Notes under the pieces: generated by a model
Database searches by the model: none
Told to the model about the DNA's origin: nothing
What the model saw: only the letters and a program-made list of their open reading frames with translations
Assembly (NCBI GenBank): GCA_015478665.1
Contig: JADMII010000009.1
Span: forward strand, 1 to 64,000
Length of the DNA stretch: 64,000 nt
Direction: 5' to 3'
Source of the DNA: Dehalococcoidia bacterium
GTDB taxonomy: Bacteria; Chloroflexota; Dehalococcoidia; DSTF01; JACRBR01
Made by a program: the position numbers and the translations under genes
Shown: one piece after another, positions 1 through 64,000 of the stretch
Numbering within the stretch: position 1 is the stretch's first letter
How the letters are laid out: each line of letters begins with the position of its first letter

Positions 1-210
1 AACGTCGACTTCTACGCCGGCGCCGTCTACTCGCTCCTCGGCATCCCCGACGAGCAGTTCATCCCGATGTTCGCCGTCGGCCGCATGCCCGGGTGGATCG
101 CCAACGTGCTGGAGCAGTATCAGGACAACGTGCTGATCCGGCCGCTGCTCGACTACACCGGTCCCCGCCACCGCAAGTACGTAGCGATCGACGAGCGCTC
201 CGCCGCCTGA
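1..210 (+). CDS. gltA: Citrate synthase, C-terminal fragment
   Basis: The gene runs in from the left edge and only its last 69 codons are visible. The reading frame gives NVDFYAGAVYSLLGIPDEQF followed by a segment with FAVGRMPGWIANVLEQ, RPLLDYTGP and a terminal ERSAA. This is the conserved end of the citrate synthase large and small domains: the FYSG-like helix, the FA.gR..GW..H motif and the R-P...Y.G substrate arginine region. The enzyme condenses acetyl-CoA and oxaloacetate at the entry to the TCA cycle in the cytoplasm. The start and upstream context lie outside the window, so a methylcitrate synthase paralogue cannot be excluded. Confidence 0.93.
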   Translation, partial: NVDFYAGAVYSLLGIPDEQFIPMFAVGRMPGWIANVLEQYQDNVLIRPLLDYTGPRHRKYVAIDERSAA

Positions 211-369
211 CGCGCGCGCCACAGACGACGGGTCCGCCGCCGGCGGGTTGCCCGGCGTCGGGACTTCACCGGCGCCGATCGCGGCGTCTCCCCTATAGGA
301 AGCGGACGCCGATTCGATCATCATGCCGGCTGCACGGGCGCAGGGACGCGTCCGCGCTCCGGAGGACGC

Positions 370-984
370 ATGAACGGACTGCCACGGCACGCGACGGACG
401 CCCGCATGGAGACGGTGACGAGCACCTTCGTGGCCGCCGGGCGCCCGAACGGCATCCACGACCTCGGCCGCCTGCTCGAACAGCTGAACAACCCCGTGCT
501 CGGCGACCAGATCGAGTTGCACGAGGCGACGCTGCGGCCGCTCTACCGCGGCGGCCGCCCGCTCGATGTCGATGCGCCGGTCGTCGTCCGTCGCGACCAG
601 CTGATCTTCTGCAACTTCGAGGGCCCGTACTTCACGCGCGGCATCGTCCAGCCGGTACGGACAAGCGCGCCGGTGCTCCTGCTGGCGCCGCCGTTCCAGA
701 TCCGCGGCACGATGAGCTTCGCGCTCGAAGCCGACCGGACGGCGGCGCTGCGCACGGAGCTGCACCGCTTCTTCGTCGTGCGCGACGCCCTCGTCTTCGA
801 CGCCGAGGGCAACGAGCTCGGCGAAGGTGATCAGATCGTCGTCAACGGCGGCGCCGTGCAGATGATCAGCGCCACCGCGCTGCACATTCCCGCACTCCCG
901 GCCCGAGTCGCGCCCGCTACCCATCGCGCGTCGCCGGTCGCCGACGACGAGACGGACGCCGACGAGGCATCGCGCGCAGCCTGA
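370..984 (+). CDS. Conserved-looking hypothetical protein
   Basis: A 204-residue soluble protein that I do not recognise. The ATG at 370 follows GGAGGACGC, a good ribosome binding site; an internal ATG at residue 13 (METVTSTF) is an alternative. The middle (about residues 40-165) is rich in short strands: LGDQIELHEATLRPLY, VVVRRDQLIFCNFEGPY, VLLLAPPFQIRGTMSFALE and EGDQIVVNGGAVQM. This looks like a beta-rich sensor or PilZ-like fold, but no diagnostic motif is present. The last 35 residues are acidic and alanine-rich and probably disordered. It follows citrate synthase by 159 bp and is probably transcribed separately. Confidence 0.75.
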   Translation: MNGLPRHATDARMETVTSTFVAAGRPNGIHDLGRLLEQLNNPVLGDQIELHEATLRPLYRGGRPLDVDAPVVVRRDQLIFCNFEGPYFTRGIVQPVRTSAPVLLLAPPFQIRGTMSFALEADRTAALRTELHRFFVVRDALVFDAEGNELGEGDQIVVNGGAVQMISATALHIPALPARVAPATHRASPVADDETDADEASRAA

Positions 985-1058
985 GTCGTCCATCGCAGCG
1001 TCGGCGGCTGTCCGGTGCACGTCCAGGCGATGATCTGCCTGTCGCCCGGGCCCCGCCC

Positions 1059-1145
1059 GATGTCGGACGTTCGATGTTGGTTGGCGGGTGTGCGCGCCCA
1101 CGCCTGCGGTGAACGAGGCGATGTTGGATGTCGGACGTTGGATGG
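1059..1145 (+). repeat. Degenerate 7-bp-period repeats
   Basis: Two patches in the spacer before dapB, around 1059-1080 and 1120-1145, reuse the words GATGTCGGACGTT, GATGTTGG and GGATGTCGGACGTTGGATGG. They align with a seven-base period (gatgttg / gatgtcg / gacgttg). A further seven-base run (cccacgt twice) lies at 1187-1203. Similar arrays occur in other spacers of this window. Confidence 0.6.
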
Positions 1146-1226
1146 CGTGCGAGCCGAGAGCGATCTCCGCTTTCCCGTTGTCTCCCACGTCCCACGTCCC
1201 ACCGCCCGGCAGCCAGCCGCCCGGAG

Positions 1227-1232
1227 TACAAT
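1227..1232 (+). promoter_or_regulatory. -10 box of a predicted leaderless promoter (dapB)
   Basis: TACAAT lies exactly 6 nt before the dapB ATG at 1239, so transcription should begin at or beside the start codon. There is no Shine-Dalgarno sequence between them. Confidence 0.6.
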
Positions 1233-1238
1233 CCCCGC

Positions 1239-2039
1239 ATGCCCGAATCGATCCGCGTTATCGTCTCCGGCAGCGGCAAGATGGGCCGCGCGATCATCGA
1301 CGCCCTCGGTGCCGCCGATGGCATGACGCCGGTCGCCGTCATCGAGAAGTTCACCGAGGAGCGGACGCTGGCCGGCCCATCGGGCGGCGCAGCCCTGCCG
1401 GTTACCGCTGATCCCGCGGAGGCGTTCGAGCGCTGGCCCGCCGACGTCGTCGTCGACTTCACGAACGCCCTCTGGACGCCGGCGGTCATCGATGCCGCCG
1501 TCGCCGCCGGCGTGCGGCCGGTGATCGGCACGAGCGGCCTCGCCGACGCCTACGTCGGCTCGCTCGCGGGACGCTTGCGGGAGCAGCGGCTGGGCGGCGT
1601 TTTGGCGGCGAACTTCGCGCTGGGCGCGGTGCTGCTGATGCACCTGGCGACGATCGCCTCGAAGTTCTTCGATTCGGCCGAGATCATTGAACTCCACCAC
1701 GACCAGAAGGTCGACGCGCCGTCCGGCACGGCGGTCGCCACGGCGCGGGCGATGGCGGCGGCGCGCGGCGCGCCGTTCGCCCGGAATGTGCCGGAGATGG
1801 AGGCGGTGGCCGGCGCGCGGGCGGCGGCGATCGACGGCGTGACGGTGCACAGTGTGCGGCTGCCGGGGCTGGTCGCGCATCAGGAGGTGATGTTCGGGGG
1901 CCGGGGTCAGACGCTGACGCTGCGCCACGACACCATCGGCCGCGAGTCGTTCATGCCGGGCATCATCCTCGCGGCGCGCGAAGTGATGCGCCGCGAGGAG
2001 CTGGTCGTCGGCCTCGACGCGCTCATCGGGCTGGCGTGA
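1239..2039 (+). CDS. dapB: 4-hydroxy-tetrahydrodipicolinate reductase
   Basis: DapB reduces the product of DapA with NAD(P)H in the diaminopimelate/lysine pathway, which also feeds peptidoglycan. The 266-residue length is normal. The N terminus has the Rossmann loop GSGKMG (about residues 9-14). The catalytic and substrate segment is ELHHDQKVDAPSGTA, with H153, H154 and K157 in the expected spacing. The frame is open further upstream (to 1128), but homology begins at the ATG at 1239. That ATG has a TACAAT box 6 nt before it, favouring a leaderless start. The 3' end overlaps the convergent trmO gene by 17 bp. Confidence 0.95.
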   Translation: MPESIRVIVSGSGKMGRAIIDALGAADGMTPVAVIEKFTEERTLAGPSGGAALPVTADPAEAFERWPADVVVDFTNALWTPAVIDAAVAAGVRPVIGTSGLADAYVGSLAGRLREQRLGGVLAANFALGAVLLMHLATIASKFFDSAEIIELHHDQKVDAPSGTAVATARAMAAARGAPFARNVPEMEAVAGARAAAIDGVTVHSVRLPGLVAHQEVMFGGRGQTLTLRHDTIGRESFMPGIILAAREVMRREELVVGLDALIGLA

Positions 2040-2562
2040 AGCCTTCGGCCGCCAACGCCTCTGCCCACGCCGGGATGCTGGCATCGGGCACGGCGTCGTA
2101 GTTCGGGAAGTACGGCTTCACGTCGAGCACCGGCGTGCCGTCGATGGCGTCGAGCCCTTCGACGCGCATGATGTTGCGTCGCCGCTTCAGCAGCCGCACC
2201 ACGGAGACGCCGATCGGGCTCGGCCGCAGTTGGCTGCGCGTCGCCAGCACCCCCTGCTCGGGGATGCGGGCATCAGCGCCGGGGCGCACGCGCACACGCT
2301 GCTCGGACTCCGGCACCTTGTGGAGCGCGTAGACGACGATGATGTGCGAGTAGCCTTCGATGCCCTCAAGCATGTCGAGCAGCTCGGCCCGCAGCACGAC
2401 GTCCGACACCACGTGCGCCCAGCCCTCCGGCCGCGGCGTGTGCACGCCGTTGCGCACGATGCCGACCGGCCGCACGTTCAGCGTCTCGCGGGGGATGGCG
2501 CTGCGGCCGTGGCTGCCGAAGGTGGCCGTCAGCCAGTCGAGGAATCGGAACCAGTAGTTCAT
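2023..2562 (-). CDS. trmO: tRNA m6t6A methyltransferase TrmO (TsaA-like)
   Basis: A 179-residue member of the TsaA/TrmO (YaeB, UPF0066) family, which methylates N6-threonylcarbamoyladenosine at tRNA position 37 using S-adenosylmethionine. Family signatures are VRPVGIVRNGVHTPRPEGW near the N terminus, RSQLRPSPIGVSVVRLL in the middle and VLDVKPYFPNYD towards the end. The frame is open upstream, but the ATG at 2562 begins the homologous part (MNYWFRFLDW). It ends inside dapB (17-bp tail-to-tail overlap) and lies 38 bp downstream of the DtxR-type gene, so the two may share a transcript. The substrate is inferred from the family. Confidence 0.9.
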   Translation of the reverse strand: MNYWFRFLDWLTATFGSHGRSAIPRETLNVRPVGIVRNGVHTPRPEGWAHVVSDVVLRAELLDMLEGIEGYSHIIVVYALHKVPESEQRVRVRPGADARIPEQGVLATRSQLRPSPIGVSVVRLLKRRRNIMRVEGLDAIDGTPVLDVKPYFPNYDAVPDASIPAWAEALAAEGFTPAR

Positions 2563-2600
2563 CGGCGCGTTTCCAAGCGTCCGCCGCTCGTCGATCGCCC

Positions 2601-3290
2601 TTACGCGGGCGCGGCGACCGGCGCCTCGATGACAATGCGCAGATTCTCCGCCGCCTTCATGCCGAGCGTGACCTCGCGGCCATCGAGACGCACGGTGATC
2701 GTCGAGTTGTAGGCGGCGACGTCGGTGACGGCGAGGCGGGCGCCGGGCTTCAAGCCGTTCTTCTCGTAGAACGTCATCAGCTCGTGGTCCTCCTCGGCCT
2801 CCTCCTCGATGCCGTCCAGCGTCCACTCCTCGCCGGCGCGCGCCGTCGCCAGCGGTCGCGTCCGTGGTCGCGCCTCCGGGTCGATGCCGGGGAACGGGTT
2901 GCCATGCGGGCAGGTCGTGGGATTGCCGAGCACGGCCATGATCCGCTCTTCCACGCGCGGCGTGATCGTGTGCTCGATGAGGTGCGCCTCTTCGTGCGCG
3001 TCGGCCCAGCCGAGGCCGAGGATATCGACGAGCAGCCGCTCCGTCAGCAGGTGCCGCCGCTTGATCGATTCCGCGGCCGCCTGGCCGGCCGGCGCCAGCG
3101 TGATCTCCTTCGAATCGCTGATCGCGACCAGTCCATCGCGCTGCATGCGGTGCACCGTGTTCCAGACGGTGGGCGCACTGACGCTCATCTTATCGGCCAG
3201 GCGCGCGGCGATGACGGTGCGGCCGGCGCGCGCCTGATCGTAGATCTCCATCAGATAGTCTTCGATGATCGATGATGGCCTGTGGGGCAT
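2601..3290 (-). CDS. DtxR/MntR-family metal-dependent repressor
   Basis: A 229-residue iron- or manganese-sensing repressor. Residues 5-65 form the DtxR winged helix (EDYLMEIYDQ, then a helix-turn-helix around MSVSAPTVWNTVHRM). Residues 65-140 are the metal-binding/dimerisation domain with RHLLTERLLVDILG, EAHLIEHTITP and CPHGNPFPG, all typical of the family. Residues 155-225 resemble the FeoA/SH3-like third domain. It diverges from an FTR1 iron permease, and the spacer holds a DtxR-box-like palindrome, so iron is the likelier metal. A perfect TATAAT lies 8 nt before the start codon, so the mRNA is probably nearly leaderless. Confidence 0.93.
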   Translation of the reverse strand: MPHRPSSIIEDYLMEIYDQARAGRTVIAARLADKMSVSAPTVWNTVHRMQRDGLVAISDSKEITLAPAGQAAAESIKRRHLLTERLLVDILGLGWADAHEEAHLIEHTITPRVEERIMAVLGNPTTCPHGNPFPGIDPEARPRTRPLATARAGEEWTLDGIEEEAEEDHELMTFYEKNGLKPGARLAVTDVAAYNSTITVRLDGREVTLGMKAAENLRIVIEAPVAAPA

Positions 3291-3298
3291 GGCGCCTG

Positions 3299-3304
3299 AT
3301 TATA
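3299..3304 (-). promoter_or_regulatory. -10 box of the dtxR-type gene
   Basis: A perfect TATAAT on the minus strand, 8 nt before the ATG at 3290. A weak TTGCGC lies 15 bp further upstream as a possible -35. Initiation would fall within a few bases of the start codon. Confidence 0.55.
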
Positions 3305-3373
3305 GCGGCAGCGAATCCTGCGCAATTCCTGGCAGGACGAGGCGACAATACTTCCCGAGATGTCAATGTAGCC

Positions 3374-3402
3374 TTGACTAAACCGGGCAGTTAGCATAGG
3401 CT
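3374..3402 (+). promoter_or_regulatory. Candidate promoter of the FTR1 operon
   Basis: TTGACT (3374-3379) is separated by 17 bp from TAGGCT (3397-3402). The -35 is good and the -10 mediocre. The -10 lies inside the DtxR-box-like palindrome at 3390-3405, which is the expected geometry for repression. Confidence 0.45.
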
Positions 3403-3405
3403 AAC
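3390..3405. promoter_or_regulatory. DtxR/IdeR-like operator palindrome
   Basis: GTTAGC-ATAG-GCTAAC is a perfect inverted repeat with 6-bp arms. The right half (TAGGCTAAC) matches the core of the DtxR/IdeR iron box. It lies between the dtxR-type gene and the FTR1 permease, on the predicted -10 of the permease. It is the natural target of the adjacent repressor; binding itself is inferred. Confidence 0.6.
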
Positions 3406-3446
3406 GACAGGTCTGGCGCCCGCCAGATGACGCCCGGGGAGGTCCC

Positions 3447-4307
3447 ATGCTCTTCTCGCTGCTCGTCACCCTGCGCGAAGGCCTCGAGATCGCCCTCATC
3501 GTCACGATCCTCCTCGGCTACCTCCGCAACATCGGACAGAAGCAGCACTTCCGCGAGGTGTGGTTCGGCGTCATCGCAGCGGCAGTGCTTGCGCTCAGCG
3601 TGGGGGTCGGGCTGGTCGTCGCGTCGCGAGAACTGAGCGGGCGCGTGCTCGAGGCGTTCGAGGGCTCGGCGATGCTGTTCGCCGTCGCCGTGCTGACGTG
3701 GATGGTGTTCTGGATGAAGCGCCAGTCCGCTGGCATCTCGGCGAATTTGCGACGGGAGATCGATGTCGCGCTCTCGACGGGGTCGGTGGTGGCGCTGGCG
3801 CTCATCTCGTTCTCCTCCGTCGCGCGCGAAGGCATAGAGACGGCGCTCTTTCTCTTCGCGGGCTCGACCGGAAGCGTCTCCGGCGTCCAGTTCGTGCTCG
3901 GCGGCGCGGCCGGCTTCAGCATCGCGGCGGTGGCCGGCGTCGTGCTGTATTACGGCGTGGCGCGCCTGCCGCTGAGGCCGTTCTTCCTGGCGACGGGCAT
4001 CGCCGTCATCTTCCTCGCCGCCGGTCTCGTCTCGAACGCCATCAGCGCCCTGCATGGCGCCGCGTTGCTGCCGAACATCGGCGCGCGGCCGTGGGACACG
4101 GAGGCGACACTCTCGATGACGTCGACGATCGGGCGCTTCCTGAACACGGTGCTCGGCTACGACTCCGCGCCGGCGTGGGCGCAGATCGTTGCCTACTGGG
4201 GCTACCTGATCGCGGTGCTCGCCGCCTATGTCGCCTGGCCTGCGCCCCGGCGGAAGAAGTCGCATACGGAATCGGCGTCGGCCGCGCTGCCGGCGACGCA
4301 GCCATAG
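3447..4307 (+). CDS. efeU: FTR1-family iron permease (EfeU-like)
   Basis: A 286-residue polytopic membrane protein of the oxidase-dependent Fe2+ transporter family. The two hallmark REXXE motifs are present: REGLE at residues 10-14 and REGIE near residue 126. Both are embedded in hydrophobic helices, with about seven membrane segments in all. The ATG at 3447 follows GGGGAGGTCCC, a clear ribosome binding site. It is followed 15 bp later by a cupredoxin lipoprotein, which resembles a reduced EfeUO system lacking a recognisable EfeB. Regulation by the divergent DtxR-type protein through the palindrome at 3390-3405 is likely. Confidence 0.93.
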   Translation: MLFSLLVTLREGLEIALIVTILLGYLRNIGQKQHFREVWFGVIAAAVLALSVGVGLVVASRELSGRVLEAFEGSAMLFAVAVLTWMVFWMKRQSAGISANLRREIDVALSTGSVVALALISFSSVAREGIETALFLFAGSTGSVSGVQFVLGGAAGFSIAAVAGVVLYYGVARLPLRPFFLATGIAVIFLAAGLVSNAISALHGAALLPNIGARPWDTEATLSMTSTIGRFLNTVLGYDSAPAWAQIVAYWGYLIAVLAAYVAWPAPRRKKSHTESASAALPATQP

Positions 4308-4322
4308 CCGGGAGGGAGATCG

Positions 4323-4682
4323 ATGATCTGGACGAAGGGCGGCGTCGCGGGCGGCGTCGCGGGGATGATCGTGCTGTTCGCAGCCTGCTCGAGCAGCGGC
4401 GCCGGCGGTCGGCCGGTGACGATCACGCAGGCGTCCGCCGGCTGCACGCCGACGACGATCCAGGCGAAGCGCGGAGAGAAGCTGAAGCTCGTCGTGAAGA
4501 ACACGAGCGGCAAGGACTACGAGGTCGAGGGGATCGAAGGCACCAAGCTCGAAGAGCTGATCGTGCCGGCGGGCAAGATACGCACGCCGGGCTACAACGT
4601 CCCGAGCACTGCCGGCACCTACAAGATCAAGTGCTACGTGCCGAACGGCGTCTCGACGACGATCGAGGTGCAGGCGTCGTAG
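4323..4682 (+). CDS. Cupredoxin-like lipoprotein (EfeO cupredoxin type)
   Basis: A 119-residue secreted protein. The N terminus has a hydrophobic signal ending in a lipobox, FAAC, so the mature protein should be a lipid-anchored surface protein. The rest is a cupredoxin_1/EfeO-like beta sandwich: PTTIQAKRGEKLKLVVKNTS, then VPAGKIRTPGYNVPSTAGTY and a cysteine in KIKCYVP. It lies 15 bp after the FTR1 permease behind a GGGAGGGAGATCG site, so it is cotranscribed. It probably binds Fe or Cu for delivery to or oxidation at the permease; the metal is not determined by the sequence. No imelysin domain follows, unlike classical EfeO. Confidence 0.85.
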   Translation: MIWTKGGVAGGVAGMIVLFAACSSSGAGGRPVTITQASAGCTPTTIQAKRGEKLKLVVKNTSGKDYEVEGIEGTKLEELIVPAGKIRTPGYNVPSTAGTYKIKCYVPNGVSTTIEVQAS

Positions 4683-4769
4683 CGCCGGGGCGCACCGGCG
4701 CCGCGGCTGTCGCGGCGGACGTGCTGCCGGCGGCGTCCCGCCAACCCACCCGGCGCCCATCGACACCAG

Positions 4770-5696
4770 CTACGCGCGGCCGGCCTGCGCCCGGAACCAG
4801 GCGACCGTGCGTTCGAGGCCCTCGCGCAGCGGCACCTGCGCGCGCCAGCCCGTCGCCGCAGCGATCTTCTCCGACGAGGCGTACGTCGCCGGCACATCCC
4901 CCGCCCGCTCGCCGAGGTCGTCGATCGGCGTCTCGTAGCCGACGATGTCGAAGATCTCGCGCACGACGTCGATCATCTTCGTCCCCGTCTCCGAGCCGAT
5001 GTTGAAGTACTGCAGTCCGTTCAGCCCGAGCACCGCCGTGTGCGCGCGCGCGAGGTCATCGACGTAGACGAAGTCGCGCACGACCTCGCCGTTCCAGTAC
5101 AGCGGTACCGGCCGCTTCTCGATCGCCGCGCGCACGAAGTTGGGGATGGCGTGCGTCTCCGGCTCGTGCCGCTCGTCGGGGCCGTAGGGGTTGAAGTAGC
5201 GGAGGATGACGGCATCCATGCCGAACAGCTGGTTGTACGTCGCGACGAAGGCCTCGGTCGACACCTTCGAGGCGCCGTAGGGGTTCGACTGCACGCCGAG
5301 CGGGTCGGTCTCGCGGATCGGCAGGCTCTCGGGTGTCCCGTACACCGTCGCGCTCGACGAGAAGACGAGCTTGCCGACGCCAGCGCGGCGCATGCCTTCG
5401 AGCAGGCGCAGGGAGTTGATGATGTTGTTCTCGGCGAAGACGAGCGGCTCCTGCACCGACTGCGCGACCTCGATGAACGCCGCCATGTGGATGACGGCGT
5501 CGTGGCCACGCAGCCACGCCGGCAGCTGCGTCTCGTTGCGCAGGTCACCCTCGATGAAGCGCGCGCCGGGCTGCACGAGCGCACGGAAGCCCTTCGAGAG
5601 GTTGTCGAGGACGGTGACGTCGTGGCCCTCTTCGAGCAGCACGCGCGTCACCGCCGAGCCGATGAACCCCGCGCCGCCGGTGACCAGTACACGCAC
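4770..5696 (-). CDS. galE: UDP-glucose 4-epimerase-type NAD-dependent epimerase
   Basis: A 308-residue extended short-chain dehydrogenase. It has TGGAGFIG at residues 6-13 for NAD binding, SSSATVYG with the catalytic serine region, and YGASK with the catalytic Tyr and Lys. It also has the epimerase signature RYFNPYGPDERHEPETHAIP. It interconverts UDP-hexoses at C4 for surface polysaccharides or galactose use. The start is a GTG at 5696, placed directly after the TAA of fabF with no gap, so translation is probably coupled to fabF. A related NDP-sugar substrate cannot be excluded. The UDP-sugar genes near 36-40 kb may use its product, but they are far away. Confidence 0.9.
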   Translation of the reverse strand: MRVLVTGGAGFIGSAVTRVLLEEGHDVTVLDNLSKGFRALVQPGARFIEGDLRNETQLPAWLRGHDAVIHMAAFIEVAQSVQEPLVFAENNIINSLRLLEGMRRAGVGKLVFSSSATVYGTPESLPIRETDPLGVQSNPYGASKVSTEAFVATYNQLFGMDAVILRYFNPYGPDERHEPETHAIPNFVRAAIEKRPVPLYWNGEVVRDFVYVDDLARAHTAVLGLNGLQYFNIGSETGTKMIDVVREIFDIVGYETPIDDLGERAGDVPATYASSEKIAAATGWRAQVPLREGLERTVAWFRAQAGRA

Positions 5697-6956
5697 TTAC
5701 GCTTCGAACTTCCTGAACACGAGGCAGGCGTTCTGGCCGCCGAAGCCGAAGCTGTTCTTCAGCACGACCTTCACATCAACGCGCCGCGACGCGTTCGGGA
5801 TGTAGTCCAGGTCGCAGTCCGGGTCCGGGTACTCCTGGTTGATCGTCGGATGCACGACGCCGGTGAGGATCGACTGCACGCAGGCGACCGCCTCGATCGC
5901 GGCCGAAGCGCCGAGCGTGTGGCCGATGAGCGACTTCGTCGAGCTCATCGGGATCTCGTAGGCTAACTCGCCGAGCACCCGCTTCAGCGCCACCGTCTCG
6001 TACTTGTCGTTCGCCTGCGTCGACGTGCCGTGCGCGTTGACGTAGTCGATGTCTTCGGGCTGCACGCCGGCGTCGGCGAGCGCCAGCTGCATCGCGGCGG
6101 CCGTCGTCTCGCCATCCTCGACCGGCGCGACGACGTGATGCGCGTCCGACGTGCAGCCGTAGCCGGCGAGCTCCGCGAGGACGCTGGCGCCGCGCCGCTG
6201 CGCGTGTTCGAGCGATTCGAGGATGAAGACGCCGGCGCCCTCCGATGAGACGAAGCCGTCGCGCTTCGCATCGAAGGGACGGCTCGCCTTCTCGGGCGGC
6301 TCGTTCTGCGTCGAGAGCACCTTCATCACCTGGAACGCCGCGAGGCCCAGCTCCGAGAGCCCGGCCTCGGTGCCGCCGGCGATGATCACGTCGGCGCGGC
6401 CGGCGCGGATCATCTCCGCCGCCTCGCCCATGGCGTTGCCGGCCGATGCGCAGGCGGTGGAGATCGTCGCGTTGTAACCCTTCACGCCGTAGCGCATCGC
6501 CACCTGCGCTGCCGCCATGTTCGGCAGCATCTTCACCATGTAGAAGGGGTCGATGCGGTTGCCGCCCTTGCGCACGATGTCCTTCACCGCGCGGTCGGTG
6601 TCCGGATAGCCGCCCATGCCGTTGCCGAACATGACGCCGACGCGGTACGGGTCGATGCCGGCGAGGTCGAGCTGCGACTGGGCGACGGCTTCGTGGGCGG
6701 CCACCAGGGCCAACTGCGAGAAGCGCGCCATGCGACGCGCCTCCTTGCGATCCATGAAGTCCTCCGGCACGAAGTTCTTCACCTCGCCGGCGATGTGCGT
6801 CGCGTAGCCTTCCGAATCGACCTGCGTCAGCCAGCCGACGCCGGACTTGCCGGCGACGGCGCCCTGCCAGAACGCCTCGACCGTGTTGCCGAGCGGGTTC
6901 ACCGTGCCCATGCCGGTGATGACGACGCGCTTACGGTGCCCGTTCCCGTCCTGCAT
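5697..6956 (-). CDS. fabF: 3-oxoacyl-ACP synthase II
   Basis: A 419-residue condensing enzyme that elongates acyl-ACP chains with malonyl-ACP. The catalytic triad is intact: the nucleophile C169 in STACASAGNA, a His in NAHGTSTQAND, and a second His in LIGHTLGASAAIEA. The length is that of FabF rather than FabH. The ATG at 6956 has AGGAGACGC upstream. No other fab gene is adjacent; galE follows directly on the same strand. Confidence 0.95.
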   Translation of the reverse strand: MQDGNGHRKRVVITGMGTVNPLGNTVEAFWQGAVAGKSGVGWLTQVDSEGYATHIAGEVKNFVPEDFMDRKEARRMARFSQLALVAAHEAVAQSQLDLAGIDPYRVGVMFGNGMGGYPDTDRAVKDIVRKGGNRIDPFYMVKMLPNMAAAQVAMRYGVKGYNATISTACASAGNAMGEAAEMIRAGRADVIIAGGTEAGLSELGLAAFQVMKVLSTQNEPPEKASRPFDAKRDGFVSSEGAGVFILESLEHAQRRGASVLAELAGYGCTSDAHHVVAPVEDGETTAAAMQLALADAGVQPEDIDYVNAHGTSTQANDKYETVALKRVLGELAYEIPMSSTKSLIGHTLGASAAIEAVACVQSILTGVVHPTINQEYPDPDCDLDYIPNASRRVDVKVVLKNSFGFGGQNACLVFRKFEA

Positions 6957-6974
6957 GCGTCTCCTGTACCCTCA

Positions 6975-7060
6975 CCTCGGTCCCTCTCCCGTTACGAGGG
7001 AGGGGACGCCCGAGTCACCAGGAACCTCTCTCCGGCCCCGCTCCGCTGCCGGGAGAGGGG
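6975..7060. repeat. REP-like palindromic element between folC and fabF
   Basis: Two imperfect hairpins lie in tandem: CCCTCTCCCG/CGAGGGAGGG around 6982-7005, and CCTCTCTCCGGC/GCCGGGAGAGGGG around 7025-7060. This CCCTCACC...CCCTCTCCC...GGGAGAGGG arrangement is typical of widespread bacterial interspersed palindromes. It could also act as a weak terminator or mRNA stabiliser after folC. Confidence 0.55.
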
Positions 7061-7099
7061 AGTGCTGCACAGTCCCCGGTCAACAGTCACCAGCGGTCA

Positions 7100-8449
7100 T
7101 CAGATCATATCCGGTTGGATTCCGAGAAGGTACTCGCGGACCGCTGCGGCGAAGCTGATGGCGCCGAATGCAACGACGGCGCCACGGTCGCCGGCCTCCG
7201 TCAGCGCAGCGTCGCAAGCGGCAGGAAGGGCGGCGAACGCCGTCACCGGCACGTCGCAGGCGCGGAAGGCCGCGGCCAGCTGCGCGGGGTCGGCGGCGCG
7301 GCGGTTGCTCCAGGCCGGGCAGATCGCCTGCTGCGCCAGCGGCGCGACGGCTTCCGCGATGGCGGCGGCGTCCTTGTCGGCGAGCGTGCCGGCGAGGAAC
7401 ACGGCCCGCGTCAGGCCGAGGTACTCGCGCAGCGCCGCCACCATGCGCGTCGCCGAGTCGCCGTTGTGGGCGCCGTCGACGACCACCAGCGGCCGCCGCT
7501 TCAGCACTTCGAGCCGCGCCGGCCAGACGACGTCGGCGCAGCCCCGCCGCACGTGCGCGGCCGTCAGCTCGAAGCCCGCCCGCGCCGCCAACTCCTCGCA
7601 CGCGACGATCGCCGCCGCCGCATTGTCGAGCTGATGGCGGCCGATCAGCGGCAGGTGCGCGCCGTAGGTCGCACGCGGCGTCTTCAGCCGGAAGTCCTGG
7701 CCCTCCGCCGTCGCCGATGTCCGCGCGACCTGGCAGGCCTGCACGACCTCGAGCACGCGCGCGCCCTGCGCCGTCGCCTGCGCGCGCACGACGTCGCGCG
7801 CCGACTCCCGCATCGGCGCGATGACGACGATGTCGTCGCGGACGATGATGCCGGCTTTCTGCGCCGCGATCTCGGCGATCGTCGCGCCGAGCACGGCCGT
7901 GTGCTCGAGGCTGATCGACGTGATCACCGAGACGTGGCCCTCGCGACGGACTGCGCCAGCCTGGAAGACGTTCGTCGAATCCAGCCGGCCGCCGAGTCCG
8001 ACCTCGACCACCTGCGCGTCGACGGCCGCCTCGCGGAAGGCGACGAACGCCGCCGCCGTCAGCGCGTCGAAGGCCACGAACTCGCGCCCGGGGAAGCGCT
8101 GCGCCACCGCCGGCATCGCCTCGGCGACCGCCGTCAGCGCCGACGCGAACTGCTCGCGCTCGACCGGGCGGGCGTCGACGCGAAGGCGCTCGGTGTAGCG
8201 GTGCAGGTGCGGGCTGATGTAGCAGCCGGTGCCGCGTCCGGCGGCGCGCAGGACCGACTCGGCGATCGCCGCCGTGCTGCCCTTCCCCTTCGAGCCGGCG
8301 ATGTGCAGCGTCGGCCGGCCGCGCTCAGGCGCCCCGAGCGACTCGAGCAGCGCGAGCATCGGCGCGACATCGGGCCGCGAGCTGAACTGTCCCGTCCGTT
8401 CGAAGTCGGGCAGCGTACGCAGCCAGAGGAGCGCCTCGTCGTAGTCCAT
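7100..8449 (-). CDS. folC: Folylpolyglutamate/dihydrofolate synthase
   Basis: A 449-residue Mur-ligase-fold enzyme that adds glutamate to folates, and possibly to dihydropteroate. The P-loop is in HIAGSKGKGSTAA, where SGTNGKGS-type loops are the rule. The folate/omega-loop region YISPHLHRYTERLRV, the SISLEHTAVLGATIAEIAAQKAGI signature and the C-terminal VVDGAHNGDSA motif are all present. The frame stays open upstream, but homology starts at the ATG at 8449, which has TACGAT exactly 6 nt before it (8456-8461), again a leaderless arrangement. The dihydropteroate synthase gene lies about 13 kb away. Confidence 0.93.
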   Translation of the reverse strand: MDYDEALLWLRTLPDFERTGQFSSRPDVAPMLALLESLGAPERGRPTLHIAGSKGKGSTAAIAESVLRAAGRGTGCYISPHLHRYTERLRVDARPVEREQFASALTAVAEAMPAVAQRFPGREFVAFDALTAAAFVAFREAAVDAQVVEVGLGGRLDSTNVFQAGAVRREGHVSVITSISLEHTAVLGATIAEIAAQKAGIIVRDDIVVIAPMRESARDVVRAQATAQGARVLEVVQACQVARTSATAEGQDFRLKTPRATYGAHLPLIGRHQLDNAAAAIVACEELAARAGFELTAAHVRRGCADVVWPARLEVLKRRPLVVVDGAHNGDSATRMVAALREYLGLTRAVFLAGTLADKDAAAIAEAVAPLAQQAICPAWSNRRAADPAQLAAAFRACDVPVTAFAALPAACDAALTEAGDRGAVVAFGAISFAAAVREYLLGIQPDMI

Positions 8450-8455
8450 GCCAGA

Positions 8456-8461
8456 ATCGTA
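8456..8461 (-). promoter_or_regulatory. -10 box of a predicted leaderless promoter (folC)
   Basis: TACGAT on the minus strand, 6 nt before the folC ATG at 8449, with no ribosome binding site between. Confidence 0.5.
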
Positions 8462-8540
8462 ACGCCTGCCATCGGTCGCAGAAGACCGGCCGGCCCGCAG
8501 CCAGGCGACCGGCAGCGCGCACGACCGGCCGTTAGGCTGC

Positions 8541-9014
8541 ATGACGTCGATGAGCCACGACCCGCAGATCGTCGACCTGCCCGCGATGGTGCTCGCCGGC
8601 GTGCGTTGCGACGGCGACGCGGCCGGCGGCGAAGAGCACTGGCGCCGCTTCCGTGCCTGGCTCGCGGCGCAGGACTTCGTCCCGTCCGACGACGTGCTTG
8701 CGGTCGCCTATACGCCGCCGCTCGCGTTCGGCGCCGGCCGGTCGGTCGAACTGTGCGCGCCGGTGGCGGCGGCGCAGCCCGGAGACGCTCCGGAGGGACG
8801 CGTCGCAGGCGCCGACGTCGTCGTCACCCGCACCCTCGCCGGCCGCTTCGTGCTCGCCGCCGGCGCGCCGCAGGACGTGCCCGCCCTCGTGCGGTCGGCG
8901 CGCCACTTCGCCGCGGCACACGGACTCGCGTTCGAACGCGGCAGCGTCGTCATCTACCGGCGCACCGGCGGCGAGGCAGTGCGCGCAGACGCCGGTGTCC
9001 GCATCCACGACTGA
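8541..9014 (+). CDS. GyrI-like/AraC-effector-domain protein, putative
   Basis: A 157-residue soluble protein. The order VDLPAMVLAGVRCDG, then EEHWRRFRAWLA, VLAVAYTPP, VELCAPV and a late GRFVLAAGAPQDVPALV resembles the small-molecule-binding GyrI-like domain (AraC effector/SHV-like fold). No DNA-binding domain is attached. Two in-frame ATGs, at 8541 and 8550, follow a TAGGCT box at 8533-8538; the second would suit a leaderless start. It is divergent from folC. The assignment rests on overall pattern, not on a diagnostic motif. Confidence 0.6.
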   Translation: MTSMSHDPQIVDLPAMVLAGVRCDGDAAGGEEHWRRFRAWLAAQDFVPSDDVLAVAYTPPLAFGAGRSVELCAPVAAAQPGDAPEGRVAGADVVVTRTLAGRFVLAAGAPQDVPALVRSARHFAAAHGLAFERGSVVIYRRTGGEAVRADAGVRIHD

Positions 9015-9407
9015 GCCGGGCGCGGCGATGCGCGTCGCTCCGTCGGCCAAGGGGCGCGGGCAGGAGCGGTCTGCGGATGCCGGTCCGGGCGGCGGTTTGA
9101 GCCGCCTGCGCCGCTCGGCGCGTTCGTCCGAGACCCGTGGCATCGCGAGGCGCGCCTCGTCGCGGAGAGGTGCGTACACCCGGATCTGGTACGGACGCCG
9201 CCCGCGGGTGGCGCCGGGCCGGATGCATCACAAACCGATGTGCCAGCACCCGCTATACTGCTGTGCCGCACGGCTCCCCGCGCCGATACTCTGGTGTTCG
9301 CCTGTACGCCTGCCGTGCGCATCGCGGCGGCCGTCGATGCGGCGTTGTGCAGAAGGAAGACGCGCCGCCGCTCGCCCGCGTGTCGGGCCGCGGCCAGAAT
9401 CGACGGG
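9015..9407. other. Intergenic region, 393 bp
   Basis: I see no convincing coding sequence on either strand. A good -10 box, TATACT, lies at 9254-9259 and may start the transcript of the downstream coiled-coil protein, leaving about 145 nt of leader. A second possible box, CAGAAT, lies 7 nt before the ATG at 9408. Confidence 0.5.
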
Positions 9408-9998
9408 ATGGTTATGACGGACGATCGGGCGCAGGACGAGGCCGTCGAGCGCGCATCACGGGTCATCGCGCAGGCGCTGAAGGAGGCGGAGATCGTGCTT
9501 GCCTCCCAGCGCGAGAGCCGCCAGCAGCAGCTGGCGCCCGAGCTCATCGACACGCTCGAGCGCTTCAGCTCGCTCCTCGCGCGGCTGGTCGAGCACACGG
9601 AACACCTCGCCGAGCGCATGACAGAGCTGACCGAAGCCGTCGCCGCGCTCGCCGACATGCGGGCGCGCGGCGCGACGCCGCCGGCGAGCACGCCGCAGCT
9701 GCCCGAGATGGAGCGCGCCTTCGCCCCCGGCGGCGAGGGCATCGACGTCACGATCGAGGCGGTGCCGGGGTTCCAGGGGCTCATGGAGCTGCAGCGTGCG
9801 CTCGTCCGCCTGCCGGAAGTGCAGAGCGCCGCCGTCCGCAAGTACCAGGACGACGAAGCCGCGATCCAGCTCGTGCTCGCGCAGCCGATGACGGCATCGA
9901 GCGTCGCCGCCGGGATTACAGGCAGCACCGGCCACCCGATCATCGTCGACGACGCGCGCCCCGACCAGCTCCGCCTCCGCCTCCGCTTCCTCGCCTGA
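9408..9998 (+). CDS. Coiled-coil hypothetical protein
   Basis: A 196-residue soluble protein of unknown function. Residues about 8-85 are helical with coiled-coil character (EAVERASRVIAQALKEAEIV, then LIDTLERFSSLLARLVEHTE). A proline-rich linker follows, then a compact C-terminal domain (about residues 105-190) with VTIEAVPGFQGLMELQRALV and LPEVQSAAVRKYQDDEAAIQ, which has the pattern of a ferredoxin-like or ACT-like fold. The ATG at 9408 is chosen; an ATG two codons later is equally possible. It could be a small regulatory or scaffold protein; no partner is suggested by its neighbours. Confidence 0.7.
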   Translation: MVMTDDRAQDEAVERASRVIAQALKEAEIVLASQRESRQQQLAPELIDTLERFSSLLARLVEHTEHLAERMTELTEAVAALADMRARGATPPASTPQLPEMERAFAPGGEGIDVTIEAVPGFQGLMELQRALVRLPEVQSAAVRKYQDDEAAIQLVLAQPMTASSVAAGITGSTGHPIIVDDARPDQLRLRLRFLA

Positions 9999-10548
9999 GG
10001 GACCGCCGTCGGCCTGCACTCTCCGCACGACAACGGCCGCCGCCGCCGTTGAGGCTCATGCGCCATCGCCGACGCGCTCGCCCCGTGGCGATGGAGCGCC
10101 GCGACCGGCGCCCCTGGTGAATGTTTCCCGGGACGGATGCCTGTCACCGATGATGCCCCTCTCCCGCCCGACCTGCTCGCGTCGGCGCGCCAGCCGACGC
10201 GACGATGCGCACCACGCGCGCGATCGGCGAGCATGCGGCGCCGCGGTTGCTGGCGCTCCTCGCGGCCGGCGTGCCGCTTGTCCGCCCCATCGACCGCCTG
10301 CTCGAGGAAGGTGCTGGACCCCGATAACGCCGCCGGCCGCGCAGGGATCGCCGCCACTACGCGTCGCCGGGGCACCCGACGACGCGTCGGTGCGCGCTGG
10401 CGCGGCCGTATTCAGCGTGGCGCTCGCCGTGGCCGCCGGGCGTCGCCGTGCGTTACGGACGCGCGGGTCGCTCTCCGTCCGGCGCCGGTGCGGCTGACCT
10501 GGCGGCCGGTCCTGCTCCCTCAGCGCCGTCCCGCCGAACAGGTTGGCG
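9999..10548. other. Intergenic region, 550 bp, possible gene remnant
   Basis: No intact gene is supported. Between about 10139 and 10325 two frames give protein-like pieces in succession: MPVTDDAPLPPDLLASARQP, then a frame with EHAAPRLLALLAAGVPLVRP and DRLLEEG. This could be a decayed small gene, but high G+C makes such pieces common. An imperfect inverted repeat, GCGCCATCGCC/GGCGATGGAGCGC, lies around 10060-10100 and may end the upstream transcript. Confidence 0.3.
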
Positions 10549-11199
10549 CTACTGCTCCGTGATTTCGATCGTATTGATGCGGGTGCCGGGCGTCGTCGCG
10601 GTCGCCGGGTCTCGCGGCATGATCTTGTCCAGCACATCGCGGCCGGCGACGAGCTGCCCGAACGCCGTGTAGCCGCCGTCGAGGTTCGGCTGCGGCGCGT
10701 AGTCGATGAACCACTGGCTGCCGGCGGAGTTTGGTGCCGTCGTCTTCGCCATCCCCAACGTGCCGTCGAGGAACTTGCGGGCGTTCACCTCGTCCTTGAT
10801 CGTGTAGCCCGGTCCGCCGGAGCCCGTGCCCGTCGGGTCGCCCGCCTGCGCGACGAACCCGGGGATCACGCGATGGAACGTCACGCCGTCATAGTAACCC
10901 TGACGCGCGAGGAAGACGAAGTTGTTCACCGTCATCGGCGCATCCTTCGGGAAGAGCTCGAGCTTGATGTCGCCGATGTCCATCTTGATCGTCGCGAAGT
11001 ACCGCTTGCTGACGTCGATCGTCATCGGTGGTGGGGACGAATACTTCTTGGCCGTGGTAGTTGCTCCTGTCTGTGTCGATGGCGCGGCCGCCGTGTTCGC
11101 CGGCGCCGCCGTCTTCTGTGATGTGCCGCCGCCGCCGCACGCCGCGAGTAGCAGCGCACCGACGGCCGCGATGCCCGCGACGATCAGCTTCCGCCTCAT
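10549..11199 (-). CDS. Cyclophilin-type peptidyl-prolyl isomerase lipoprotein
   Basis: A 216-residue exported cyclophilin. The N terminus MRRKLIVAGIAAVGALLLAACGG is a lipoprotein signal with an LAAC lipobox, followed by a threonine/alanine-rich tether. The isomerase domain (about residues 60-215) has GDIKLELFPKDAPMTVNNFV, the core GVTFHRVIPGFVAQAGDPTG, GSQWFIDY and AFGQLVAGRDVLDKI. It catalyses proline isomerisation in proteins folding outside the membrane. The ATG at 11199 has the site GGGAGAGGGAGAAGG; the longer frame upstream is not coding. Confidence 0.93.
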   Translation of the reverse strand: MRRKLIVAGIAAVGALLLAACGGGGTSQKTAAPANTAAAPSTQTGATTTAKKYSSPPPMTIDVSKRYFATIKMDIGDIKLELFPKDAPMTVNNFVFLARQGYYDGVTFHRVIPGFVAQAGDPTGTGSGGPGYTIKDEVNARKFLDGTLGMAKTTAPNSAGSQWFIDYAPQPNLDGGYTAFGQLVAGRDVLDKIMPRDPATATTPGTRINTIEITEQ

Positions 11200-11368
11200 C
11201 CTTCTCCCTCTCCCTGCCGCGGCTCGGCGCCGCTCCTCATCCTGCTGTCGTCGGCGAGCGAAGGGGGCGCATCGGCGCGCCCGCTCATCGGCGAGCGATC
11301 GCCGGGCGCTTTCACCCCGGCGCGTTCGACCCGGCCAGCGGTCGTTTGGCCCCAGCACGATAGCAAAC

Positions 11369-12019
11369 TTATGATTTCCGAGCCTCGGGGCGCAGCGCGC
11401 GGACGACCTCGTCGCAGAGCGCCTCGATGCCCCGGCGCGGGACCTGCACCACCTTGAGGCCCTCGTATCGCTGCTCCGTGTACAGCTCGGACACCGCGTG
11501 CCGCACGGGCGTCGGCCCCCAGATCACCACGAGATCTGCCCAGCGCTTGTTGTGCTCGGCGTCCTTCTGCGAATGCGACGCCCGTGTGCCGTCGACGAAC
11601 CGCAGCTCGACGGTCGTATCCGCGAACAGATCGCGCACGTCGCGCTGCTGCGGCGGTGTGCCGCCGACGATCACCACACGGCCGATGCCGCGCCCGCGCA
11701 TCACGACGACGCAGCGCTCCACCGCGCGGCGGTTGTTCGAGCCGCCGCAGAGCTCGCAGCGTCCCGGTGACACAGCGACGGGGCGGCGCCCCGGTGGATC
11801 GCCGGCGACGCGGCGGCAGCCGGCGCACGTCCGCACCAGCGTCGAGCGCAGCGCCGCGCGCGCCCGGGGCAGCTTGCTGGCGACGAACGCCTGCTTGCCG
11901 CTGCGCGTCAGGCGCTCGCGCTCCAGCACGATGCGTCCTTCGTGCACGGCCTCGTCGGTGTCGAAGCCCTCCTGCCGCAGGAACTCGTCGATGTTGACTG
12001 CCTGCTGTCCGTCGTCCAT
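11369..12019 (-). CDS. Zinc-ribbon protein with a DUF2325-like C-terminal domain
   Basis: A 216-residue protein I can only partly place. Residues about 65-95 hold two CxxC pairs (CAGC and CELC), a zinc ribbon. The C-terminal half has a parallel alpha/beta pattern: GRVVIVGGTPPQQRDVRDLF, then VELRFVDGTRAS, WADLVVIWGPTPVRHAV and LKVVQVPRRG. This resembles the DUF2325 layout (VVGG, HDG, a conserved AD, a final P-R-G). The start ATG at 12019 is the only good one. It lies upstream of the cyclophilin gene on the same strand, 169 bp away, so operon membership is doubtful. Confidence 0.6.
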   Translation of the reverse strand: MDDGQQAVNIDEFLRQEGFDTDEAVHEGRIVLERERLTRSGKQAFVASKLPRARAALRSTLVRTCAGCRRVAGDPPGRRPVAVSPGRCELCGGSNNRRAVERCVVVMRGRGIGRVVIVGGTPPQQRDVRDLFADTTVELRFVDGTRASHSQKDAEHNKRWADLVVIWGPTPVRHAVSELYTEQRYEGLKVVQVPRRGIEALCDEVVRALRPEARKS

Positions 12020-12241
12020 TCGCTCGCACCCATGGCCCGCCGCCGTCCCGGCGCCCGACCTCCCTGCGCAGTGTCGCGCATCGACACGACAGCCGCTGTC
12101 GTCGCGCCTGCCCGATGCGGGTCAGCCGAGGCGGCCGCCGGCTGCCCGATCCCATCGTGTCACGCGCCGTCGCCGGTACCGGCCGTGCAGAAGGGACGCC
12201 CGCGGGCGTCCCTTCCGTCTGCGGCTGCAGCAGGGCCTGGC

Positions 12242-14737
12242 TTACTTCACCGTCAGCGTGCCCTTCATCTGCAGCGGATGGACATCGCACTGGTAGGAGT
12301 ACGTGCCCGGCTGCAGGTTCATGGTCAGCGTGTCGGTCGCCGGGCCGGGCTTGATCGGCGTCGCCGCGACGCTCTGGCCGTTCGCATCACTCCCCTTGAA
12401 GAAGTGGATGTTGTGCGGGATGCCGCTGTCCTTGTTGACGAACGTCACCTTCACCGTGCCGGCCGAAGCGGTGAGCGTCGTCGTGTCGAAGGCGATGTTC
12501 TGGCCCGTGACGGTCAGCGTCGCGCCCGTCGTCGTGCCCGAAGCCGTGCCGCTCGCCCGGGGCGAAGGCGTCCCGGACGCGGCCGGCGACGCCGTGCCGT
12601 TCGCGGCCGGCGTGCCCGTGCGCGAGGCGGCCGGCGTGCCCGGCGTGGTCGTGCCCGTCGCCTTCGCCGCAGGCGTCGGCAGCGAGTTGCCGGCGCCGAC
12701 CCGCAGCGCCACCAGCGACGGCGTGGCGCCGACGCCGGCCGGGAAGATGATCGTGTCGCCGGAGACGGCCGGCCAGCCGTTGATGCCCGCCGGCAACTGC
12801 GCCCGGTACACCTGCTCGCCGGTCTTCGCGTTGAAGCCGTACAGCGTGCCATCGAACGTCGTCGTGAAGACGATGTCGTTCACGACCGTCGCCGCGCCGT
12901 AGTTCGCGCTCGGCAGCTGCTTGTCCCACAGGTACTGGCCCGTGTTCACGTCAATGGCGACCAGCTCGCCCGTGCCGCCGCTGAAGTCGAACTTCGACAC
13001 ATCGAGCCCGCAGGCCGTGTAGAACGCTGCGAGGTTGTTGACCGGCACGTAGACGACGCCATTGGCGTAGGCCATCGGCGTCTCGACGCCGCCGAGCGGA
13101 CCCGGCAGCACCTGGACGCTCTGGTTCTGCGGCAGCGTCTGCAGGTTGTCGTTCATGTGCTGGCCGACCGCGACCTTCCACACGACGTCGCCGGTGTTCC
13201 GGTCGAACGCCACGACGTATCCCAGCTTGCCGGCGCCGATGACGATATCGCGCTGCTTCCCCTGCGCGCTCGACGTGGCGAGGATCGGCGACGCTTCGAA
13301 GTCCAGGTCAAACAGGTCGTGCGCCTTCACCTGGTGGTACCAGGCGAGCTGCGCCGGCGTCCCCTTCAGGGGCACGTTCGCCGTGTTGCTGTTCGAGGAT
13401 CCCTGCGGCGGCTGACCGCCGCCGCCCTCGACCGCCGGCGCGTTGCAGTTCGGCGAGGGCGGTGTCGCCGCTGCCGTCGGGGAGCCCGCCGGCGCCGTGC
13501 CGGTCGCGGGCGCGACGGTGGCGTTGCCCGGGACGCCAGGCCCGCTCGTCGACGGCGTGCCCGTGCCGCTGGCCGATGGCGTCGTGCTGCCACTCGCCTG
13601 CGTGCCGCTGGCCGACGGCGTCGTGCTGCCACTCCCCTGCGTGCCGCTCACCGACGGCGTCGTGCTGCCACTCCCCTGCGTGCCGCTCGCCGACGGCGTC
13701 GTGCTGCCGCTCGCCTGCGTGCCGCTCGCCGACGGCGTACCCGCCGGCTGACTGCCGGAAGATGGCTGTGGCGCCAGCGAGATCATCGAGTCGGTGTAGA
13801 GGTTCGGACCCGGGCGGCTGCTGCCGTTCGGGAACTCCCTGGTGCCGGGGAACGGCGCCGGGTTGCCGATGCCCCAGAACGACCGCCCGCTCGTCGCGTC
13901 GATCGCCGGCGGGTACCAGGCGCCGCCGCCGCTGTTCACGTTCGGGTTCCCCCACCGGTTCGGCGATTCGACGGTGTCAAAATTCCAGAGGATCTCGCCC
14001 GTCTGCTGGTTGAGGCCGTAGAGGACGCCGGTGTCGCCGCCCTTATAGAAGCTCTGTCCGGTGCCGGGCACCGTGCTGACCCAGACCGTGTTGTCATACG
14101 GGGTCAGCTGGATCGTGATGCCCTCGCTGTCGCTGCGGCTCAGCTTCGTCTGCCAGAGCTGGTTGCCGTTCGTCGCATCGAGCGCGACGACGCTGCCATC
14201 GTTCAACGGCACGAACACCTTGCCATAGGCGACGCCCGGGCCGTTGGGGCCGGATGCCGGCTGGTTGTAGTCCTTCTTCCACTTCATCTTGCCGGACTGC
14301 AGGTCGAACGCGTAGACGTTGCTCGCGAGGTCCTGCAGATAGACCGTGCCGCCGCTGATGATCGGGTTGCTGGCGGCGTTCCCGAACTGCGCCGAACCGG
14401 GGATCTTGAACGTCCAGGCGACGCCGAGCCTGCCGACGTCGCTCGAGTTGATGGTCGAGCCGTTCGCGGCGCGCGTATTGGCGTAGTCGCTGTTTGCCAG
14501 CGGCCACTGATTCGCGTTCTGCGAGACCTCGGGTGGGACGCCGGCCGCAGCCTGGGCGCCGCCCGTGGACGTGGCGCCGGCGCCCGGCGTCGATGCGCTG
14601 CCGGACGGCGGCGTCGCGGTGCCGCTGCCCTGCTGCGCGCTGGTGATGCCGCCGGCGCCGATGAGGATCGCTGCGGCCAGCAGCGCGCCGGCGCTGACGA
14701 TGGCGAAGAGGAAGCGTGAACGGAGACGACGGTGCAT
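12242..14737 (-). CDS. Secreted PQQ-propeller protein with C-terminal cupredoxin domain
   Basis: An 831-residue exported protein. A signal segment (residues 3-37) precedes an eight-bladed quinoprotein-alcohol-dehydrogenase-like propeller with repeats such as LYGLNQQTGEILWNFD, VVAFDRNTGDVVWKV and VDVNTGQYLWDKQ. A low-complexity tract of 13-residue SGTQ-SGSTTPS repeats interrupts the propeller (DNA at about 13563-13740). The last ~95 residues form a type-1 copper cupredoxin with IPHNIHF and YQCDVHPLQM, giving plausible His, Cys, His and Met ligands. It probably works as a surface electron-transfer dehydrogenase, with electrons passing from PQQ to Cu. The PQQ ligands are not verified, so the propeller could be structural. 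The ATG at 14737 is chosen; one at 14749 is possible. Confidence 0.88.
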   Translation of the reverse strand: MHRRLRSRFLFAIVSAGALLAAAILIGAGGITSAQQGSGTATPPSGSASTPGAGATSTGGAQAAAGVPPEVSQNANQWPLANSDYANTRAANGSTINSSDVGRLGVAWTFKIPGSAQFGNAASNPIISGGTVYLQDLASNVYAFDLQSGKMKWKKDYNQPASGPNGPGVAYGKVFVPLNDGSVVALDATNGNQLWQTKLSRSDSEGITIQLTPYDNTVWVSTVPGTGQSFYKGGDTGVLYGLNQQTGEILWNFDTVESPNRWGNPNVNSGGGAWYPPAIDATSGRSFWGIGNPAPFPGTREFPNGSSRPGPNLYTDSMISLAPQPSSGSQPAGTPSASGTQASGSTTPSASGTQGSGSTTPSVSGTQGSGSTTPSASGTQASGSTTPSASGTGTPSTSGPGVPGNATVAPATGTAPAGSPTAAATPPSPNCNAPAVEGGGGQPPQGSSNSNTANVPLKGTPAQLAWYHQVKAHDLFDLDFEASPILATSSAQGKQRDIVIGAGKLGYVVAFDRNTGDVVWKVAVGQHMNDNLQTLPQNQSVQVLPGPLGGVETPMAYANGVVYVPVNNLAAFYTACGLDVSKFDFSGGTGELVAIDVNTGQYLWDKQLPSANYGAATVVNDIVFTTTFDGTLYGFNAKTGEQVYRAQLPAGINGWPAVSGDTIIFPAGVGATPSLVALRVGAGNSLPTPAAKATGTTTPGTPAASRTGTPAANGTASPAASGTPSPRASGTASGTTTGATLTVTGQNIAFDTTTLTASAGTVKVTFVNKDSGIPHNIHFFKGSDANGQSVAATPIKPGPATDTLTMNLQPGTYSYQCDVHPLQMKGTLTVK
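13563..13740. repeat. 39-bp in-frame tandem repeat inside the quinoprotein gene
   Basis: About four and a half copies of a 39-bp unit (core GACGGCGTCGTGCTGCCACT) encode a 13-residue Ser/Thr/Gly/Pro linker repeat. The copies differ at only a few positions, which points to recent expansion or frequent copy-number change. Confidence 0.85.
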
Positions 14738-15133
14738 GACGGCCCCCATGTCGGAAGTAGCCCCTGCCACCCCTCCCGAGGACGGAAGCCCGGTATCACG
14801 ATATACCCGGGCCGGCGACCACCCATTGCCCGCCTGAGTGACCGCGCGGCGACCGCTCATGCGTTGTGATGATGCTGTCGCGCAGGCTCCCTCTTCTGAT
14901 CCGGTTCGTTCGTGACGGGGCGCGGCCGCGGCCAGCTCGCACCCGCGACCATGCCGCAGCGAGCAGAGTTTGCGCAGCGTTTACCCGCGCGTGACGCCTG
15001 CGCGATGCAACCAGTCCCCTCGCGGTCGATCATCGATTCAAATGGAGTAGCTGCGATGGAATGTCGAGGGCGAGCCGGACACGGACGCACCCCTCGCAGC
15101 TTCCGGCAGAGACGCGGTCATCAAGAGGGCGTG
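14738..15133. other. Divergent intergenic region, 396 bp
   Basis: This separates the quinoprotein gene (minus) from the DUF1800 gene (plus). A TATATC box on the minus strand at 14800-14805 could serve the quinoprotein gene with a leader of about 55 nt. No clear promoter is seen for the DUF1800 gene, although the frame stays open far upstream of its likely start. No other gene is supported. Confidence 0.4.
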
Positions 15134-16660
15134 ATGGGCAACGGGGTGCGGGTCAGCCGGCGACGATTCCTCCGCGGCGCGACGGCGGGTGTCCTGCTGA
15201 CGGCGGGTGGCGCCTCGGCGGCCGTCGTCATGCGCGAGCGCGGCGGCGAGGCGCGGACCGCCGTCCTCCGCCCCGGCGCGCCCTCCGTCGCGACGCCGGC
15301 GCCCGCTGCTACGGCCCCCTCGACGGCGCTGCGCGACCCCGACGTCCGCCTGCGCCACCTGCTCCGCCGGACGACGTTCGTGGCGCTGCCGGCGGACGTG
15401 CGGCACTTCAGTGGCCAGCCCCTCGACAGCGTCGTCGACCAGTTGCTCGGCCAGGCGGCAGCCGACGATACGCTGACCGAATCGGCGCTCGCGGGGCTCG
15501 GCCTCGACCTGACGAAGCCCGCGGACATCGTCTCGTGGTGGCTCGCCCGCATGGTGCTGACGCCGCGGCCGATGCTCGAGCGGATGACGCTGTTCTGGCA
15601 TGGGTTGCTGACGAGCGGCATCGCCAAGACCGGCGCCAGGCGCGCCTCGCTGCTGCTCGACCAGAACCGGCTCTTCCGGGCGCACGCCTTCGACACGCTC
15701 GACGTGCTGCTGAAGTCCGTCGTCCGCGACCCGGCGATGATGCTCTGGCTCGACCTCGCGACGAGCAAGGTCGGCCACGCGAACGAGAACTACGCCCGCG
15801 AGCTGATGGAGATGTTCACGCTGGGCGCCGGGAACTACAGCGAGCAGGACGTGCGCGAGTCGGCGCGCGCCCATACGGGCTACGCACTCAGCGCGCGCGG
15901 CACGCAGTTCGTCTTCCGTCCGGCGCAGCACGACAACGGCCCGAAGACGTTCCTCGGGCAGACGGGCAACCTCGATGCGGACGCCATCGTCGACATCATC
16001 CTCAAGCAGCCGGTGGCCGCGGAGCACTTCGCGCGCAAGGTCTTCGAGTCGTTCGCCTACGCCGCGCCCGGCGCCGCGACGCTGGCGCCGATCGCCGCCG
16101 TGGCGCGAAGCAGCGGCTTCAGCCTCCGCGCCGTAATGCGGGCCGTGCTGACGTCGGACGCCTTCTACGCGCCGCAGGCCTATCGGGCGCAGGTGAAGAG
16201 CCCGACGGAGTACGTCGTCGGCGCCGCGCGGCTGCTCGGCGTGCAGGGCAACGGCCGCGGCCTGGCGCAGGCGAGCCGGCTGATGGGGCAGGTGCTCTTC
16301 AACCCGCCGGACGTCTCCGGCTGGCCGGGTGGGCGGACGTGGATCGGCACCAGCACGTGGTTCGCGCGCGTGAACTTCGCGGCGGCGCTCGTGAACGGCG
16401 GCGGGCGGGCGCGAGCGCGCACGGCCCAGGCGCCCAACGTCGCATCGCTCTTCGCATCGCCGGCGTCGGCGCAGGAGGCCGTCGGCCAGGCGGCGCTGGC
16501 GACCGTCGACGGCCAGCTCAGCGCGCCGTCGCGCGCCGCGCTGGCGGCGTATCTCGATGACGGCGCCGGCTTCGCGACGCTGGCGGCGGACCAGCGCGAC
16601 GCGCGGCTGCGCGGGCTCGTCGCCCTGTTGCTGTCCTCGCCCGAGTACCAGCTGGCGTGA
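15134..16660 (+). CDS. DUF1800 family secreted protein
   Basis: A 508-residue protein of the DUF1800 family (function unknown, widespread partner of DUF1501). The N terminus carries a twin-arginine signal, VSRRRFLRGATAGVLL, so it should be exported folded. Typical family blocks are LRHLLRRTTF, WWLARMVLTPRPMLERMTLF (with the following WHG), NENYARELMEMFTLGAG, HDNGPKTFLG and FNPPDVSGWPGGRTWI. The ATG at 15134 immediately precedes the Tat region; a GTG one codon earlier is also possible. It is followed 15 bp downstream by the DUF1501 gene with which it forms an operon. Confidence 0.9.
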   Translation: MGNGVRVSRRRFLRGATAGVLLTAGGASAAVVMRERGGEARTAVLRPGAPSVATPAPAATAPSTALRDPDVRLRHLLRRTTFVALPADVRHFSGQPLDSVVDQLLGQAAADDTLTESALAGLGLDLTKPADIVSWWLARMVLTPRPMLERMTLFWHGLLTSGIAKTGARRASLLLDQNRLFRAHAFDTLDVLLKSVVRDPAMMLWLDLATSKVGHANENYARELMEMFTLGAGNYSEQDVRESARAHTGYALSARGTQFVFRPAQHDNGPKTFLGQTGNLDADAIVDIILKQPVAAEHFARKVFESFAYAAPGAATLAPIAAVARSSGFSLRAVMRAVLTSDAFYAPQAYRAQVKSPTEYVVGAARLLGVQGNGRGLAQASRLMGQVLFNPPDVSGWPGGRTWIGTSTWFARVNFAAALVNGGGRARARTAQAPNVASLFASPASAQEAVGQAALATVDGQLSAPSRAALAAYLDDGAGFATLAADQRDARLRGLVALLLSSPEYQLA

Positions 16661-16675
16661 GCCGAGGAGGAGAGG

Positions 16676-17926
16676 ATGATCGGTCGACGTGACTTCGTGA
16701 AGAAGGGTGTGGCGCTGGTCACGCTCGGGACGGCGCAGGCGATGGTGCCGGCGGTCTTCAAGGGCGCCTTCGCGATTCGCGCGTCGGACGCCGACGCGGC
16801 GGCGGCATTGCCGGCGAAGACGCTCGTGGTGCTGCAACTCGCCGGCGGCAACGACGGCCTGAACACGCTCGTGCCGTACCGCGACCCCGCCTACGCCGCC
16901 GCCCGCCCGACGCTCGGCGTCGCGGCGAAGGACGTGCTGGCGCTCGACGAGGCCGTCGGGCTGCACCCGAAGCTCAGCGGCCTGAAGACGTTGTGGGGCG
17001 GCAAGAAGCTCGCCGTCGTGCAGGGGGTGGGCTACGACCAGCCGAGTTTCTCGCACTTCCAGTCGATGCTGATCTGGCAGAACGGCGGCGCCCGGGCGGC
17101 GGCCGGCGAGGGCTGGCTCAGCGATTATCTTTCGCGGCTCGAGTCGGAGGAGCACGACCCGCTGCACGGCTTCAACGTCGGTCAGTTCGTCGCGCCCGAG
17201 CTGTACTCGACGAAGGCGCCGACGGTCGCCGCACCCAGCGCCGACGCCTACGGATTCCAGCAGCTGGCGCCGGACGCCGCCGACGCGCGGCTACGCCAGA
17301 CGGCGCTCCTCCGCATGTACGAGCAGTTCCCGAAGGACACGCCGTACGCGGCGCTGCTCGAGACTACCGAGGCCGACGCCGTCTCCAGCCAGACGTCGCT
17401 GACCGCCGCCGTCGCGGCGCACACGCCGGCAGTGCAGTATCCGAACACGTCGATCGCCAACGGCCTCAAGCTGATCGCGCAGGTGGTGGCGAGCGGCGCG
17501 AAGCTGCGCGTCGCCCACGTCACGCTCGGCGGCTTCGACACGCACTCGGCGCAGCGGCCGGAACAGGAGCAGCTGCTCGGCGAGCTCGGCGATGCGCTGG
17601 CGGCGTTCTATGCCGACCTCCAGGCGTTGGGAAAGGCCGGCGACGTGCTGACGATGACCTGGTCGGAGTTCGGCCGGCGCGTGCAGGAGAATGCGAGCGC
17701 CGGCACCGACCACGGCACCGCGGCGCCGCTCTTCGTCATCGGCGGCGGCGTCAGGGGCGGCGTCTACGGGCGTGCGCCGTCGCTGACGGACCTCGACAAC
17801 GGCAACCTGAAGTTCACGACGGACTTCCGCTCGGTGTACGCGACGCTCCTTGAGCGCTGGTGCGGCGCGCCTTCGCAGGACGTGCTCGGCGCGCGCTATC
17901 CGCTGATCGACGGGCTGATCGCATAG
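16676..17926 (+). CDS. DUF1501 family secreted protein
   Basis: A 416-residue protein of the DUF1501 family, which belongs to the alkaline-phosphatase/sulfatase-like clan but has no established substrate. It starts with a Tat-type signal (GRRDFVKKGVALVTLG). Family features are VLQLAGGNDGLNTLVPY, YDQPSFSHFQSMLIWQNGG, LGGFDTHSAQRPEQEQLLGE and MTWSEFGRRVQENASAGTDH, followed by HG. The ATG at 16676 has a strong GGAGGAGAGG site. Together with the DUF1800 partner it is exported folded. The nearby divergent PQQ/cupredoxin gene may serve the same surface process, which is only a context guess. Confidence 0.92.
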   Translation: MIGRRDFVKKGVALVTLGTAQAMVPAVFKGAFAIRASDADAAAALPAKTLVVLQLAGGNDGLNTLVPYRDPAYAAARPTLGVAAKDVLALDEAVGLHPKLSGLKTLWGGKKLAVVQGVGYDQPSFSHFQSMLIWQNGGARAAAGEGWLSDYLSRLESEEHDPLHGFNVGQFVAPELYSTKAPTVAAPSADAYGFQQLAPDAADARLRQTALLRMYEQFPKDTPYAALLETTEADAVSSQTSLTAAVAAHTPAVQYPNTSIANGLKLIAQVVASGAKLRVAHVTLGGFDTHSAQRPEQEQLLGELGDALAAFYADLQALGKAGDVLTMTWSEFGRRVQENASAGTDHGTAAPLFVIGGGVRGGVYGRAPSLTDLDNGNLKFTTDFRSVYATLLERWCGAPSQDVLGARYPLIDGLIA

Positions 17927-18122
17927 CGGCGCGCCTGCCTCGCGCGGGCTGGTCGACGTGCAGAACAGATTCTTCGCTGGCGCTACACAATGACAGTCGC
18001 TGCGGCCTGCGACGCGGGCCGGCGGTTCCGCTTGCCTGCCGCCGCGTCGCAGCGTGCACGCCGGGGCTCCAACTCGGCGCAGCCCCAGGAGACAGGGATG
18101 CGTGTGCACTGTGGCGCCGGCG

Positions 18123-19226
18123 TTACGGCAGCAGCTCGCGCGCCCGCAGCTCCTCGATCGCCCGCAGCGTGCGACGGGAGATCTTCGTAAAGAGCTCGAC
18201 GCCGCGCTCGTTCGCCGAATCGAGTGCGCCGATCGTCACGACGGAGTACGCCAGCAGGATGAGCATCGAGACGCGGTAGTCGTCCCAGCAGCGCTCGAAG
18301 CTGTAGCCTTGCACGCCGTGCTCGACGAGCGCGTCGTGGTATAGCCGCACGAGGTCGCGCTCCCGCGCCGCGCGCTCCTCTTCGGGCAGCGTGCCGGCGA
18401 TGAAGTATGCAGCATCGAAGACGCCGCCGCCTTTCGTCGCCAGTTGCCAGTCGATGACGGCGAATTCCGGACCGCCGCCGGGCGACGCGAAGAACATGTT
18501 GTCCAGCCGGTAGTCGCCGTGCACGATCGTGCCCGGGAAGTCCGCCGTCAAGTTGTGGAGCAGCGGCCGGATGCGACGGCCGAAGCCTGCGCCCAGCTCG
18601 CGCATCTCGGGCGTCAGGTAGGACGACGTGAACTCACAGAACGGCGCCCAGCCGGCCTCGTAGCTCTGCTCCGCCGCAGCGACGTTCCACTCGGCGTCCG
18701 CGCCCGGCATCCACTCGAGCGCGTCCAGCTCGCCGCTGTCCCACCACGCCGCCTGAAACGCCGCCAGCTCCCGCAGCGCGAGCCGCGCGTGCCCGAGCGT
18801 GCATCCCGCGAGCTGGTCGCCGACGCGCGCCGGCGCCAGGTCCTCGAGCAGCAGCAGGTAGTCGCCGGTCCCCGGCTCGAACGCATGGAAGTAGCAGCGC
18901 GGCGTCCGCAGCCGCAGATCCCGCGCGATCTCGCGATAGAACGCCACCTCGCGCTCGTAGAAACGAAAGTACATGGCGATGGCGCGGTTCCCGGGCGCCG
19001 CCGCCGGGAACTTCGCGATCAGCGACGCCGGCGCGCCCGGTTCCGGCGCGTCGTAGCGCAGCGCGATCTGCGCGAGCTGCCCCATGAAGCCGGAGCCCTC
19101 GCCGATGATCCGGATGTCGTGCCCGTGCACGCGCGCGCGGTCGATGGCGCCGCTCGTGCGGAGGGCCGTCGTCAGCCACTGGGGCGTCACCTCCGCCGGA
19201 GTGCCGGGGAACATCGAGATCGCCAT
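18123..19226 (-). CDS. Phosphotransferase (aminoglycoside phosphotransferase/choline-kinase-like)
   Basis: A 367-residue protein-kinase-like small-molecule phosphotransferase. The catalytic loop is TIVHGDYRLDNMFFA (Brenner-type HGDxxxxN) and the metal motif is FAVIDWQLATKGGGVFDAAY. The N-lobe has IIGEGSGFMGQLAQIALRY as the nucleotide loop and ASLIAKFPAA with the lysine. The closest pattern is the DUF1679/EcKinase-like subgroup; the substrate is unknown. A GATAAT box lies 7 nt before the ATG (19234-19239), so the mRNA is probably leaderless. The gene stands alone, convergent with the DUF1501 gene. Confidence 0.85.
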   Translation of the reverse strand: MAISMFPGTPAEVTPQWLTTALRTSGAIDRARVHGHDIRIIGEGSGFMGQLAQIALRYDAPEPGAPASLIAKFPAAAPGNRAIAMYFRFYEREVAFYREIARDLRLRTPRCYFHAFEPGTGDYLLLLEDLAPARVGDQLAGCTLGHARLALRELAAFQAAWWDSGELDALEWMPGADAEWNVAAAEQSYEAGWAPFCEFTSSYLTPEMRELGAGFGRRIRPLLHNLTADFPGTIVHGDYRLDNMFFASPGGGPEFAVIDWQLATKGGGVFDAAYFIAGTLPEEERAARERDLVRLYHDALVEHGVQGYSFERCWDDYRVSMLILLAYSVVTIGALDSANERGVELFTKISRRTLRAIEELRARELLP

Positions 19227-19233
19227 TGCGCCG

Positions 19234-19239
19234 ATTATC
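19234..19239 (-). promoter_or_regulatory. -10 box of a predicted leaderless promoter (phosphotransferase)
   Basis: GATAAT on the minus strand, five of six bases matching TATAAT, 7 nt before the start codon at 19226. Confidence 0.45.
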
Positions 19240-19357
19240 CTGCGTCGTTCCGGACGGCGTCAACAGCTGCCACACAGGGGTCTACGAACCGCCGTTCACG
19301 CGTGTGTGAGCGCACGCACGCAGGGCGCGATCCGGCACGCCGCGCCGTCGCCTCCGG

Positions 19358-20593
19358 CTACCCCGAGAGCTCGGCGGCCTCGGCCTTCTCCAGCTCGAAG
19401 GCGCGGTGCAGCGCGCGCACGGCGTCGGCGACGCGGTCTTCGGGGATGATGCAGGTGATGCGGATCTCGCTCGTCGAGATGATCTCGATGTTGATGCCGG
19501 CGTCGGACATCGTCTTGAACATGCGGGCGGCGTAACCCGGCGCGCTCTGGATGCCGGTGCCGACGATGCTCACCTTGCCGACGCGCTCGTCGGCGTCGGC
19601 ACTGCGGGCGCCGATCTGCTCGGCGACATCGCGCACGAGCGGCAGCGCGCGATCGACGTCGTCCTTGCCGATGGTGAAGGTGATGTCCGTGAGTTGTCCT
19701 TCGCTCTGATTCTGGACGATCGTATCGACGGACAGGCGCGCATCGGCGAGCGGCGCGAAGACTTCGGCGGCGATCCCCGGCCGGTCCGGCACCTGGCGGA
19801 TCGTGATCTTCGCGACATCGAGGTCATGGGCGATGCCGCGGACGCGGTTGAAGCCTTCCATATCGACGCCTCCGTGAATCAGCGTGCCCGGCTCGTCCTC
19901 GAAGCTTGAGGCGACGAGAATCGGGATGTTGTAGACGCTGCCCAGCTCGACGGCGCGCGGCGCCATCACCTTCGCCCCCTTGCTTGCCAGCTCGAGCATC
20001 TCTTCGTACGTGATGTCCTGCAGCTTGCGCGCGTCGGCCACGACGCGCGGGTCGGCGGTGTAGACGCCATCGACGTCGGTGAAGATCTCGCAGCGCGCGT
20101 CGAGCGCGGCGGCGAAGGCGACGGCCGTCGTGTCGGAGCCGCCGCGGCCGATCGTCGCGACGTCCATGCTCTCCGTGAGGCCCTGGAAGCCGGCGACGAT
20201 GACGACGCGCCCGCGCCCCAGCTCATCCCGCAGCCGCGCCGGCTCGATGGCGAGGATGCGCGCGTTGCGGTGCACCGAATCCGTCCGCATGCCGGCCTGC
20301 GCGCCGGAGAGGCTGATCGCCTCGACGCCGAGACCGTGCAGCGCCATCACGAGCAGCGCGCTCGACTGCGTCTCGCCGGTGCTCAGCAGCACGTCCATCT
20401 CGCGCGGCTGCGGGTGCTCCGTCACCCGATGGGCGAGGGCGATCAGCTCATCGGTCGTGTCGCCCATCGCGGAGACGACGGCGACGACGCGGTCGCCGGC
20501 CGCGGCGCGGCGCTGGATGCGACCGGCGACGTGCTTGATGCGTTCGGCGCCGGCCACGGAGCTGCCGCCGTACTTCTGGACCACGAGTGGCAT
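19358..20593 (-). CDS. lysC: Aspartate kinase
   Basis: A 411-residue aspartokinase that phosphorylates aspartate at the head of the lysine/threonine/methionine pathway. The N-terminal kinase motif is VQKYGGSSVAGAERI. Other landmarks are ISLSGAQAG, GRGGSDTTAVAFAAAL and TDVDGVYTADPRVV. Two ACT domains follow, with GIAAEVFAPLADARLSVDTI and GTGIQSAPGYAARMFKTMSD, so feedback inhibition by lysine and/or threonine is expected. The start is the ATG at 20593 (MPLVVQKYGG). A TAGGAT box at 20637-20642 on the minus strand could drive it with a short leader. dapB of the same pathway is 18 kb away. Confidence 0.95.
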   Translation of the reverse strand: MPLVVQKYGGSSVAGAERIKHVAGRIQRRAAAGDRVVAVVSAMGDTTDELIALAHRVTEHPQPREMDVLLSTGETQSSALLVMALHGLGVEAISLSGAQAGMRTDSVHRNARILAIEPARLRDELGRGRVVIVAGFQGLTESMDVATIGRGGSDTTAVAFAAALDARCEIFTDVDGVYTADPRVVADARKLQDITYEEMLELASKGAKVMAPRAVELGSVYNIPILVASSFEDEPGTLIHGGVDMEGFNRVRGIAHDLDVAKITIRQVPDRPGIAAEVFAPLADARLSVDTIVQNQSEGQLTDITFTIGKDDVDRALPLVRDVAEQIGARSADADERVGKVSIVGTGIQSAPGYAARMFKTMSDAGINIEIISTSEIRITCIIPEDRVADAVRALHRAFELEKAEAAELSG

Positions 20594-20693
20594 GGGTGCA
20601 TCTCTCTCGCCGGCGAATTCGTCGCGCCGTCTGGTCGATCCTATCGAATCGGTGCGACGGGCGCAGGCGCTGGCCGGCCCTTGGCCGGCGCCC

Positions 20694-21647
20694 TCAATCT
20701 GCGGCGCTCGGCTTGGCCTGCGACTGGATCGTCGTGCCGGCGATCGGCGCCGCGCGCTGCCACCACGGCCACGACGCCGCTGTCGCCGCGTAGTCGCCCG
20801 CACGCCCGCGCACGATCGCGTCGGCGATGCGCGCCGCCTCGACGTTCGGCCGCACGGCGTGTACCCGCACGATGTCTGCGCCGCCAGCGATGGCCAGCGC
20901 GGTCACCGCGACGGTCGCCACGTCGCGCTCCTCGGGCGCCAGTCCCAGCACGCTGCCGATGAAGTGCTTGCGGGAGTGCGCGACCAGCAGCGGATGCCCC
21001 AGTGCGCGGAACTCCGCCAGGCGCCGCAGCACCTCGATGTCCTCGTCGTGTGACTTGCCGAAGGCGATCCCCGGGTCGACGATCAACGCCTCCTCGCCGA
21101 TCCCGGCCGCCCGCGCCAGGCGGATGCGCTCCCGGAAGAAGGCGACGTGGGCGCCGGCGAGATCGTCGTAGCGCGGCGGCGCGGCCGGTCGCACCTTCGG
21201 CCGCTCGTAGGTGTAGTTGATCACCAGCGCCGCCCCGTGCCGGGCCGCCGCTGCCGCCGTCGACGTGTCGCGCATGAAGCCGCCGATGTCGTTGATCATG
21301 TGCGCGCCCGCCTGCAGCGCCGCCTCCGCTACCACGCCCTTGTAGGTGTCCGCCGAGATCACGAGGTCGACATCGCGCGCCACCCGGGCGACCGTCTCGC
21401 CGACAAACTGCGCCTCTTCGTCCGCCTGTCGCACCGGCACGTCGGCGCGCGCGCTCTCCCCGCCGATGTCGATGATGTCGGCTCCGTCCTCGGCCGCCTG
21501 CACCGCGCGACGCAGCGCTGCGTCCAGATCGCGGCCGGTGCCGTCGTGCGAGAACGAGTCGTCGGTGAGATTGAGGATCGCCATCACGTAGGTGCGCGCG
21601 CCGAGCGGCAAGGCACGGCCCCGCACCCGCAGCACGTCGAGGCTCAC
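20694..21647 (-). CDS. folP: Dihydropteroate synthase, divergent
   Basis: A 317-residue pterin-binding TIM barrel. Pterin and catalytic landmarks are kept: AILNLTDDSFS, SADTYKG, INDIGG, VDPGIAFGK, HSRKHFIG and RVHAV. The loop that contacts p-aminobenzoate is altered: the usual STRPG is SARAD (residues 65-69). The MHM segment is NYTY and the final RVHDV is RVHAV. It could therefore have unusual sulfonamide sensitivity or another pterin substrate. The start is a GTG at 21647, 3 bp after the stop of the PRC-barrel gene, implying cotranscription. The 3' tail of about 35 residues is extra. Confidence 0.85.
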   Translation of the reverse strand: MSLDVLRVRGRALPLGARTYVMAILNLTDDSFSHDGTGRDLDAALRRAVQAAEDGADIIDIGGESARADVPVRQADEEAQFVGETVARVARDVDLVISADTYKGVVAEAALQAGAHMINDIGGFMRDTSTAAAAARHGAALVINYTYERPKVRPAAPPRYDDLAGAHVAFFRERIRLARAAGIGEEALIVDPGIAFGKSHDEDIEVLRRLAEFRALGHPLLVAHSRKHFIGSVLGLAPEERDVATVAVTALAIAGGADIVRVHAVRPNVEAARIADAIVRGRAGDYAATAASWPWWQRAAPIAGTTIQSQAKPSAAD

Positions 21648-21650
21648 GGC

Positions 21651-22322
21651 TCAGTCGTCCGCATCGAACTCTTGCAGCGTGTCGAGCGCTGCGTCGTCGA
21701 TGTCCACCCGCACGACGTCGGCCACCACCTCGACGACGCGGTCGATCGGCAGGACGACGTCCTTCGAGAAGATCAGCCCGCGCCGGATCACGAGCGCGCG
21801 GACCCGGCCGCTCGCCTCGTCGTACAGCACACGGTCGACCTCGCCGATCTTGCGGTGCGGGTTGAGGCGCCATACCGGCGAGTTGTGCTGGATGTCGACC
21901 TCGTCGGGCGCGTGCGCCATCACCTCGTGCAGCATATAGGGGCCCGGCTCCCCCGGGATCGACGTCACGATGCGCGCGATGTCCGAGGCGTCCGGCCAGC
22001 CCTGCTTCCTGTCCGGCAGGTAGTCGAAGTGCTCCTCGATGTAGTCGACCGAGTGCTCCTTGAATTCCCTGGCGCTCATCGAGATGCGCACGTCGTCGGA
22101 ATCGGCGCTCGTCACCGTCGCGAGCGGCACGACGCGGTCATGCGAGAGCCCCCAGCCGCCGGCCCAGAGCGGCCGCTCGCTGCGCAGCACGCCGACGTCG
22201 ATCACGATGTGGGTCAGCGCGAGCGTCTTCGGGTTCAGTACGAAGCGGCTGAGCACGCCGAGCTTCTCGCCGTCGCGGCTGATCACGCTCACGCCGAGCC
22301 GCAGATCCTCGATCCGTGTCAT
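21651..22322 (-). CDS. PRC-barrel domain protein
   Basis: A 223-residue cytoplasmic protein with two PRC-barrel-like halves. The first (residues 3-75) has LGVSVISRDGEKLGVLSRFV and ALTHIVIDVG. The second (about 150-220) has WRLNPHRKIGEVDRVLYDEA and ALVIRRGLIFSKDVVLPIDR. Such domains occur in RimM and in photosystem or sporulation proteins; here they probably mediate RNA or protein contacts. The ATG at 22322 has a GAGGGTGAG site. It is the first gene of a unit with folP (3-bp gap), which gives no clear functional clue. Confidence 0.8.
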   Translation of the reverse strand: MTRIEDLRLGVSVISRDGEKLGVLSRFVLNPKTLALTHIVIDVGVLRSERPLWAGGWGLSHDRVVPLATVTSADSDDVRISMSAREFKEHSVDYIEEHFDYLPDRKQGWPDASDIARIVTSIPGEPGPYMLHEVMAHAPDEVDIQHNSPVWRLNPHRKIGEVDRVLYDEASGRVRALVIRRGLIFSKDVVLPIDRVVEVVADVVRVDIDDAALDTLQEFDADD

Positions 22323-22350
22323 CTCACCCTCGCGAAGGGCAGACCCGCAG

Positions 22351-23190
22351 TCACACTGTCGCCGTCGCCGGCAGCTGCACCGGCCGCGGGTTGACGACGT
22401 AGCGGTCGAGGAACAGCGCCATGATCGATGCGCACTGCCGGCCGAGGTCGGGCGCCGCATCGAAGCCATGCGGCGCGTCGGCGAACATGTGCAGCTCCAC
22501 CGGCACGGCCGCCTCGTCGAGCGCGCGATACATCCGGATCGATGCCTGCTGCGGCACGAGCTCGTCCTTGTTCCCGTGCATGAGCAGCGTCGGCGGAAAG
22601 GCGGCGCTCACGTGCGCCAGCGGCGACACGTCGCGCAGCGCGTCGGCGCTCGCATGCTCCCCCATCAGCGCCTGGACGACCGGCGCGAGCGGCGTGCCGG
22701 ACGCGATCTCCGCCGCCGGCGCGTAGAACGCGATCGATGCCGCCACCCGGGTGCTGACGCCGGCGTGACCGCCGTCGCCCTCGAACACCGGCAGCCCCGG
22801 CGTGCCCGCCGCGACGAGCGAGAGATGACCGCCGGCCGAGTTGCCGGAGATGCAGACCTTCTCCGGGTCGATGCCCAGTTCGGCGGCGTTCGCGCGCATC
22901 CAGCGGATCGCCGCCTTCACGTCGTGGATCTGCGCCGGCCACGTCGCCTCGCCCGTCAGGCGGTACTCCGACGCCACGCAGACGTAGCCGAGCCGCCCGA
23001 GCAGGATGCCGTAGCCGTGCAGCTGCGAGCGGTCGCCGCTTGCCCAGCCGCCGCCGTGCACCAGCAGCACCGACGGCGCGCCCGCGCGCCGCTCCGGCGG
23101 CCGATACACGTTGCATCGCAGCTCGCGCCCGCCGCCCGTTCCGAACACAACGTCCCGCTCGATGGTGACCCGCCCCGTCTCGCTGGCCAT
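22351..23190 (-). CDS. Alpha/beta hydrolase (HSL/BD-FAE-like esterase)
   Basis: A 279-residue esterase/lipase-like hydrolase. It has the oxyanion-hole segment LLVHGGGWASGD and the nucleophile elbow ISGNSAGGHLSLVAAG. An acidic residue is in LLMHGNKDELVP and the catalytic His in FADAPHGFDA, so the triad is complete. The HGGGW and GxSAGG patterns place it in the hormone-sensitive-lipase/BD-FAE group. The ATG at 23190 follows GGGGAGGCAGC. It ends 28 bp before the PRC-barrel gene, so the three minus-strand genes may be one operon. The substrate is unknown. Confidence 0.9.
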   Translation of the reverse strand: MASETGRVTIERDVVFGTGGGRELRCNVYRPPERRAGAPSVLLVHGGGWASGDRSQLHGYGILLGRLGYVCVASEYRLTGEATWPAQIHDVKAAIRWMRANAAELGIDPEKVCISGNSAGGHLSLVAAGTPGLPVFEGDGGHAGVSTRVAASIAFYAPAAEIASGTPLAPVVQALMGEHASADALRDVSPLAHVSAAFPPTLLMHGNKDELVPQQASIRMYRALDEAAVPVELHMFADAPHGFDAAPDLGRQCASIMALFLDRYVVNPRPVQLPATATV

Positions 23191-23629
23191 GCTGCCTCCC
23201 CGGCTGTTCACGATGCTCCTTCGCTGACGGTACGCCCTGCCCGCAGCGCAGGCAAGCGAGACGGAGAGCCGCGTTCGGGCGGAGGCCAGCGGTTCGCCGG
23301 ATCGCCCCGTCAACGCGGCATCGTGGCTCGTCGCACCACACCCGCTACCCGCGCCCGTCGGCGCCCGCGCCCCTCATCCACGCTCCCCCTCCCACCTCCG
23401 TGCTCCACCGTCGACGTTCCGTCCAATATCCGACAGCGCCCGGCACGACTCTCGCCGCCCATCGACAACCAGATGCGTCGTCTCGTGCCAGGCGGCGCGC
23501 TTCGGTATACTCCGGCGCCCGTTGTTGCGGCCGGCTGCCGTACGATGACGCGCCCGATACTTCGAAATCAGACGCCGCCGCCCGTGCTCTCGCCGCGCGG
23601 GGGCGATGCGGCTGCGAGGAGGAGCAGGC
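23191..23629. other. Intergenic region, 439 bp, with a promoter for the small ribosomal gene
   Basis: No gene is supported. A good -10 box, TATACT, lies at 23506-23511, oriented to the tiny downstream gene, with a leader of roughly 110 nt. The rest is unstructured high-GC sequence. Confidence 0.45.
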
Positions 23630-23728
23630 ATGAGCTCGGTCGTCAAGAAGCGCCGCAAGAAGATGCGGAAGCACAAGCACCGCAAGATGCTCAAGAAGAC
23701 GCGCTGGCAACGCAAGCACAAGGGCTGA
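23630..23728 (+). CDS. bS22-like/AURKAIP1-COX24 domain small ribosomal protein
   Basis: A 32-residue, extremely basic protein, MSSVVKKRRKKMRKHKHRKM then LKKTRWQRKHKG. It has the unmistakable pattern of the AURKAIP1/COX24 domain family, whose actinobacterial member is the small-subunit protein bS22 and whose mitochondrial member is mS38. It should bind 16S rRNA in the small subunit near the decoding region. The ATG at 23630 follows GAGGAGGAGCAGGC, a very strong ribosome binding site, and a TATACT promoter lies about 120 bp upstream. The gene is monocistronic. Confidence 0.88.
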   Translation: MSSVVKKRRKKMRKHKHRKMLKKTRWQRKHKG

Positions 23729-23887
23729 TCGCGCGCCCGCGCGCATGGCGTAGCTGCGGGTCGCACGCCGCCGCTAGAGGGCGCCGGATTCACGTCTCTG
23801 AGGGGCGCCTCAGCGGCGGCGCGAACAACGTCGGCTGATCGCCCGCGCCGATGCCTGCGCTCCGGCCTCCGACGGCCGCCCCTCCGC

Positions 23888-23893
23888 TACCCT
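23888..23893 (+). promoter_or_regulatory. -10 box of a predicted leaderless promoter (gene at 23900)
   Basis: TACCCT, 6 nt before the ATG at 23900, with no ribosome binding site in between. Confidence 0.4.
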
Positions 23894-23899
23894 GCTCCC

Positions 23900-24367
23900 A
23901 TGGTCGCGCTCAAGCTCACGCACGACGAGCCGAAGCTCGTGTACCTGGCACTCGTGTATCACCTCGGGCGGCCCGGCTCGGAGCTCGACCGCGAGACGAA
24001 GCTGCCTGTCGAGCACGGCCTGCGCGAGGTAAAGGTCGAGCTCGGCGCGCACCTCGCCGATGACGCAGCGATCATCGAGCTGGACGATGCGCAGTATCGC
24101 CGTCTGCTCGATGCGGTCTACGGCGCCGTGAACGAGCTGCGTGTTCACCACATGCGCAGCGGCGCCGAGAGCACCGTGGCGCGATTCACCGAGACGGCGC
24201 GCACGCTCTTCCCGGAGGTCGCCGCCGACCCGGAGGCCGCGCTCACGGTCGCCGAGGCGATGATCATGCTGCACCGGCGGATCGAGCGTGCCGTAACGCG
24301 CGCCGCGCGCGCAGCACCGGCTCCTGCGAGGCCGGCGAAGCGCCGCCGCTGGCCGTTTCGCCGCTGA
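23900..24367 (+). CDS. Hypothetical protein
   Basis: A 155-residue soluble protein of unknown function. It begins LKLTHDEPKLVYLALVYHLG, has an alpha/beta N-terminal part (residues 1-70) and a helical middle (VYGAVNELRVHHMRSGAEST and MIMLHRRIERAV). The tail is basic and Ala/Pro-rich, ending RRRWPFRR. The start at 23900 is set by the -10 box 6 nt upstream and by the protein-like N terminus. It lies downstream of the small ribosomal gene in the same direction, but probably as a separate unit. Confidence 0.65.
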   Translation: MVALKLTHDEPKLVYLALVYHLGRPGSELDRETKLPVEHGLREVKVELGAHLADDAAIIELDDAQYRRLLDAVYGAVNELRVHHMRSGAESTVARFTETARTLFPEVAADPEAALTVAEAMIMLHRRIERAVTRAARAAPAPARPAKRRRWPFRR

Positions 24368-24593
24368 CCGCGCGGCATCGCCGTCGAGGGCCGCCGTCAG
24401 GCACCGGCGTGCGATGGGGCGCCCGGCGGCAGCGCGTCGCCCGGTAGCGCGGCCGGTCGACGCATTGCCGGGCCGGCCGCGGCACACATCCGCCTCCGGC
24501 GCGCCTGCCGTATATAACGAGGAGGCACGAAGCCCTCATCGCGACTGCGGCGCCGCGTTCGCGGCCTCCCGCCAGCCGGAGGATGGAGCGGAC

Positions 24594-25187
24594 GTGGACT
24601 ACACGACACTCCGGGACGACGAGTTGATGGAGCGGCTCTGCGCGCGCGATCTTGCCGCGTTCGAACATCTCTACGATCGCTACAGCGACCTCGTGCACTC
24701 CGTCGTGCTGCGGGTCGTCGGCGATGGCTACGTGGCCGAGGACGTCACGCAGGACGTCTTCCTGCGGCTCTGGCGCAAGCCGGAACAGTTCGACGTCAGC
24801 CGCGGCAAGTTCGTCACCTGGCTGCTCAGCGTCGCCCGCAACCGCTCGATCGACGAACGCCGCTCCCACGGCCGGCGGCTGCGCCACGAAGCACTGCCCG
24901 CCACGCCCGACGAAGACGAGGCGCTGCCCAGCATGCGCGACGACGAAGACCCGGCGCTCGCCAGCGTCGTCGCCGATGACCGGCGCGCCGTGCGGCAGGC
25001 GATGGAGCTGCTGCCGCCGGAGCAACGCCTCGCCATCTCCCTCGCGTACTTTGGCGGCCTCACGCAGCAGGAGATCGCGAACACGCTGGGCCAGCCGCTG
25101 GGCACCGTGAAGACGCGCATCCGTCTCGGCATGCAGAAGATGCGCGGGGCGCTCGAGACGCGGCAGATGGAGGACAGCCTACGGTGA
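24594..25187 (+). CDS. ECF-type RNA polymerase sigma factor
   Basis: A 197-residue extracytoplasmic-function sigma factor. Region 2 (about residues 15-85) has LAAFEHLYDRYSDLVHSVVL, YVAEDVTQDVFLRLWRKPEQ and FVTWLLSVARNRSIDERRS. Region 4 (about 135-190) has LLPPEQRLAISLAYFGGLTQ and QEIANTLGQPLGTVKTRIR, a sigma-70 region-4 helix-turn-helix. The start is the GTG at 24594 behind GGAGGATGGAG. A TATATAAC box at 24511-24518 suggests a 65-75 nt leader. Its 3' end overlaps the anti-sigma gene by 4 bp, the usual sign of coupled translation. The group resembles the SigK/RskA pairs of high-GC bacteria. Confidence 0.93.
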   Translation: MDYTTLRDDELMERLCARDLAAFEHLYDRYSDLVHSVVLRVVGDGYVAEDVTQDVFLRLWRKPEQFDVSRGKFVTWLLSVARNRSIDERRSHGRRLRHEALPATPDEDEALPSMRDDEDPALASVVADDRRAVRQAMELLPPEQRLAISLAYFGGLTQQEIANTLGQPLGTVKTRIRLGMQKMRGALETRQMEDSLR

Positions 25188-25996
25188 TCTGGATTGACTG
25201 CGAGACCGCGCGTGAGAGCATCGACGCCTACGTCATCGGCGCGCTGGACAGCGACGAGCTGCCGGCGTTCCGGGCGCACGTCGCGGCCTGCGATGCCTGC
25301 GCGCATCTCATCGAAGAGGCGCGCGACGGCGCGGCGGCGGTGGCGCTCTCGGTGCCGCTCGTGCCGGCGTCGTCGGCGCTGAAGGCGCGCGTCATGGCAT
25401 CGGCCGCCGTCCTCACACCGAGGGCGCGCCGGCCGCGGCCGATCGCTCGCCTGCGTGGCTGGCCGGCAGTCGCGGCGGCGCTGCTCGTCGTCAGCATCGC
25501 CGCCCTCGCCTGGGGCGCGGCGATGCAGCATCGCGCGGGCGACCTCGGCGCGCGCAACGATGCGGCGACAGCGCGGGCGGCTGATGCCGGCGCACAGCTC
25601 GCGTCGCTGACGACGTGGCAGCAGGGGATGCTGCGCATCGCCGGTCAACCGGACGTCGCGCGCACGGATCTCATGGGCACGGCGCTGGCGCCGTCGGCGC
25701 GCGGCACCTATATCTGGAGCGCTTCGCAGCGGACGGGCGCCTTCCTCGGCAGCGGCCTGCCGCCCCTGCCGAAGGGCCAGACGTACCAGTTCTGGTTCGT
25801 CTACAGCGGGACGTGGGAGTCCGCCGGCGCGTGCGTCCGCGGCGCCGACGGCAGCGCCCGCCTCATTGTCCGCCGCGACGAGGGCGCGGCGAACGACGAC
25901 GCCGGCCCCGTGCGCGGCTTCGCCGTCACCATCGAGCCGGCGAACGGCAGCGGCCAGCGCACCGGCGCGCTCGTCCTCCAGAGCGCGTTGAACTGA
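25184..25996 (+). CDS. Anti-sigma factor with RskA-like C-terminal domain
   Basis: A 270-residue single-pass membrane protein that should hold the adjacent sigma factor. The N-terminal zinc-finger-type anti-sigma domain shows DAYVIGALDSDELPAFRAHV followed by HVAACDAC, i.e. HxxxCxxC. One transmembrane helix lies at about residues 90-110 (VAAALLVVSIAALAWGAAM). The outer part matches the anti-sigma-K RskA C-terminal domain: ASQRTGAFLGSGLPPLPKGQ, TYQFWFVYSGTWESAGA and a late FAVTIEPANGS. It starts at the GTG at 25184, overlapping the sigma gene stop by 4 bp. Release is probably by regulated proteolysis at the membrane. Confidence 0.92.
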   Translation: MIWIDCETARESIDAYVIGALDSDELPAFRAHVAACDACAHLIEEARDGAAAVALSVPLVPASSALKARVMASAAVLTPRARRPRPIARLRGWPAVAAALLVVSIAALAWGAAMQHRAGDLGARNDAATARAADAGAQLASLTTWQQGMLRIAGQPDVARTDLMGTALAPSARGTYIWSASQRTGAFLGSGLPPLPKGQTYQFWFVYSGTWESAGACVRGADGSARLIVRRDEGAANDDAGPVRGFAVTIEPANGSGQRTGALVLQSALN

Positions 25997-26111
25997 CCGC
26001 CGGCCGCCTCGTCCTCCCGGCGGCCGACGCGGCCTCGTACGGCCGTCGAGCGGGCGGCAGGCCAGAATGCCGCGCCAAGCCGACTCCCGCCTGCCTTGCT
26101 CCTGATACCCC

Positions 26112-26139
26112 GTCTCACTAGAATGAGACATGGTCTCAT
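26112..26139. promoter_or_regulatory. Overlapping palindromes at the fur-type gene start (autoregulatory operator)
   Basis: Two inverted repeats share one arm: GTCTCA (26112-26117) with TGAGAC (26124-26129), and ATGAGAC (26123-26129) with GTCTCAT (26133-26139). The second has 7-bp perfect arms around the start codon. They cover the predicted -10 and the initiation site, an arrangement expected for autoregulation by the encoded Fur-family protein. Confidence 0.6.
26119..26124 (+). promoter_or_regulatory. -10 box of a predicted leaderless promoter (fur-type gene)
   Basis: TAGAAT, 5 nt before the ATG at 26130, embedded in the palindromes at 26112-26139. Confidence 0.5.
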
Positions 26140-26672
26140 CGAAGCGCACGGCGCCGGACGCCATGTCCGACATCGACCTGATCGTCGAGCGGCTCGAGAT
26201 GCGCGGGCATCGCGTGACGGAGAGCCGCCGCCGCGTGCTCGCCGGCGTGCTCGCGCAACCCGCCCACTTCACGATCGACGACGTCGTGCACGCGGCGCGC
26301 CAGGTCGGCCGCGCGACGGTCTTCCGCACCGTCAAGCTGCTGCTCGACCTCAACATCCTCTGCCGCATCCTGCTCGATGACGGCACGCTGCACTATCGCC
26401 TCAGCACCCGCGGCCATCACCATCACCTCGTCTGCCGCGACTGCGGCCGCGTCGAAGACTTCACGCGCTGTGACGTGCCGGCGCTGGTCCGGCAGCTCGC
26501 GCGCGCGACGGACTACGAGATCGAGGGCCACTGGCTGGAGGTCTACGGCCGCTGCCGCGCCTGCGCGCGCCGCGACGGTCGTGCGCGCTCCGGTCGAGCG
26601 AAGAACGCGGCGCGGCGGTCGATCGGCGCGACAGCGGGCGCGCAGCGCAGACGCCGGACGCAGGCGCGATGA
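26130..26672 (+). CDS. Fur-family transcriptional regulator (probably Zur)
   Basis: A 180-residue metalloregulator. The N-terminal winged helix has RLEMRGHRVTESRRRVLAGV and ATVFRTVKLLLDLNILCRI. The metal/dimer domain shows the family signature RLSTRGHHHHLVCRDCGRV, with CRDC and a later CRAC as the structural zinc site. A basic tail of about 30 residues is extra. The ATG at 26130 lies 5 nt after a TAGAAT box and inside a palindrome, so the gene is probably leaderless and autoregulated. Its stop overlaps the start of a ZIP zinc transporter by 4 bp, which makes zinc the likely signal. Confidence 0.9.
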   Translation: MVSSKRTAPDAMSDIDLIVERLEMRGHRVTESRRRVLAGVLAQPAHFTIDDVVHAARQVGRATVFRTVKLLLDLNILCRILLDDGTLHYRLSTRGHHHHLVCRDCGRVEDFTRCDVPALVRQLARATDYEIEGHWLEVYGRCRACARRDGRARSGRAKNAARRSIGATAGAQRRRRTQAR

Positions 26673-27406
26673 GCGCGGCGCTGCTGCTGCTCGGGCTGGC
26701 CACCTGCGCCTCCACCATGCTCGGCGGGCTGCTGGCGCTGCGCCTGAAGGACAAGCTGCACCTCGTCCTCGGGTTCAGCGCGGGGGCGGTGATCGGCGTT
26801 GCGTTCTTCGAGATCATCCCCGAGTCGATCAACCTCTCCGCCGGCCGCTTCGAGGGCTCGGTCGTCACGTCCGTGATGGGCCTGGGCTTCGTCGCCTACC
26901 TGGTGCTGGACCGGGTGATCGTCTTGCACGCGCACCAGGACGGAGAGGCGATGCAACTGCTGCCGGCGGTGCAGGACAGGGGACGGCTCGGCGCGAGCAG
27001 CCTCTCGCTGCACAGCTTCCTCGACGGCATCGCCATCGGGTTTGCGTTCAAGGTGTCACCCGCGGTCGGCGCCGTGGTGGCGAGCGCAGTGCTCGCGCAC
27101 GACTTCTCCGACGGCATCAACACGGTGAACCTCATCGTGAAGGACGGCGGCGACGCCCGCGACGCGCTTCGCTGGCTCGCCGTCGATGCCATCGCGCCGG
27201 TGCTCGGGTTGCTGGCGAGCGTGCTGTTCAGCGTCTCACAGAGTTCGCTCGGCCTCCTGCTGGCCGTGTTCGCCGGCACGTTCACCTACATCGGCGCCGC
27301 CGAGCTGGTGCCCGAAAGCCACCACGCCCACCCCAAGTTCATGACGACGGCGATGACCGTCTCGGGCATGCTGGTGATCTTCGCCGTCGTTCGCATCGCC
27401 GGCTGA
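26669..27406 (+). CDS. ZIP-family divalent metal transporter
   Basis: A 245-residue integral membrane protein with about eight membrane helices. The metal-path helices read SLHSFLDGIAIGFAF (TM4, in place of the common HNxxEG) and AHDFSDGINTVNLI (TM5, in place of HExPQ). FFEIIPES near TM2-3 and ELVPESHHAHPK near the end add further acidic and His residues. It should import zinc or another divalent metal. The ATG overlaps the stop of the Fur-family gene (ATGA), so both are made from one mRNA. The HSFLD/HDFSD variants are typical of a bacterial subgroup, but specificity is uncertain. Confidence 0.9.
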   Translation: MSAALLLLGLATCASTMLGGLLALRLKDKLHLVLGFSAGAVIGVAFFEIIPESINLSAGRFEGSVVTSVMGLGFVAYLVLDRVIVLHAHQDGEAMQLLPAVQDRGRLGASSLSLHSFLDGIAIGFAFKVSPAVGAVVASAVLAHDFSDGINTVNLIVKDGGDARDALRWLAVDAIAPVLGLLASVLFSVSQSSLGLLLAVFAGTFTYIGAAELVPESHHAHPKFMTTAMTVSGMLVIFAVVRIAG

Positions 27407-27726
27407 GCGGCGCGGACGCACGGTCCGGCCACCCCGATCGCCGCCCGTACGCCCGCGCCCGACGCTGAACCTGCATCCCCGGCGCCGCCGCCGTCGCAGC
27501 CCGTCGCACCATCGCCGGTGCGCTGCAGCGTCCCTCCGGCAGCGTGCGGGCCGGAGGGCCCTTTGGGTGCCGGCGGCCGGCGGCCCGCCGACGCTTGGTG
27601 TATCGCGCCGGCGCGTGGCATCCTTACGCCGGACGGTGTCGCGCGGCGGCCGCTTCCCCGGCTGCCGCCAAAGGTGGAAGCGGAGACCGTCCCCGCTTCC
27701 CCGGCGACGCGCCCGTTCTGTGCAGC
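27407..27726. other. Intergenic region, 320 bp
   Basis: I see no gene and no strong promoter or hairpin here. It separates the ZIP gene from the L,D-transpeptidase gene. Confidence 0.4.
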
Positions 27727-28431
27727 ATGAAGGCACGCCTGCGTACCCTCGCCCTGATCAGCCTCGCCACACTGGCGTTCGCCGCCTGTGGCGCCGGCGC
27801 CCGCGCACGTTCTGGCGTCATCATCGAGCCGCTCGACAAGGCGACCGCGCCAGCGGGCGTCATCGCCGCCCCGACGACGCCGTCGTCCCCCACGCCCGAG
27901 CCGACGCCGACAAGCGAACGCGTCATCGCGTCCCCGACCGTCGCCCATCCGACCGTCGCGCCGGCGACCGTCGCCCCGGCGACCGTCGCGGCGCCGACGG
28001 CGACCGCAGTCCCTCCGCCGGCCGGCGATGCGTCGCTGCGGCCGTCCTCCGGCCGCTGGATCGAGGTCGACGTCACGCGCTTCACCGTGCGGCTGATGGA
28101 CAACAACACGGTCGTGCAAACGATCGCGCCCGTCGGCGTCGGCGTCGAGATCAACACCGGCAACTACCAGTCGACGCAGACTGGCCTGTTCCGCGTCTAC
28201 AACAAGATTCCCGGACTCGCCTACGACGCGCCATACAAGACGTACATCAGCGACTGGGTCGGCTTCGACCCGGCGAAGGACAACGGCTTCCACTCGTTCC
28301 TCAAGGACAAGGATGGGAACGTCGTCGACCCGACCACCGGCCGCATCTCCAACGGCTGCATCCGCACCGGCGCTGCGCAGGCGATCACCGCCTTCGCCGA
28401 GATCGGCATGCCGGTGTGGGTCCACCTCTAG
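27727..28431 (+). CDS. L,D-transpeptidase (YkuD) lipoprotein
   Basis: A 234-residue exported enzyme that makes 3-3 cross-links or anchors proteins in peptidoglycan. The N terminus is a lipoprotein signal with LAFAAC (Cys about residue 21). A 70-residue Pro/Thr/Ala tether with repeated APATV units follows. The YkuD domain (about residues 105-234) has IEVDVTRFTVRLMDNNTVVQ, a conserved His in GFHSFLKDKDG and the catalytic SNGCIRTG. The ATG at 27727 starts the signal peptide. With alr and murT-gatD elsewhere in the window it shows that the organism builds peptidoglycan. Confidence 0.93.
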   Translation: MKARLRTLALISLATLAFAACGAGARARSGVIIEPLDKATAPAGVIAAPTTPSSPTPEPTPTSERVIASPTVAHPTVAPATVAPATVAAPTATAVPPPAGDASLRPSSGRWIEVDVTRFTVRLMDNNTVVQTIAPVGVGVEINTGNYQSTQTGLFRVYNKIPGLAYDAPYKTYISDWVGFDPAKDNGFHSFLKDKDGNVVDPTTGRISNGCIRTGAAQAITAFAEIGMPVWVHL

Positions 28432-28527
28432 GCGGGCTGGCACTGACCGTGGGGACTGCGTACTGGTACCTGTTGATTGGCGGCTGGTAGGTGGCAACCC
28501 GGGCTGTTGCTCTGGCCGGCTCCGCGG

Positions 28528-29199
28528 TTAGAGCACCGACTCTGAGGCGGCGAACGGCGGGTAGGGTGGGAAGAGCGACTCGAGTTCCCGGCGGATCGGG
28601 TCTTCCGGCGGCAGGTAGCGGCTGAAGTCGCCGTCCGGCTCCGGGCGCTCGCGCTGCCCCGTCACCCGCGCGTCCATGATCTTGTTCTGTAGCATGATCA
28701 GCCCCGTCAGCAGCGACTCGGGCCGCGGCGGGCAGCCGGGGACGTAGACGTCGACCGGGACGATCAGGTTCACGCCGGGCAGGACACTGTAGGCGTAGGC
28801 GAAGGGCCCACCCATAATCGCGCAGCCGCCCATCGAGATCGCCCACTTCGGCTCCGGCATCTGCAGCCAGATGCGGCGGATCGCCGGCGCCATCTTCCAC
28901 GTGCAGGTGCCCGAGACGATCATCAGATCCGCCTGGCGCGGCGACGCGCGGAAGATCTCGGCGCCGAAGCGCGCGATGTCGTAGCGCGGCGTCGCCGTCG
29001 CGATCATCTCCATGGCGCAGCAGGCGAGCCCGAACATCGTCGGCCACAGCGATGAGCTGCGGGCCCAGTTCATCACCGTGTCGACGCCGGTCAGCAGCAG
29101 GTTCTGTGAGACGTCGCTGTCGACGCCTTCGATCGCCGGCGCCGCCGGCTGGCCGTAGAGCGGGATCGTCTCCTGTACCATCGACTCATTGTCGCGCAT
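28528..29199 (-). CDS. nuoB: NADH-quinone oxidoreductase subunit B
   Basis: A 223-residue complex I subunit that carries the terminal [4Fe-4S] cluster N2. The ligand cysteines are present in [20 protein letters not shown] and [28 protein letters not shown] deviates slightly from the usual SCAxSGG segment. A C-terminal extension of about 45 residues is proline- and acid-rich. It stands alone, between an L,D-transpeptidase and ribD, without other nuo genes, so it may be a second copy or the operon may be split. Start ATG 29199 is chosen; ATG 29181 ([10 protein letters not shown]) is plausible. Confidence 0.92.
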
Positions 29200-29204
29200 C
29201 GACG

Positions 29205-29220
29205 AAGATTGGGCAATCTT
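29205..29220. promoter_or_regulatory. Palindrome upstream of nuoB
   Basis: AAGATTG-GG-CAATCTT is a perfect inverted repeat with 7-bp arms, ending 6 nt before the nuoB start codon. It is AT-rich in a GC-rich background, so it is probably an operator or promoter element rather than a terminator. Confidence 0.5.
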
Positions 29221-29298
29221 TCACAATCGCCGGCGATGATGCGCGCGAGCGGTGCTCCGCTGTGCGGGAGCGCACGCAGGCCCGCCCGGCCGACGGCG

Positions 29299-30411
29299 TC
29301 AGCCCTGCGCCCACTCCTCACTCGCATGCACGTAGCCCACGATGACGACGTCGTCGCCGAGGCGCTGCGTCTCGACCTCGTGCAGGCTGACAGCGTCCGC
29401 CATCCGCGCGACGCCTTCGCCCGCTACCGCCGGATAGGCGCTGCCGCCGACGATCTTCGGCGCGATGATCGCCTGCACCTTGTCGACGAGGCCCGCCACG
29501 AAGAGGCTCGCGTGCAGCACGCCACCGCCTTCGACGAGCAGCGACAGCACATCGCGCTCGCCGAGCAGGCGCAGCAGCGCCGCCAGGTCGACGCGTCCAC
29601 CGGCGTCCGATGGCAGCACGCGTACCTCGGCGCCGGTCCGCTCGATGCCCGCGCGCCACCCCTCCGCCGCCGCCGCCGTCGTCGCGATGAGCGTCGGGCC
29701 GCCGGGACCGAGCACCTTCGCATCGGGCGGCGTCCGTCCGCGTGAGTCGGCGACGATGCGCAGCGGCTGCCGCTTCGCCGGCGTGCCGCCGGGCCGCGCC
29801 GTGAGCTGCGGGTCGTCGAGCAGGATGGTCTGCACGCCGCACATGATGGCGTCGATTTTCGTGCGGCATTCGTGCGCCCACGCACGCGCCTCCGCTCCGG
29901 CGACCCAGCGCGAGTCGCCGCTCGCGGCCGCGATCTTTCCGTCGAGCGTCGCGGCGAACTTCGCTGTGACGAACGGCCGGCCCGTGCGGCGATGCTTCAG
30001 GTACGCCTCGTGCAGCCACGCCGCCTCGCGCCCGCCATCGCCGACGCGCACCGCGACGCCGGCCGCCCGCAGCTGCGCGACGCCGCGGCCCGCAACCGCC
30101 GGGTTCGGGTCGAGGATCGCGACGTGTGCCGCGCGCACGCCGGCGGCGACGATCGCAGCGGTGCAGGGCGGCGTGCGGCCGTGGTGCGCGTGCGGCTCCA
30201 GCGTCACGTAGAGCTCGGCGTTCCGCGCGGCCGCGCCGGCGCGCTCGAGCGCGACGACTTCCGCGTGCGGCCCGCCGGGCGGCCGGGTCGCTCCCTCGCC
30301 GACGATGCGGCCCTCGCGCACGACGACACAGCCCACGCTCGGATTCGGACTCGTCGTGCCCAGCACCGCATCACCCAGCTCGACGGCGCGTCGCATGAAG
30401 TCGGAGATCAC
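29299..30411 (-). CDS. ribD: Bifunctional riboflavin deaminase/reductase
   Basis: A 370-residue enzyme for two successive steps of riboflavin synthesis. The N-terminal deaminase domain (1-145) has GGPHAEVVAL with the zinc His49 and catalytic Glu51, and a late PPC with Cys83. The usual middle zinc ligand Cys of the PCSH motif is replaced by His74 (LEPHAHHGRTPPC). The reductase domain (150-365) has FVTAKFAATLDGKIA and SLLVEGGGVLHASLF. The start is a GTG at 30411, with TATGCT 5 nt upstream. No other rib gene is adjacent. The Cys-to-His change makes deaminase activity worth testing. Confidence 0.93.
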   Translation of the reverse strand: MISDFMRRAVELGDAVLGTTSPNPSVGCVVVREGRIVGEGATRPPGGPHAEVVALERAGAAARNAELYVTLEPHAHHGRTPPCTAAIVAAGVRAAHVAILDPNPAVAGRGVAQLRAAGVAVRVGDGGREAAWLHEAYLKHRRTGRPFVTAKFAATLDGKIAAASGDSRWVAGAEARAWAHECRTKIDAIMCGVQTILLDDPQLTARPGGTPAKRQPLRIVADSRGRTPPDAKVLGPGGPTLIATTAAAAEGWRAGIERTGAEVRVLPSDAGGRVDLAALLRLLGERDVLSLLVEGGGVLHASLFVAGLVDKVQAIIAPKIVGGSAYPAVAGEGVARMADAVSLHEVETQRLGDDVVIVGYVHASEEWAQG

Positions 30412-30416
30412 GCACC

Positions 30417-30422
30417 AGCATA
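30417..30422 (-). promoter_or_regulatory. -10 box of a predicted leaderless promoter (ribD)
   Basis: TATGCT on the minus strand, 5 nt before the GTG at 30411; no ribosome binding site in between. Confidence 0.45.
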
Positions 30423-30577
30423 TCGGCCCGCGGTGAAGGCCCGTAACCCCCGCAGGTCTCCCGCCGGAGGAGGGGAGCGGCGGTTGGTGTCATCGCGCGA
30501 GGAACTTCCTCTGCGCGTGTGATCGAAGAATTGCTCCGGCACTCGGACCGCAGCCCGCGTACCAGCGCGGACGCCGC

Positions 30578-30625
30578 TGTCTTCGTGAGCGAAGCGCAGG
30601 ATCCCTCCGGCGCACGATGCTGTAC
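30578..30625. repeat. Intergenic GAGCGAAGCG repeat, copy 1
   Basis: TGAGCGAAGCGCAGGATCCC and the bases that follow are about 85% identical over roughly 40 nt to the copy at 31322-31370. The core GAGCGAAGCG(A/C)AGG resembles a dispersed intergenic element seen in many bacterial genomes. Confidence 0.65.
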
Positions 30626-30688
30626 GCGAGGGGAGACCGGACGCGGTTTCCGCTCCCGGGCCGCCACCACCGCGGTGGAGACGGCGTG

Positions 30689-30724
30689 CGCGAAGGAGCT
30701 CTGTTCCGCGAAGGAGCTCTGTTC
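30689..30724. repeat. 18-bp perfect tandem duplication
   Basis: CGCGAAGGAGCTCTGTTC occurs twice in direct succession (30689-30706 and 30707-30724). The unit contains the palindrome GAGCTC. It lies in noncoding DNA. Confidence 0.85.
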
Positions 30725-30936
30725 GAGGAAGATCGCGGTCACCGCAGGTGCCGCGGAGCGCCACACATGCGCCGGACGATGGCATCGGCAGACGTGCGCG
30801 TGTCGCACCATCGCCTGTCCCATCGCGCGCTACCATCGGATTCGGGCCCTGCGTCTGTATCCGACGCGGCGCGGTCGGTTGCGCGAGGCGGGGGTGGCGC
30901 GGCAAGCTTCCCATAGCATGACGGGGGGCAGCGCGC

Positions 30937-31248
30937 ATGGTGACTTCGATCCTCCGACGCACGACGACCGTGACCAGGCCCGACGACTGGGCGGCGCGGA
31001 CGGCCGCGCTCGAGCCGCGGCTGCGGGCCGTGCTCGACCGGCAGCCGGGCTTCGTCTCGCACGAGCTGCGGCGCGACGGCGACGGCGGCAGGATGGTGGA
31101 AGAGACGTCGTTCCGGACTGCGGACGACTGCCGTGCCTACCTGCGGAACGGCGCCGCGGCGATGTGCGCCACCCTGCTCGACGCCGCCCTGCCGACCGCT
31201 GCCTTCCCCCACGGCACCTGGCACCGCGAGACGGTGGAGCGCGCGTGA
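30937..31248 (+). CDS. Small hypothetical protein, ABM/dimeric barrel-like
   Basis: A 103-residue soluble protein. The pattern VTRPDDWAARTAALEPRLRA, LDRQPGFVSHELRRDGDGGR and VEETSFRTADDCRAYLRNGA resembles the ferredoxin-like dimeric alpha/beta barrel of antibiotic-biosynthesis monooxygenase and related proteins, where PGF..., a strand with EE and a W/R-rich helix follow each other. The ATG at 30937 has GGGGGGC about 9 nt upstream. No partner gene is adjacent. A real enzyme role is unproven. Confidence 0.6.
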   Translation: MVTSILRRTTTVTRPDDWAARTAALEPRLRAVLDRQPGFVSHELRRDGDGGRMVEETSFRTADDCRAYLRNGAAAMCATLLDAALPTAAFPHGTWHRETVERA

Positions 31249-31582
31249 TCCACAGCTGCACGCAGACGAGGGGCGATGGAGGTCGCCGGCCGGAGGCCGC
31301 GCGCGCGGACGAGGGCGGTGTTCTGTCATCGTTGAGCGAAGCGAAGGCTCCCTCCGGCGCTCGACGCTGCGCCACACCGAACGGCGCACGCAGATGGACA
31401 GACGACGGTGATCGAAGTCAGAAGTTGGAGGTCGGCGGTCTGAGGCCACGCGGGGTTGAGGGGGAACCGCAGATGGCGCAGAGGGGACGCAGTGCAACCC
31501 GCCTGAGTGCATCCGTGGGTCAGCCGTCTGCGATACATGCTTCTCCCTCGCCCCTTCCCATGCACCCGTGGACCGACCGGCG
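31249..31582. other. Intergenic region, 334 bp, rich in repeats
   Basis: No gene is supported. It holds the second GAGCGAAGCG repeat (31322-31370), a heptamer-period patch (31417-31445: gaagttg/gaggtcg/gcggtct) and a stretch with repeated CGCAGATGG/CGCAGAGG words around 31467-31492. Confidence 0.5.
31322..31370. repeat. Intergenic GAGCGAAGCG repeat, copy 2
   Basis: TTGAGCGAAGCGAAGGCTCC followed by CCTCCGGCGCTCGACGCTG, matching copy 1 at 30578-30625 in the same orientation. Confidence 0.65.
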
Positions 31583-32854
31583 ATGACGACTGAAGTCGCG
31601 CACGCGCCGGCGGAGAATCCCTGGGACAACGCCATCGAGCAGCTCGATGCCGTCGCGGGCAAGATGCGCATCGACCCTGGCATGCGCGACGTGCTGCGAC
31701 ACTGCAAGCGCGAGTTCACGGTGAACTTCCCGGTGAAGATGGACGACGGCTCAACGCGCGTCTTCACCGGCTATCGCGTCCACCACAACGAGGCGCGCGG
31801 GCCGGTGAAGGGCGGCCTGCGCTACAGCCTCAACGTCTCCATCGACGAAGTGCGCGCACTGTCGATGTGGATGACGTGGAAGTGCGCCGTCGCCGGACTT
31901 CCGTTCGGCGGCGCGAAGGGTGGGGTCATCGTCGACCCGGCGACGCTCAGCGTGCACGAGCTCGAGCGCCTCACCCGGCGCTTCGCCGCCGAGATCAGCA
32001 TCATCATCGGCCCCGACGAAGACGTGCCCGCGCCCGATATGGGCACGGACGCGCAGGTGATGGCGTGGTTCATGGACACCTACAGCATGCTCCACGGACA
32101 TTCCACGCCGGCGTCCGTCACCGGCAAGCCCGTGTCGATCGGCGGCAGCAGCGGCCGCTTCGAGGCGACCGGGCGCGGCGTCCTCTTCGTGACGCAGGAG
32201 GCGTGCCGGGCGCGCGGCGTCTCGCTCGACGGCGCGACGGTCGCCGTGCAGGGCTTCGGCAACGTCGGCAGCATCGCCGCGCGGCTGCTGAGCGAAGCCG
32301 GCGCGAAGGTGGTCGCGCTCAGCGACGCCACCGGCGGCATCTACGACCCCGACGGCCTCGGCGACATCGCCGCGCTGCTCGCGCGGCCGCGCGAGCGCGG
32401 GCTGATCCCGCGCGAGCGTCCGGGACGGTCGATCACAAACGGCGCGCTGCTGGAGCTGCCGGTCGACATCCTGATCCCGGCGGCGCTCGAAGGCCAGATC
32501 CACGGCGGCAACGCGGCGCGCGTGCAGGCGCCGATGATCATCGAAGCAGCGAACGGGCCGACGACGCCGGAGGCGGACCGCATCCTGGCGGCGAAGGGGA
32601 CGTACGTCGTGCCGGACATCGTCGCCAATGCCGGCGGCGTCATCGTCTCGTACTTCGAGTGGGTGCAGGACCTGCAGTCGTTCTTCTGGGAGGAGCAGGA
32701 GGTGAACCTGCGCCTCGAGCGAATTATCAAGCGTGCCTTCGGCGAGGTCGCGGAGATCTACGACCGCGAGCACGGCACGATGCGGGAGGCGGCCTACATG
32801 CTCGCCGTCGGCCGCGTCGTCGAGGCGACGGAGGTGCGCGGGATCTTCCCGTAG
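31583..32854 (+). CDS. gdhA: Glutamate dehydrogenase (Glu/Leu/Phe/Val family)
   Basis: A 423-residue NAD(P)-dependent amino-acid dehydrogenase linking glutamate and 2-oxoglutarate. The substrate and catalytic region has NEARGPVKGGLRY, LPFGGAKGGVIVDP (catalytic Lys) and VPAPDMGTDAQVMAWFMDTY. The nucleotide domain has VAVQGFGNVGSIAARLL. The length and motifs fit the hexameric short GDH class. The frame can start at a GTG at 31568, but ATG 31583 (MTTEVAHAPA) is preferred. It runs in the same direction as the downstream ThDP enzyme, 200 bp apart. Confidence 0.94.
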   Translation: MTTEVAHAPAENPWDNAIEQLDAVAGKMRIDPGMRDVLRHCKREFTVNFPVKMDDGSTRVFTGYRVHHNEARGPVKGGLRYSLNVSIDEVRALSMWMTWKCAVAGLPFGGAKGGVIVDPATLSVHELERLTRRFAAEISIIIGPDEDVPAPDMGTDAQVMAWFMDTYSMLHGHSTPASVTGKPVSIGGSSGRFEATGRGVLFVTQEACRARGVSLDGATVAVQGFGNVGSIAARLLSEAGAKVVALSDATGGIYDPDGLGDIAALLARPRERGLIPRERPGRSITNGALLELPVDILIPAALEGQIHGGNAARVQAPMIIEAANGPTTPEADRILAAKGTYVVPDIVANAGGVIVSYFEWVQDLQSFFWEEQEVNLRLERIIKRAFGEVAEIYDREHGTMREAAYMLAVGRVVEATEVRGIFP

Positions 32855-33002
32855 GGAGGTCGGTCGCACGCCCCACGTCCCAGGCGGGCGGACCGACGGC
32901 CGAGCCAGTAGCCCGGGGAGCGCGATGAATCGTCGCCTTCGCACGCCGCCCCCGGCCTTCAACCCACCACCCTGCCTCCTGTCGGCCGCGCGCCGCGGGC
33001 CG

Positions 33003-33008
33003 TACACT
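33003..33008 (+). promoter_or_regulatory. Candidate -10 box for the ThDP enzyme gene
   Basis: TACACT, predicting a start near 33014 and a leader of about 40 nt that contains the ribosome binding site GAGGAG (33042-33047). Confidence 0.4.
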
Positions 33009-33054
33009 CTTCGATGCGCGGCGGCGGCGCCGCGGGAGTTCGAGGAGTCCCGGA

Positions 33055-34704
33055 ATGGCGCAGATCGATGGTGGCGACCTCGTCGCACGCATGCTCAAGG
33101 GCGAAGGGATCGATACGGTCTTCACGCTCTCCGGCGGACATATCCAGAACATCTACGACGGCTGCATCGATGAAGGCATCCGCGTCATCGACACGCGGCA
33201 CGAGCAGGTGGCGGGGCACGCCGCGGAGGGCTACAGCCGGCTGACGCGCAAGTGCGGCGTCGCGCTCGTAACGGCGGGCCCCGGCGTGACGGACACCGTG
33301 ACCGCCGTAGCGACCGCATACCAGAACGCCAGCCCCCTCCTCGTGATCGGCGGCGCCGCGCCGCTGACCACGTCGCTGATGGGTGCGCTGCAGGAGATCC
33401 CCGGCACTGTCGAGATGATGCGGCCGATCACCAAGTGGTCCGCGACGATCCCCTTCACCAAGCGCATCCCGGACTACCTGGCGCAGGCGTTCCGCGTCGC
33501 GCTTACCGGCCGTTACGGCCCCGTCTTCCTCGAGATCCCTTCGGACATCCTGTTCGGGCGGGTCGACGAGGCGGACGTGCCGCTGCCCGTGGGATATCGC
33601 ACCGAGGGGCGGACGCAGGGCGACTTCGCGCTGATCCGCGAGGCCGCGCAGCTGCTGGCGGCGGCCGAACGGCCGGTGATCATGGGTGGCACCGGCGTCT
33701 ACTGGTCGGACGCCGGCGCTGCGCTCGTCGAGCTGGCGGAGACCCTGCAGGCGCCGATCTACCTCAACGACATGGGCCGCGGCACCGTCAGCCAGGAGCA
33801 TCCGCAGTTCATGAGCCGCACCCGCCGGACGGCCTTCGGCGAGACCGATGTGATCCTCTTCGCCGGCACGATGATCGACTTCCGGCTCCGCTACGGCCGC
33901 AGCATCAACCCGCAGGCGAAGGTGATCTCGATCGACATCGACCCCAACGAGCTCGGCCGCAACCGCGGCATCGATGTCGGTATCGAAGGCGACCCGAAGA
34001 ACGCGCTGCGCCAGCTGACGGCCGAGATCGGCGAGCGCGTCATCCGCCACGACGCGTGGCTGGCGAAGCTGCGGGACGGCGAGACGAAGGTCGTCGAGCT
34101 GCGGCAGCGCTGGTTGCACTCCGACGCCTCGCCGATCCACCCGCTGCGCCTGTGCAACGAGATCGCCAGGTTCGTCGACGACGAGACGATCGTCGTCGGC
34201 GATGGCGGCGACATCGTGGGCCTGTCATCGCAAGTGCTGCCGGTAAACCAGCCGGGTCAGTTCATGGGGCCGGGGCCGCTCGGCACACTGGGCGTCGGCA
34301 CCGGATTCTGCATCGCGGCGAAGGCCGTGCACCCGCGGAAGAAGGTGCTGATGGTGAACGGCGACGGCGCCTTCGGCCTCAACGGATTCGACTTCGACAC
34401 GCTGGTGCGCTTCGACATGCCGGTCGTCTCCGTCGTCGGCAACGACCGCCAGTGGGGGCAGATCCTCGTCGGCCAAGAGAAGATGTACGGCGACGAGCGC
34501 GTCGTCGCGACGCGGCTCGCCGACAGCGCGCGCTACGACAGGGTGGTCGAGGCGCTGGGCGGCCACGGCGAGTTCGTCACCGAAGCCGACGACATCTTCC
34601 CGGCGATCGAGCGCGCCTTCGCGTCCGGCAAGCCGGCCTGCGTGAACGTGATCATCGACCAGAAGCCGGAGGGCGTCTCGGGGGGATACGAGTTCCTGGG
34701 ATGA
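33055..34704 (+). CDS. Thiamine-diphosphate enzyme, acetolactate synthase/2-hydroxyacyl-CoA lyase family
   Basis: A 549-residue three-domain ThDP-dependent enzyme. The N-terminal PYR domain has the catalytic glutamate in DTRHEQVAGHAAEGYSRLT. The central TPP_enzyme_M domain has PVIMGGTGVYWSDAG. The PP domain carries the ThDP/Mg motif GDGAFGLNGFDFDTL with VVGNDRQWGQ. The layout fits acetolactate synthase, oxalyl-CoA decarboxylase or 2-hydroxyacyl-CoA lyase; the sequence alone does not decide. No ilvN-like small subunit or ilvC is nearby, which argues against a dedicated branched-chain synthase. The ATG at 33055 follows GAGGAGTCCCGGA. Translation should be SD-led here. Confidence 0.88.
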   Translation: MAQIDGGDLVARMLKGEGIDTVFTLSGGHIQNIYDGCIDEGIRVIDTRHEQVAGHAAEGYSRLTRKCGVALVTAGPGVTDTVTAVATAYQNASPLLVIGGAAPLTTSLMGALQEIPGTVEMMRPITKWSATIPFTKRIPDYLAQAFRVALTGRYGPVFLEIPSDILFGRVDEADVPLPVGYRTEGRTQGDFALIREAAQLLAAAERPVIMGGTGVYWSDAGAALVELAETLQAPIYLNDMGRGTVSQEHPQFMSRTRRTAFGETDVILFAGTMIDFRLRYGRSINPQAKVISIDIDPNELGRNRGIDVGIEGDPKNALRQLTAEIGERVIRHDAWLAKLRDGETKVVELRQRWLHSDASPIHPLRLCNEIARFVDDETIVVGDGGDIVGLSSQVLPVNQPGQFMGPGPLGTLGVGTGFCIAAKAVHPRKKVLMVNGDGAFGLNGFDFDTLVRFDMPVVSVVGNDRQWGQILVGQEKMYGDERVVATRLADSARYDRVVEALGGHGEFVTEADDIFPAIERAFASGKPACVNVIIDQKPEGVSGGYEFLG

Positions 34705-34760
34705 GCGCGCGGCGGGCGATGCCCCTCGGGTGCGGGTGCCGGCGGGCTGAGCGGTATCGC

Positions 34761-34790
34761 GGGAGAGGTTGGATATTGATGTTTGGATCC
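34761..34790. repeat. Degenerate 7-bp-period repeat
   Basis: GGTTGGATATTGATGTTTGG in the spacer before the lipase-like gene aligns with a seven-base period (gttggat/attgatg/tttggat). Confidence 0.45.
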
Positions 34791-34858
34791 GGTGGTGGCG
34801 AGCGACGGTGGCTTCGCCGGACGGAGGTGGGGCTACCCGCTGAAGGTGAGGATCACGT

Positions 34859-35739
34859 GTGGGTGAGTGCGGCGTGAGACTCCTGCCGGCAGGCCTCCGA
34901 CGACTGGCGCCGCTGGCGGCCCTGCTGGCAGTCGTCGCGTTCGCGGGCATCTTCTCGGCCGCAAAGTGCTACCCGCCGAACACGCGCGTCGTCGTCTTTA
35001 TCCAGGGCCTGTACTCCAGCTACGACGCGAGCGGCACGGCGCCGGACGGCGTCGAGCAGCACACGTTCGACACGCTGAAGGCCGCCCTCGTCGCGAGGCA
35101 GTACGGCGCGACGAAGCTGCTCGACTTCTCCTACGCCGGCGGCCGACGCCCTACGGATGCGAGATCACCGACCGGCCGTCGGCGGTGAACCTGGCGCCGC
35201 TCGAGCAGATGCTGCGGGACTATCGCGCACGGCAGCCGAAGGCGCACTTCGCACTCGTCGGCCACAGCCTCGGCGGCTACCTGGCGTTTCTCGAGGGCGT
35301 CCGTGAGTCGCAGCGCGCGCCCGACCAGCAGCTCGGCATCAGCGAGGTGGTGACCTTCGATGCGCCGATCGGCGGCGTCAACGCGGACAAGAAGACGGTG
35401 CTCGACCTGGCGTCGCCGTGCGCAAAGACGTATCAGGCGGGCGCGGAGCTGGTGGGGGTCCGCGAGGACCCGACGACGCCCGCGACGCGCGCCGCCCAGG
35501 CGGCCGCGATGGCGCGCCAGGGCGTGCGGCTGGCGACGCTGGGGAATATCGACGACTGCCTGTACAATCTGCCCGCCTGCGCCGGCTTCGGTGCTGACGA
35601 TACCGAGAGCCAGTTCGTCGCCGGCGCCGCCCTCTCGAAGCGGTACGAGATCAAGGTCGACCCGTTCCTCAGCCACACGGCGATCCTCGCGAACCAGGCC
35701 GCGGTCGGCGATGCCGTGGCATTCATCGGCCCGCCGTGA
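34859..35739 (+). pseudogene. Lipase-like alpha/beta hydrolase with a frameshift
   Basis: Two adjacent frames together encode one exported hydrolase. The first frame (GTG 34859 to about 35142) gives a signal/anchor segment and VVVFIQGLYSSYDASG up to LLDFSYAGG. The second frame (from about 35143) continues PTPYGCEITDRPSAVN, then the nucleophile elbow ALVGHSLGGYLAFLEG and TFDAPIGGVNADKK up to the stop at 35739. Adding one base within GGCGGCCG (35138-35145) joins them seamlessly (SYAGG-PTPYGC). This is a one-base deletion, or a sequencing/assembly error. The C-terminal part has Cys pairs and a final His in SHTAIL. The substrate is unknown. Confidence 0.8.
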
Positions 35740-35877
35740 GCGGGCGACGGATTCGGACGGAGCCGCGCTGAGGCCGGGTTGGGCTTTGAGCTCCGGGCGC
35801 ACGTAGATTGAGGCGGACGGGTGGGATTGATTCGCAGATGATGCCGGCGCCCGTAGATGCGGAGAGACCCTCGCGTC

Positions 35878-35935
35878 CGCTGTCTGTTGTCGGTTCTCCG
35901 CGGACAGCCGTCTGCTGTCTGCTGTCGCTTGATTG
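35878..35935. repeat. Heptamer array before the DegT gene
   Basis: The run reads as eight consecutive degenerate heptamers (ccgctgt, ctgttgt, cggttct, ccgcgga, cagccgt, ctgctgt, ctgctgt, cgcttga). It lies about 60 bp before the nucleotide-sugar aminotransferase start. Confidence 0.7.
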
Positions 35936-35992
35936 CCGTCGCCGGCTGGATCTGTCACCGGCAGGGCAACATTGTCCACACTATCTCCATCC

Positions 35993-37252
35993 ATGATCAA
36001 ACTCGCCCATCCGCAGATCGATGACGACGACCGCGCGGCGGTGCTGGCGGCGCTCGATTCGGGGCAGCTGGCGCAGGGACCGCGCGTCGCCGCGTTCGAG
36101 CAGGCGTTCGCCGCATTCGTCGCCGCGATCGGCTCGACGCGTCCGACAGCGGGCGAGCACACTCCGGCCGATGCGCCCGACGGCACGGACAGTGAGCCTC
36201 GCGGCGACAACGCTGCGGCGCTCCACGCCATAGCAGTGAGCAGCGGTACGGCCGCGCTCCACCTCGCCCTGCTCGCGCATGAAATCGGCGACGACCGCTC
36301 CCGTCCCGGCAGCCCGGACCTCCGACCGCCGTCCGACCCCCGGCCGCTGCCCGCCGATACCCCGGACGAAGTCATCGTCCCCGCCTTCTCCTTCGCGGCG
36401 ACGGCCAACGCGGTCCTCCACGCCGGCGCGCGGCCGGTGTTCGTCGACGTGCGCGACGAGGACTTCGGCATCGACGTGGCGCAGGCGGCGGCGGCGATCA
36501 CGCCGCGGACACGCGCGGTGATCGCCGTGCACCTGTACGGCCAGACGTGCGACGTCGGATCGCTCGCGGAAGTGTGCGCGCGGCGCGGCATCGCGCTCAT
36601 CGAGGATGCCGCACAGGCGGTCGGCGCATCGATGGCGGGGCGCGCGGCGGGCGCCTGGGGGACCGGCTGCTTCTCGCTCTACGCCACGAAGAACCTGCAG
36701 ACCGGCGAGGGCGGCATGATCACGACGCGCGACGCGACGGTCGCCGCCGCCGCGCGCCTGCTGCGTTCGCAGGGCGAGCGCGAGCGGTACGTGACGGAGG
36801 CGCTCGGCTACAACTTCCGCCTGACCGAAGTGGCGGCGGCGCTCGGCCTCTCGCAGCTGGCGAAGCTCGCTGCGCGCAGCGGGCGGCGGCGGGCGAACGC
36901 GGCGCGGCTGAGCGGGCTGCTCGCGGCAAATCGGCAGATCGTCGCCCCACGCGAGCTCCCCGGACGACGCCACGTCTGGCATCAGTACACCGTCCGCGTG
37001 CGGGCGGGGGCGGCGGCGCGGGCGCGTTTGCAGGCGGCGCTGCGGGAGCGCGGCATCGAATCGGCGACGTTCTATCCGACGCCGATCCACCGGCAGCCGC
37101 TCTACCGCCGCCTGGGCTACGGCAACCTCGATCTGCCGGTCGCCTCGCGGCTGGCGTCGGAAGCGCTGTCGCTGCCCGTCCATCCGGCGCTCTCCGATGA
37201 TGAGATCGACGCCGTCGCTTCGACGGTGAACGAGATCACGGGCGCCTGGTGA
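35993..37252 (+). CDS. DegT/DnrJ/EryC1 aminotransferase (WbpE-like) with two inserts
   Basis: A 419-residue PLP-dependent nucleotide-sugar aminotransferase. It has AVSSGTAALHLALLA, VPAFSFAATANAVLHAGARP, IEDAAQAVGASMAG and the PLP lysine K233 in SLYATKNLQTGEGG. With the next two genes it fits the WbpE role: amination of a UDP-3-keto-GlcNAc-uronate. Two stretches have no counterpart in the usual fold: residues 48-77 (DNA 36134-36223) and 100-124 (36290-36364). The second is Pro/Arg-rich, and its DNA has the same 7-bp period as the nearby spacers. Start ATG 35993. The rest of the enzyme is intact. Confidence 0.92.
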   Translation: MIKLAHPQIDDDDRAAVLAALDSGQLAQGPRVAAFEQAFAAFVAAIGSTRPTAGEHTPADAPDGTDSEPRGDNAAALHAIAVSSGTAALHLALLAHEIGDDRSRPGSPDLRPPSDPRPLPADTPDEVIVPAFSFAATANAVLHAGARPVFVDVRDEDFGIDVAQAAAAITPRTRAVIAVHLYGQTCDVGSLAEVCARRGIALIEDAAQAVGASMAGRAAGAWGTGCFSLYATKNLQTGEGGMITTRDATVAAAARLLRSQGERERYVTEALGYNFRLTEVAAALGLSQLAKLAARSGRRRANAARLSGLLAANRQIVAPRELPGRRHVWHQYTVRVRAGAAARARLQAALRERGIESATFYPTPIHRQPLYRRLGYGNLDLPVASRLASEALSLPVHPALSDDEIDAVASTVNEITGAW

Positions 37253-37256
37253 CGCG

Positions 37257-37290
37257 CCCAACCTCCAGCTTCCAACCGCCAACCACCGCT
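37257..37290. repeat. Heptamer array between the DegT and Gfo/Idh genes
   Basis: cctccag/cttccaa/ccgccaa/ccaccg: four degenerate heptamers right after the aminotransferase stop codon and about 20 bp before the promoter of the next gene. Confidence 0.6.
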
Positions 37291-37309
37291 CCGCCCGATC
37301 GCCGCCCGC

Positions 37310-37315
37310 TACACT
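37310..37315 (+). promoter_or_regulatory. -10 box of a predicted leaderless promoter (Gfo/Idh gene)
   Basis: TACACT, exactly 6 nt before the ATG at 37322. Confidence 0.5.
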
Positions 37316-37321
37316 GCGCCC

Positions 37322-38353
37322 ATGAGCGATACGATCCTGCGCGCGGGCGTGATCGGCCTCGGGGCGATGGGCGCGCACCACGCCCGCGTCTACGCTGAGA
37401 TGCCGGGCGTCGAGCTGGTGGCGGTGTGCGATGCCGACGGCGCGCGCGTGGCGCAGGGCGCCGGCGAGCGCGGCATACGCGGCTACAGCGACGCGCGGGC
37501 GATGCTCGACGGCGAGCGCCTCGACCTCGTGAGCATCGCCGTGCCAACGCGCGCGCATCTCGATGTCGCGCTGGACGCGATCGCGCGCGGCGTGGCGCTG
37601 CTGATCGAGAAGCCGCTCGCCGCCACGCTCGACGAGGGAGCGCGGCTGCGCGCTGCGGCCGCGGCGGCCGGCGTGCCGATGACCGTCGGGCACATCGAGC
37701 GGTTCAACCCGGCGGTGCTGGCGATGAAGGCGCGCGTACAGGCGGGCGAGCTGGGTCGGGTGCTGCAGGTGCATGCGCGCCGCGTCGGACCGTTCCCACG
37801 GCGCGTGCGCGACGTCGGCGTCGTCCTCGACCTGGCGCCGCACGATATCGACCTCATGCGCTTCATCACCGGCAGCGAGGTGACGCGCGTGCAGGCGGAG
37901 ACGGAGCAGCGCATCAACACCGACCACGAGGACATGCTGAGCGGGCTGCTGCGCTTCGCGAACGGCGTCGTCGGCGTGCTCGATGTCAACTGGTTGACGC
38001 CGACGAAGATCCGCGAGCTCGCCGTGCTCGGTTCGCGCGGCATGTTCATCGTCGATGAGCTGGCGCGCGAGCTGACGTTCTTCGAGAACGACTTCCATGC
38101 CCGCGACCAGCAGGGCGACTGGGCGGCGCATCACCTGAAGGGCGTCAGCGAAGGCCGCCGCACCAGCATCGTCATCGACAAGCGCGAGCCACTGCGCGCC
38201 GAGCTCGAGGCCTTCGCCCGCACGGTCGCCGACGGCGCGCCGCCCGCCGTCACCGCCGACGACGCGCTCGCCGCCATGGCTGTCGCCGAGGCGCTGGTGC
38301 GCGCGGCGGAGACGCACGCGGCGATCGAGCTCGTGCAGCCGGCGCCGGCATGA
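37322..38353 (+). CDS. Gfo/Idh/MocA oxidoreductase (WbpB/WlbA-like)
   Basis: A 343-residue NAD(P)-dependent sugar oxidoreductase. The Rossmann loop is GVIGLGAMGAHHARVY, the signature lysine is in LIEKPLA and the conserved VGHIERFNPAV follows. The C-terminal alpha/beta domain has DLAPHDIDLMRFITGSE with the catalytic His. Flanked by a DegT aminotransferase and a UDP-HexNAc dehydrogenase, it fits the 3-dehydrogenase step (WbpB/WlbA) that prepares UDP-GlcNAc-uronate for amination. It probably has its own leaderless promoter (TACACT at 37310). Its stop codon runs into the heptamer array at 38352. Confidence 0.92.
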   Translation: MSDTILRAGVIGLGAMGAHHARVYAEMPGVELVAVCDADGARVAQGAGERGIRGYSDARAMLDGERLDLVSIAVPTRAHLDVALDAIARGVALLIEKPLAATLDEGARLRAAAAAAGVPMTVGHIERFNPAVLAMKARVQAGELGRVLQVHARRVGPFPRRVRDVGVVLDLAPHDIDLMRFITGSEVTRVQAETEQRINTDHEDMLSGLLRFANGVVGVLDVNWLTPTKIRELAVLGSRGMFIVDELARELTFFENDFHARDQQGDWAAHHLKGVSEGRRTSIVIDKREPLRAELEAFARTVADGAPPAVTADDALAAMAVAEALVRAAETHAAIELVQPAPA

Positions 38354-38490
38354 AGCTCGCAGGTCGCCGGTGGCAGGTCGCAGGTCGGTCGTCGGCGGCC
38401 GGCAGCCGTTCGCCGGCACGAGCGTTGCTCTCTGCTGTTGGCTGTTTGCTGTCTCCGCTCGCAGCTCGCAGGTCGCAGGTCGCCGGTACT
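38352..38490. repeat. Long heptamer array between the Gfo/Idh and UDP-sugar dehydrogenase genes
   Basis: About 19 consecutive degenerate heptamers can be read in one phase, e.g. gctcgca, ggtcgcc, ggtggca, ggtcgca, ggtcggt, and later ctgctgt, tggctgt, ttgctgt, ctccgct, cgcagct, cgcaggt, cgcaggt. Two word families, CAGGTCG-like and CTGCTGT-like, grade into each other. It fills nearly the whole spacer and touches the upstream stop codon. Confidence 0.75.
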
Positions 38491-38546
38491 CCATCGGCCG
38501 GCGCGTTGCTCCTGGCCGTGTGCCGCCCGCTGCCCGGATCCCATCG

Positions 38547-39929
38547 ATGATTGTCGCGGTCGTCGGCCTCGGGAAGATCGGGGTGCCGCTGGCGGCGCAG
38601 TTCGCGTCGAAGGGCGCGCGCGTCATCGGCTACGACGTCGACGGCGCGCGCGTCGCCGACATCGCTGCCGGGCGCAACCCGATCGCCGGCGAGCCGGGGG
38701 TCGATGAGCTGATCGCTTCGGCGGCGGGCGACGGCACACTGCGCGCCACCACAGACGCGCGCGCCGCCGTCGCCGAGGCCGACGTCGTCGTGCTGATCGT
38801 GCCGGTCGATGTCGATGACGGTCAGCGGCCGGACTTCGCCCTGCTCGACGCCGCCGTCGATGCCATCGCGCCCCATCTGGCACGCGCCCCCGGCGGGCCG
38901 CTGTTGATCGTCGAGACCACCGTGCCCGTCGGCACGACGCGCGGTCGCGTCGGCGGGCGCATCGCGGCGGCGACGGGCAGGAGCGCCGGCAGCGACTTCG
39001 CCCTCGCCTTCAGTCCGGAGCGCGTGTCATCCGGCAGCGTCCTGCGCGACCTCCGCATCTACCCGAAGATCGTCGGCGGCATCGACCAGGCGAGCAGCGG
39101 ACGTGCGCTCGCGTTCTATCGCGCGGTGCTCGATGCCGAGGTGATCGCCGTGCGCGATGCGGAGACGGCCGAGTTCTCGAAGCTCGCCGAGACGACGTAC
39201 CGCGACGTCAACATCGCGTTGGCAAACGAGTTCGCGCGCATCGGCGACGGCCTCGGCGTCGACGTGCTGCAGGCGATCGAGGTGGCGAACACGCAGCCGT
39301 ACTCCCACATCCACGCGCCCGGCGCCGGCGTCGGCGGGCACTGCATCCCCGTCTATCCGCACTTCCTCCGTGCGGCCGGCGAGCGCGGCGTCGCCGCGCC
39401 AGCGGCCGCCGCGCACGACGGACCGCAGCGCCACGGTCGTCCTCCCCCTCACACGTTGGCCGTGACGGCGGGAGGGGCAACCCCGCTGATCTCGGCGGCG
39501 CGCGCGATCAACGACGGCATGGCGGCCTACGCCGTCGGCCGGCTGGGCGACGCGCTCGGCACGCTCGCCGGCGCGACGGTAGTCGTGCTCGGGCTGTCGT
39601 ATCGCGCCGGCGTGAAGGAGTGGCGGCACTCGAGCGCCTTCGGCCTCGCGCGGGCTCTCAGCGAGGCGGGGGCGCATGCCTACGTCCACGACCCGCTGTT
39701 CCCGGCCGACGAAGTCCGCGCATGCGGCCTCGAGCCGCCGCCGCGTTTCCCGCTGCCGGCCGACGCGATCGTGGTGCAGGCGTGGCACCCGCAGTATCGC
39801 CCGGAGGGCGAGTGCGCCATCGACTTCGCTGCCTTCGCCGGCCTGCGCGCCGTGCTCGATCCGCGGGCGGCGCTCGAACCGGCGGCCGTGCGGGCGCCGG
39901 GCGTCCGGTACGTTGGCGTCGGCCGGTAG
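38547..39929 (+). CDS. UDP-N-acetylhexosamine 6-dehydrogenase (WbpA/WecC-like) with an insert
   Basis: A 460-residue UDP-sugar dehydrogenase that oxidises C6 to a uronic acid with two NAD+. It has VVGLGKIGVPLAAQFASKG, FSPERVSSGSVLRDL, the segment EFSKLAETTYRDVNIALANE and the catalytic C266 in GVGGHCIPVYP. The pattern fits UDP-GlcNAc/ManNAc dehydrogenases rather than Ugd. Residues 281-312 (DNA 39387-39482) are an extra Ala/His/Pro-rich piece between the nucleotide-binding helix and PLISAARAINDGM. Its DNA contains a CCTCCCCC...GGGAGGGG hairpin. The ATG at 38547 is the first good start. With the two preceding genes it forms a WbpA-WbpB-WbpE-like set. Confidence 0.92.
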   Translation: MIVAVVGLGKIGVPLAAQFASKGARVIGYDVDGARVADIAAGRNPIAGEPGVDELIASAAGDGTLRATTDARAAVAEADVVVLIVPVDVDDGQRPDFALLDAAVDAIAPHLARAPGGPLLIVETTVPVGTTRGRVGGRIAAATGRSAGSDFALAFSPERVSSGSVLRDLRIYPKIVGGIDQASSGRALAFYRAVLDAEVIAVRDAETAEFSKLAETTYRDVNIALANEFARIGDGLGVDVLQAIEVANTQPYSHIHAPGAGVGGHCIPVYPHFLRAAGERGVAAPAAAAHDGPQRHGRPPPHTLAVTAGGATPLISAARAINDGMAAYAVGRLGDALGTLAGATVVVLGLSYRAGVKEWRHSSAFGLARALSEAGAHAYVHDPLFPADEVRACGLEPPPRFPLPADAIVVQAWHPQYRPEGECAIDFAAFAGLRAVLDPRAALEPAAVRAPGVRYVGVGR

Positions 39930-39993
39930 AGCGGCGATGCGCTGCCGGGGACGTACGCCCATGCCGCCCGCTGGCCGCAATCCAGCGGCCTGT

Positions 39994-39999
39994 TACGCT
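39994..39999 (+). promoter_or_regulatory. -10 box before the NifU-like gene
   Basis: TACGCT, 9 nt before the ATG at 40009. GGGGAG lies in between but too close to the ATG for normal SD use. Confidence 0.4.
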
Positions 40000-40008
40000 G
40001 TAGGGGAG

Positions 40009-40305
40009 ATGACGACGGCAGCCGCTACCGAACACGAAGCCTTCCTCGCTGAGGTCGACGCCTGCCTCGACGAGATGCGCCCGTACGTCCATTCGCACGG
40101 CGGCGAACTCAACCTCATCGACTGGCTCGCAGACGAAGGCCGCCTCCGCCTGCAGCTCGCCGGCGCCTGCCACGGCTGCCCGATGAGCATGCTGACGATG
40201 AAACTCGGCATCGAGCGGATCATCCAGGACCGCTTTCCGCAGGTGAAGCACGTCGAAGCGGTCAAGGTCGACGACTTCGACTTCCCGGAGCTCGCGCCCG
40301 GATAA
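40009..40305 (+). CDS. NifU-like Fe-S scaffold domain protein
   Basis: A 98-residue protein consisting of the NifU C-terminal domain, a scaffold or carrier for [4Fe-4S] clusters. The diagnostic segment is RPYVHSHGGELNLIDW followed by LAGACHGCPMSMLTMKLGIE, with the CxxC cluster ligands. Length and layout match stand-alone NfuA-type C-domains. It ends just before a strong hairpin terminator. No suf or isc gene is adjacent. Confidence 0.93.
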   Translation: MTTAAATEHEAFLAEVDACLDEMRPYVHSHGGELNLIDWLADEGRLRLQLAGACHGCPMSMLTMKLGIERIIQDRFPQVKHVEAVKVDDFDFPELAPG

Positions 40306-40329
40306 GCGCGCATCGACAGCGCGCCGAAG

Positions 40330-40367
40330 CACGAAAGACAGCCGTCGTGCGACGGCTGTCTTTCGTG
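40330..40367. terminator. Bidirectional hairpin terminator
   Basis: A perfect 18-bp inverted repeat, CACGAAAGACAGCCGTCG, with a TG centre, lies between two convergent genes that end at 40305 and 40401. The stem ends in AAAG/CTTT on both strands rather than a long U-run. It should stop transcription from both sides. Confidence 0.85.
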
Positions 40368-40400
40368 AATTGCGGCGCGCCCTTGCGGTAGAGACCGGAG

Positions 40401-40715
40401 TTACGGCTCGCGCATCGGCCGCGTGCTGCGGCGGTCGTCGAACGTCTCCTCGGGATCCACGACGTGGTGCTCACGGCGGAAGACGTTGGCGCAGATGCCC
40501 AGGATGATCGCCCCGACCATCCAGGTCATTCCGCCTTCAAAGTCCGTCAACCCCGATGCGTGCGTGATGTACCCCATCGCGGCGAACCAGCCGATGATGC
40601 CTCCCGCGATCGCGAGTGCGGCGAGGATCAGCGCGAGGCTGTTCGCGAGCCACGTCTCCGCGTCCTTGGCCATCCCGGATTGTCGTGCCGTCTCGTAGTG
40701 TTGCGTGCGCTGCAT
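40401..40715 (-). CDS. Small membrane protein, hypothetical
   Basis: A 104-residue protein with two predicted membrane helices, roughly residues 27-48 (SLALILAALAIAGGIIGWF) and 62-82 (MTWMVGAIILGICANVF). A charged C-terminal tail ends DDRRSTRPMREP. The ATG at 40715 is preceded by AAAGGAGGTG at ideal spacing, one of the strongest ribosome binding sites in the window; the frame also opens six codons earlier. High expression is likely. Function is unknown; it stands alone. Confidence 0.75.
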   Translation of the reverse strand: MQRTQHYETARQSGMAKDAETWLANSLALILAALAIAGGIIGWFAAMGYITHASGLTDFEGGMTWMVGAIILGICANVFRREHHVVDPEETFDDRRSTRPMREP

Positions 40716-41184
40716 ATGCACACCTCCTTTCATTCAACCTACCGCGATGGCGCCACCACATGGGGTGAATTCGAGGCCTCTGCAAAGGTCGCGGGGAATC
40801 TGTAAGCCGCGCGCAATCATGCCTCTCGCAGACGATTCAGAATCGTGACGGCGAGCCGGTGGTGGGCCGCGGCGAGTGGAGGGAGCACCACGTGGTTGTG
40901 CCGGACGGGGACGCGATCCGGCGCTGGGCGCCGCTTCCGCCCGTCGGCGCGAAGCGGACAGGAGCGGCGCTGCGAAGCCGCGCTGCGCTCAGCCGACGGG
41001 CGAGGCGTGCGCCGCGCGGGATCCCCAGGCGCCACCCTGCGTCCACAGGGTGTACCGTAGACGCACGGCCGCCGGAGCACGGACGCGCGCCGTCGCGATG
41101 CGAACCGGCCACGAGCCCTCGTCGCCGCGAGGCGATGGCATCGGGCGGCATCGTCATCCTCAGCCGAGCGGAGGTGCCGGACAG
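40716..41184. other. Intergenic region, 469 bp
   Basis: Divergent spacer between the small membrane protein and the SDR gene. The open frame upstream of the SDR start has no protein-like content. A locally AT-richer stretch around 40795-40850 may hold promoters, but no convincing pair of hexamers is seen. Confidence 0.4.
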
Positions 41185-42021
41185 ATGCAGCTTGCAGGCA
41201 GCACGGTGATCGTGACAGGAGCCAGCGCCGGCATCGGCCGCGAGACGGCGCTGGCCTTCGCCCGCCGCGGCGCGAACGTCGTGCTGGCGGCGCGGCGCGA
41301 AGAGCGGCTCCAGGCGCTCGCCGACCGGCTGCGGCGCATCGGCGTCGAAGCGCTCGTCGTGCCGACGGACGTCGCCCGGCCGCAGGAGATCGAGCGGCTC
41401 GTGCAGGCGGCGCTGGACCGCTTTGGTCGCATCGACGTGCTCGTGAACAACGCCGGCTTCGGCTTCAGCGGCACCATAGAGGAGACGACGGAAGCGGACA
41501 TGCGTGAGCTGTGGGACGTGAACTACATGGGCGCGTTCCTGGCGACGAAAGCGGTGCTGCCGACGATGCGGTCGCAGCGACGCGGCCACATCGTGAACGT
41601 GTCGTCGGTCGTCGGCAAGCTCGCCTTCCCGTTTCACGGCGCCTACTCGGCCACAAAGTTCGCGCTCATCGGCATGACGGAGGCGCTGCGCGGCGAGCTC
41701 GAAGGCTCCGGCGTCACGGCGACCGTGGTGCTGCCGGCGAGCACGCGCACGGAGTTTTTCGACGTGCAGCGCACCCACGACGGCCACGTCTCGGCGCCGA
41801 CCGGCCCGGTACAGTCGCCGGCCGTCGTCGCGCGGGCGATCGTCCGCTCCGTCGTCCGTCCGACGCCGGAGGTGAACCTGGTGCCGGCGTTCCGGCTGGC
41901 ATTCGGCCTGTCGGCGTTCTTTCCGTTCCTGCGCGACATGGCCGGGCGTCAGTTCTATCGCCGTAGCGGCGGCCGTCCCCGGCGCGCTCCGGGCCCGGAT
42001 CCTGCTCCGCGGCGAGAATGA
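41185..42021 (+). CDS. Short-chain dehydrogenase/reductase
   Basis: A 278-residue classical SDR. The cofactor loop is VTGASAGIGRETALAFARRG, followed by the NNAG motif (VLVNNAGFGFSG), the catalytic Ser in VNVSSVVGKLAFP and YSATK with Tyr and Lys. The basic residue after the glycine loop (AARREERL) suggests NADP(H). The C-terminal hydrophobic segment (FRLAFGLSAFFPFLRDM) may contact a membrane or lipid. The ATG at 41185 has GGAGGTG about 8 nt upstream. The substrate is unknown. Confidence 0.92.
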   Translation: MQLAGSTVIVTGASAGIGRETALAFARRGANVVLAARREERLQALADRLRRIGVEALVVPTDVARPQEIERLVQAALDRFGRIDVLVNNAGFGFSGTIEETTEADMRELWDVNYMGAFLATKAVLPTMRSQRRGHIVNVSSVVGKLAFPFHGAYSATKFALIGMTEALRGELEGSGVTATVVLPASTRTEFFDVQRTHDGHVSAPTGPVQSPAVVARAIVRSVVRPTPEVNLVPAFRLAFGLSAFFPFLRDMAGRQFYRRSGGRPRRAPGPDPAPRRE

Positions 42022-42245
42022 CGGGCGGATCGAGCGTGCCGCTCACGCCACGTCGGCAACTGCGGCTTCGGCGAACCCGGCGTGGCGAGCGGAGCGGCCG
42101 CGCACCGGACGTCGTCTGCAACGCCGCGGATGCATCGCCCACGGCCCTACGTGAGCTCGGCTGATGCCGCGGCCGGTCTCGAAGTCGCGATCGTGAGGCG
42201 AGCGGCCGCAGATCGCCGAACGATGGCGCGGCGACAGGGGGGCGA

Positions 42246-43805
42246 TCAGCGGCGGCCGGCTCGCCGCGCGGCAACCGCGGCGATCAGCGTCGCCACCACG
42301 ATCGCGGCGAGCGCCGCCGGCCACCAGGCGCGCATGCCGCCGCCACCGGCGAGGCCGACGACGGACGGCGCTTCGGCGATGCCGCCGACGGAGGCCGGGG
42401 CGAAGGGCTGCGCGCTCACGGTGAGTGGCGCGCGGGCGCCGGCGTCGAGCGCCTGCGCGCCGGCGACGGTCTCGCCCGGCGCCTCGTAGTACATCGTGCG
42501 CCGGGTGGTGAGGGTGGACGTGCAGCCGAGGCCGGGGTCGGTGCAGGGGATGGCCTGGTTGACGTAGACGCCGCTCGAGCCATAGGCGGACGAGTCGCCG
42601 GTGCACTGCGCCGTCGAAGGCGATGCGCTGTCCAGGTAGTACGACGTGTAGTTGAAGCCGGCGATGTTCGTCGAGTTGATGCCGGACATGACGAGCGAAC
42701 CCTGCGCCCCGGTCACCATCTCCCATCGAATCGGCCCGGGCGCCGGGCTGTCGGGGACGCCATCGATGGTGACGCCGCCCGTATTGAGGTCGTTTCGGTA
42801 CACCATGCCGGACGCGGCGGCGCTGTAATCAAAGAAGTCCATGATCGACGGGATCGCGTGCACGCGCAGGTCAGTGATGATGTCCTGGCGCTGCGCGTAG
42901 AAGATCTGGTCGCGCTCCGTGTTGGGGCCGCTGTTCGCCCCGACGAACGAGCGGATCGCGCGCACGGGCCCGCTCTTGTTGGCGATGAACGCGCCCTCGC
43001 CGCGATAGCCGCTGGAATCGCCGTTGTCGAACGTGTCCTCCGAACGGACGCAGTTGCCCGGGGCGAAAAGCGCCTTATGGCGGTCGAGGATATCGGCGCC
43101 GGTGGCCGCGCCGGCGGTGATCTTCAGGATGTCGTCGTCCCAGCGGTCACCGAAGCGGTGCGTGTAGTACGGCGTCGTGATGGTGGAGTTCTCGGGGTTC
43201 GGGCCGTCAAAGATGTTGTAGGTGGTTTTGTAGGCGCCGGAGAGCAGGTTGAAGTTGTAGGTGACGTAGCTCTGGCCGGCGCCGGGGTCGAGCGTGCCGT
43301 CCTGCCGGAAGGGATACACGATGCCGCCGGCGCCGGGGTCGAGCGGGTCGTTGATCGTCAGCTGCACACCGCTTCCCGCGATGGTGTGCGCCGGGCCGGT
43401 GAGGCTGCCCGCCGCGCCCCCGGCGTCCTTCGCCATGAACGCCAGCTCGTCATCCACGTCGAACGCCGGATTCGGGTCCGCGCCGGTGAAGGTATTGGGG
43501 TCGGCGTACACCAGCCCGGTGATGTTGGTGCTGGAGGCGGGCGGCGCGACGTTGTTGTAGATGGCCGAGAACGTCTGGGCGAAGCGCTCATCGACCTGGA
43601 CGGGGATCTGCTGCCAGCCGCCGGTGTAGCGGAAGCCGACGATCTCGCCCGGGGCCACTCCCTGCAGCGCCGGCACATCGGCGCCGGTGATGACGACGGG
43701 ATCTTCCGGGCGATTGAGGGCGCTCGTCGCCCGCGCCGGCGCGGCGCGCGCCGACAGCGCGAGGACGAGCGCGAGTGCGCAGATCGCCGGAAGGACGCGC
43801 GTCAT
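42246..43805 (-). CDS. Secreted, C-terminally anchored surface protein
   Basis: A 519-residue protein with an N-terminal signal (LPAICALALVLALSARAAPA) and a C-terminal helix plus RRAGRR anchor. The bulk is beta-rich with many Asn, Thr and Asp residues: VVITGADVPALQGVAPGEIV, GGWQQIPVQVDERFAQTF, FDVDDELAFMAKDAGG and TPYYTHRFGDRWDDDILKIT. Four cysteines are present near SEDTF, TAQCTG, IPCTDPG and GCTST. I recognise no enzymatic motif; it could be a surface-layer or carbohydrate-binding protein. The start is ATG 43805; a TTG precedes it. A TACAAT box and two direct repeats lie about 70-120 bp upstream. Confidence 0.75.
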   Translation of the reverse strand: MTRVLPAICALALVLALSARAAPARATSALNRPEDPVVITGADVPALQGVAPGEIVGFRYTGGWQQIPVQVDERFAQTFSAIYNNVAPPASSTNITGLVYADPNTFTGADPNPAFDVDDELAFMAKDAGGAAGSLTGPAHTIAGSGVQLTINDPLDPGAGGIVYPFRQDGTLDPGAGQSYVTYNFNLLSGAYKTTYNIFDGPNPENSTITTPYYTHRFGDRWDDDILKITAGAATGADILDRHKALFAPGNCVRSEDTFDNGDSSGYRGEGAFIANKSGPVRAIRSFVGANSGPNTERDQIFYAQRQDIITDLRVHAIPSIMDFFDYSAAASGMVYRNDLNTGGVTIDGVPDSPAPGPIRWEMVTGAQGSLVMSGINSTNIAGFNYTSYYLDSASPSTAQCTGDSSAYGSSGVYVNQAIPCTDPGLGCTSTLTTRRTMYYEAPGETVAGAQALDAGARAPLTVSAQPFAPASVGGIAEAPSVVGLAGGGGMRAWWPAALAAIVVATLIAAVAARRAGRR

Positions 43806-43876
43806 CAAGACACCGATCGCGAGGAACGACGGCAGCCTGGCACAGGTTGGCTGCCGGTTGGATGGGTACGGCTCTG

Positions 43877-43882
43877 ATTGTA
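43877..43882 (-). promoter_or_regulatory. Candidate -10 box for the surface protein gene
   Basis: TACAAT on the minus strand, about 70 bp upstream of the start codon at 43805, at the edge of the direct repeats at 43879-43930. Confidence 0.4.
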
Positions 43883-43930
43883 ACTGGGCCGTGATTCTGG
43901 CACTCCGTAACCGGGCAATGATCCTGGCAC
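43879..43930. repeat. Two 25-bp direct repeats upstream of the surface protein gene
   Basis: TGTAACTGGGCCGTGATTCT followed by GGCAC (43879-43903) and CGTAACCGGGCAATGATCCT followed by GGCAC (43906-43930) agree at 20 of 25 positions with a 27-bp period. They lie directly upstream of, and partly on, the TACAAT box, so they could be activator or repressor sites. Confidence 0.6.
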
Positions 43931-44036
43931 CCGCGCGTGCCGCGGGGCGGCGCCCGAAGCAGCGATTCCGCAGTCGCGCGTGAACGTCGCGACGGAAGCG
44001 TGCGGGGCCTCGGGACGTCTGATCGCGCCTCGCATG

Positions 44037-45428
44037 CTACTCCACGCGGCGTGCTACACGCGTCTGCCGCAGGTAGCGCGCGCGGCCGTCCTCGATGTCG
44101 CTGAAGCGGAGCGGCGTGTAGACGCGCATGTACGGATTGCGCTCGAGGAAGAGCCCCGGCTCGACGGCGATCAGCTCCGACGGCGGCAGCGGCGGCGCCA
44201 GCGCGGCGAGCGGGCCCGTGTTCGTTGTCGTCAGCGTCAGCGCGCCGTCGTGCTCCTCCACCTCGATGCGGAAGCCGAGTCTCCCATAGACGCCGGCGTA
44301 CGGCCGCAGGTCGATGCGCACCGGCTCCTCCGGGGGGCGCGGATGCTCGGGCATCGCGATACCCAGCGTTTCGGCGAAGAGCCAGCGCATGATGCGGCTG
44401 GCGAGGATCGCGCCCGAAGTCACGGCGTTCGTCAGCACGGCGACGGCGAAGCGCTCTTCGGGCAGCACCCGCAGCGACGATATCTGGCCGATCGTGCCGC
44501 CGTCGTGGCCGATGACGCGCCGGCCGCCCCAGTCGAACAGCATCCAGCCGAGGCCCCAGTGGGATGGACCCTCGCCGGGCTGCGACGGCAGGTCGTGTTG
44601 CACCTGCTGCATCGCCCGCACGGACGCCTCGGAGACCAGGCGGGTGCCGTCGGATGCGACGCCGCCGGCCACGTGCATGCGCGCGAAGGCGAGCAGGTCG
44701 TCGACGGTCGAGCAGGGCGTCGCGCCGGCCGGGCCGGCGGAGCGCGCCATGCCCCAGACCGGCGCCGGGCGGAGCGCGAGCTGCGCATCGAAGATGTGCC
44801 CGGCGGCGGTGCGATGCAGCAGCGCCTGTTCGGGCAGCGTCACGGTGTGGCTGACGCCGAGCGGGCGCAGCAGACGCGTCTTCAGCGCATCATCCCATCC
44901 CAGGCCGGTCATCGTTTCGATGATCCGGCCGAGGACGACGAAGCCGGCGTTGCAGTACGAGAACATGGCTCCCGGCGCGAAGACCTGTGGCAGCGTCGCG
45001 CACGCCGCCACGTACTTCTCGACGCAGTCGTCGCCGCGGCCGAAGTCTTCGAAGAAGTCGCCATCGACGCCGCTCGTGTGCGTCAGCAGCTGGCGGATCG
45101 TCACCGTCCGCGTCGCCGTCTCGTCGGCGAAGCGCAGGCGCGGCAGGTACGTGCAGGCGGGCGCGTCGAGCGCGAGGCGGCCTTCGTCCACGAGCTGCAT
45201 GATCAGCGTGGTGGTGTAGACCTTGGTGATGGAGCCGATCTGGAACAGCGTATCCGGCGTCGCTTCGACGCCCGTGCCGAGGTTGATCACGCCCGCGGCC
45301 GCCGAGTGCGTCTCGTCGCCGTGCGTCCAGGCGATGGACGCCCCCGGCACGCGGTAGCGTTCGCACCAGGCCGCGAGGCGCTCGCGCATCTCTTCGGAAG
45401 ACGGAAGCTGAACGCCGGTCGTCGTCAT
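44037..45428 (-). CDS. Beta-lactamase-fold serine hydrolase (class C/EstB-like)
   Basis: A 463-residue serine hydrolase of the beta-lactamase/penicillin-binding-protein-like superfamily. The SxxK motif is SITK in FQIGSITKVYTTTLIMQLVD, the tyrosine motif is YCN in MFSYCNAGFVVLGRIIE and the third box is HDG in IGHDGGTIGQISS. There is no signal peptide, so it is probably cytoplasmic. The C-terminal ~100 residues form a lipocalin-like DUF3471-type tail (YAGVYGRLGFRIEVEEHDGA). The ATG at 45428 has GGGAGGTGCACG upstream, and a TACAAT box at 45456-45461 gives a short leader. The natural substrate may be an ester or peptide. Confidence 0.9.
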   Translation of the reverse strand: MTTTGVQLPSSEEMRERLAAWCERYRVPGASIAWTHGDETHSAAAGVINLGTGVEATPDTLFQIGSITKVYTTTLIMQLVDEGRLALDAPACTYLPRLRFADETATRTVTIRQLLTHTSGVDGDFFEDFGRGDDCVEKYVAACATLPQVFAPGAMFSYCNAGFVVLGRIIETMTGLGWDDALKTRLLRPLGVSHTVTLPEQALLHRTAAGHIFDAQLALRPAPVWGMARSAGPAGATPCSTVDDLLAFARMHVAGGVASDGTRLVSEASVRAMQQVQHDLPSQPGEGPSHWGLGWMLFDWGGRRVIGHDGGTIGQISSLRVLPEERFAVAVLTNAVTSGAILASRIMRWLFAETLGIAMPEHPRPPEEPVRIDLRPYAGVYGRLGFRIEVEEHDGALTLTTTNTGPLAALAPPLPPSELIAVEPGLFLERNPYMRVYTPLRFSDIEDGRARYLRQTRVARRVE

Positions 45429-45609
45429 CGTGCACCTCCCATCGCTGTCCAGCGATTGTACTCCGTCGTCCGACGGGCGGCACCGAACCGTGTCTGCCGG
45501 TCCGGCAGCGGCGGCGGGTTTGCTTCGACCGCCGGGGCGAGGACTGCAGACGTCCATCGACGACGGCCACCGCGCGCTGGCGACGCCCTGCCGGCGTCCG
45601 GAGCGCGGA

Positions 45610-45615
45610 TACACT
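45610..45615 (+). promoter_or_regulatory. -10 box of a predicted leaderless promoter (small basic protein)
   Basis: TACACT, 7 nt before the ATG at 45623. Confidence 0.45.
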
Positions 45616-45622
45616 GCGCAGG

Positions 45623-45781
45623 ATGGAGACGGACGAGCGGGCAGAACGACGCGAGGCGCGGCAGCGGGCGAAGCGCGAGCGCATGCGCAAGCACGGCGCA
45701 TCGACCGCGAGCACGTACCGGAACGCGATCCTCAAGCGGCTGCGACGGAACGCGGGCGCCAGCGATCGCCGCGCGTGCTGA
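45623..45781 (+). CDS. Small basic hypothetical protein
   Basis: A 52-residue, Arg/Lys-rich helical protein beginning METDERAERREARQRAKRER and containing STASTYRNAILKRLRRN. It has the look of a nucleic-acid- or ribosome-associated peptide, but I do not recognise a family. The start is supported by TACACT 7 nt upstream, the same arrangement as several confident genes here. It is divergent from the serine hydrolase and short enough to be missed by gene finders. Confidence 0.55.
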   Translation: METDERAERREARQRAKRERMRKHGASTASTYRNAILKRLRRNAGASDRRAC

Positions 45782-46049
45782 CGCTCGCCCGCGGCCGGGG
45801 CGCGATCGACACCGGCGCGGCATTGACCTGCCCGCGCCGCTGGCGGATAATGGCGATCGCCTCTCCGCCCGCGCGCCGGGCGGCAGGCCGTGCAGCACGT
45901 GGATGCGAACACCTGCGGGCGCGAGGAGCGCCCGGGCACGGCTCCAATCCCTCACTGCACGCGGCTGATCATGGACGCGCACCGAGCGGCGGCGGCGCCT
46001 GGGCATCCGCCACGGTACGGCGTCTCGTCCCACGACGAAGGAGGCTTGT

Positions 46050-46481
46050 GTGCCCGAAGCAACCGCGCCGGCGCCCGGCAAGAAACCGATTGTCCCGTTC
46101 CTGGCGTTGCCCAGCGACCCCGGCGAGAAGCCCTACCTCACCGGAAGCCGCTGCACGAACTGCGGAGCCAGCTATCTCGGCACGCGCATGGCGTGCAGCA
46201 AGTGCTTTTCGACCGAAGCGATGGAGCCCGTCAAGCTCAGCGACAGGGGTGAGCTGCACGTCTTCTCCATCGTCCACCAGTCGGCGCCCGGCGTGCCGAC
46301 ACCGTACGTCGCCGCGATCGTCGACCTGCCCGAAGGCGTCAGCGTCCGCTGCAACATCGCCGGCGTCGGCGCCGACCCGAAGGACCTGAAGTTCGGCATG
46401 CCCGTGCAGATGGTGACGGAGGCGATCCGCAAGGACCGCGACGGCAACGACGTCATCGCCTTCAGCTTCAAGCCGGTGTAG
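46050..46481 (+). CDS. DUF35 OB-fold/zinc-ribbon acyl-CoA-associated protein
   Basis: A 143-residue protein of the DUF35 family. A rubredoxin-like zinc ribbon (residues about 32-55: CTNC and CSKC) is followed by an OB-fold (GELHVFSIVHQSAPGVPTPY, AAIVDLPEGVSVRCNIAGVG). Such proteins form complexes with SCP2-type thiolases and supply the acyl-CoA site. The thiolase gene lies 129 bp downstream, which supports the pairing. The start is the GTG at 46050 behind GAAGGAGGCTTGT. Confidence 0.92.
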   Translation: MPEATAPAPGKKPIVPFLALPSDPGEKPYLTGSRCTNCGASYLGTRMACSKCFSTEAMEPVKLSDRGELHVFSIVHQSAPGVPTPYVAAIVDLPEGVSVRCNIAGVGADPKDLKFGMPVQMVTEAIRKDRDGNDVIAFSFKPV

Positions 46482-46610
46482 GCGGCGGGAGGCGACACGC
46501 GGGCGGAGCGCAAGGGACGAGCCGGCGAGGCGCAACCGCCATGCCGCCGCGCACGGGATCGCGCCGGGGATATTGCCGCCGACGACGGCGGCTGAGAAGG
46601 AGCAGCAGAG

Positions 46611-47759
46611 ATGCGTGAAGTAGCAGTCGTCGGCGTCGCGATGATCAAGTTCGGACGCTACCCGGAGAAGACGGTGCCGGAGCTGGCGGGCCAGGCGGCC
46701 CTGCTGGCGCTCAAGGACGCCGGCATGGACATGAAGGACATCGAGCTGCTGGCGAGCGGCAACCTCTACCAGTCGAACGCGATGGTCGGCCAGCGCATCC
46801 TGCAGACGATCGGCCAGACCGGCATCCCGGTGATCAACGTCGCGAACGCCTGCGCCACCGGCTCGACGGCCTTCCGCGAGGCCTACTTCGCCGTCGCGTC
46901 GGGCGCCTATGACACGGCGATCGCCATCGGCTCGGAGCAGATGGGGAAGATGGGGCTGCTCGGCGCCGGAGGTGGCGGCGGCAGCGACCCGGCGTACAGC
47001 ACCGAAGGCGTCCTCGGCTCCGGGCTGATGCCGGCGGTCTTCGGCATGGCCGGCGTCGAGCACATGCGCAAGTACGGGACGACGGCCGAGCAGTTCGCGA
47101 AGGTGTCCGTCAAGAACCACAAGCATTCGATGCACAACCCGTACTCGCAATACCAGACCGAGGTCGGGCTCGAGGACGTGATGAACGCGCGCGTCGTCAG
47201 TTGGCCGAACACGCTGTACATGTGCTGCCCGACCGGCGACGGCGCCGCGGCCGCGGTGCTGTGCTCGATGGAGAAGGCGCGGCAGTACACGACCAAGCCG
47301 ATCCGCGTCGGCGCGTCGGTGCTCACCAGCGACCCGTGGACTCAGCGCGACCTGACGATGCCCGACATCAACACGCTGACGCGCAACGCGTCCAGGGAGG
47401 CGTACGAGACGGCAGGGCTCGGGCCCGAGGACATCGACCTGATCGAGCTGCACGACTGCTTCGCGACGGCGGAGCTCCTGCACTACGAGAACCTGGGCAT
47501 CTGCGGCGAGGGCGAGGCCGGCCGCATGATCGATGAGGGCGCGACGTACGTCGGCGGCAAGATCCCGGTGAACGCGAGCGGCGGCCTGCTGTCGAAGGGG
47601 CACCCGCTGGGGGCGACGGGCGTGGCGAACGTGTGCGAGGTGGTGTGGCACCTCCGCGGCGAGGCGGGCAACCGCCAGGTCGAAGGCGCGAAGGTCGGCC
47701 TGGCGCACGTCATCGGCCTCGGGTCGGCGTGCACGATCCAGATCCTGGAGAAGGTCTGA
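46611..47759 (+). CDS. SCP2-type thiolase/lipid-transfer protein
   Basis: A 382-residue thiolase-fold enzyme. The nucleophilic cysteine is in NVANACATGSTAFREA, the catalytic His in DLIELHDCFATAE and the C-terminal motif is NASGGLLSKGHPLGATG. It belongs to the nonspecific lipid-transfer/SCP2 thiolase branch that works with DUF35 partners, in acyl-CoA or sterol side-chain degradation or in aromatic ketoacyl-CoA cleavage. The ATG at 46611 has AAGGAGCAGCAG upstream. It forms an operon with the preceding DUF35 gene. The acyl-CoA ligase at 48.3-49.9 kb on the opposite strand may serve the same pathway. Confidence 0.93.
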   Translation: MREVAVVGVAMIKFGRYPEKTVPELAGQAALLALKDAGMDMKDIELLASGNLYQSNAMVGQRILQTIGQTGIPVINVANACATGSTAFREAYFAVASGAYDTAIAIGSEQMGKMGLLGAGGGGGSDPAYSTEGVLGSGLMPAVFGMAGVEHMRKYGTTAEQFAKVSVKNHKHSMHNPYSQYQTEVGLEDVMNARVVSWPNTLYMCCPTGDGAAAAVLCSMEKARQYTTKPIRVGASVLTSDPWTQRDLTMPDINTLTRNASREAYETAGLGPEDIDLIELHDCFATAELLHYENLGICGEGEAGRMIDEGATYVGGKIPVNASGGLLSKGHPLGATGVANVCEVVWHLRGEAGNRQVEGAKVGLAHVIGLGSACTIQILEKV

Positions 47760-47760
47760 T

Positions 47761-47815
47761 CGGTCGCAGGTCGCAGGTCGCAGGTGACGGTGTCTGGTGG
47801 CGCCCCGGCAGGTGT
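47761..47815. repeat. Heptamer array after the thiolase gene
   Basis: cggtcgc/aggtcgc/aggtcgc/aggtgac/ggtgtct/ggtggcg: three near-identical heptamers that then degrade, directly after the stop codon at 47759. Confidence 0.7.
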
Positions 47816-47875
47816 TGGTACGGATCGCAGCAGCAGGACGGACGCTCACGCGAGCGCCCGTCCTGGAACGTACCA
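47816..47875. terminator. Large compound hairpin, possible terminator
   Basis: Outer arms TGGTACG (47816-47822) and CGTACCA (47869-47875) enclose a long stem, CAGGACGGACGCTC/GAGCGCCCGTCCTG (47834-47865), with one mismatch and an ACGC loop. It lies 57 bp after the thiolase stop codon. There is no U-run, so it could instead stabilise mRNA or be a mobile palindrome. Confidence 0.55.
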
Positions 47876-48303
47876 CTTCGGATCTTCGGCGATCTTCCAT
47901 CGCATGGGCGCCTGAACCCCGACCGGCGCGCCGCCTGTCTTACCAGCCTGCACCAGCCCGCGGACGGCACCCCGATCGATGGTCGACGTGCGCTCACCGC
48001 TGGCTCTCCAAGCGCGGCCGGCAGCCGCGGTCGACGCGATCGGAGATGACGCCAGATGGAGCCACGCGCCCACCGGCTGGGCCGGCTTCGATCACCGCCA
48101 GGCGGCAGACGCCCGACGACGGAGCCCTCGAGGACGTGCCCCGTCGGCGCCTCTCGGTCAGCTCATGAACCGCGGCGGCCCATCGCGCGCGAAGTGACGA
48201 GCCGGGTACAGGCCCGACGAGTGCACGGCTATCACCAACCCGGCGCGCGAGTTCCGGCCGCCCGCACGCATCCCGAGCGCCCGGGCGCCGTATGCAGGCG
48301 CGG

Positions 48304-49869
48304 TCAGCCGTCCGACGGCGCTCCGTAGCGCTTGCGCAGCTCCGTCTTCAGCACCTTGCCCAGCGGGTTGCGCGGCAGCTCGTCGACGAAGGCGAAGTAG
48401 GTCGGCGCCTTGTAGCTCGCGAGGCGGCCCTTCGTGAAGTCCACCAGCTCCTGCGGCTCGACGCGCGCGCCCGGCCGCCGGACGATGATCGCCTTGATCA
48501 CCTCACCCCAGTCCGGGTCCGGCACGCCGATCACGGCCGCCTCGTCGATGCCCGCGTGCGCCTCGAGCGTGTCTTCGATCTCCGCCGTCGAGATGTTCTC
48601 GCCGCCACGGATGATCAGGTCCTTCTTGCGGCCGGTGATGAAGAGGTAGCCGTCTTCATCGAGGTAGCCGACGTCGCCGGTATGCAGCCAGCCGTCCTGG
48701 ATCGCGCTCGCCGTGGCGTCGGCCTGCTTGTAGTACTCGCTCATGATGCGCGCGCCCTGGACGCAGATCTCGCCCTCGCCGCCTGCTGCGAGCGGCCTGC
48801 CGGCATCGTCCATGATCGCGACGTCGATGTCGTCCATCGCGCGGCCGACGGAGCGCAGGCGGTGCAGCTTCTTCTCGCGCTCCGGCCCGGGCTCGCGCGG
48901 GATCCTGTGATCCTCCGGGCCGAGATACGTCATCGTCGATGTACTCTCCGTCTGGCCATAGGCGTTCATCAGGCCGCAGTCGAAGACGTCCACGGCGCGG
49001 CTGACGACCTCGTACGGCATCGGCGCGGCGCCGTAGGTGATCAGCTTCAGCGAGCTGAGGTCGTACTTCGCGAAGTCCTCGCACTCCATGATGCGCTTGA
49101 GCATCGTCGGCACGACGAAGCTGTGCGTGACGTGCTCGTCCTGCACTGCCTGCAGCCAGAGCCTGGGGTCGAACTGCGGCAGCACGACGAGCGTCCGGCC
49201 GCCCCAGATCGACGACATGATCGGCGTCACGCCGGCGACGTGATAGATCGGCACCGAAAGCAGCGTCACCTCCGGCTCCTCGACGGGGTCCGCCGGGTTC
49301 ATCGTGTTCGTCACATAGACGGAGAGATTGAGGTAGCTCAGGGCCACGCCCTTCGGCTGCGATGTCGTGCCGGACGTGTAGATCAGCACCGTCGGCCGGC
49401 TCTCGTCGACCTCGACGAACGCCTCGTCGGGACTCGCCTCGGCGATGATGTCCGGAAAGTACGCCATGCCTTCGGTGCGCGCGTCGAAGCACACCAGGTG
49501 CTCGACGCGCTCGAGCGTCGGCCGCAGCGTCGCCACGAGCTCGAGGTAACGCTGCCCCGCGAAGAGCACGGCGATCTCCGACGTGTTGATCATGTACGTC
49601 AGCTCGTCGTGCTTCGCGCGATAGTTCAGCGGCACGAACGTGGCGCCGACCTTCGCCGAGGCGTAGTAGGCCTCGATGTACTCGATGCCGTTGACGGACA
49701 TCGCCCCGACCGGCCGCGACGGGCCGGCGCCGACGGACTGCAGCCAGTTCGCCAGGCGGTTCACCCGGTCCGCCATCTCGCTGTACGTCACGCGCTGGTC
49801 GCCGCAGACCAGCGCCGTGCGGTCCGGCACGACCATCGAGCTGATCTGGAGAAACTCCGCTGTGTTCAT
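48304..49869 (-). CDS. Acyl-CoA synthetase (AMP-forming)
   Basis: A 521-residue ANL-superfamily ligase that activates a carboxylic acid through an acyl-adenylate and transfers it to CoA. The P-loop-like A3 motif is VLIYTSGTTSQPKGVALSY. Further motifs are MNAYGQTESTSTMTYLG (A5), GWLHTGDVGYLDEDGYLFIT (A7), RKKDLIIRGGENISTAEIED (A8) and the catalytic Lys region PLGKVLKTELRKRYG at the C terminus (A10). The motif spacing resembles fatty-acid/long-chain or cyclohexanecarboxylate-type ligases. It is convergent with the thiolase operon across a 544-bp spacer and may work in the same acyl-CoA route. Confidence 0.94.
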   Translation of the reverse strand: MNTAEFLQISSMVVPDRTALVCGDQRVTYSEMADRVNRLANWLQSVGAGPSRPVGAMSVNGIEYIEAYYASAKVGATFVPLNYRAKHDELTYMINTSEIAVLFAGQRYLELVATLRPTLERVEHLVCFDARTEGMAYFPDIIAEASPDEAFVEVDESRPTVLIYTSGTTSQPKGVALSYLNLSVYVTNTMNPADPVEEPEVTLLSVPIYHVAGVTPIMSSIWGGRTLVVLPQFDPRLWLQAVQDEHVTHSFVVPTMLKRIMECEDFAKYDLSSLKLITYGAAPMPYEVVSRAVDVFDCGLMNAYGQTESTSTMTYLGPEDHRIPREPGPEREKKLHRLRSVGRAMDDIDVAIMDDAGRPLAAGGEGEICVQGARIMSEYYKQADATASAIQDGWLHTGDVGYLDEDGYLFITGRKKDLIIRGGENISTAEIEDTLEAHAGIDEAAVIGVPDPDWGEVIKAIIVRRPGARVEPQELVDFTKGRLASYKAPTYFAFVDELPRNPLGKVLKTELRKRYGAPSDG

Positions 49870-50241
49870 CGGCGTTCAATCCTCATCGGCGGCCTGTCGG
49901 CGCGGCGGGGACGGCGATCGGGCAGCAGCCCAATCTAGCCGATCGCGTCCCATACCGACAACGAGCTGCCACGGAGCCGATTGGCTTCGCCAGCCGCCTG
50001 TTCGCGGCGTCGTCGGCGCGCCGCGGCCACCCTCCGCGGTCGATGATCGAGCGGCCGATCCTCCTCCGCCAGCGACCGCCGGCGCCCGCGCGCCGCAGAC
50101 CGCAGCAGCATTCACTCGCGCGCCGACGCAGCCCCGTCCGCGAGGCGCCGGCCGCCCCGCGCGTTCCTCGCTGACCCTCGCACGAGCAGCCGCTCGCTCG
50201 CTCGCTTGGGCGTGCGGGTGTGGGCGGCGTAAGCTGCGGTC
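49870..50241. other. Intergenic region, 372 bp
   Basis: Divergent spacer between the acyl-CoA ligase and proline dehydrogenase. No gene is supported. The -10 box of the proline dehydrogenase gene lies at its right end. Confidence 0.4.
50230..50235 (+). promoter_or_regulatory. -10 box of a predicted leaderless promoter (proline dehydrogenase)
   Basis: TAAGCT, 6 nt before the GTG at 50242. Confidence 0.4.
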
Positions 50242-51258
50242 GTGCTCTCCGCCGTCCTCTTCGCGCTCTCGCGCAGCCGTCGCGCCGAAGCGATCGCCAC
50301 GCATGCGCCGGGCTTCCGCGGCTTCTCACGCCGCTTCGTCGCCGGCACCACGCAGGCCGAAGCGCTCGCCGCTGTCGCGCGGCTGAACGATGACGGCTTC
50401 GTCGCCACGGTCTCGTTTCTCGGCGAGGCGGTGAGCGACGCGCCAACCGTACGCGCCGCGGTCGACGAGTTCACGTCGTTCGCAGCGGCGGTCGGCGCTC
50501 CGGCAGGCCCGGGCGGCGGCCCGCTCCGCTGCACGATCTCCGTCAAGCTCACGCAGCTCGGGCTCGCCTTCGACCGCGCGCTCACCGAGCGCTCGCTCGA
50601 TGAGGTGCTGTCGCGCGCCTCCACGGCGGGCGTCTTCGTGCGCGTCGATATGGAGGACTCACGCTACACGCAGGCGACGCTCGACATCGTCCGCGCCGCC
50701 CGCACCGGCCATGCCGGCGTCGGCATCGTCCTGCAGGCGGCGCTTCGTCGCAGCGCCGGGGACATCGCGGCGCTCGCCGCTGAGGGCGCGCCGGTGCGTC
50801 TGGTGAAGGGCGCGTACCGCGAGCCGGCGGCGGTGGCCTTCGCCGCCAAGCGCGACGTCGACGCCGCCTACGTCCGCCTCGTCGACAGCTGGTTCGCCGG
50901 CGTGAGCCGGCGCGGCGACCCCGGCCGGCGGTCAGCCCGATCGCCGGCCGCGGACGAACGCGAGCCGCCGGCCGTGGCGCCCGTACCTGTGCCGCCGCTC
51001 GCCATCGCCACGCACGACGCGCGGGTGATCCGGGCGGCGCTGCAGTCGGCGCGTCGCCACGACGTGGAACGCGATGCGTTCGAGTTCCAGATGCTGTACG
51101 GCATCCGCACAGATCTGCAACGGAAGCTGCGCGACCGCGGCCACCCGGTCCGGGTGTACGTGCCCTACGGCAGCCACTGGTATCCCTACCTCATGCGCCG
51201 TCTCGCCGAGCGGCCGGCGAACCTCTGGTTCTTCCTGCGCGGCGCCCTCCGTCGCTGA
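50242..51258 (+). CDS. putA: Proline dehydrogenase with an internal insert
   Basis: A 338-residue FAD-dependent TIM-barrel enzyme that oxidises proline to pyrroline-5-carboxylate at the membrane. Landmarks are TISVKLTQLGLAFD, VRVDMEDSRYTQATLD, PVRLVKGAYREP, IATHDARVI, FEFQMLYGIRTD and RVYVPYGSHWYPYLMRRLAE, covering the flavin and substrate sites. Residues 221-252 (DNA 50902-50997) are an extra Arg/Pro-rich stretch between the VDSWFAG helix and the strand leading to IATHD, where relatives have a short turn. The start is a GTG at 50242, 6 nt after a TAAGCT box. No P5C dehydrogenase gene is adjacent. Confidence 0.92.
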   Translation: MLSAVLFALSRSRRAEAIATHAPGFRGFSRRFVAGTTQAEALAAVARLNDDGFVATVSFLGEAVSDAPTVRAAVDEFTSFAAAVGAPAGPGGGPLRCTISVKLTQLGLAFDRALTERSLDEVLSRASTAGVFVRVDMEDSRYTQATLDIVRAARTGHAGVGIVLQAALRRSAGDIAALAAEGAPVRLVKGAYREPAAVAFAAKRDVDAAYVRLVDSWFAGVSRRGDPGRRSARSPAADEREPPAVAPVPVPPLAIATHDARVIRAALQSARRHDVERDAFEFQMLYGIRTDLQRKLRDRGHPVRVYVPYGSHWYPYLMRRLAERPANLWFFLRGALRR

Positions 51259-51331
51259 GGCGTCCTGATCGGTGCGAGCGGAACGCGGCAGGATCCCCGT
51301 CCTTCCTCTTACCACCCCGATCCCGATCCCA

Positions 51332-51337
51332 TAGCCT
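51332..51337 (+). promoter_or_regulatory. -10 box of a predicted leaderless promoter (murT)
   Basis: TAGCCT, 6 nt before the murT ATG at 51344. Confidence 0.45.
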
Positions 51338-51343
51338 TATCTC

Positions 51344-52777
51344 ATGGCTCCCCGCACGGTGGCCGCAATCCTCGCCGGCAAGCTGGCGGCCCGCGCGAGC
51401 CGCGCCCTCGGCCGCGGCGGCGGCACGGCCATCGCCGGTCTCGTCGCCGCGCGCATCGACTCCGACGTGATCCCGGCGCTCGCCGGGCAGGCGGCGCACG
51501 GCGCGATCGTCGTCACCGGCACGAACGGCAAGACGACGACATCGCTGATGCTGAGCCGCATCGCCCACGCGGCCGGACTGCGGCCGCTGCACAATCGCAG
51601 CGGCTCGAACCTGATGCGCGGCGTCGCGGCGGCGCTGGTGCAGGACGCGACGGCCGGCGGCCGCCTCCACGCGCCGTCGCGGACGCTGGCCGTGCTCGAG
51701 GTCGACGAGGCGACGCTGCCGCTGATCGTGCCGGCCGTGCGGCCGCGCGTCATCGTCTTCACGAACCTCTTCCGCGACCAGCTCGACCGGTACGGCGAGG
51801 TCGACACGGTCGCACAGGCGTGGCAGCGCGCGCTCACGCAGGCGCCGCCCGGCACGACGCTCGTGCTCAACGCCGATGACCCGGCGGTGGCGCGCCTCGC
51901 CGACGACGCGCCGGCCAGCGCGCGCGTGCTGTACTACGGCATCGACGACGCCGGCGCCGGCGGCAGCGCCGAGCAGCATGCGTCCGATTTTCGCACGTGC
52001 CTGCGCTGCGGCGCGGAGCTCGCGTACGACGTCACGTTCTACGGACACATCGGCCACTGGCGCTGCCCGGGCTGCGGCAACGGGCGTCCTGCGCCGGCCG
52101 TGCGGGTCACTGCCGTCGGCGTGCACGGCGAAGGGACGCGGATGACGATCGTCGCGGACGCGCCGGACGGCGAGGCGCCGCTGACACTGTGCGTGACGCT
52201 GCCGCTCGCCGGCCTCTACAATGCCGAGAATGCGCTGGCCGCCGCCGCCGGCGCCATCGCGCTCGCCATCGCACCGGCTCCCATCGTCGCGGCGCTCGAG
52301 GGCTTCCGGGCGGCGTTCGGGCGGCAGGAGCGCTTCCACATCGAAGGCCGCGACGTCGAGGTGATGCTGGGGAAGAACCCGACCGGCCTTACTCAGGTGC
52401 TGCGGACGATCGCCGCGCGTCCCGGTCGCACGCGCCTGCTGTTCTTCCTGAACGACGGCATCGCCGACGGTCGCGACGTCTCCTGGATCTGGGACACCGA
52501 CTACGAACTCGCGCAGCCGGGCGCCGTCTGGGTCCTGGCCGCCGGCAGCCGCGCCGAGGACCTGGCGCTGCGCCTGAAGTACGCCGGCTTCGGCGAGGAC
52601 GTGCCCGTCGAGCGTGACGAGCAGGCCGCGGTGCGGCGGGCGCTACGCGAGACGCCGGCCGGCGAGACGCTGTACGTCGTGCCGACGTACACGGCGATGC
52701 TGCGGGTGCGCGAGCTGCTGGCGCGTCGTGAGGGGCGCGCGGCGCACTGGGCGGGTGGCGAGGAGGGCGACGCATGA
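51344..52777 (+). CDS. murT: Lipid II isoglutaminyl synthase, MurT subunit
   Basis: A 477-residue Mur-ligase-like subunit that, with GatD, amidates the D-glutamate of lipid II. The P-loop is IVVTGTNGKTTTSLMLSRIA, and the MurT-specific NRSGSNLMRGVA follows. An inserted zinc ribbon (CLRCGAEL and CPGCGNGRP, about residues 219-250) is typical of MurT. The C-terminal DUF1727 domain has LGKNPTGLTQVLRTI and LFFLNDGIADGRDVSWIWD. The start is ATG 51344 after a TAGCCT box. It overlaps gatD by 4 bp, so the pair is made together. It is typical of Gram-positive-type cell walls. Confidence 0.95.
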   Translation: MAPRTVAAILAGKLAARASRALGRGGGTAIAGLVAARIDSDVIPALAGQAAHGAIVVTGTNGKTTTSLMLSRIAHAAGLRPLHNRSGSNLMRGVAAALVQDATAGGRLHAPSRTLAVLEVDEATLPLIVPAVRPRVIVFTNLFRDQLDRYGEVDTVAQAWQRALTQAPPGTTLVLNADDPAVARLADDAPASARVLYYGIDDAGAGGSAEQHASDFRTCLRCGAELAYDVTFYGHIGHWRCPGCGNGRPAPAVRVTAVGVHGEGTRMTIVADAPDGEAPLTLCVTLPLAGLYNAENALAAAAGAIALAIAPAPIVAALEGFRAAFGRQERFHIEGRDVEVMLGKNPTGLTQVLRTIAARPGRTRLLFFLNDGIADGRDVSWIWDTDYELAQPGAVWVLAAGSRAEDLALRLKYAGFGEDVPVERDEQAAVRRALRETPAGETLYVVPTYTAMLRVRELLARREGRAAHWAGGEEGDA

Positions 52778-53547
52778 CGGCGCCGGTCTTGCGGGTCGCG
52801 CACCTCTACCCGCGGCTGATGAACATCTACGGCGACCGCGGCAACATCATGTGCCTGCGTCATCGCTGCGAGGCGCGCGGCATCGGCTTCGAGCTGACGG
52901 AGCTCGGCATGGGCGAGAGCTTCCACGGTGACGCCTACGACCTCGTCTTCGCCGGCGGCGCGCAGGATCGCGAGCAGCGCGGCGTCGCCTACGACCTGCT
53001 GGCGACCAAGGCGGCGGCGCTCCGCGCGGCGGTCGAGGATGGCGTCGCCCTCCTCGCCGTGTGCGGCGCCTATCAGCTCTTCGGGCGGTTCTACCGCGAC
53101 GCCTCCGGCGCGGAGCTGCCGGGCGCCGGCGTCTTCGACCTGTCCACCGAACACCCCGGCGTCGACGCGAAGCGCTGCATCGGCAACATCATCTGCGAGT
53201 GGCAGCCGGCGGGCCGGCGATCTCGCCCGGAGGCTCTCCCTGCGGCGATCGTGACGATCGTTGGGTTCGAGAACCACGGCGGCCGCACGCGCCTCGGTCC
53301 CGGCGCGCGGCCGTTCGCCCGCGTGCGACACGGCTTCGGCAACAACGGCGAAGACGGCAGCGAAGGCGCGGTCTACCGCAACGCCATCGGCACCTACGTC
53401 CACGGGTCGCTGCTGCCGAAGAATCCGGTACTCGCCGACGCCGTCCTTGCCGCCGCGCTCGAACGACGCTACGGCGCCATCGAGCTGACACCGATCGACG
53501 ACCGGGCGGAGCTGCGAGCGCACGCGGCGGCGCTGCGCCTGCGCTAG
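52774..53547 (+). CDS. gatD: Lipid II isoglutaminyl synthase, GatD glutaminase subunit
   Basis: A 257-residue class I glutamine amidotransferase that supplies ammonia to MurT. The nucleophile is C97 in LLAVCGAYQLFGRFY, and H210 in IGTYVHGSLLPKNP completes the dyad. It starts with YPRLMNIYGDRGNIMCLRHR, typical of GatD/CobB-CobQ-like amidotransferases. A short Arg/Pro-rich insert (residues about 144-158) precedes VGFENHGGRTRLG. The ATGA overlap with murT ensures stoichiometric synthesis. A near-perfect hairpin about 70 bp downstream may end the operon. Confidence 0.95.
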   Translation: MTAPVLRVAHLYPRLMNIYGDRGNIMCLRHRCEARGIGFELTELGMGESFHGDAYDLVFAGGAQDREQRGVAYDLLATKAAALRAAVEDGVALLAVCGAYQLFGRFYRDASGAELPGAGVFDLSTEHPGVDAKRCIGNIICEWQPAGRRSRPEALPAAIVTIVGFENHGGRTRLGPGARPFARVRHGFGNNGEDGSEGAVYRNAIGTYVHGSLLPKNPVLADAVLAAALERRYGAIELTPIDDRAELRAHAAALRLR

Positions 53548-53614
53548 CAGGGCGCGCCGGTCCGGCGATCCGGCGCTGCAAGCGAAACGCGGTCGGACGA
53601 AAACCTCTGCCTTG

Positions 53615-53639
53615 CCCCTCTCCACAGTGTGGAGAAGGG
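53615..53639. repeat. REP-like palindrome downstream of gatD
   Basis: CCCCTCTCCACA-G-TGTGGAGAAGGG pairs at 11 of 12 positions. It is of the same CCCTCTCC...GGAGAGGG type as the element at 6975-7060. It may also act as a terminator for murT-gatD. Confidence 0.65.
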
Positions 53640-53724
53640 AGCGACAGGTGCGCGGGCGGTGGGAGCATTGATGCCGCCGCTCGGCCGGCGGGGCGCAGCG
53701 CGCGCGTCGAGCCACTGTCCCGGC

Positions 53725-53902
53725 CGCTGCTCGCCGGCGCACCGTACGGTCGATGATTGAGTCTCGCGTGGACCCGGGCCGACGGCGTGCCGCATCATGC
53801 TGCTACCAGTGCACCGGACGGTCGATGATTGTGTTCACAACTGCTGGCCGTCGCCGCCGGTGCGACCGCGCTGCTACGAGTGCACCGCCATCGATGATTG
53901 CG
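53725..53902. repeat. Threefold ~70-bp direct repeat before the PrsW-type gene
   Basis: Three copies of a pattern GCTGCTAC[C/G]AGTGCACCG...TCGATGATTG recur at about 70-bp spacing. The TCGATGATTG cores lie near 53751, 53823 and 53891. The first copy reads GCTGCTCGCCGGCGCACCG. Regions between the cores are not conserved. The last two copies fall inside the open 5' part of the protease frame. Confidence 0.6.
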
Positions 53903-55980
53903 TCGGCTACATCCGACGGAGTACGGTCTCCGTTGAAGAGGCACGCACGAACATAAACCCAACGCCGCAAACCGACGACCCGCGCGCGTGTCCGCGCTGC
54001 GGCTGGCGCCATACCGCGCGCCAGGCGTGCGGCGTCCCCGCATCGTCGCCGGCGGCCCCGGTGACCAACGATGCAGCGCAACACGCGGCCCAACCGCCCG
54101 GCGCTGGCGGCGATTCGGCGCTGATCCGGCCGGTCGCCGTGCACCGCGCAGATGCAGACGTCGGCGGCTCCGTCGCGTTGGCGCACCCCGCCGTCGTACC
54201 CGCTGTATTCCCGCGCCCGGCGCCCTTCGCGGACTCCATCACGATGCCACCGGTGGCCATCGCGCCGCGCTGGCCGAAGTTCGCCGATGCCGCCTTCGCG
54301 CGGCAGGAGCCGCGGTGGCCTGCGCGCCGGCGGGCGCGAAGGAGCACGTCGCGCCGCGCGGCGACCTGGGCCGGCGCCGTCGTCGGCACGACCGTGCTGC
54401 TGGCGTGTCTGATCGCGGCGGCGGCGTCGGTCGTCGCACTGACGCAGTCGGACCGGAGCGCGCCGGCGGCCCTCGGCGTGATGGCGGGCGCCGTCGCCTT
54501 CGGCGTCTTCGCGATGGGGCTGCTCTCCGTTTCGGCGCGCGCATACGCGAGGATCCTGTGCTCGCTCCTCGCCGTCGTCCTCATCACCACCGGCTGGCTG
54601 ATGCTGACGCTGGCGCCGGCGCTGCGGCAGATGAACACGGTCGGTCTCGCCGAGTACCGGGCGTTCGATGAGCTGCTCGGCTTCGGCGTCCTGAGCCTGC
54701 TCGCCGGAATCGTGCTCGCCGTCGCCTGCGTGCGCTGGGCGCTGCAGCGCGCAGCCCGCCGCGCGCTCGCCCGTTGGTCGCGCCTGCTCGGCTCGGCCTA
54801 CGGCGTCGCGCTCGGCATCTCCGGGCTGCTCGTGGTCTTCACGCTGCTTTTCGCCGGCGCCTCCAGCGGCCCGGACACCAGCGTGGTGGAGGCGACCATC
54901 TACCTCAGCGCGACGGCGATGTGGGCCTTCGTCCCGGGGTTGATCCTGACCTACCAGGGAATCTCGGCATCGATGGGCGAAGGCTCGTCGCCCTTTCACC
55001 TCGCCCCGGCGGCGTGGCTCGTCGCCGCCTGGGCGGCGGTGCTCGCGCTGGGCTGGTGGATGATGACTCGCGACGTGCCGGTGGCGGCGCCGATGCCGCT
55101 GCTGCACGTGCTCGCCGCCGCGCTGCCCGGCCTCGCCCTCGTCGCCATAGCGGCGCACGCATCGCCGCTCGCCGGACATCCCGTGCGCGGGCTGACGTGG
55201 CGCCAGGTGACGCTTGCGGCGGCGATCAGCATGACCGTCGGCGTCAGCCTGTCGCTCTACGTCGAGTCGCTCGGCAGCTTCTCCGGCGTCGTGCTTCTGC
55301 TCGTACACAACGGCGCCTTCGCCGGCGTGCAGGACAGCGACGGCTTCTTCCGCGCCATCCGCGACTCCAGCGACCTCCTGAGCCGCAACGAGCAATTTGC
55401 GGCGAACCTGATTGCCGCCTCGATCTTCGCGCCGATCGTCGAGGAGTTCGGCAAGGGGATCGCCGTGCGCTTCCTGCTGCGGCGCGATACGACGCGGGCG
55501 CAGGCGTTCGTGCTCGGGGCGGCGGCGGGCGCGGCGTTCGCGTTCCTCGAGACGATGCTCTACGCCGTGCCGACGTCGGCGGCGGGCGGCGCCGGCAGCT
55601 GGGGTCCGACGATGCTCATCCGCGCCGGCGGCCTGCACGTCATCGGCACCGCCGTCGTCGGGCTGGCCTGGTGGTACGCGGTCAACGGCGGGCGGCCGCG
55701 CCTGGCGTGGCTGCTCTTCGCGCTGGTCGTGCTCAACCACGCCGCCTGGAACGCCTTCGCGACCGTGCTCGATGCCCGCATCTTCGGGCTCGACACCCTC
55801 AGCAGCCGCATGGTCGACATCATCGCCTACGCGGTGATCGCCGTCGTCTCCGCCGGCTACATCGTCGCCATCCCGACGATCGCCCGACGGCTGCGGCGCG
55901 CCGACGCGGCGCCGGTGAGCCGGGAGCTGGGGGCGCTGGCGCCGTGGCTCGGGGACGGCGGGCTTCCGGCGGCAGGATAG
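53797..55980 (+). CDS. PrsW-family intramembrane protease with N-terminal zinc finger
   Basis: A polytopic membrane protein of up to 727 residues. The protease core (about residues 530-680) has FAPIVEEFGKGIAVRFL (EEFGK), AAGAAFAFLETMLYAVP, IRAGGLHVIGTAVVGLAWW and VVLNHAAWNAF, the four PrsW/CAAX-protease-like motifs. Nine or ten membrane helices precede or surround it. The cytoplasmic N terminus has a CPRCGWRHTARQAC zinc finger. PrsW proteases often cleave anti-sigma factors, and the ECF/anti-sigma pair at 24.6-26.0 kb is a possible target. The true start is uncertain: the ATG at 53797 lies in repeats, and the conserved part begins near 53985. Confidence 0.8.
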   Translation: MLLPVHRTVDDCVHNCWPSPPVRPRCYECTAIDDCVGYIRRSTVSVEEARTNINPTPQTDDPRACPRCGWRHTARQACGVPASSPAAPVTNDAAQHAAQPPGAGGDSALIRPVAVHRADADVGGSVALAHPAVVPAVFPRPAPFADSITMPPVAIAPRWPKFADAAFARQEPRWPARRRARRSTSRRAATWAGAVVGTTVLLACLIAAAASVVALTQSDRSAPAALGVMAGAVAFGVFAMGLLSVSARAYARILCSLLAVVLITTGWLMLTLAPALRQMNTVGLAEYRAFDELLGFGVLSLLAGIVLAVACVRWALQRAARRALARWSRLLGSAYGVALGISGLLVVFTLLFAGASSGPDTSVVEATIYLSATAMWAFVPGLILTYQGISASMGEGSSPFHLAPAAWLVAAWAAVLALGWWMMTRDVPVAAPMPLLHVLAAALPGLALVAIAAHASPLAGHPVRGLTWRQVTLAAAISMTVGVSLSLYVESLGSFSGVVLLLVHNGAFAGVQDSDGFFRAIRDSSDLLSRNEQFAANLIAASIFAPIVEEFGKGIAVRFLLRRDTTRAQAFVLGAAAGAAFAFLETMLYAVPTSAAGGAGSWGPTMLIRAGGLHVIGTAVVGLAWWYAVNGGRPRLAWLLFALVVLNHAAWNAFATVLDARIFGLDTLSSRMVDIIAYAVIAVVSAGYIVAIPTIARRLRRADAAPVSRELGALAPWLGDGGLPAAG

Positions 55981-56203
55981 CCGTGCGAGGAGGGCGGACG
56001 GTCGAGGCGCAGGCGGTGCGCGGCCGCCCTCGTTGTCTCGCTACACTCGCTGGCGCGAGCGATGCAGCCGCGTGGACCGCGCCTGCACGCGCGTGGCCGG
56101 CTGCAGAGACACGAGGACGCGTCCACACGCTCCTCGCGCCGCGCGTCGCCGCACCTGATCGCTGCCGGACGCGCGGCAGCAGCACGCTGGTGCGCGCCGG
56201 CGT

Positions 56204-56494
56204 TCACGACGTGCGCTCGGTGCGCGGCCGGAAAGTGCGTTCGCTCGCCGGGACGTCCTTGAAGAACTGCCGGTTGGCCGCGATGTAGCCCTTCCACTTC
56301 GCCGGCACGTCCTCCTCGAAGAAGATCGCCGTCACGGGGCAGACGACCTCGCACGCGGCACAGTCGATGCAGGTGTCAGGGTCGATGTAATACTGCGGGT
56401 CCTCCTCGCGCGTGTAGATGCAATCGACGGGGCAGACGTCGACACAGGAGGCGTCCTTCGTGCCGATGCAGGGTTCGGTGATGATGTAGGCCAT
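56204..56494 (-). CDS. fdxA: Ferredoxin (7Fe-8S/2[4Fe-4S] type)
   Basis: A 96-residue ferredoxin. The first cluster region has CIGTKDASCVDVCPVDCIY and the second has DPDTCIDCAACEVVCPVTAI, giving the CxxCxxCxxxCP pattern plus the extended first motif of FdxA-type 7Fe ferredoxins. The C-terminal tail of about 35 residues (FEEDVPAKWKGYIAANRQFF) is typical of the FdxA group. It carries electrons for cytoplasmic redox enzymes. The ATG at 56494 has GAGGAGTCC upstream. It is monocistronic. Confidence 0.95.
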   Translation of the reverse strand: MAYIITEPCIGTKDASCVDVCPVDCIYTREEDPQYYIDPDTCIDCAACEVVCPVTAIFFEEDVPAKWKGYIAANRQFFKDVPASERTFRPRTERTS

Positions 56495-56664
56495 CGCTCG
56501 GACTCCTCTTCACGCCGCTTCAGTCCGCTTCAGTATCGCAGCCACAGCGCGCTCGCACACGCCGCACGTGACGTCCGCGGACGCCGTTGTACCGCTTGCG
56601 GCCACGGCGGCCGGTCCCCGGCGGCATTGCCGCCGCCGCCGCCGTGCCGAATACTGGATCCGCC

Positions 56665-57141
56665 ATGGCATCGATCTCCCGCAGCGCGCCGCCGTCCCTT
56701 CAGGCCCGCACGCGTTCCGGCGCGACGCCGCTCGTCTGGGGCGCGCCGTTCGCGGCGGTGCTCGCCGGCATCGGCGCCGAGTTCCTGGACTTCCGGGAGC
56801 TGCGCCTGCCGTTCCTGCTCGGCGTCGGCCTGGGCGTGCTGGCGACGTCATATGCGCTCTTCGGCACGCGCGCCGGCGGCCGGCGGTTCGCCCTCACCAC
56901 GCTCATCGGCATGGGGACGTGGGGCGGCGCCGAATCGCTGTACGCGGTGCTGCACGTCGCGCGCGGCGAGGCGTTTCAGGCCCCGCGCTTCGGCCCACAG
57001 GCCACGCAGGCGCTGGCGCTGATCGGCGTCCACGCGCTCTTCCTCGGCCTGCCGACGGGCGCCGCGGCGGCGGCGATCGGGCATCTGGCGCGGCTGCGGA
57101 CGCGCAGCGCTGCCTGCGCTGACCGCGACGAGCCGGCGTGA
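56665..57141 (+). CDS. Small membrane protein, hypothetical
   Basis: A 158-residue protein with four predicted membrane helices (LVWGAPFAAVLAGIGAEFL, LPFLLGVGLGVLATSYAL, FALTTLIGMGTWGGAESLY and ALALIGVHALFLGLPTGAA). No family is recognised. The start ATG 56665 has no clear SD; AATACT lies about 9 nt upstream. Its stop overlaps the start of another small membrane protein, and the pair directly precedes two siroheme-decarboxylase-like genes, so it may take part in the same process, such as anchoring a haem-containing complex. Confidence 0.65.
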   Translation: MASISRSAPPSLQARTRSGATPLVWGAPFAAVLAGIGAEFLDFRELRLPFLLGVGLGVLATSYALFGTRAGGRRFALTTLIGMGTWGGAESLYAVLHVARGEAFQAPRFGPQATQALALIGVHALFLGLPTGAAAAAIGHLARLRTRSAACADRDEPA

Positions 57142-57596
57142 TGCGGTTCGAAGACGGCCCGCAGCTTCCCCTCAGCGCGCGCAAGCGCGTCCTGCTCGCG
57201 CTCGGCATGGCGATGTTCGCCGCACAGACGGCCGCCGCGCTGATCGCCGCGCCGCGCATGACCGGCACGGGCGCCACGCACGCGACCTGGCTGCTCGCGC
57301 TGTGGGCCGCCTCGATCGCCTGGTCGGCGCTGACGGCGCTGCTCGTCGTGCGGCAAGCCGACCTGCCGGACATCGCGACGGCGTCCTTCGTCGTGACGAT
57401 CGCGGCCTGCGCGTCGTTCGCGCTCTCGGCGGCCTTCGCCGCGCGCGGTACGAGCGCCGAAGTCAACCTCGTCGACGCGCTCTTCATTGGCGTCACCGGC
57501 GGCGGCCTGACGTCGGTCATCGTCTGGGGGCTGGCAATGCTGATCGCGCGCGCCCTGCGGCTGCCGACGACGGAGGACCTCGATGCCGCGCGCTGA
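57138..57596 (+). CDS. Small membrane protein, hypothetical
   Basis: A 152-residue protein with four predicted membrane helices (VLLALGMAMFAAQTAAALIA, TWLLALWAASIAWSALTALL, TASFVVTIAACASFALSAAF and GGGLTSVIVWGLAMLIARAL). It is similar in size and plan to the preceding protein but not obviously a duplicate. It starts at GTG 57138 (4-bp overlap) or ATG 57141. Its end overlaps the next gene by 14 bp, so it is translationally linked to the AhbA/AhbB-like pair. Confidence 0.65.
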   Translation: MMRFEDGPQLPLSARKRVLLALGMAMFAAQTAAALIAAPRMTGTGATHATWLLALWAASIAWSALTALLVVRQADLPDIATASFVVTIAACASFALSAAFAARGTSAEVNLVDALFIGVTGGGLTSVIVWGLAMLIARALRLPTTEDLDAAR

Positions 57597-58053
57597 GACG
57601 CAGGTCGAGATCGACGACACGGACCGCCTGCTGCTGAACAACCTGCAGGGTGGGTTTCCGGTGGCGCATCGCCCCTTCAAAGACGTCGCCGACCGCCTGG
57701 GTCTGCGCGAAGACGACGTCATCGCCCGGCTGCAGCGCCTCGTCGACACCGGCGCGCTGAGCCGGTTCGGCACCATCCTCAACGCGCCGCAGCTCGGCGG
57801 CGAGCGCACGCTGGCGGCGATGCGCGTGCCCGCCGGACGCTACGACGATGTCGCCGCGTACGTCAACGGCCTCGATGCCGTCTCGCACAACTACGAGCGC
57901 ACGCACGACTTCAACATGTGGTTCGTCATCTCGTCCGAGGACGAAGCCGAGATCGCGCGCACGATCGCATCGATCGAGCGGGAGACCGGGCTCGAGGTGA
58001 TCGACCTGCCGACGCTGGAGGAGTACTTCGTCGACATCAGGTTCAGGTTCTAG
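57583..58053 (+). CDS. Siroheme decarboxylase-like subunit (Lrp/AsnC fold)
   Basis: A 156-residue AsnC/Lrp-fold protein. Residues 12-65 are the helix-turn-helix (DRLLLNNLQGGFPVAHRPFK). Residues 75-150 are the ferredoxin-like domain, with VSHNYERTHDFNMWFVISSE. The HNYxRxHxxNxWF segment is characteristic of AhbA/AhbB and NirDLGH siroheme decarboxylases, which remove acetate side chains from siroheme, rather than of ordinary Lrp regulators. A homologous gene follows 2 bp later, as expected for the heterodimer. The ATG at 57583 follows GGAGGACCTCG. A regulatory role is the alternative. Confidence 0.8.
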   Translation: MPRAETQVEIDDTDRLLLNNLQGGFPVAHRPFKDVADRLGLREDDVIARLQRLVDTGALSRFGTILNAPQLGGERTLAAMRVPAGRYDDVAAYVNGLDAVSHNYERTHDFNMWFVISSEDEAEIARTIASIERETGLEVIDLPTLEEYFVDIRFRF

Positions 58054-58055
58054 CG

Positions 58056-58535
58056 ATGGCAACGATCAGCGACGACGAGCGCAGGGTGTTGGCGGCGATC
58101 CAGGATGGGCTGCCCCTCGAGCCGGAGCCGTACCGCGTCGTTGGCGAGCGGGTCGGCATGAGCGAAGAGCGCGTGCTGGAGCTGATCCGGCGCATGCTCG
58201 CCGAAGGCAAGATCAAGCGCATCGGCGCCGTGCCGGACCACTACGCGCTGGGGATTACGGCGAACGGCATGTCGGTCTGGGACGTCCCCGACGACATCGC
58301 GAGCGAGGTCGGCCGGCGGCTCGGCGCGCGCGACGAGATCACGCACTGCTACCGGCGTCCCCGGCAGCCGGGCTGGCGGTACAACATCTTCGGCATGGTG
58401 CACGACCGCTCGCGCCACGAGGTCGTCGCCACCGTCGAGCGCATCGGCCGCGAGCTCGGCATCGCGCAGTACCCGCACGACGTGCTGTTCTCGACGCGGC
58501 TGCTCAAGAAGCGCGGCACCCGCGTCCGCGCCTAG
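58056..58535 (+). CDS. Siroheme decarboxylase-like subunit (Lrp/AsnC fold), second
   Basis: A 159-residue partner of the preceding protein. The HTH half has DERRVLAAIQDGLPLEPEPY and ERVLELIRRMLAEGKIKRIG. The second half has AVPDHYALGITANGMSVWDV and EITHCYRRPRQPGWRYNIFG, then MVH, matching the THCYxRP...YNxFxMVH signature of AhbB/NirD-type subunits. The two genes are separated by 2 bp. Products could be 12,18-didecarboxysiroheme, for haem d1 or the siroheme-dependent haem route. No nir, ahbC or ahbD gene is in the window, so which route is meant is open. Confidence 0.82.
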   Translation: MATISDDERRVLAAIQDGLPLEPEPYRVVGERVGMSEERVLELIRRMLAEGKIKRIGAVPDHYALGITANGMSVWDVPDDIASEVGRRLGARDEITHCYRRPRQPGWRYNIFGMVHDRSRHEVVATVERIGRELGIAQYPHDVLFSTRLLKKRGTRVRA

Positions 58536-58625
58536 ACTGCGGTGGTCCATCGGGGCGGTAGCGGCGATGGAACTCCGCGGGCCTTCGCCGCCTGCGGCGT
58601 CCGTCGCGGGGCGCAGCACCTGCCG

Positions 58626-59141
58626 TCAGGCGCCGACCGCCGCGACGATCTTCGCCGCGTGCTGGATGTGGTCTTCGTCGTGGACGCGCTGGAACGCCGC
58701 CCATTCGCGGCAGTTCAGCTCGCCGAAGAAGGGATGCGCCGCCGTCAGCGTCACGTTGGCTTCGGCCGGCAGCGCGGCGATGATCGTGGTCAGCCGCGCA
58801 TTCGTCTCCCGCAGCCGCTCGAGCAGCGATCCGTAGGACGCCTGTCCGTCGTTCGACGACATACCTGCGCGCGCCATGGCGGCGGCCGATTCTCCACGCG
58901 ACAGCCGCTCGATCGTCAGTCCGACGCCATGCTCCGCAGAGACGACGTGCCGCGCCAGTTCGCGCATCGACCACTCGCCCGGCGCCGGCGCGCGCAGCGC
59001 CGCATCGCCGTCGCAGGCGGCGAATGCATCGAGCAGCCGGCGCTGACTGTCAGCGACGAGCGCGGCGAGCGCTTCCGGCGGCTTCGCGGCCTGATGGCGG
59101 ATGTAGGAGAGAACGCGCGCGGCGACGTCTTCGCTGACCAT
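58626..59141 (-). CDS. DinB-family protein
   Basis: A 171-residue four-helix-bundle protein of the DinB/YfiT superfamily, metal-dependent enzymes that often act with low-molecular-weight thiols. Helix 2 has GEWSMRELARHVVSAEHGVG with the first metal His, and the C-terminal helix ends VHDEDHIQHAAKI with the HxxxH pair. The start is set at ATG 59141 by a perfect TACAAT exactly 6 nt upstream. The substrate is unknown. It is convergent with the siroheme-decarboxylase-like genes. Confidence 0.88.
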   Translation of the reverse strand: MVSEDVAARVLSYIRHQAAKPPEALAALVADSQRRLLDAFAACDGDAALRAPAPGEWSMRELARHVVSAEHGVGLTIERLSRGESAAAMARAGMSSNDGQASYGSLLERLRETNARLTTIIAALPAEANVTLTAAHPFFGELNCREWAAFQRVHDEDHIQHAAKIVAAVGA

Positions 59142-59147
59142 GCGCGG

Positions 59148-59153
59148 ATTGTA
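59148..59153 (-). promoter_or_regulatory. -10 box of a predicted leaderless promoter (DinB gene)
   Basis: TACAAT on the minus strand, 6 nt before the ATG at 59141. Confidence 0.55.
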
Positions 59154-59233
59154 GGCGCGGCCCGTCAGCCCGTCAACGGACAGCCCCGCGCCGCGGCGCC
59201 GGCCGTCGCGCCGGTACGGGCGAGTGCGCGCGG

Positions 59234-59335
59234 CTACTTGCGGAAGTATGGCTTCAGCATGTCGTACGCCCAGCAGAGGATCGCACCCATCATGAACAAC
59301 CAGAACAGATTGCCGAGCAGCTCCATGAGGCCCAT
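59234..59335 (-). CDS. Small single-pass membrane protein
   Basis: A 33-residue peptide, MGLMELLGNLFWLFMMGAIL continuing CWAYDMLKPYFRK: one hydrophobic helix and a short basic tail. The ATG at 59335 has AGGAAGGA about 12 nt upstream; an ATG three codons later is possible. A TACGCT box at 59383-59388 (minus strand) suggests a leader of about 40 nt. It may be a membrane-complex subunit, but nothing confirms its role. Confidence 0.55.
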   Translation of the reverse strand: MGLMELLGNLFWLFMMGAILCWAYDMLKPYFRK

Positions 59336-59626
59336 CGGGGACGCTTCCTTCCTGACGATCTCCGACGGCGGGGTATGCATTGAGCGTACAACGCATGCGC
59401 GCTGCCGTATAGATGCGCGGGCGATGTTTCGCTCCAACTTGACGATGCGGCGTCAAGCACCGTCGTCGGGCATCAGCCGCCGACGCCGACCTCAACCACC
59501 GCCGTATCGCGCCGTCCCGCGCGCTCGGCTCGTCCACGTCAACACACCATGCCCTGCCGGCGGCGGTTGCACGCGCCCGCACGCTCACGGATGATGAGGG
59601 ATCCCACTCCCGGCAAGCGAGGCGCC

Positions 59627-61603
59627 ATGACGACGACCGACCGACGCATCCAACGCAGCGAGGACACCGCCGGCGTCGTCGGGCCGGAGCGGCTCGCCGG
59701 GCAGGGGCTCGACGAGCATCAGCACGAGTCGGGCGACCGCGCCATACGCATCCTCCTCAGCGACCCCGTCGTCGGGCCGCAGACGGACCTCGTGATCACC
59801 TGCCGCGACGGCGCCTACGAGGTGTGGGCGGCGCGCGGCATGGTGCGCTTCGTGCGCCGCTACGCCGAACACGGCCGCGGCCCCGCATACAGCGTGATCG
59901 AGCAGATCGGCGAGAACCCGATCGCACGCCAGGACCCGCGGGCGCTGGCGACGATCGACGATGAAGTGGCGGCGTCGCGGGCGTCCGGCTTCCCCGCAGA
60001 AGAGCCGAGCCTCGCGTACGTCGATCCGGCGTACCTGACGTACCCGCTGGCGTACGAGCGGATCGCGCAGCTGTTCGACAGCCCGAACGCACCCGACCTC
60101 GTCGTCAACCCGAAGGCCTACCTCTTCGGCGCCCAGCCCGGCCAGCACGGCGCGCTCGACGTCGTCCAGTCCCGCTCACCGCTGATCTTCGCCGGCCCCG
60201 GCATCGCACGCGGCGTCACGACCGACGCGCTCTCGCGCCAGATCGACATCGCGCCGACGATCGCCAAGCGCTGCGGCTTTCCGCTGATCGACGGCGCCGA
60301 CGAGACGGGGCGCACATCGGGCGAGCGCGGCGTTGCGCCGGACGTCTACCTGAAGCGCCAGGACGGCCGCCCGCTCGACGCGATCATCGAAGCCGGCGCG
60401 CAGCCGGCGGAGCGCGCCTACATCTTCCTGCTCGATGGCCTCAGCAACGCCGACCTCACGCACCGCCTGGGGACGGACGCCGACGGCATCCCCAACCTGC
60501 GCCGTCTGGTCCGCGAAGGCGCGATGTTCGAGTACGGCTCCTTCACCAACTTCCCCAGCATCACCTGGCCGAGCCACAACGCCATCGGCACCGGCGCTTG
60601 GGGCGGCCACCACGACATCGTCAACCCGACGTACTATCTACGTCCGACGCGCGAGCTGGTGACGCCGCAGGGCCAACAGTTCGAGACGGCGCGCTTCCTC
60701 GGCGACGGCGTCGAGACGCTGTACGAGGCGTTCCACCGCGTCTTCGGCGACTGGCACGGGCACGACGGCGCCTTCACCGCATCGATCCACGAACCCTGCA
60801 CGCGCGGCGCCGACCACGCGACGCTCGAGCGCGCCGTCATCGGCGACCGCGACCGCCTGCGCGACCTGACGGCACAGCACGCCGGCGACAGCGACCCGAA
60901 GTGGCAGCAGGACGGACAGCGCGGCGCCTACGCCGAGTCCGTGATCGAGACGCGCGGCCTCGCGCAGGTGCTGCTGCTCTACACCGACGCATCGCACCCG
61001 CCGCCGAAGTTCATGTTTCACGAGATGCCGCTCACCGACGGCGTCGGCCACGACTACGGCCCGCACTCGGACGGCGTGCGCGCCGCGCTCGATGAGACGG
61101 ATCGGCGCATCGGCCACATCCTGCGCATGCTCGAGGAGCAGGGGCTGTACGACGGCACGCTGTTCGTCATCACGACCGACCACGGCATGGCGGCGACCGA
61201 CGCCGCGGTGAAGGCCGATCAGACACGGGCGGTCATCGTCGCCGGCATGAAGGCGGTGGCATGCCCGCCCTTCGTCTATCTGCTCGACATGGCGGTGACC
61301 GTCACCGCGCACCCGGACGGACGCACGGCGATGGTCGAGGTGTTGGCGAACGACGCCGACGCATCGGGCCAGCGGCCGCCGGTGGCGGGCGCCGCAGTGA
61401 CGCTTTCGGGGCACGATGCGGAGGTGCTGGCGCGGGCGACGACCTCGCCCGGCGGGACGTGCGGGCTGCCGCTGCCGGTGAGCATCGAGCCGGCGGAGCT
61501 CGTCGTCACGGTGCATCACGAGGACTACAATCGGCGCCACCTGCGCCTCGACGGCTCGCCCGTGCAGGAGGACCTGCGGGACGCGCTGTACGGCGGCCGG
61601 TAG
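59627..61603 (+). CDS. Alkaline-phosphatase-superfamily hydrolase with permuted domain order
   Basis: A 658-residue soluble enzyme of the phosphodiesterase/nucleotide-pyrophosphatase type. The metal site is in the middle: D270 (YIFLLDGLSNADL), nucleophile region FTNFPSITWPSHNAIGTG (probably T313), D471/H475 (PLTDGVGHDYGPHSDG) and D518/H519 (VITTDHGMAATD). The block that normally follows DHG, with the third His and SPLIFAGPGIARG...DIAPTI, is found instead at residues 168-215 (GQHG, H174). So the usual C-terminal part comes first. The last ~100 residues look like a carboxypeptidase-regulatory-like beta domain. Start ATG 59627 is preferred; 59591 is possible. The substrate is unknown. Confidence 0.85.
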   Translation: MTTTDRRIQRSEDTAGVVGPERLAGQGLDEHQHESGDRAIRILLSDPVVGPQTDLVITCRDGAYEVWAARGMVRFVRRYAEHGRGPAYSVIEQIGENPIARQDPRALATIDDEVAASRASGFPAEEPSLAYVDPAYLTYPLAYERIAQLFDSPNAPDLVVNPKAYLFGAQPGQHGALDVVQSRSPLIFAGPGIARGVTTDALSRQIDIAPTIAKRCGFPLIDGADETGRTSGERGVAPDVYLKRQDGRPLDAIIEAGAQPAERAYIFLLDGLSNADLTHRLGTDADGIPNLRRLVREGAMFEYGSFTNFPSITWPSHNAIGTGAWGGHHDIVNPTYYLRPTRELVTPQGQQFETARFLGDGVETLYEAFHRVFGDWHGHDGAFTASIHEPCTRGADHATLERAVIGDRDRLRDLTAQHAGDSDPKWQQDGQRGAYAESVIETRGLAQVLLLYTDASHPPPKFMFHEMPLTDGVGHDYGPHSDGVRAALDETDRRIGHILRMLEEQGLYDGTLFVITTDHGMAATDAAVKADQTRAVIVAGMKAVACPPFVYLLDMAVTVTAHPDGRTAMVEVLANDADASGQRPPVAGAAVTLSGHDAEVLARATTSPGGTCGLPLPVSIEPAELVVTVHHEDYNRRHLRLDGSPVQEDLRDALYGGR

Positions 61604-61752
61604 GGCAGCGACAGCCGCAGCGCAGAACCGCCACACGCCGCGCTGCCGGCGGCGACGCGTGGGCGCGAGCGCGCCCCGACGGACGACGGATTCCACCTGC
61701 GCCGTCTCTTGTCCGCGCGCCGGCCGGCCGATACTTCCCGGAGGTGCACGCC

Positions 61753-62256
61753 ATGCGAAAGCTCTTCGGTACATCGACGCCCGCCGGCCCTCGCCCGGCG
61801 CCCACCCAGCCGACCGGACGCGACCTGCTCATCGAACGCGAGCTGTACGCGCGCTGGTACATGGATCTGCGGCTCGACGAAGAGGCGGAGCGCGCCCGCC
61901 GCTACGAGCGTCCGCTCTCCCTCCTCCTCGCCGGCCCGGCGCTGCTGGCCGACGAGACGCCGACGCCCGATTCGCTCCAGGCGGCCGCCTCGGCGGCCCG
62001 CACGGCCGCGCGCGCGATGGACCTCGTCGGCTGGGTCGACTCGGCGACGATCCTCATGGTGCTGCCGGAGACGACCACCGATGAGGCGCGCGCCGCCGCC
62101 TCGCGCCTGCGCAGCGAGATGTGGCTGCGCAGCCGCAGCTTCGGCGGCCAGAAGTGGGAGATCCGGCTGGCGACCGGCACGTCGAGCGGCGCCAGCGGCG
62201 GCGAGCGGATCGCCGAGCTGCTGTCACAGCGGGGGTCGTTCGAGCTCGCGGCCTAG
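61753..62256 (+). CDS. Degenerate GGDEF-like domain protein
   Basis: A 167-residue protein. After a short linker it has LLIERELYARWYMDLRLDEE, AERARRYERPLSLLLAGPAL, ARTAARAMDLVGWVDSATIL and MVLPETTTDEARAAASRLRS, the strand/helix order of a GGDEF/adenylate-cyclase-like domain. The GGDEF active loop is replaced by GWVDSAT, so it should be catalytically inactive. It may be a nucleotide-binding or dimerisation module. The ATG at 61753 has GGAGGTGCACGCC upstream. It follows the phosphatase gene by 149 bp. Confidence 0.7.
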   Translation: MRKLFGTSTPAGPRPAPTQPTGRDLLIERELYARWYMDLRLDEEAERARRYERPLSLLLAGPALLADETPTPDSLQAAASAARTAARAMDLVGWVDSATILMVLPETTTDEARAAASRLRSEMWLRSRSFGGQKWEIRLATGTSSGASGGERIAELLSQRGSFELAA

Positions 62257-62532
62257 CGCCGCACGCGGCTGCCGGCGTTCTCGGCTCTGAGGCGCACAGG
62301 GACGTCACGCCACCGGCCGTGCGGGGACCGAACGCTCGCCGCCCTCACCGCCCCGTTCGGCCGTCGAGCATCGCGATCGGCGGCGGCGCGAGGTCGTGGC
62401 CCCGCGTGCAGCAGCGGAGAGCGGCCGCGCGAGGGGCGTCATGGCGGGCGCCAGCCTCCGGCAGGCGCGCCGTCGTCCACACTTCGTGCACGATCGCCCA
62501 CGATCGCCCGACTCGTGACGCATCCATCGGTG

Positions 62533-62538
62533 TATCCT
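62533..62538 (+). promoter_or_regulatory. -10 box of a predicted leaderless promoter (alr)
   Basis: TATCCT, exactly 6 nt before the alr ATG at 62545. Confidence 0.5.
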
Positions 62539-62544
62539 GCACGC

Positions 62545-63738
62545 ATGGATGCGCCGCGCTGGCACGGACGTCCGCTCCGGGCCGAGATCGACCTTGATGC
62601 GCTCGCCCACAACGTCCGCACCCTCAGCGCGCTCGCCGCGCCCGCCCGTCTCTGCGCGGTGATCAAGGCGAACGCCTACGGCCACGGCGCCGTCGCCGTC
62701 GCCGCCACCGCGCTCGATGCCGGCGCCTCAAGCCTCGGCGTCGTCTGCGTCGACGAGGGCGAGGAGCTGCGACGCGCCGGCATCGAAGCGCCGGTCCTCG
62801 TCCTCGGCTTCTCGCCGGCGTCCGAAGCCGAGAAGGTCGTCGACCTGCGCCTGACGCCCACCGTCTGCTCGATGCAGACCGCGCTCGCCCTCTCGCGCTT
62901 CGCCAGCGAGCGCGGCATCGTCCAGAAGGTGCACGTCGAGCTCGAGAGCGGCCTCAACCGCTACGGCCTGCCGCTCGAAGCGCTCGTCGCCTTCGCCGAG
63001 AGCCTGCGCGCGCTCCCGGGCATCGCGGTCGAGGGCGTGTACACGCACTTCGCGGCCGCCGAGGAAGGCGACCAGAGCTTCACCCACGCCCAGCAGGCGC
63101 TGCTCGTCGAGGCGGCGCGCCGCCTGCCGTGGGTGCCCGTGCGTCACAGCTCGCCGACGGCGGGCCTCCTCACCGCGCCCGGGATGGCGCTCGATATGGT
63201 GCGCACCGGCATCGGCCTCTACGGCTACCACCCGGCGCCGGGCTGCGGCGTCGACGTCGACCTGCGGCCGGTGCTCGCGCTGAAGTCGCGCGTGGCGCGC
63301 GTCGTCGAACTGGCCGCCGGCGAGACCGTCGGCTACGGCCGCGCCTGGCGGGCGAGCGGTGCGGCGAAGGTGGCGCTCGTCATGTGCGGGTACGCCGACG
63401 GCTATCGGCGGGCGCTCTCCGGCCGCGCCGACGTGCTCGTGCGCGGCTGCCGGGCGCCGCTCATCGGCCGCGTGGCGATGGACATGTGCATGGCCGACGT
63501 CTCCGGCGTGCCCGGCGTTGCCCCGGATGATGAAGTCGTTATCATGGGAAGGCAGGGCGACGAGCGGGTCGACGCCGACGAGCTGGCGGCGCTCTCGGGC
63601 ACCATCTCGTGGGAGATCCTCGCCGGCATCAGCGCCCGCGTCCCGCGGCTCTACCTGCGCGCTGGCGCCGTCGTCGCCGAGACGACGCTGAACGAGCGGC
63701 TGGCGTGGCCGCCGCTGGCGGCGCCGGTCTCCGCCTGA
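62545..63738 (+). CDS. alr: Alanine racemase
   Basis: A 397-residue PLP enzyme interconverting L- and D-alanine for peptidoglycan. The PLP lysine is in LCAVIKANAYGHGAVAV and the catalytic tyrosine of the second domain is in AGETVGYGRAWRA. Other landmarks are ESGLNRYGL, VYTHFAAAEEGD, DMVRTGIGLYGYHP and VAMDMCMADVSG. The central segment HSSPTAGLLTAPG replaces the common HAANSAG..., a conservative variant. The start ATG 62545 has TATCCT 6 nt upstream, so a leaderless mRNA is likely. A DinB-type gene follows 38 bp downstream, probably in the same transcript. Confidence 0.95.
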   Translation: MDAPRWHGRPLRAEIDLDALAHNVRTLSALAAPARLCAVIKANAYGHGAVAVAATALDAGASSLGVVCVDEGEELRRAGIEAPVLVLGFSPASEAEKVVDLRLTPTVCSMQTALALSRFASERGIVQKVHVELESGLNRYGLPLEALVAFAESLRALPGIAVEGVYTHFAAAEEGDQSFTHAQQALLVEAARRLPWVPVRHSSPTAGLLTAPGMALDMVRTGIGLYGYHPAPGCGVDVDLRPVLALKSRVARVVELAAGETVGYGRAWRASGAAKVALVMCGYADGYRRALSGRADVLVRGCRAPLIGRVAMDMCMADVSGVPGVAPDDEVVIMGRQGDERVDADELAALSGTISWEILAGISARVPRLYLRAGAVVAETTLNERLAWPPLAAPVSA

Positions 63739-63776
63739 GCGCTCGCCGACCGACACGACGGAAGAGGCCCGAAGGC

Positions 63777-64000
63777 ATGGCAGACGCACCGAACGTCTTC
63801 ACCTATCCCCGCAACGAACCCGGCACGACCGGCCATCTCGACCTCGTCGAGCCGCTGCGCGAGCTACCGGATCGGCTGCGCGCCGAGCTCCGCGGCGTCA
63901 GCGAGGACGTCGCCAGCCATCGGCCGGCGCCGGACGCCTGGTGCATCCGCGAGATCGTCGGCCACCTGGCGGACGCCGCGGCGGAGTACCACAAGCGGCT
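63777..64000 (+). CDS. DinB-superfamily protein, N-terminal fragment
   Basis: The first 74 codons of a gene cut by the right edge of the window. The translation, MADAPNVFTYPRNEPGTTGH ... DAWCIREIVGHLADAAAEYH, shows the DinB helix-2 signature W-S/C-x-R-E-I-V-G-H-L with the first metal-binding His. It is a second DinB-type protein besides the one at 58.6-59.1 kb. The ATG at 63777 follows GGAAGAGGCCCGAAGGC. It lies 38 bp after alr, in the same direction. Confidence 0.85.
   Translation, partial: MADAPNVFTYPRNEPGTTGHLDLVEPLRELPDRLRAELRGVSEDVASHRPAPDAWCIREIVGHLADAAAEYHKR

Follow-up and report, generated by a model that had tools for sequence, protein, structure and literature searches.

The window that we analysed, a stretch of 64 kb with a GC content of 71% (G000:C27:1-64000), comes from the genome of an uncultured Chloroflexota bacterium, whose assembly amounts to 2.67 Mb in 66 contigs; no 16S or other rRNA gene was found in this assembly. 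A spacer between a GFO/IDH/MocA oxidoreductase gene and a UDP-glucose/GDP-mannose dehydrogenase gene holds the main array of tandem heptamers. Between 38352 and 38490, the identity at lag 7 was 0.66, compared with about 0.29 at the same lag across the whole window. The left block of the array begins directly at the TGA stop codon (38351-38353) of the oxidoreductase gene, and its GCAGGTC words run from 38359. The earlier note had read the region as about 19 heptamers in one strict phase. Instead, we found two blocks in different registers (Table 1). The drift of words that the note had also described was borne out: within the right block, the words change in phase from TGCTGTT through GGCTGTT, TGCTGTC, TCCGCTC and GCAGCTC to two copies of GCAGGTC.

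For comparison between species we used draft assemblies of relatives, among them two sister species of the same genus (G001 and G002) and three members of the same family from other genera (G003, G005 and G006). In the sister species the same spacer measures about 50-75 bp and carries ACAGCAA-type words, and in G003, G005 and G006 the same gene pair lies 0-5 bp apart. Within the genus, both the sequence and the orientation of the main-spacer words differ between species. On the simplest reading, the gap between the two genes would have widened as arrays grew within the bacterium's own genus.

Seven further arrays of period 7 had been listed for the window. Five of them, at 1059-1145, 31417-31445, 35878-35935, 37257-37290 and 47761-47815, passed our scoring, while those at 34761-34790 and 28466-28495 were at chance level here (Table 1). 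The spacer orthologous to the 34761 case holds GGAGGTTGGA-type arrays in G001 and G002, with a score of 11.8 in G002; the one orthologous to the 28466 case holds CCACCCT arrays, which score 10.1 and 8.2 in G001 and G002, respectively, and whose lengths differ by a single 7-bp unit. The spacer of the short array at 31414 is 334 bp long in the bacterium's own genome and about 40 bp long, without the array, in both sister species. The window also contains a 39-bp tandem repeat (13562-13738; 4.5 copies, 94% matches) within a long minus-strand reading frame, which is unrelated to the heptamers.

Table 1. Heptamer arrays, weak candidates and the main spacer in the 64-kb window
Feature	Position	Strand	Period-7 score	Words	Remarks
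Array	1120..1223	+	14.7	GGATGTT/GGATGTC, then TCCCACG x3	TCCCACG also found by TRF
Weak candidate	28466..28495	+	5.0		Not above chance
Short array	31414..31447	+	9.7	GAAGTCA/GAAGTTG/GAGGTCG	
Weak candidate	34761..34790	+	4.1	GGTTGGA/GATGTTT	Not above chance
Array	35875..35926	+	15.1	CTGTTGT/CTGCTGT	
Array	37258..37287	+	9.5	CCAACCT/CCAGCTT/CCAACCG	5 bp past the end of a DegT/DnrJ-type aminotransferase gene
Main array, left block	38354..38415	+	21.7	GCAGGTC type	Register 6 mod 7
Main array, right block	38426..38487	+	26.2		Register 3 mod 7 (38433-38487)
Spacer with main array	38354..38546	.			193 bp; basis: orthologous spacers
Array	47762..47785	+	13.7	GGTCGCA x3.4, exact	TRF 100% match; 2 bp past the end of a thiolase-like gene

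For the statistics, 1.06 Mb of the bacterium's own genome was sampled in stretches (40% of the genome). Genes were called with a simple codon model, with approximate starts, and 593 spacers of at most 400 bp each, 102 kb in total, were scored. Segments of lag-p matches were scored for p from 4 to 21 in spacers, in coding DNA and in dinucleotide shuffles. At a score of at least 9, the spacers held 49 period-7 segments, compared with 5.2 in the shuffles; at a score of at least 12, they held 17, compared with 0.6. The other periods between 4 and 13 showed little or no excess, the highest being period 6 (18 against 5.4 at a score of at least 9), and period 14 was raised as a harmonic of 7. Exact match runs of 7-9 bases at lag 7 were doubled (49 against 22), those of 10-13 bases numbered 9 against 0.3 expected, and those of at least 14 bases 4 against 0. 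No period-7 excess was found in the coding DNA of the sample. Overall, the period-7 signal is real, specific to this period and restricted to spacers, and the excess over shuffled spacers on which the earlier note had staked its claim is confirmed. Confinement to a single assembly, which the note would have taken against itself, is not what we found either: the excess recurs in the sister species of the genus (16 against 1) and in the family (12 against 0), where several loci had been chosen for carrying arrays and densities are not estimates, and, more weakly, at the class level (8 against 1), where periods 6 and 9 are raised too.

Most arrays in the bacterium's own genome are degenerate, and many in its relatives are nearly perfect. 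The further apart two units lie, the less similar they are: in the family's long arrays the similarity drops from 0.84 to 0.64 over a distance of seven units, and in other phyla it drops from 0.71 for neighbouring units to 0.42 for units eleven places apart. Variants occur in blocks that keep the phase: a run of CAGCCTC is followed by a run of CATCCTC (L322), CAGCGAC by CAGCCTC (L325), and TGCTGTC by TGTTGTC (L330). One locus of G006 (contig C13, L328:6712-6930) holds a higher-order array of about 220 bp, in which (ACAACAG)3-4 blocks alternate repeatedly with (AAACAGC)2-3 blocks. Transitions between units seemed to be in excess in the family's long arrays (0.80), but this was discarded, because those arrays had been picked by R/Y patterns; in unbiased arrays the transition fraction was 0.34 in the bacterium's own genome, 0.59 in the genus and 0.55 in the family, and it was 0.47 in orthologous DNA of G001 and G002.

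The words themselves are drawn from a family-specific lexicon. The fit of the array words to one profile reached 158.9, against 126.5 ± 4.9 for random spacer heptamers; the excess was large over column-shuffled units and smaller over random spacer heptamers, and the latter comparison was kept. Pairs of arrays with the same word numbered 53, against 18 expected and a null maximum of 30. Doublets of TGCTGTY were counted 16 times in G001, 52 in G002, 17 in G005, 20 in G006, and once each in G007 and the bacterium's own genome, and none was found in the other 54 genomes searched. Doublets of GGARGYT likewise peak in the family; in these degenerate-word searches the mirror-word control was not independent, both mirrors being lexicon-type words themselves. 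CAGGTCG forms long arrays in many phyla, with other heptamers alongside; one such array is that of Zymomonas mobilis (L104). A word grammar drawn up by eye, NNRYNGK, did not prove universal, since AACCTTG and GGTTCAA arrays break it.

By the comparison of sister species, the repeats are lengthened and rewritten fast. Across orthologous, mostly coding DNA, G001 and G002 are 93% identical, and the same spacers hold other words or other lengths. Past one stop codon, G002 carries a 49-bp ACAGCAR array and G001 an array of about 125 bp, in which ACGGCAG turns into ACAACAG x7; the bacterium's own genome has no array there. At another site, the ACAGCAA words of G002 correspond in G001 to GGAGGTC words with degenerate ACAGC words after them. 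At L183:17166-17353, the bacterium's own GGTGACC x4 stands against CTGTYGT repeats in G001. Only a single clean indel of one 7-bp unit was seen between G001 and G002, the remaining gaps measuring 19, 24 and 114 bp. The mean length difference to the orthologues in G001 and G002 was 191 bp for spacers with an array in the bacterium's own genome and 47 bp otherwise, a descriptive figure, as the array spacers were partly preselected. An array was also present in the orthologous partner for 6 of 16 spacers with an own array and for 4 of 29 without one, although these pairs are few and non-random. Taken together, the drift within arrays and the differences in length and word between sister species speak for expansion and decay rather than one frozen repeat, as the earlier note had supposed.

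We weighed several other explanations of the arrays. The idea that GC-rich spacers merely seem periodic by eye, through chance or composition, suits the 34761 and 28466 cases and some GC-only segments (CCGGCG type), which lie at chance level; for the class of arrays as a whole it is refuted by the dinucleotide shuffles and by the other periods, and its probability is practically nil. Many arrays lie just past stop codons, as would be expected of RNA hairpins with a role in ending or stabilising transcripts. Within 10 bp of a stop codon we counted 24 arrays against 9.6 expected (ratio 2.5), and a ratio of about 1.6 was already reached by chance segments of other periods. Of the earlier claim that several arrays touch a stop codon, what stands is a mild preference, produced in part by the trimming of start calls. 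Folding-energy z-scores of array spacers equalled those of other spacers (-0.31 against -0.25, P = 0.75), and complementary or inverted arms were not enriched at the bacterium's own arrays, so hairpins are a very improbable cause. Maintenance as G-quadruplex DNA, as for GGGNATC in Xanthomonas and Nostoc, seems to us barely conceivable. Some words, such as CAGGTCG and GGTGACC, do give GG every seven bases, but neither GG nor CC occurs in the consensus of 13 of the 54 strong arrays, which refutes a quadruplex as the general cause; moreover, a motif of four GGG runs is absent from the main array, and the GGGNATC doublet occurs once in the 1.06 Mb sampled. The common word profile, the lexicon and the mild proximity to stop codons would also agree with selected binding sites, occupied by one DNA- or RNA-binding protein per 7 nt and regulating the neighbouring genes. 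Such sites are nevertheless an unlikely explanation: the same site holds different words in sister species, the decay of unit similarity with distance leaves no held consensus, the bacterium's own arrays show no strand bias (24 against 24), and start codons are not preferred, the arrays no more than 10 bp from one numbering 4 against 6.7 expected (starts are approximate). Since no hairpin, folding, strand or quadruplex sign was found in the bacterium's own genus and the preference for stop codons is only mild, most arrays are probably nearly neutral.

G001 and G002 contain a MITE-like element of about 168 bp (L240:2003-2178 in G002, L241 in G001, and L286-L291), with CTAG on both sides as a duplication, inverted ends (TGCC..CCA.GTTGAT / ATCAAGTTGGA.GGGCA) and inner arms that consist of TGGARRR heptamers in inverted orientation. 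It is inserted at one site in G001 and G002. There are about seven copies in G001 and one in G002; none was found in the bacterium's own genome, where the empty site reads GGACTAGATG. As the make-up of this element shows, mobile elements can carry heptamer arrays. Of 264 heptamer arrays examined in unrelated phyla, 93 lie no more than 100 bp from an inverted partner, compared with 6 in controls. Hairpins of the (word)n-loop-(complement)n form are thus frequent among those arrays (L049-L167, for example L081:1191-1264, L092:3893-3970 and L152:426-530), and Roseisolibacter loci (L050, L072, L086, L091) are among the examples. Both the element and the inverted partners would fit a history in which arrays travel in miniature mobile elements and the spacer arrays are decayed copies. 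We hold this history to be improbable for the arrays at hand, in view of the lack of enriched inverted arms and of the fact that most of the bacterium's own array spacers share nothing beyond the array. Outside its own locus, the main spacer is matched almost wholly within its array words, its flanks being essentially unrepeated, and on this ground the main spacer was not counted as a MITE. The bacterium's own genome also has a dispersed intergenic repeat (L031:19355-19686, L181:12414-12746, L033:13786-13997, L175:1877-1992, L046:4847-5004), with about 75-79% identity over 60-125 bp around CCCCGGCCC-TCCCCGCTGCGGTG.AGAGGGAGCGCGCGACGA; two copies adjoin heptamer arrays.

We think it fairly probable that the heptamer arrays come about by tandem duplication and loss in 7-bp steps, mutation and local re-expansion. 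Arrays would arise and lengthen through local duplications, in tandem and 7 bp at a time, with slippage during replication or repair synthesis as the likely route. Point mutation would then let them decay, and partial re-expansion of mutated units would make the word drift along the array. The decay of similarity with distance and the blockwise variants are what local duplication with mutation predicts, and not what a fixed consensus predicts. Over the short divergence that separates sister species, entire arrays come, go or are overwritten. Arrays may persist in spacers, often right after stop codons, because non-triplet insertions are purged from genes. If slippage alone acted, independently and on random seeds, the words would be expected to be random, but the words here share a profile and recur, and specific ones are confined to the family. 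That unlinked sites of one family use words in common points to a further bias: some heptamers might be favoured at birth, or array sequence might be copied between sites. It seems unlikely to us that, in place of chance slippage, a dedicated process with a 7-nt step fills spacers with words of the lineage's lexicon and replaces these words in phase; if true, this would account jointly for the fixed period, for words that unlinked sites have in common and for sister species having different words at one site. The preference of long bacterial tandem repeats for seven bases has been noted since 2007. The present family lets the birth, drift and loss of arrays be traced stepwise and can tell slippage from copying between sites. 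Spacers of this kind are poor ground for seeking conserved regulatory motifs.

Among known heptamer repeats, quadruplex-type GGGNATC heptamers of Xanthomonas and Nostoc have one consensus and G-runs (PMC4692102). They resemble the present arrays in being intergenic with a variable unit number; a quarter of the strong arrays here, however, lack any GG or CC, and the units do not as a rule contain a run of three or more G. TAACTGA direct repeats occur in Beggiatoaceae, some Cyanobacteria and Bacteroidetes and lie just upstream of start codons in BOGUAY; relatives of their bearers have shorter, repeat-free spacers, Microcystis mixes various heptamers with TAACTGA, and a protein-binding regulatory role has been proposed for the repeats of Beggiatoaceae (PMC4679880). 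These, too, are intergenic tandem heptamers with shorter spacers in relatives, but they have one word near starts, whereas the present arrays have many words and no start-codon preference; neither the 1.06 Mb sampled from the bacterium's own genome nor the sample from the genus held a TAACTGA doublet.

A likeness to the STRR of cyanobacteria had been suggested for the arrays. CCCCAGT is an STRR-type word, the only one that we tried, and no doublet of it was found. The account in PMC4692102 names three STRR heptanucleotides in Calothrix PCC 7601. Several tandem heptanucleotides within one genome are common to both; we nevertheless reject membership, as the host is a member of the Chloroflexota and each site has its own word.

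The closest match is with long simple-sequence repeats (LSSR), among which, according to Mrazek 2007 as related in PMC4679880 and PMC4692102, heptamers predominate in bacteria, in intergenic positions and in scattered phyla; the mechanism proposed there was slippage, with a polymerase contact length of 7 nt (PMC4679880). The present arrays share the tandem 7-bp units and the intergenic position, their exact runs exceed chance, and unit length 7 predominates over the other lengths from 5 to 11. They differ from LSSR in being mostly degenerate, in having their own word at each site and a family lexicon, and in differing at orthologous sites between sister species. The predominance of heptamers and the idea of polymerase slippage are thus already published; the taxon, the lexicon and the turnover of words at the level of species are new here, and this turnover is unusually clear.
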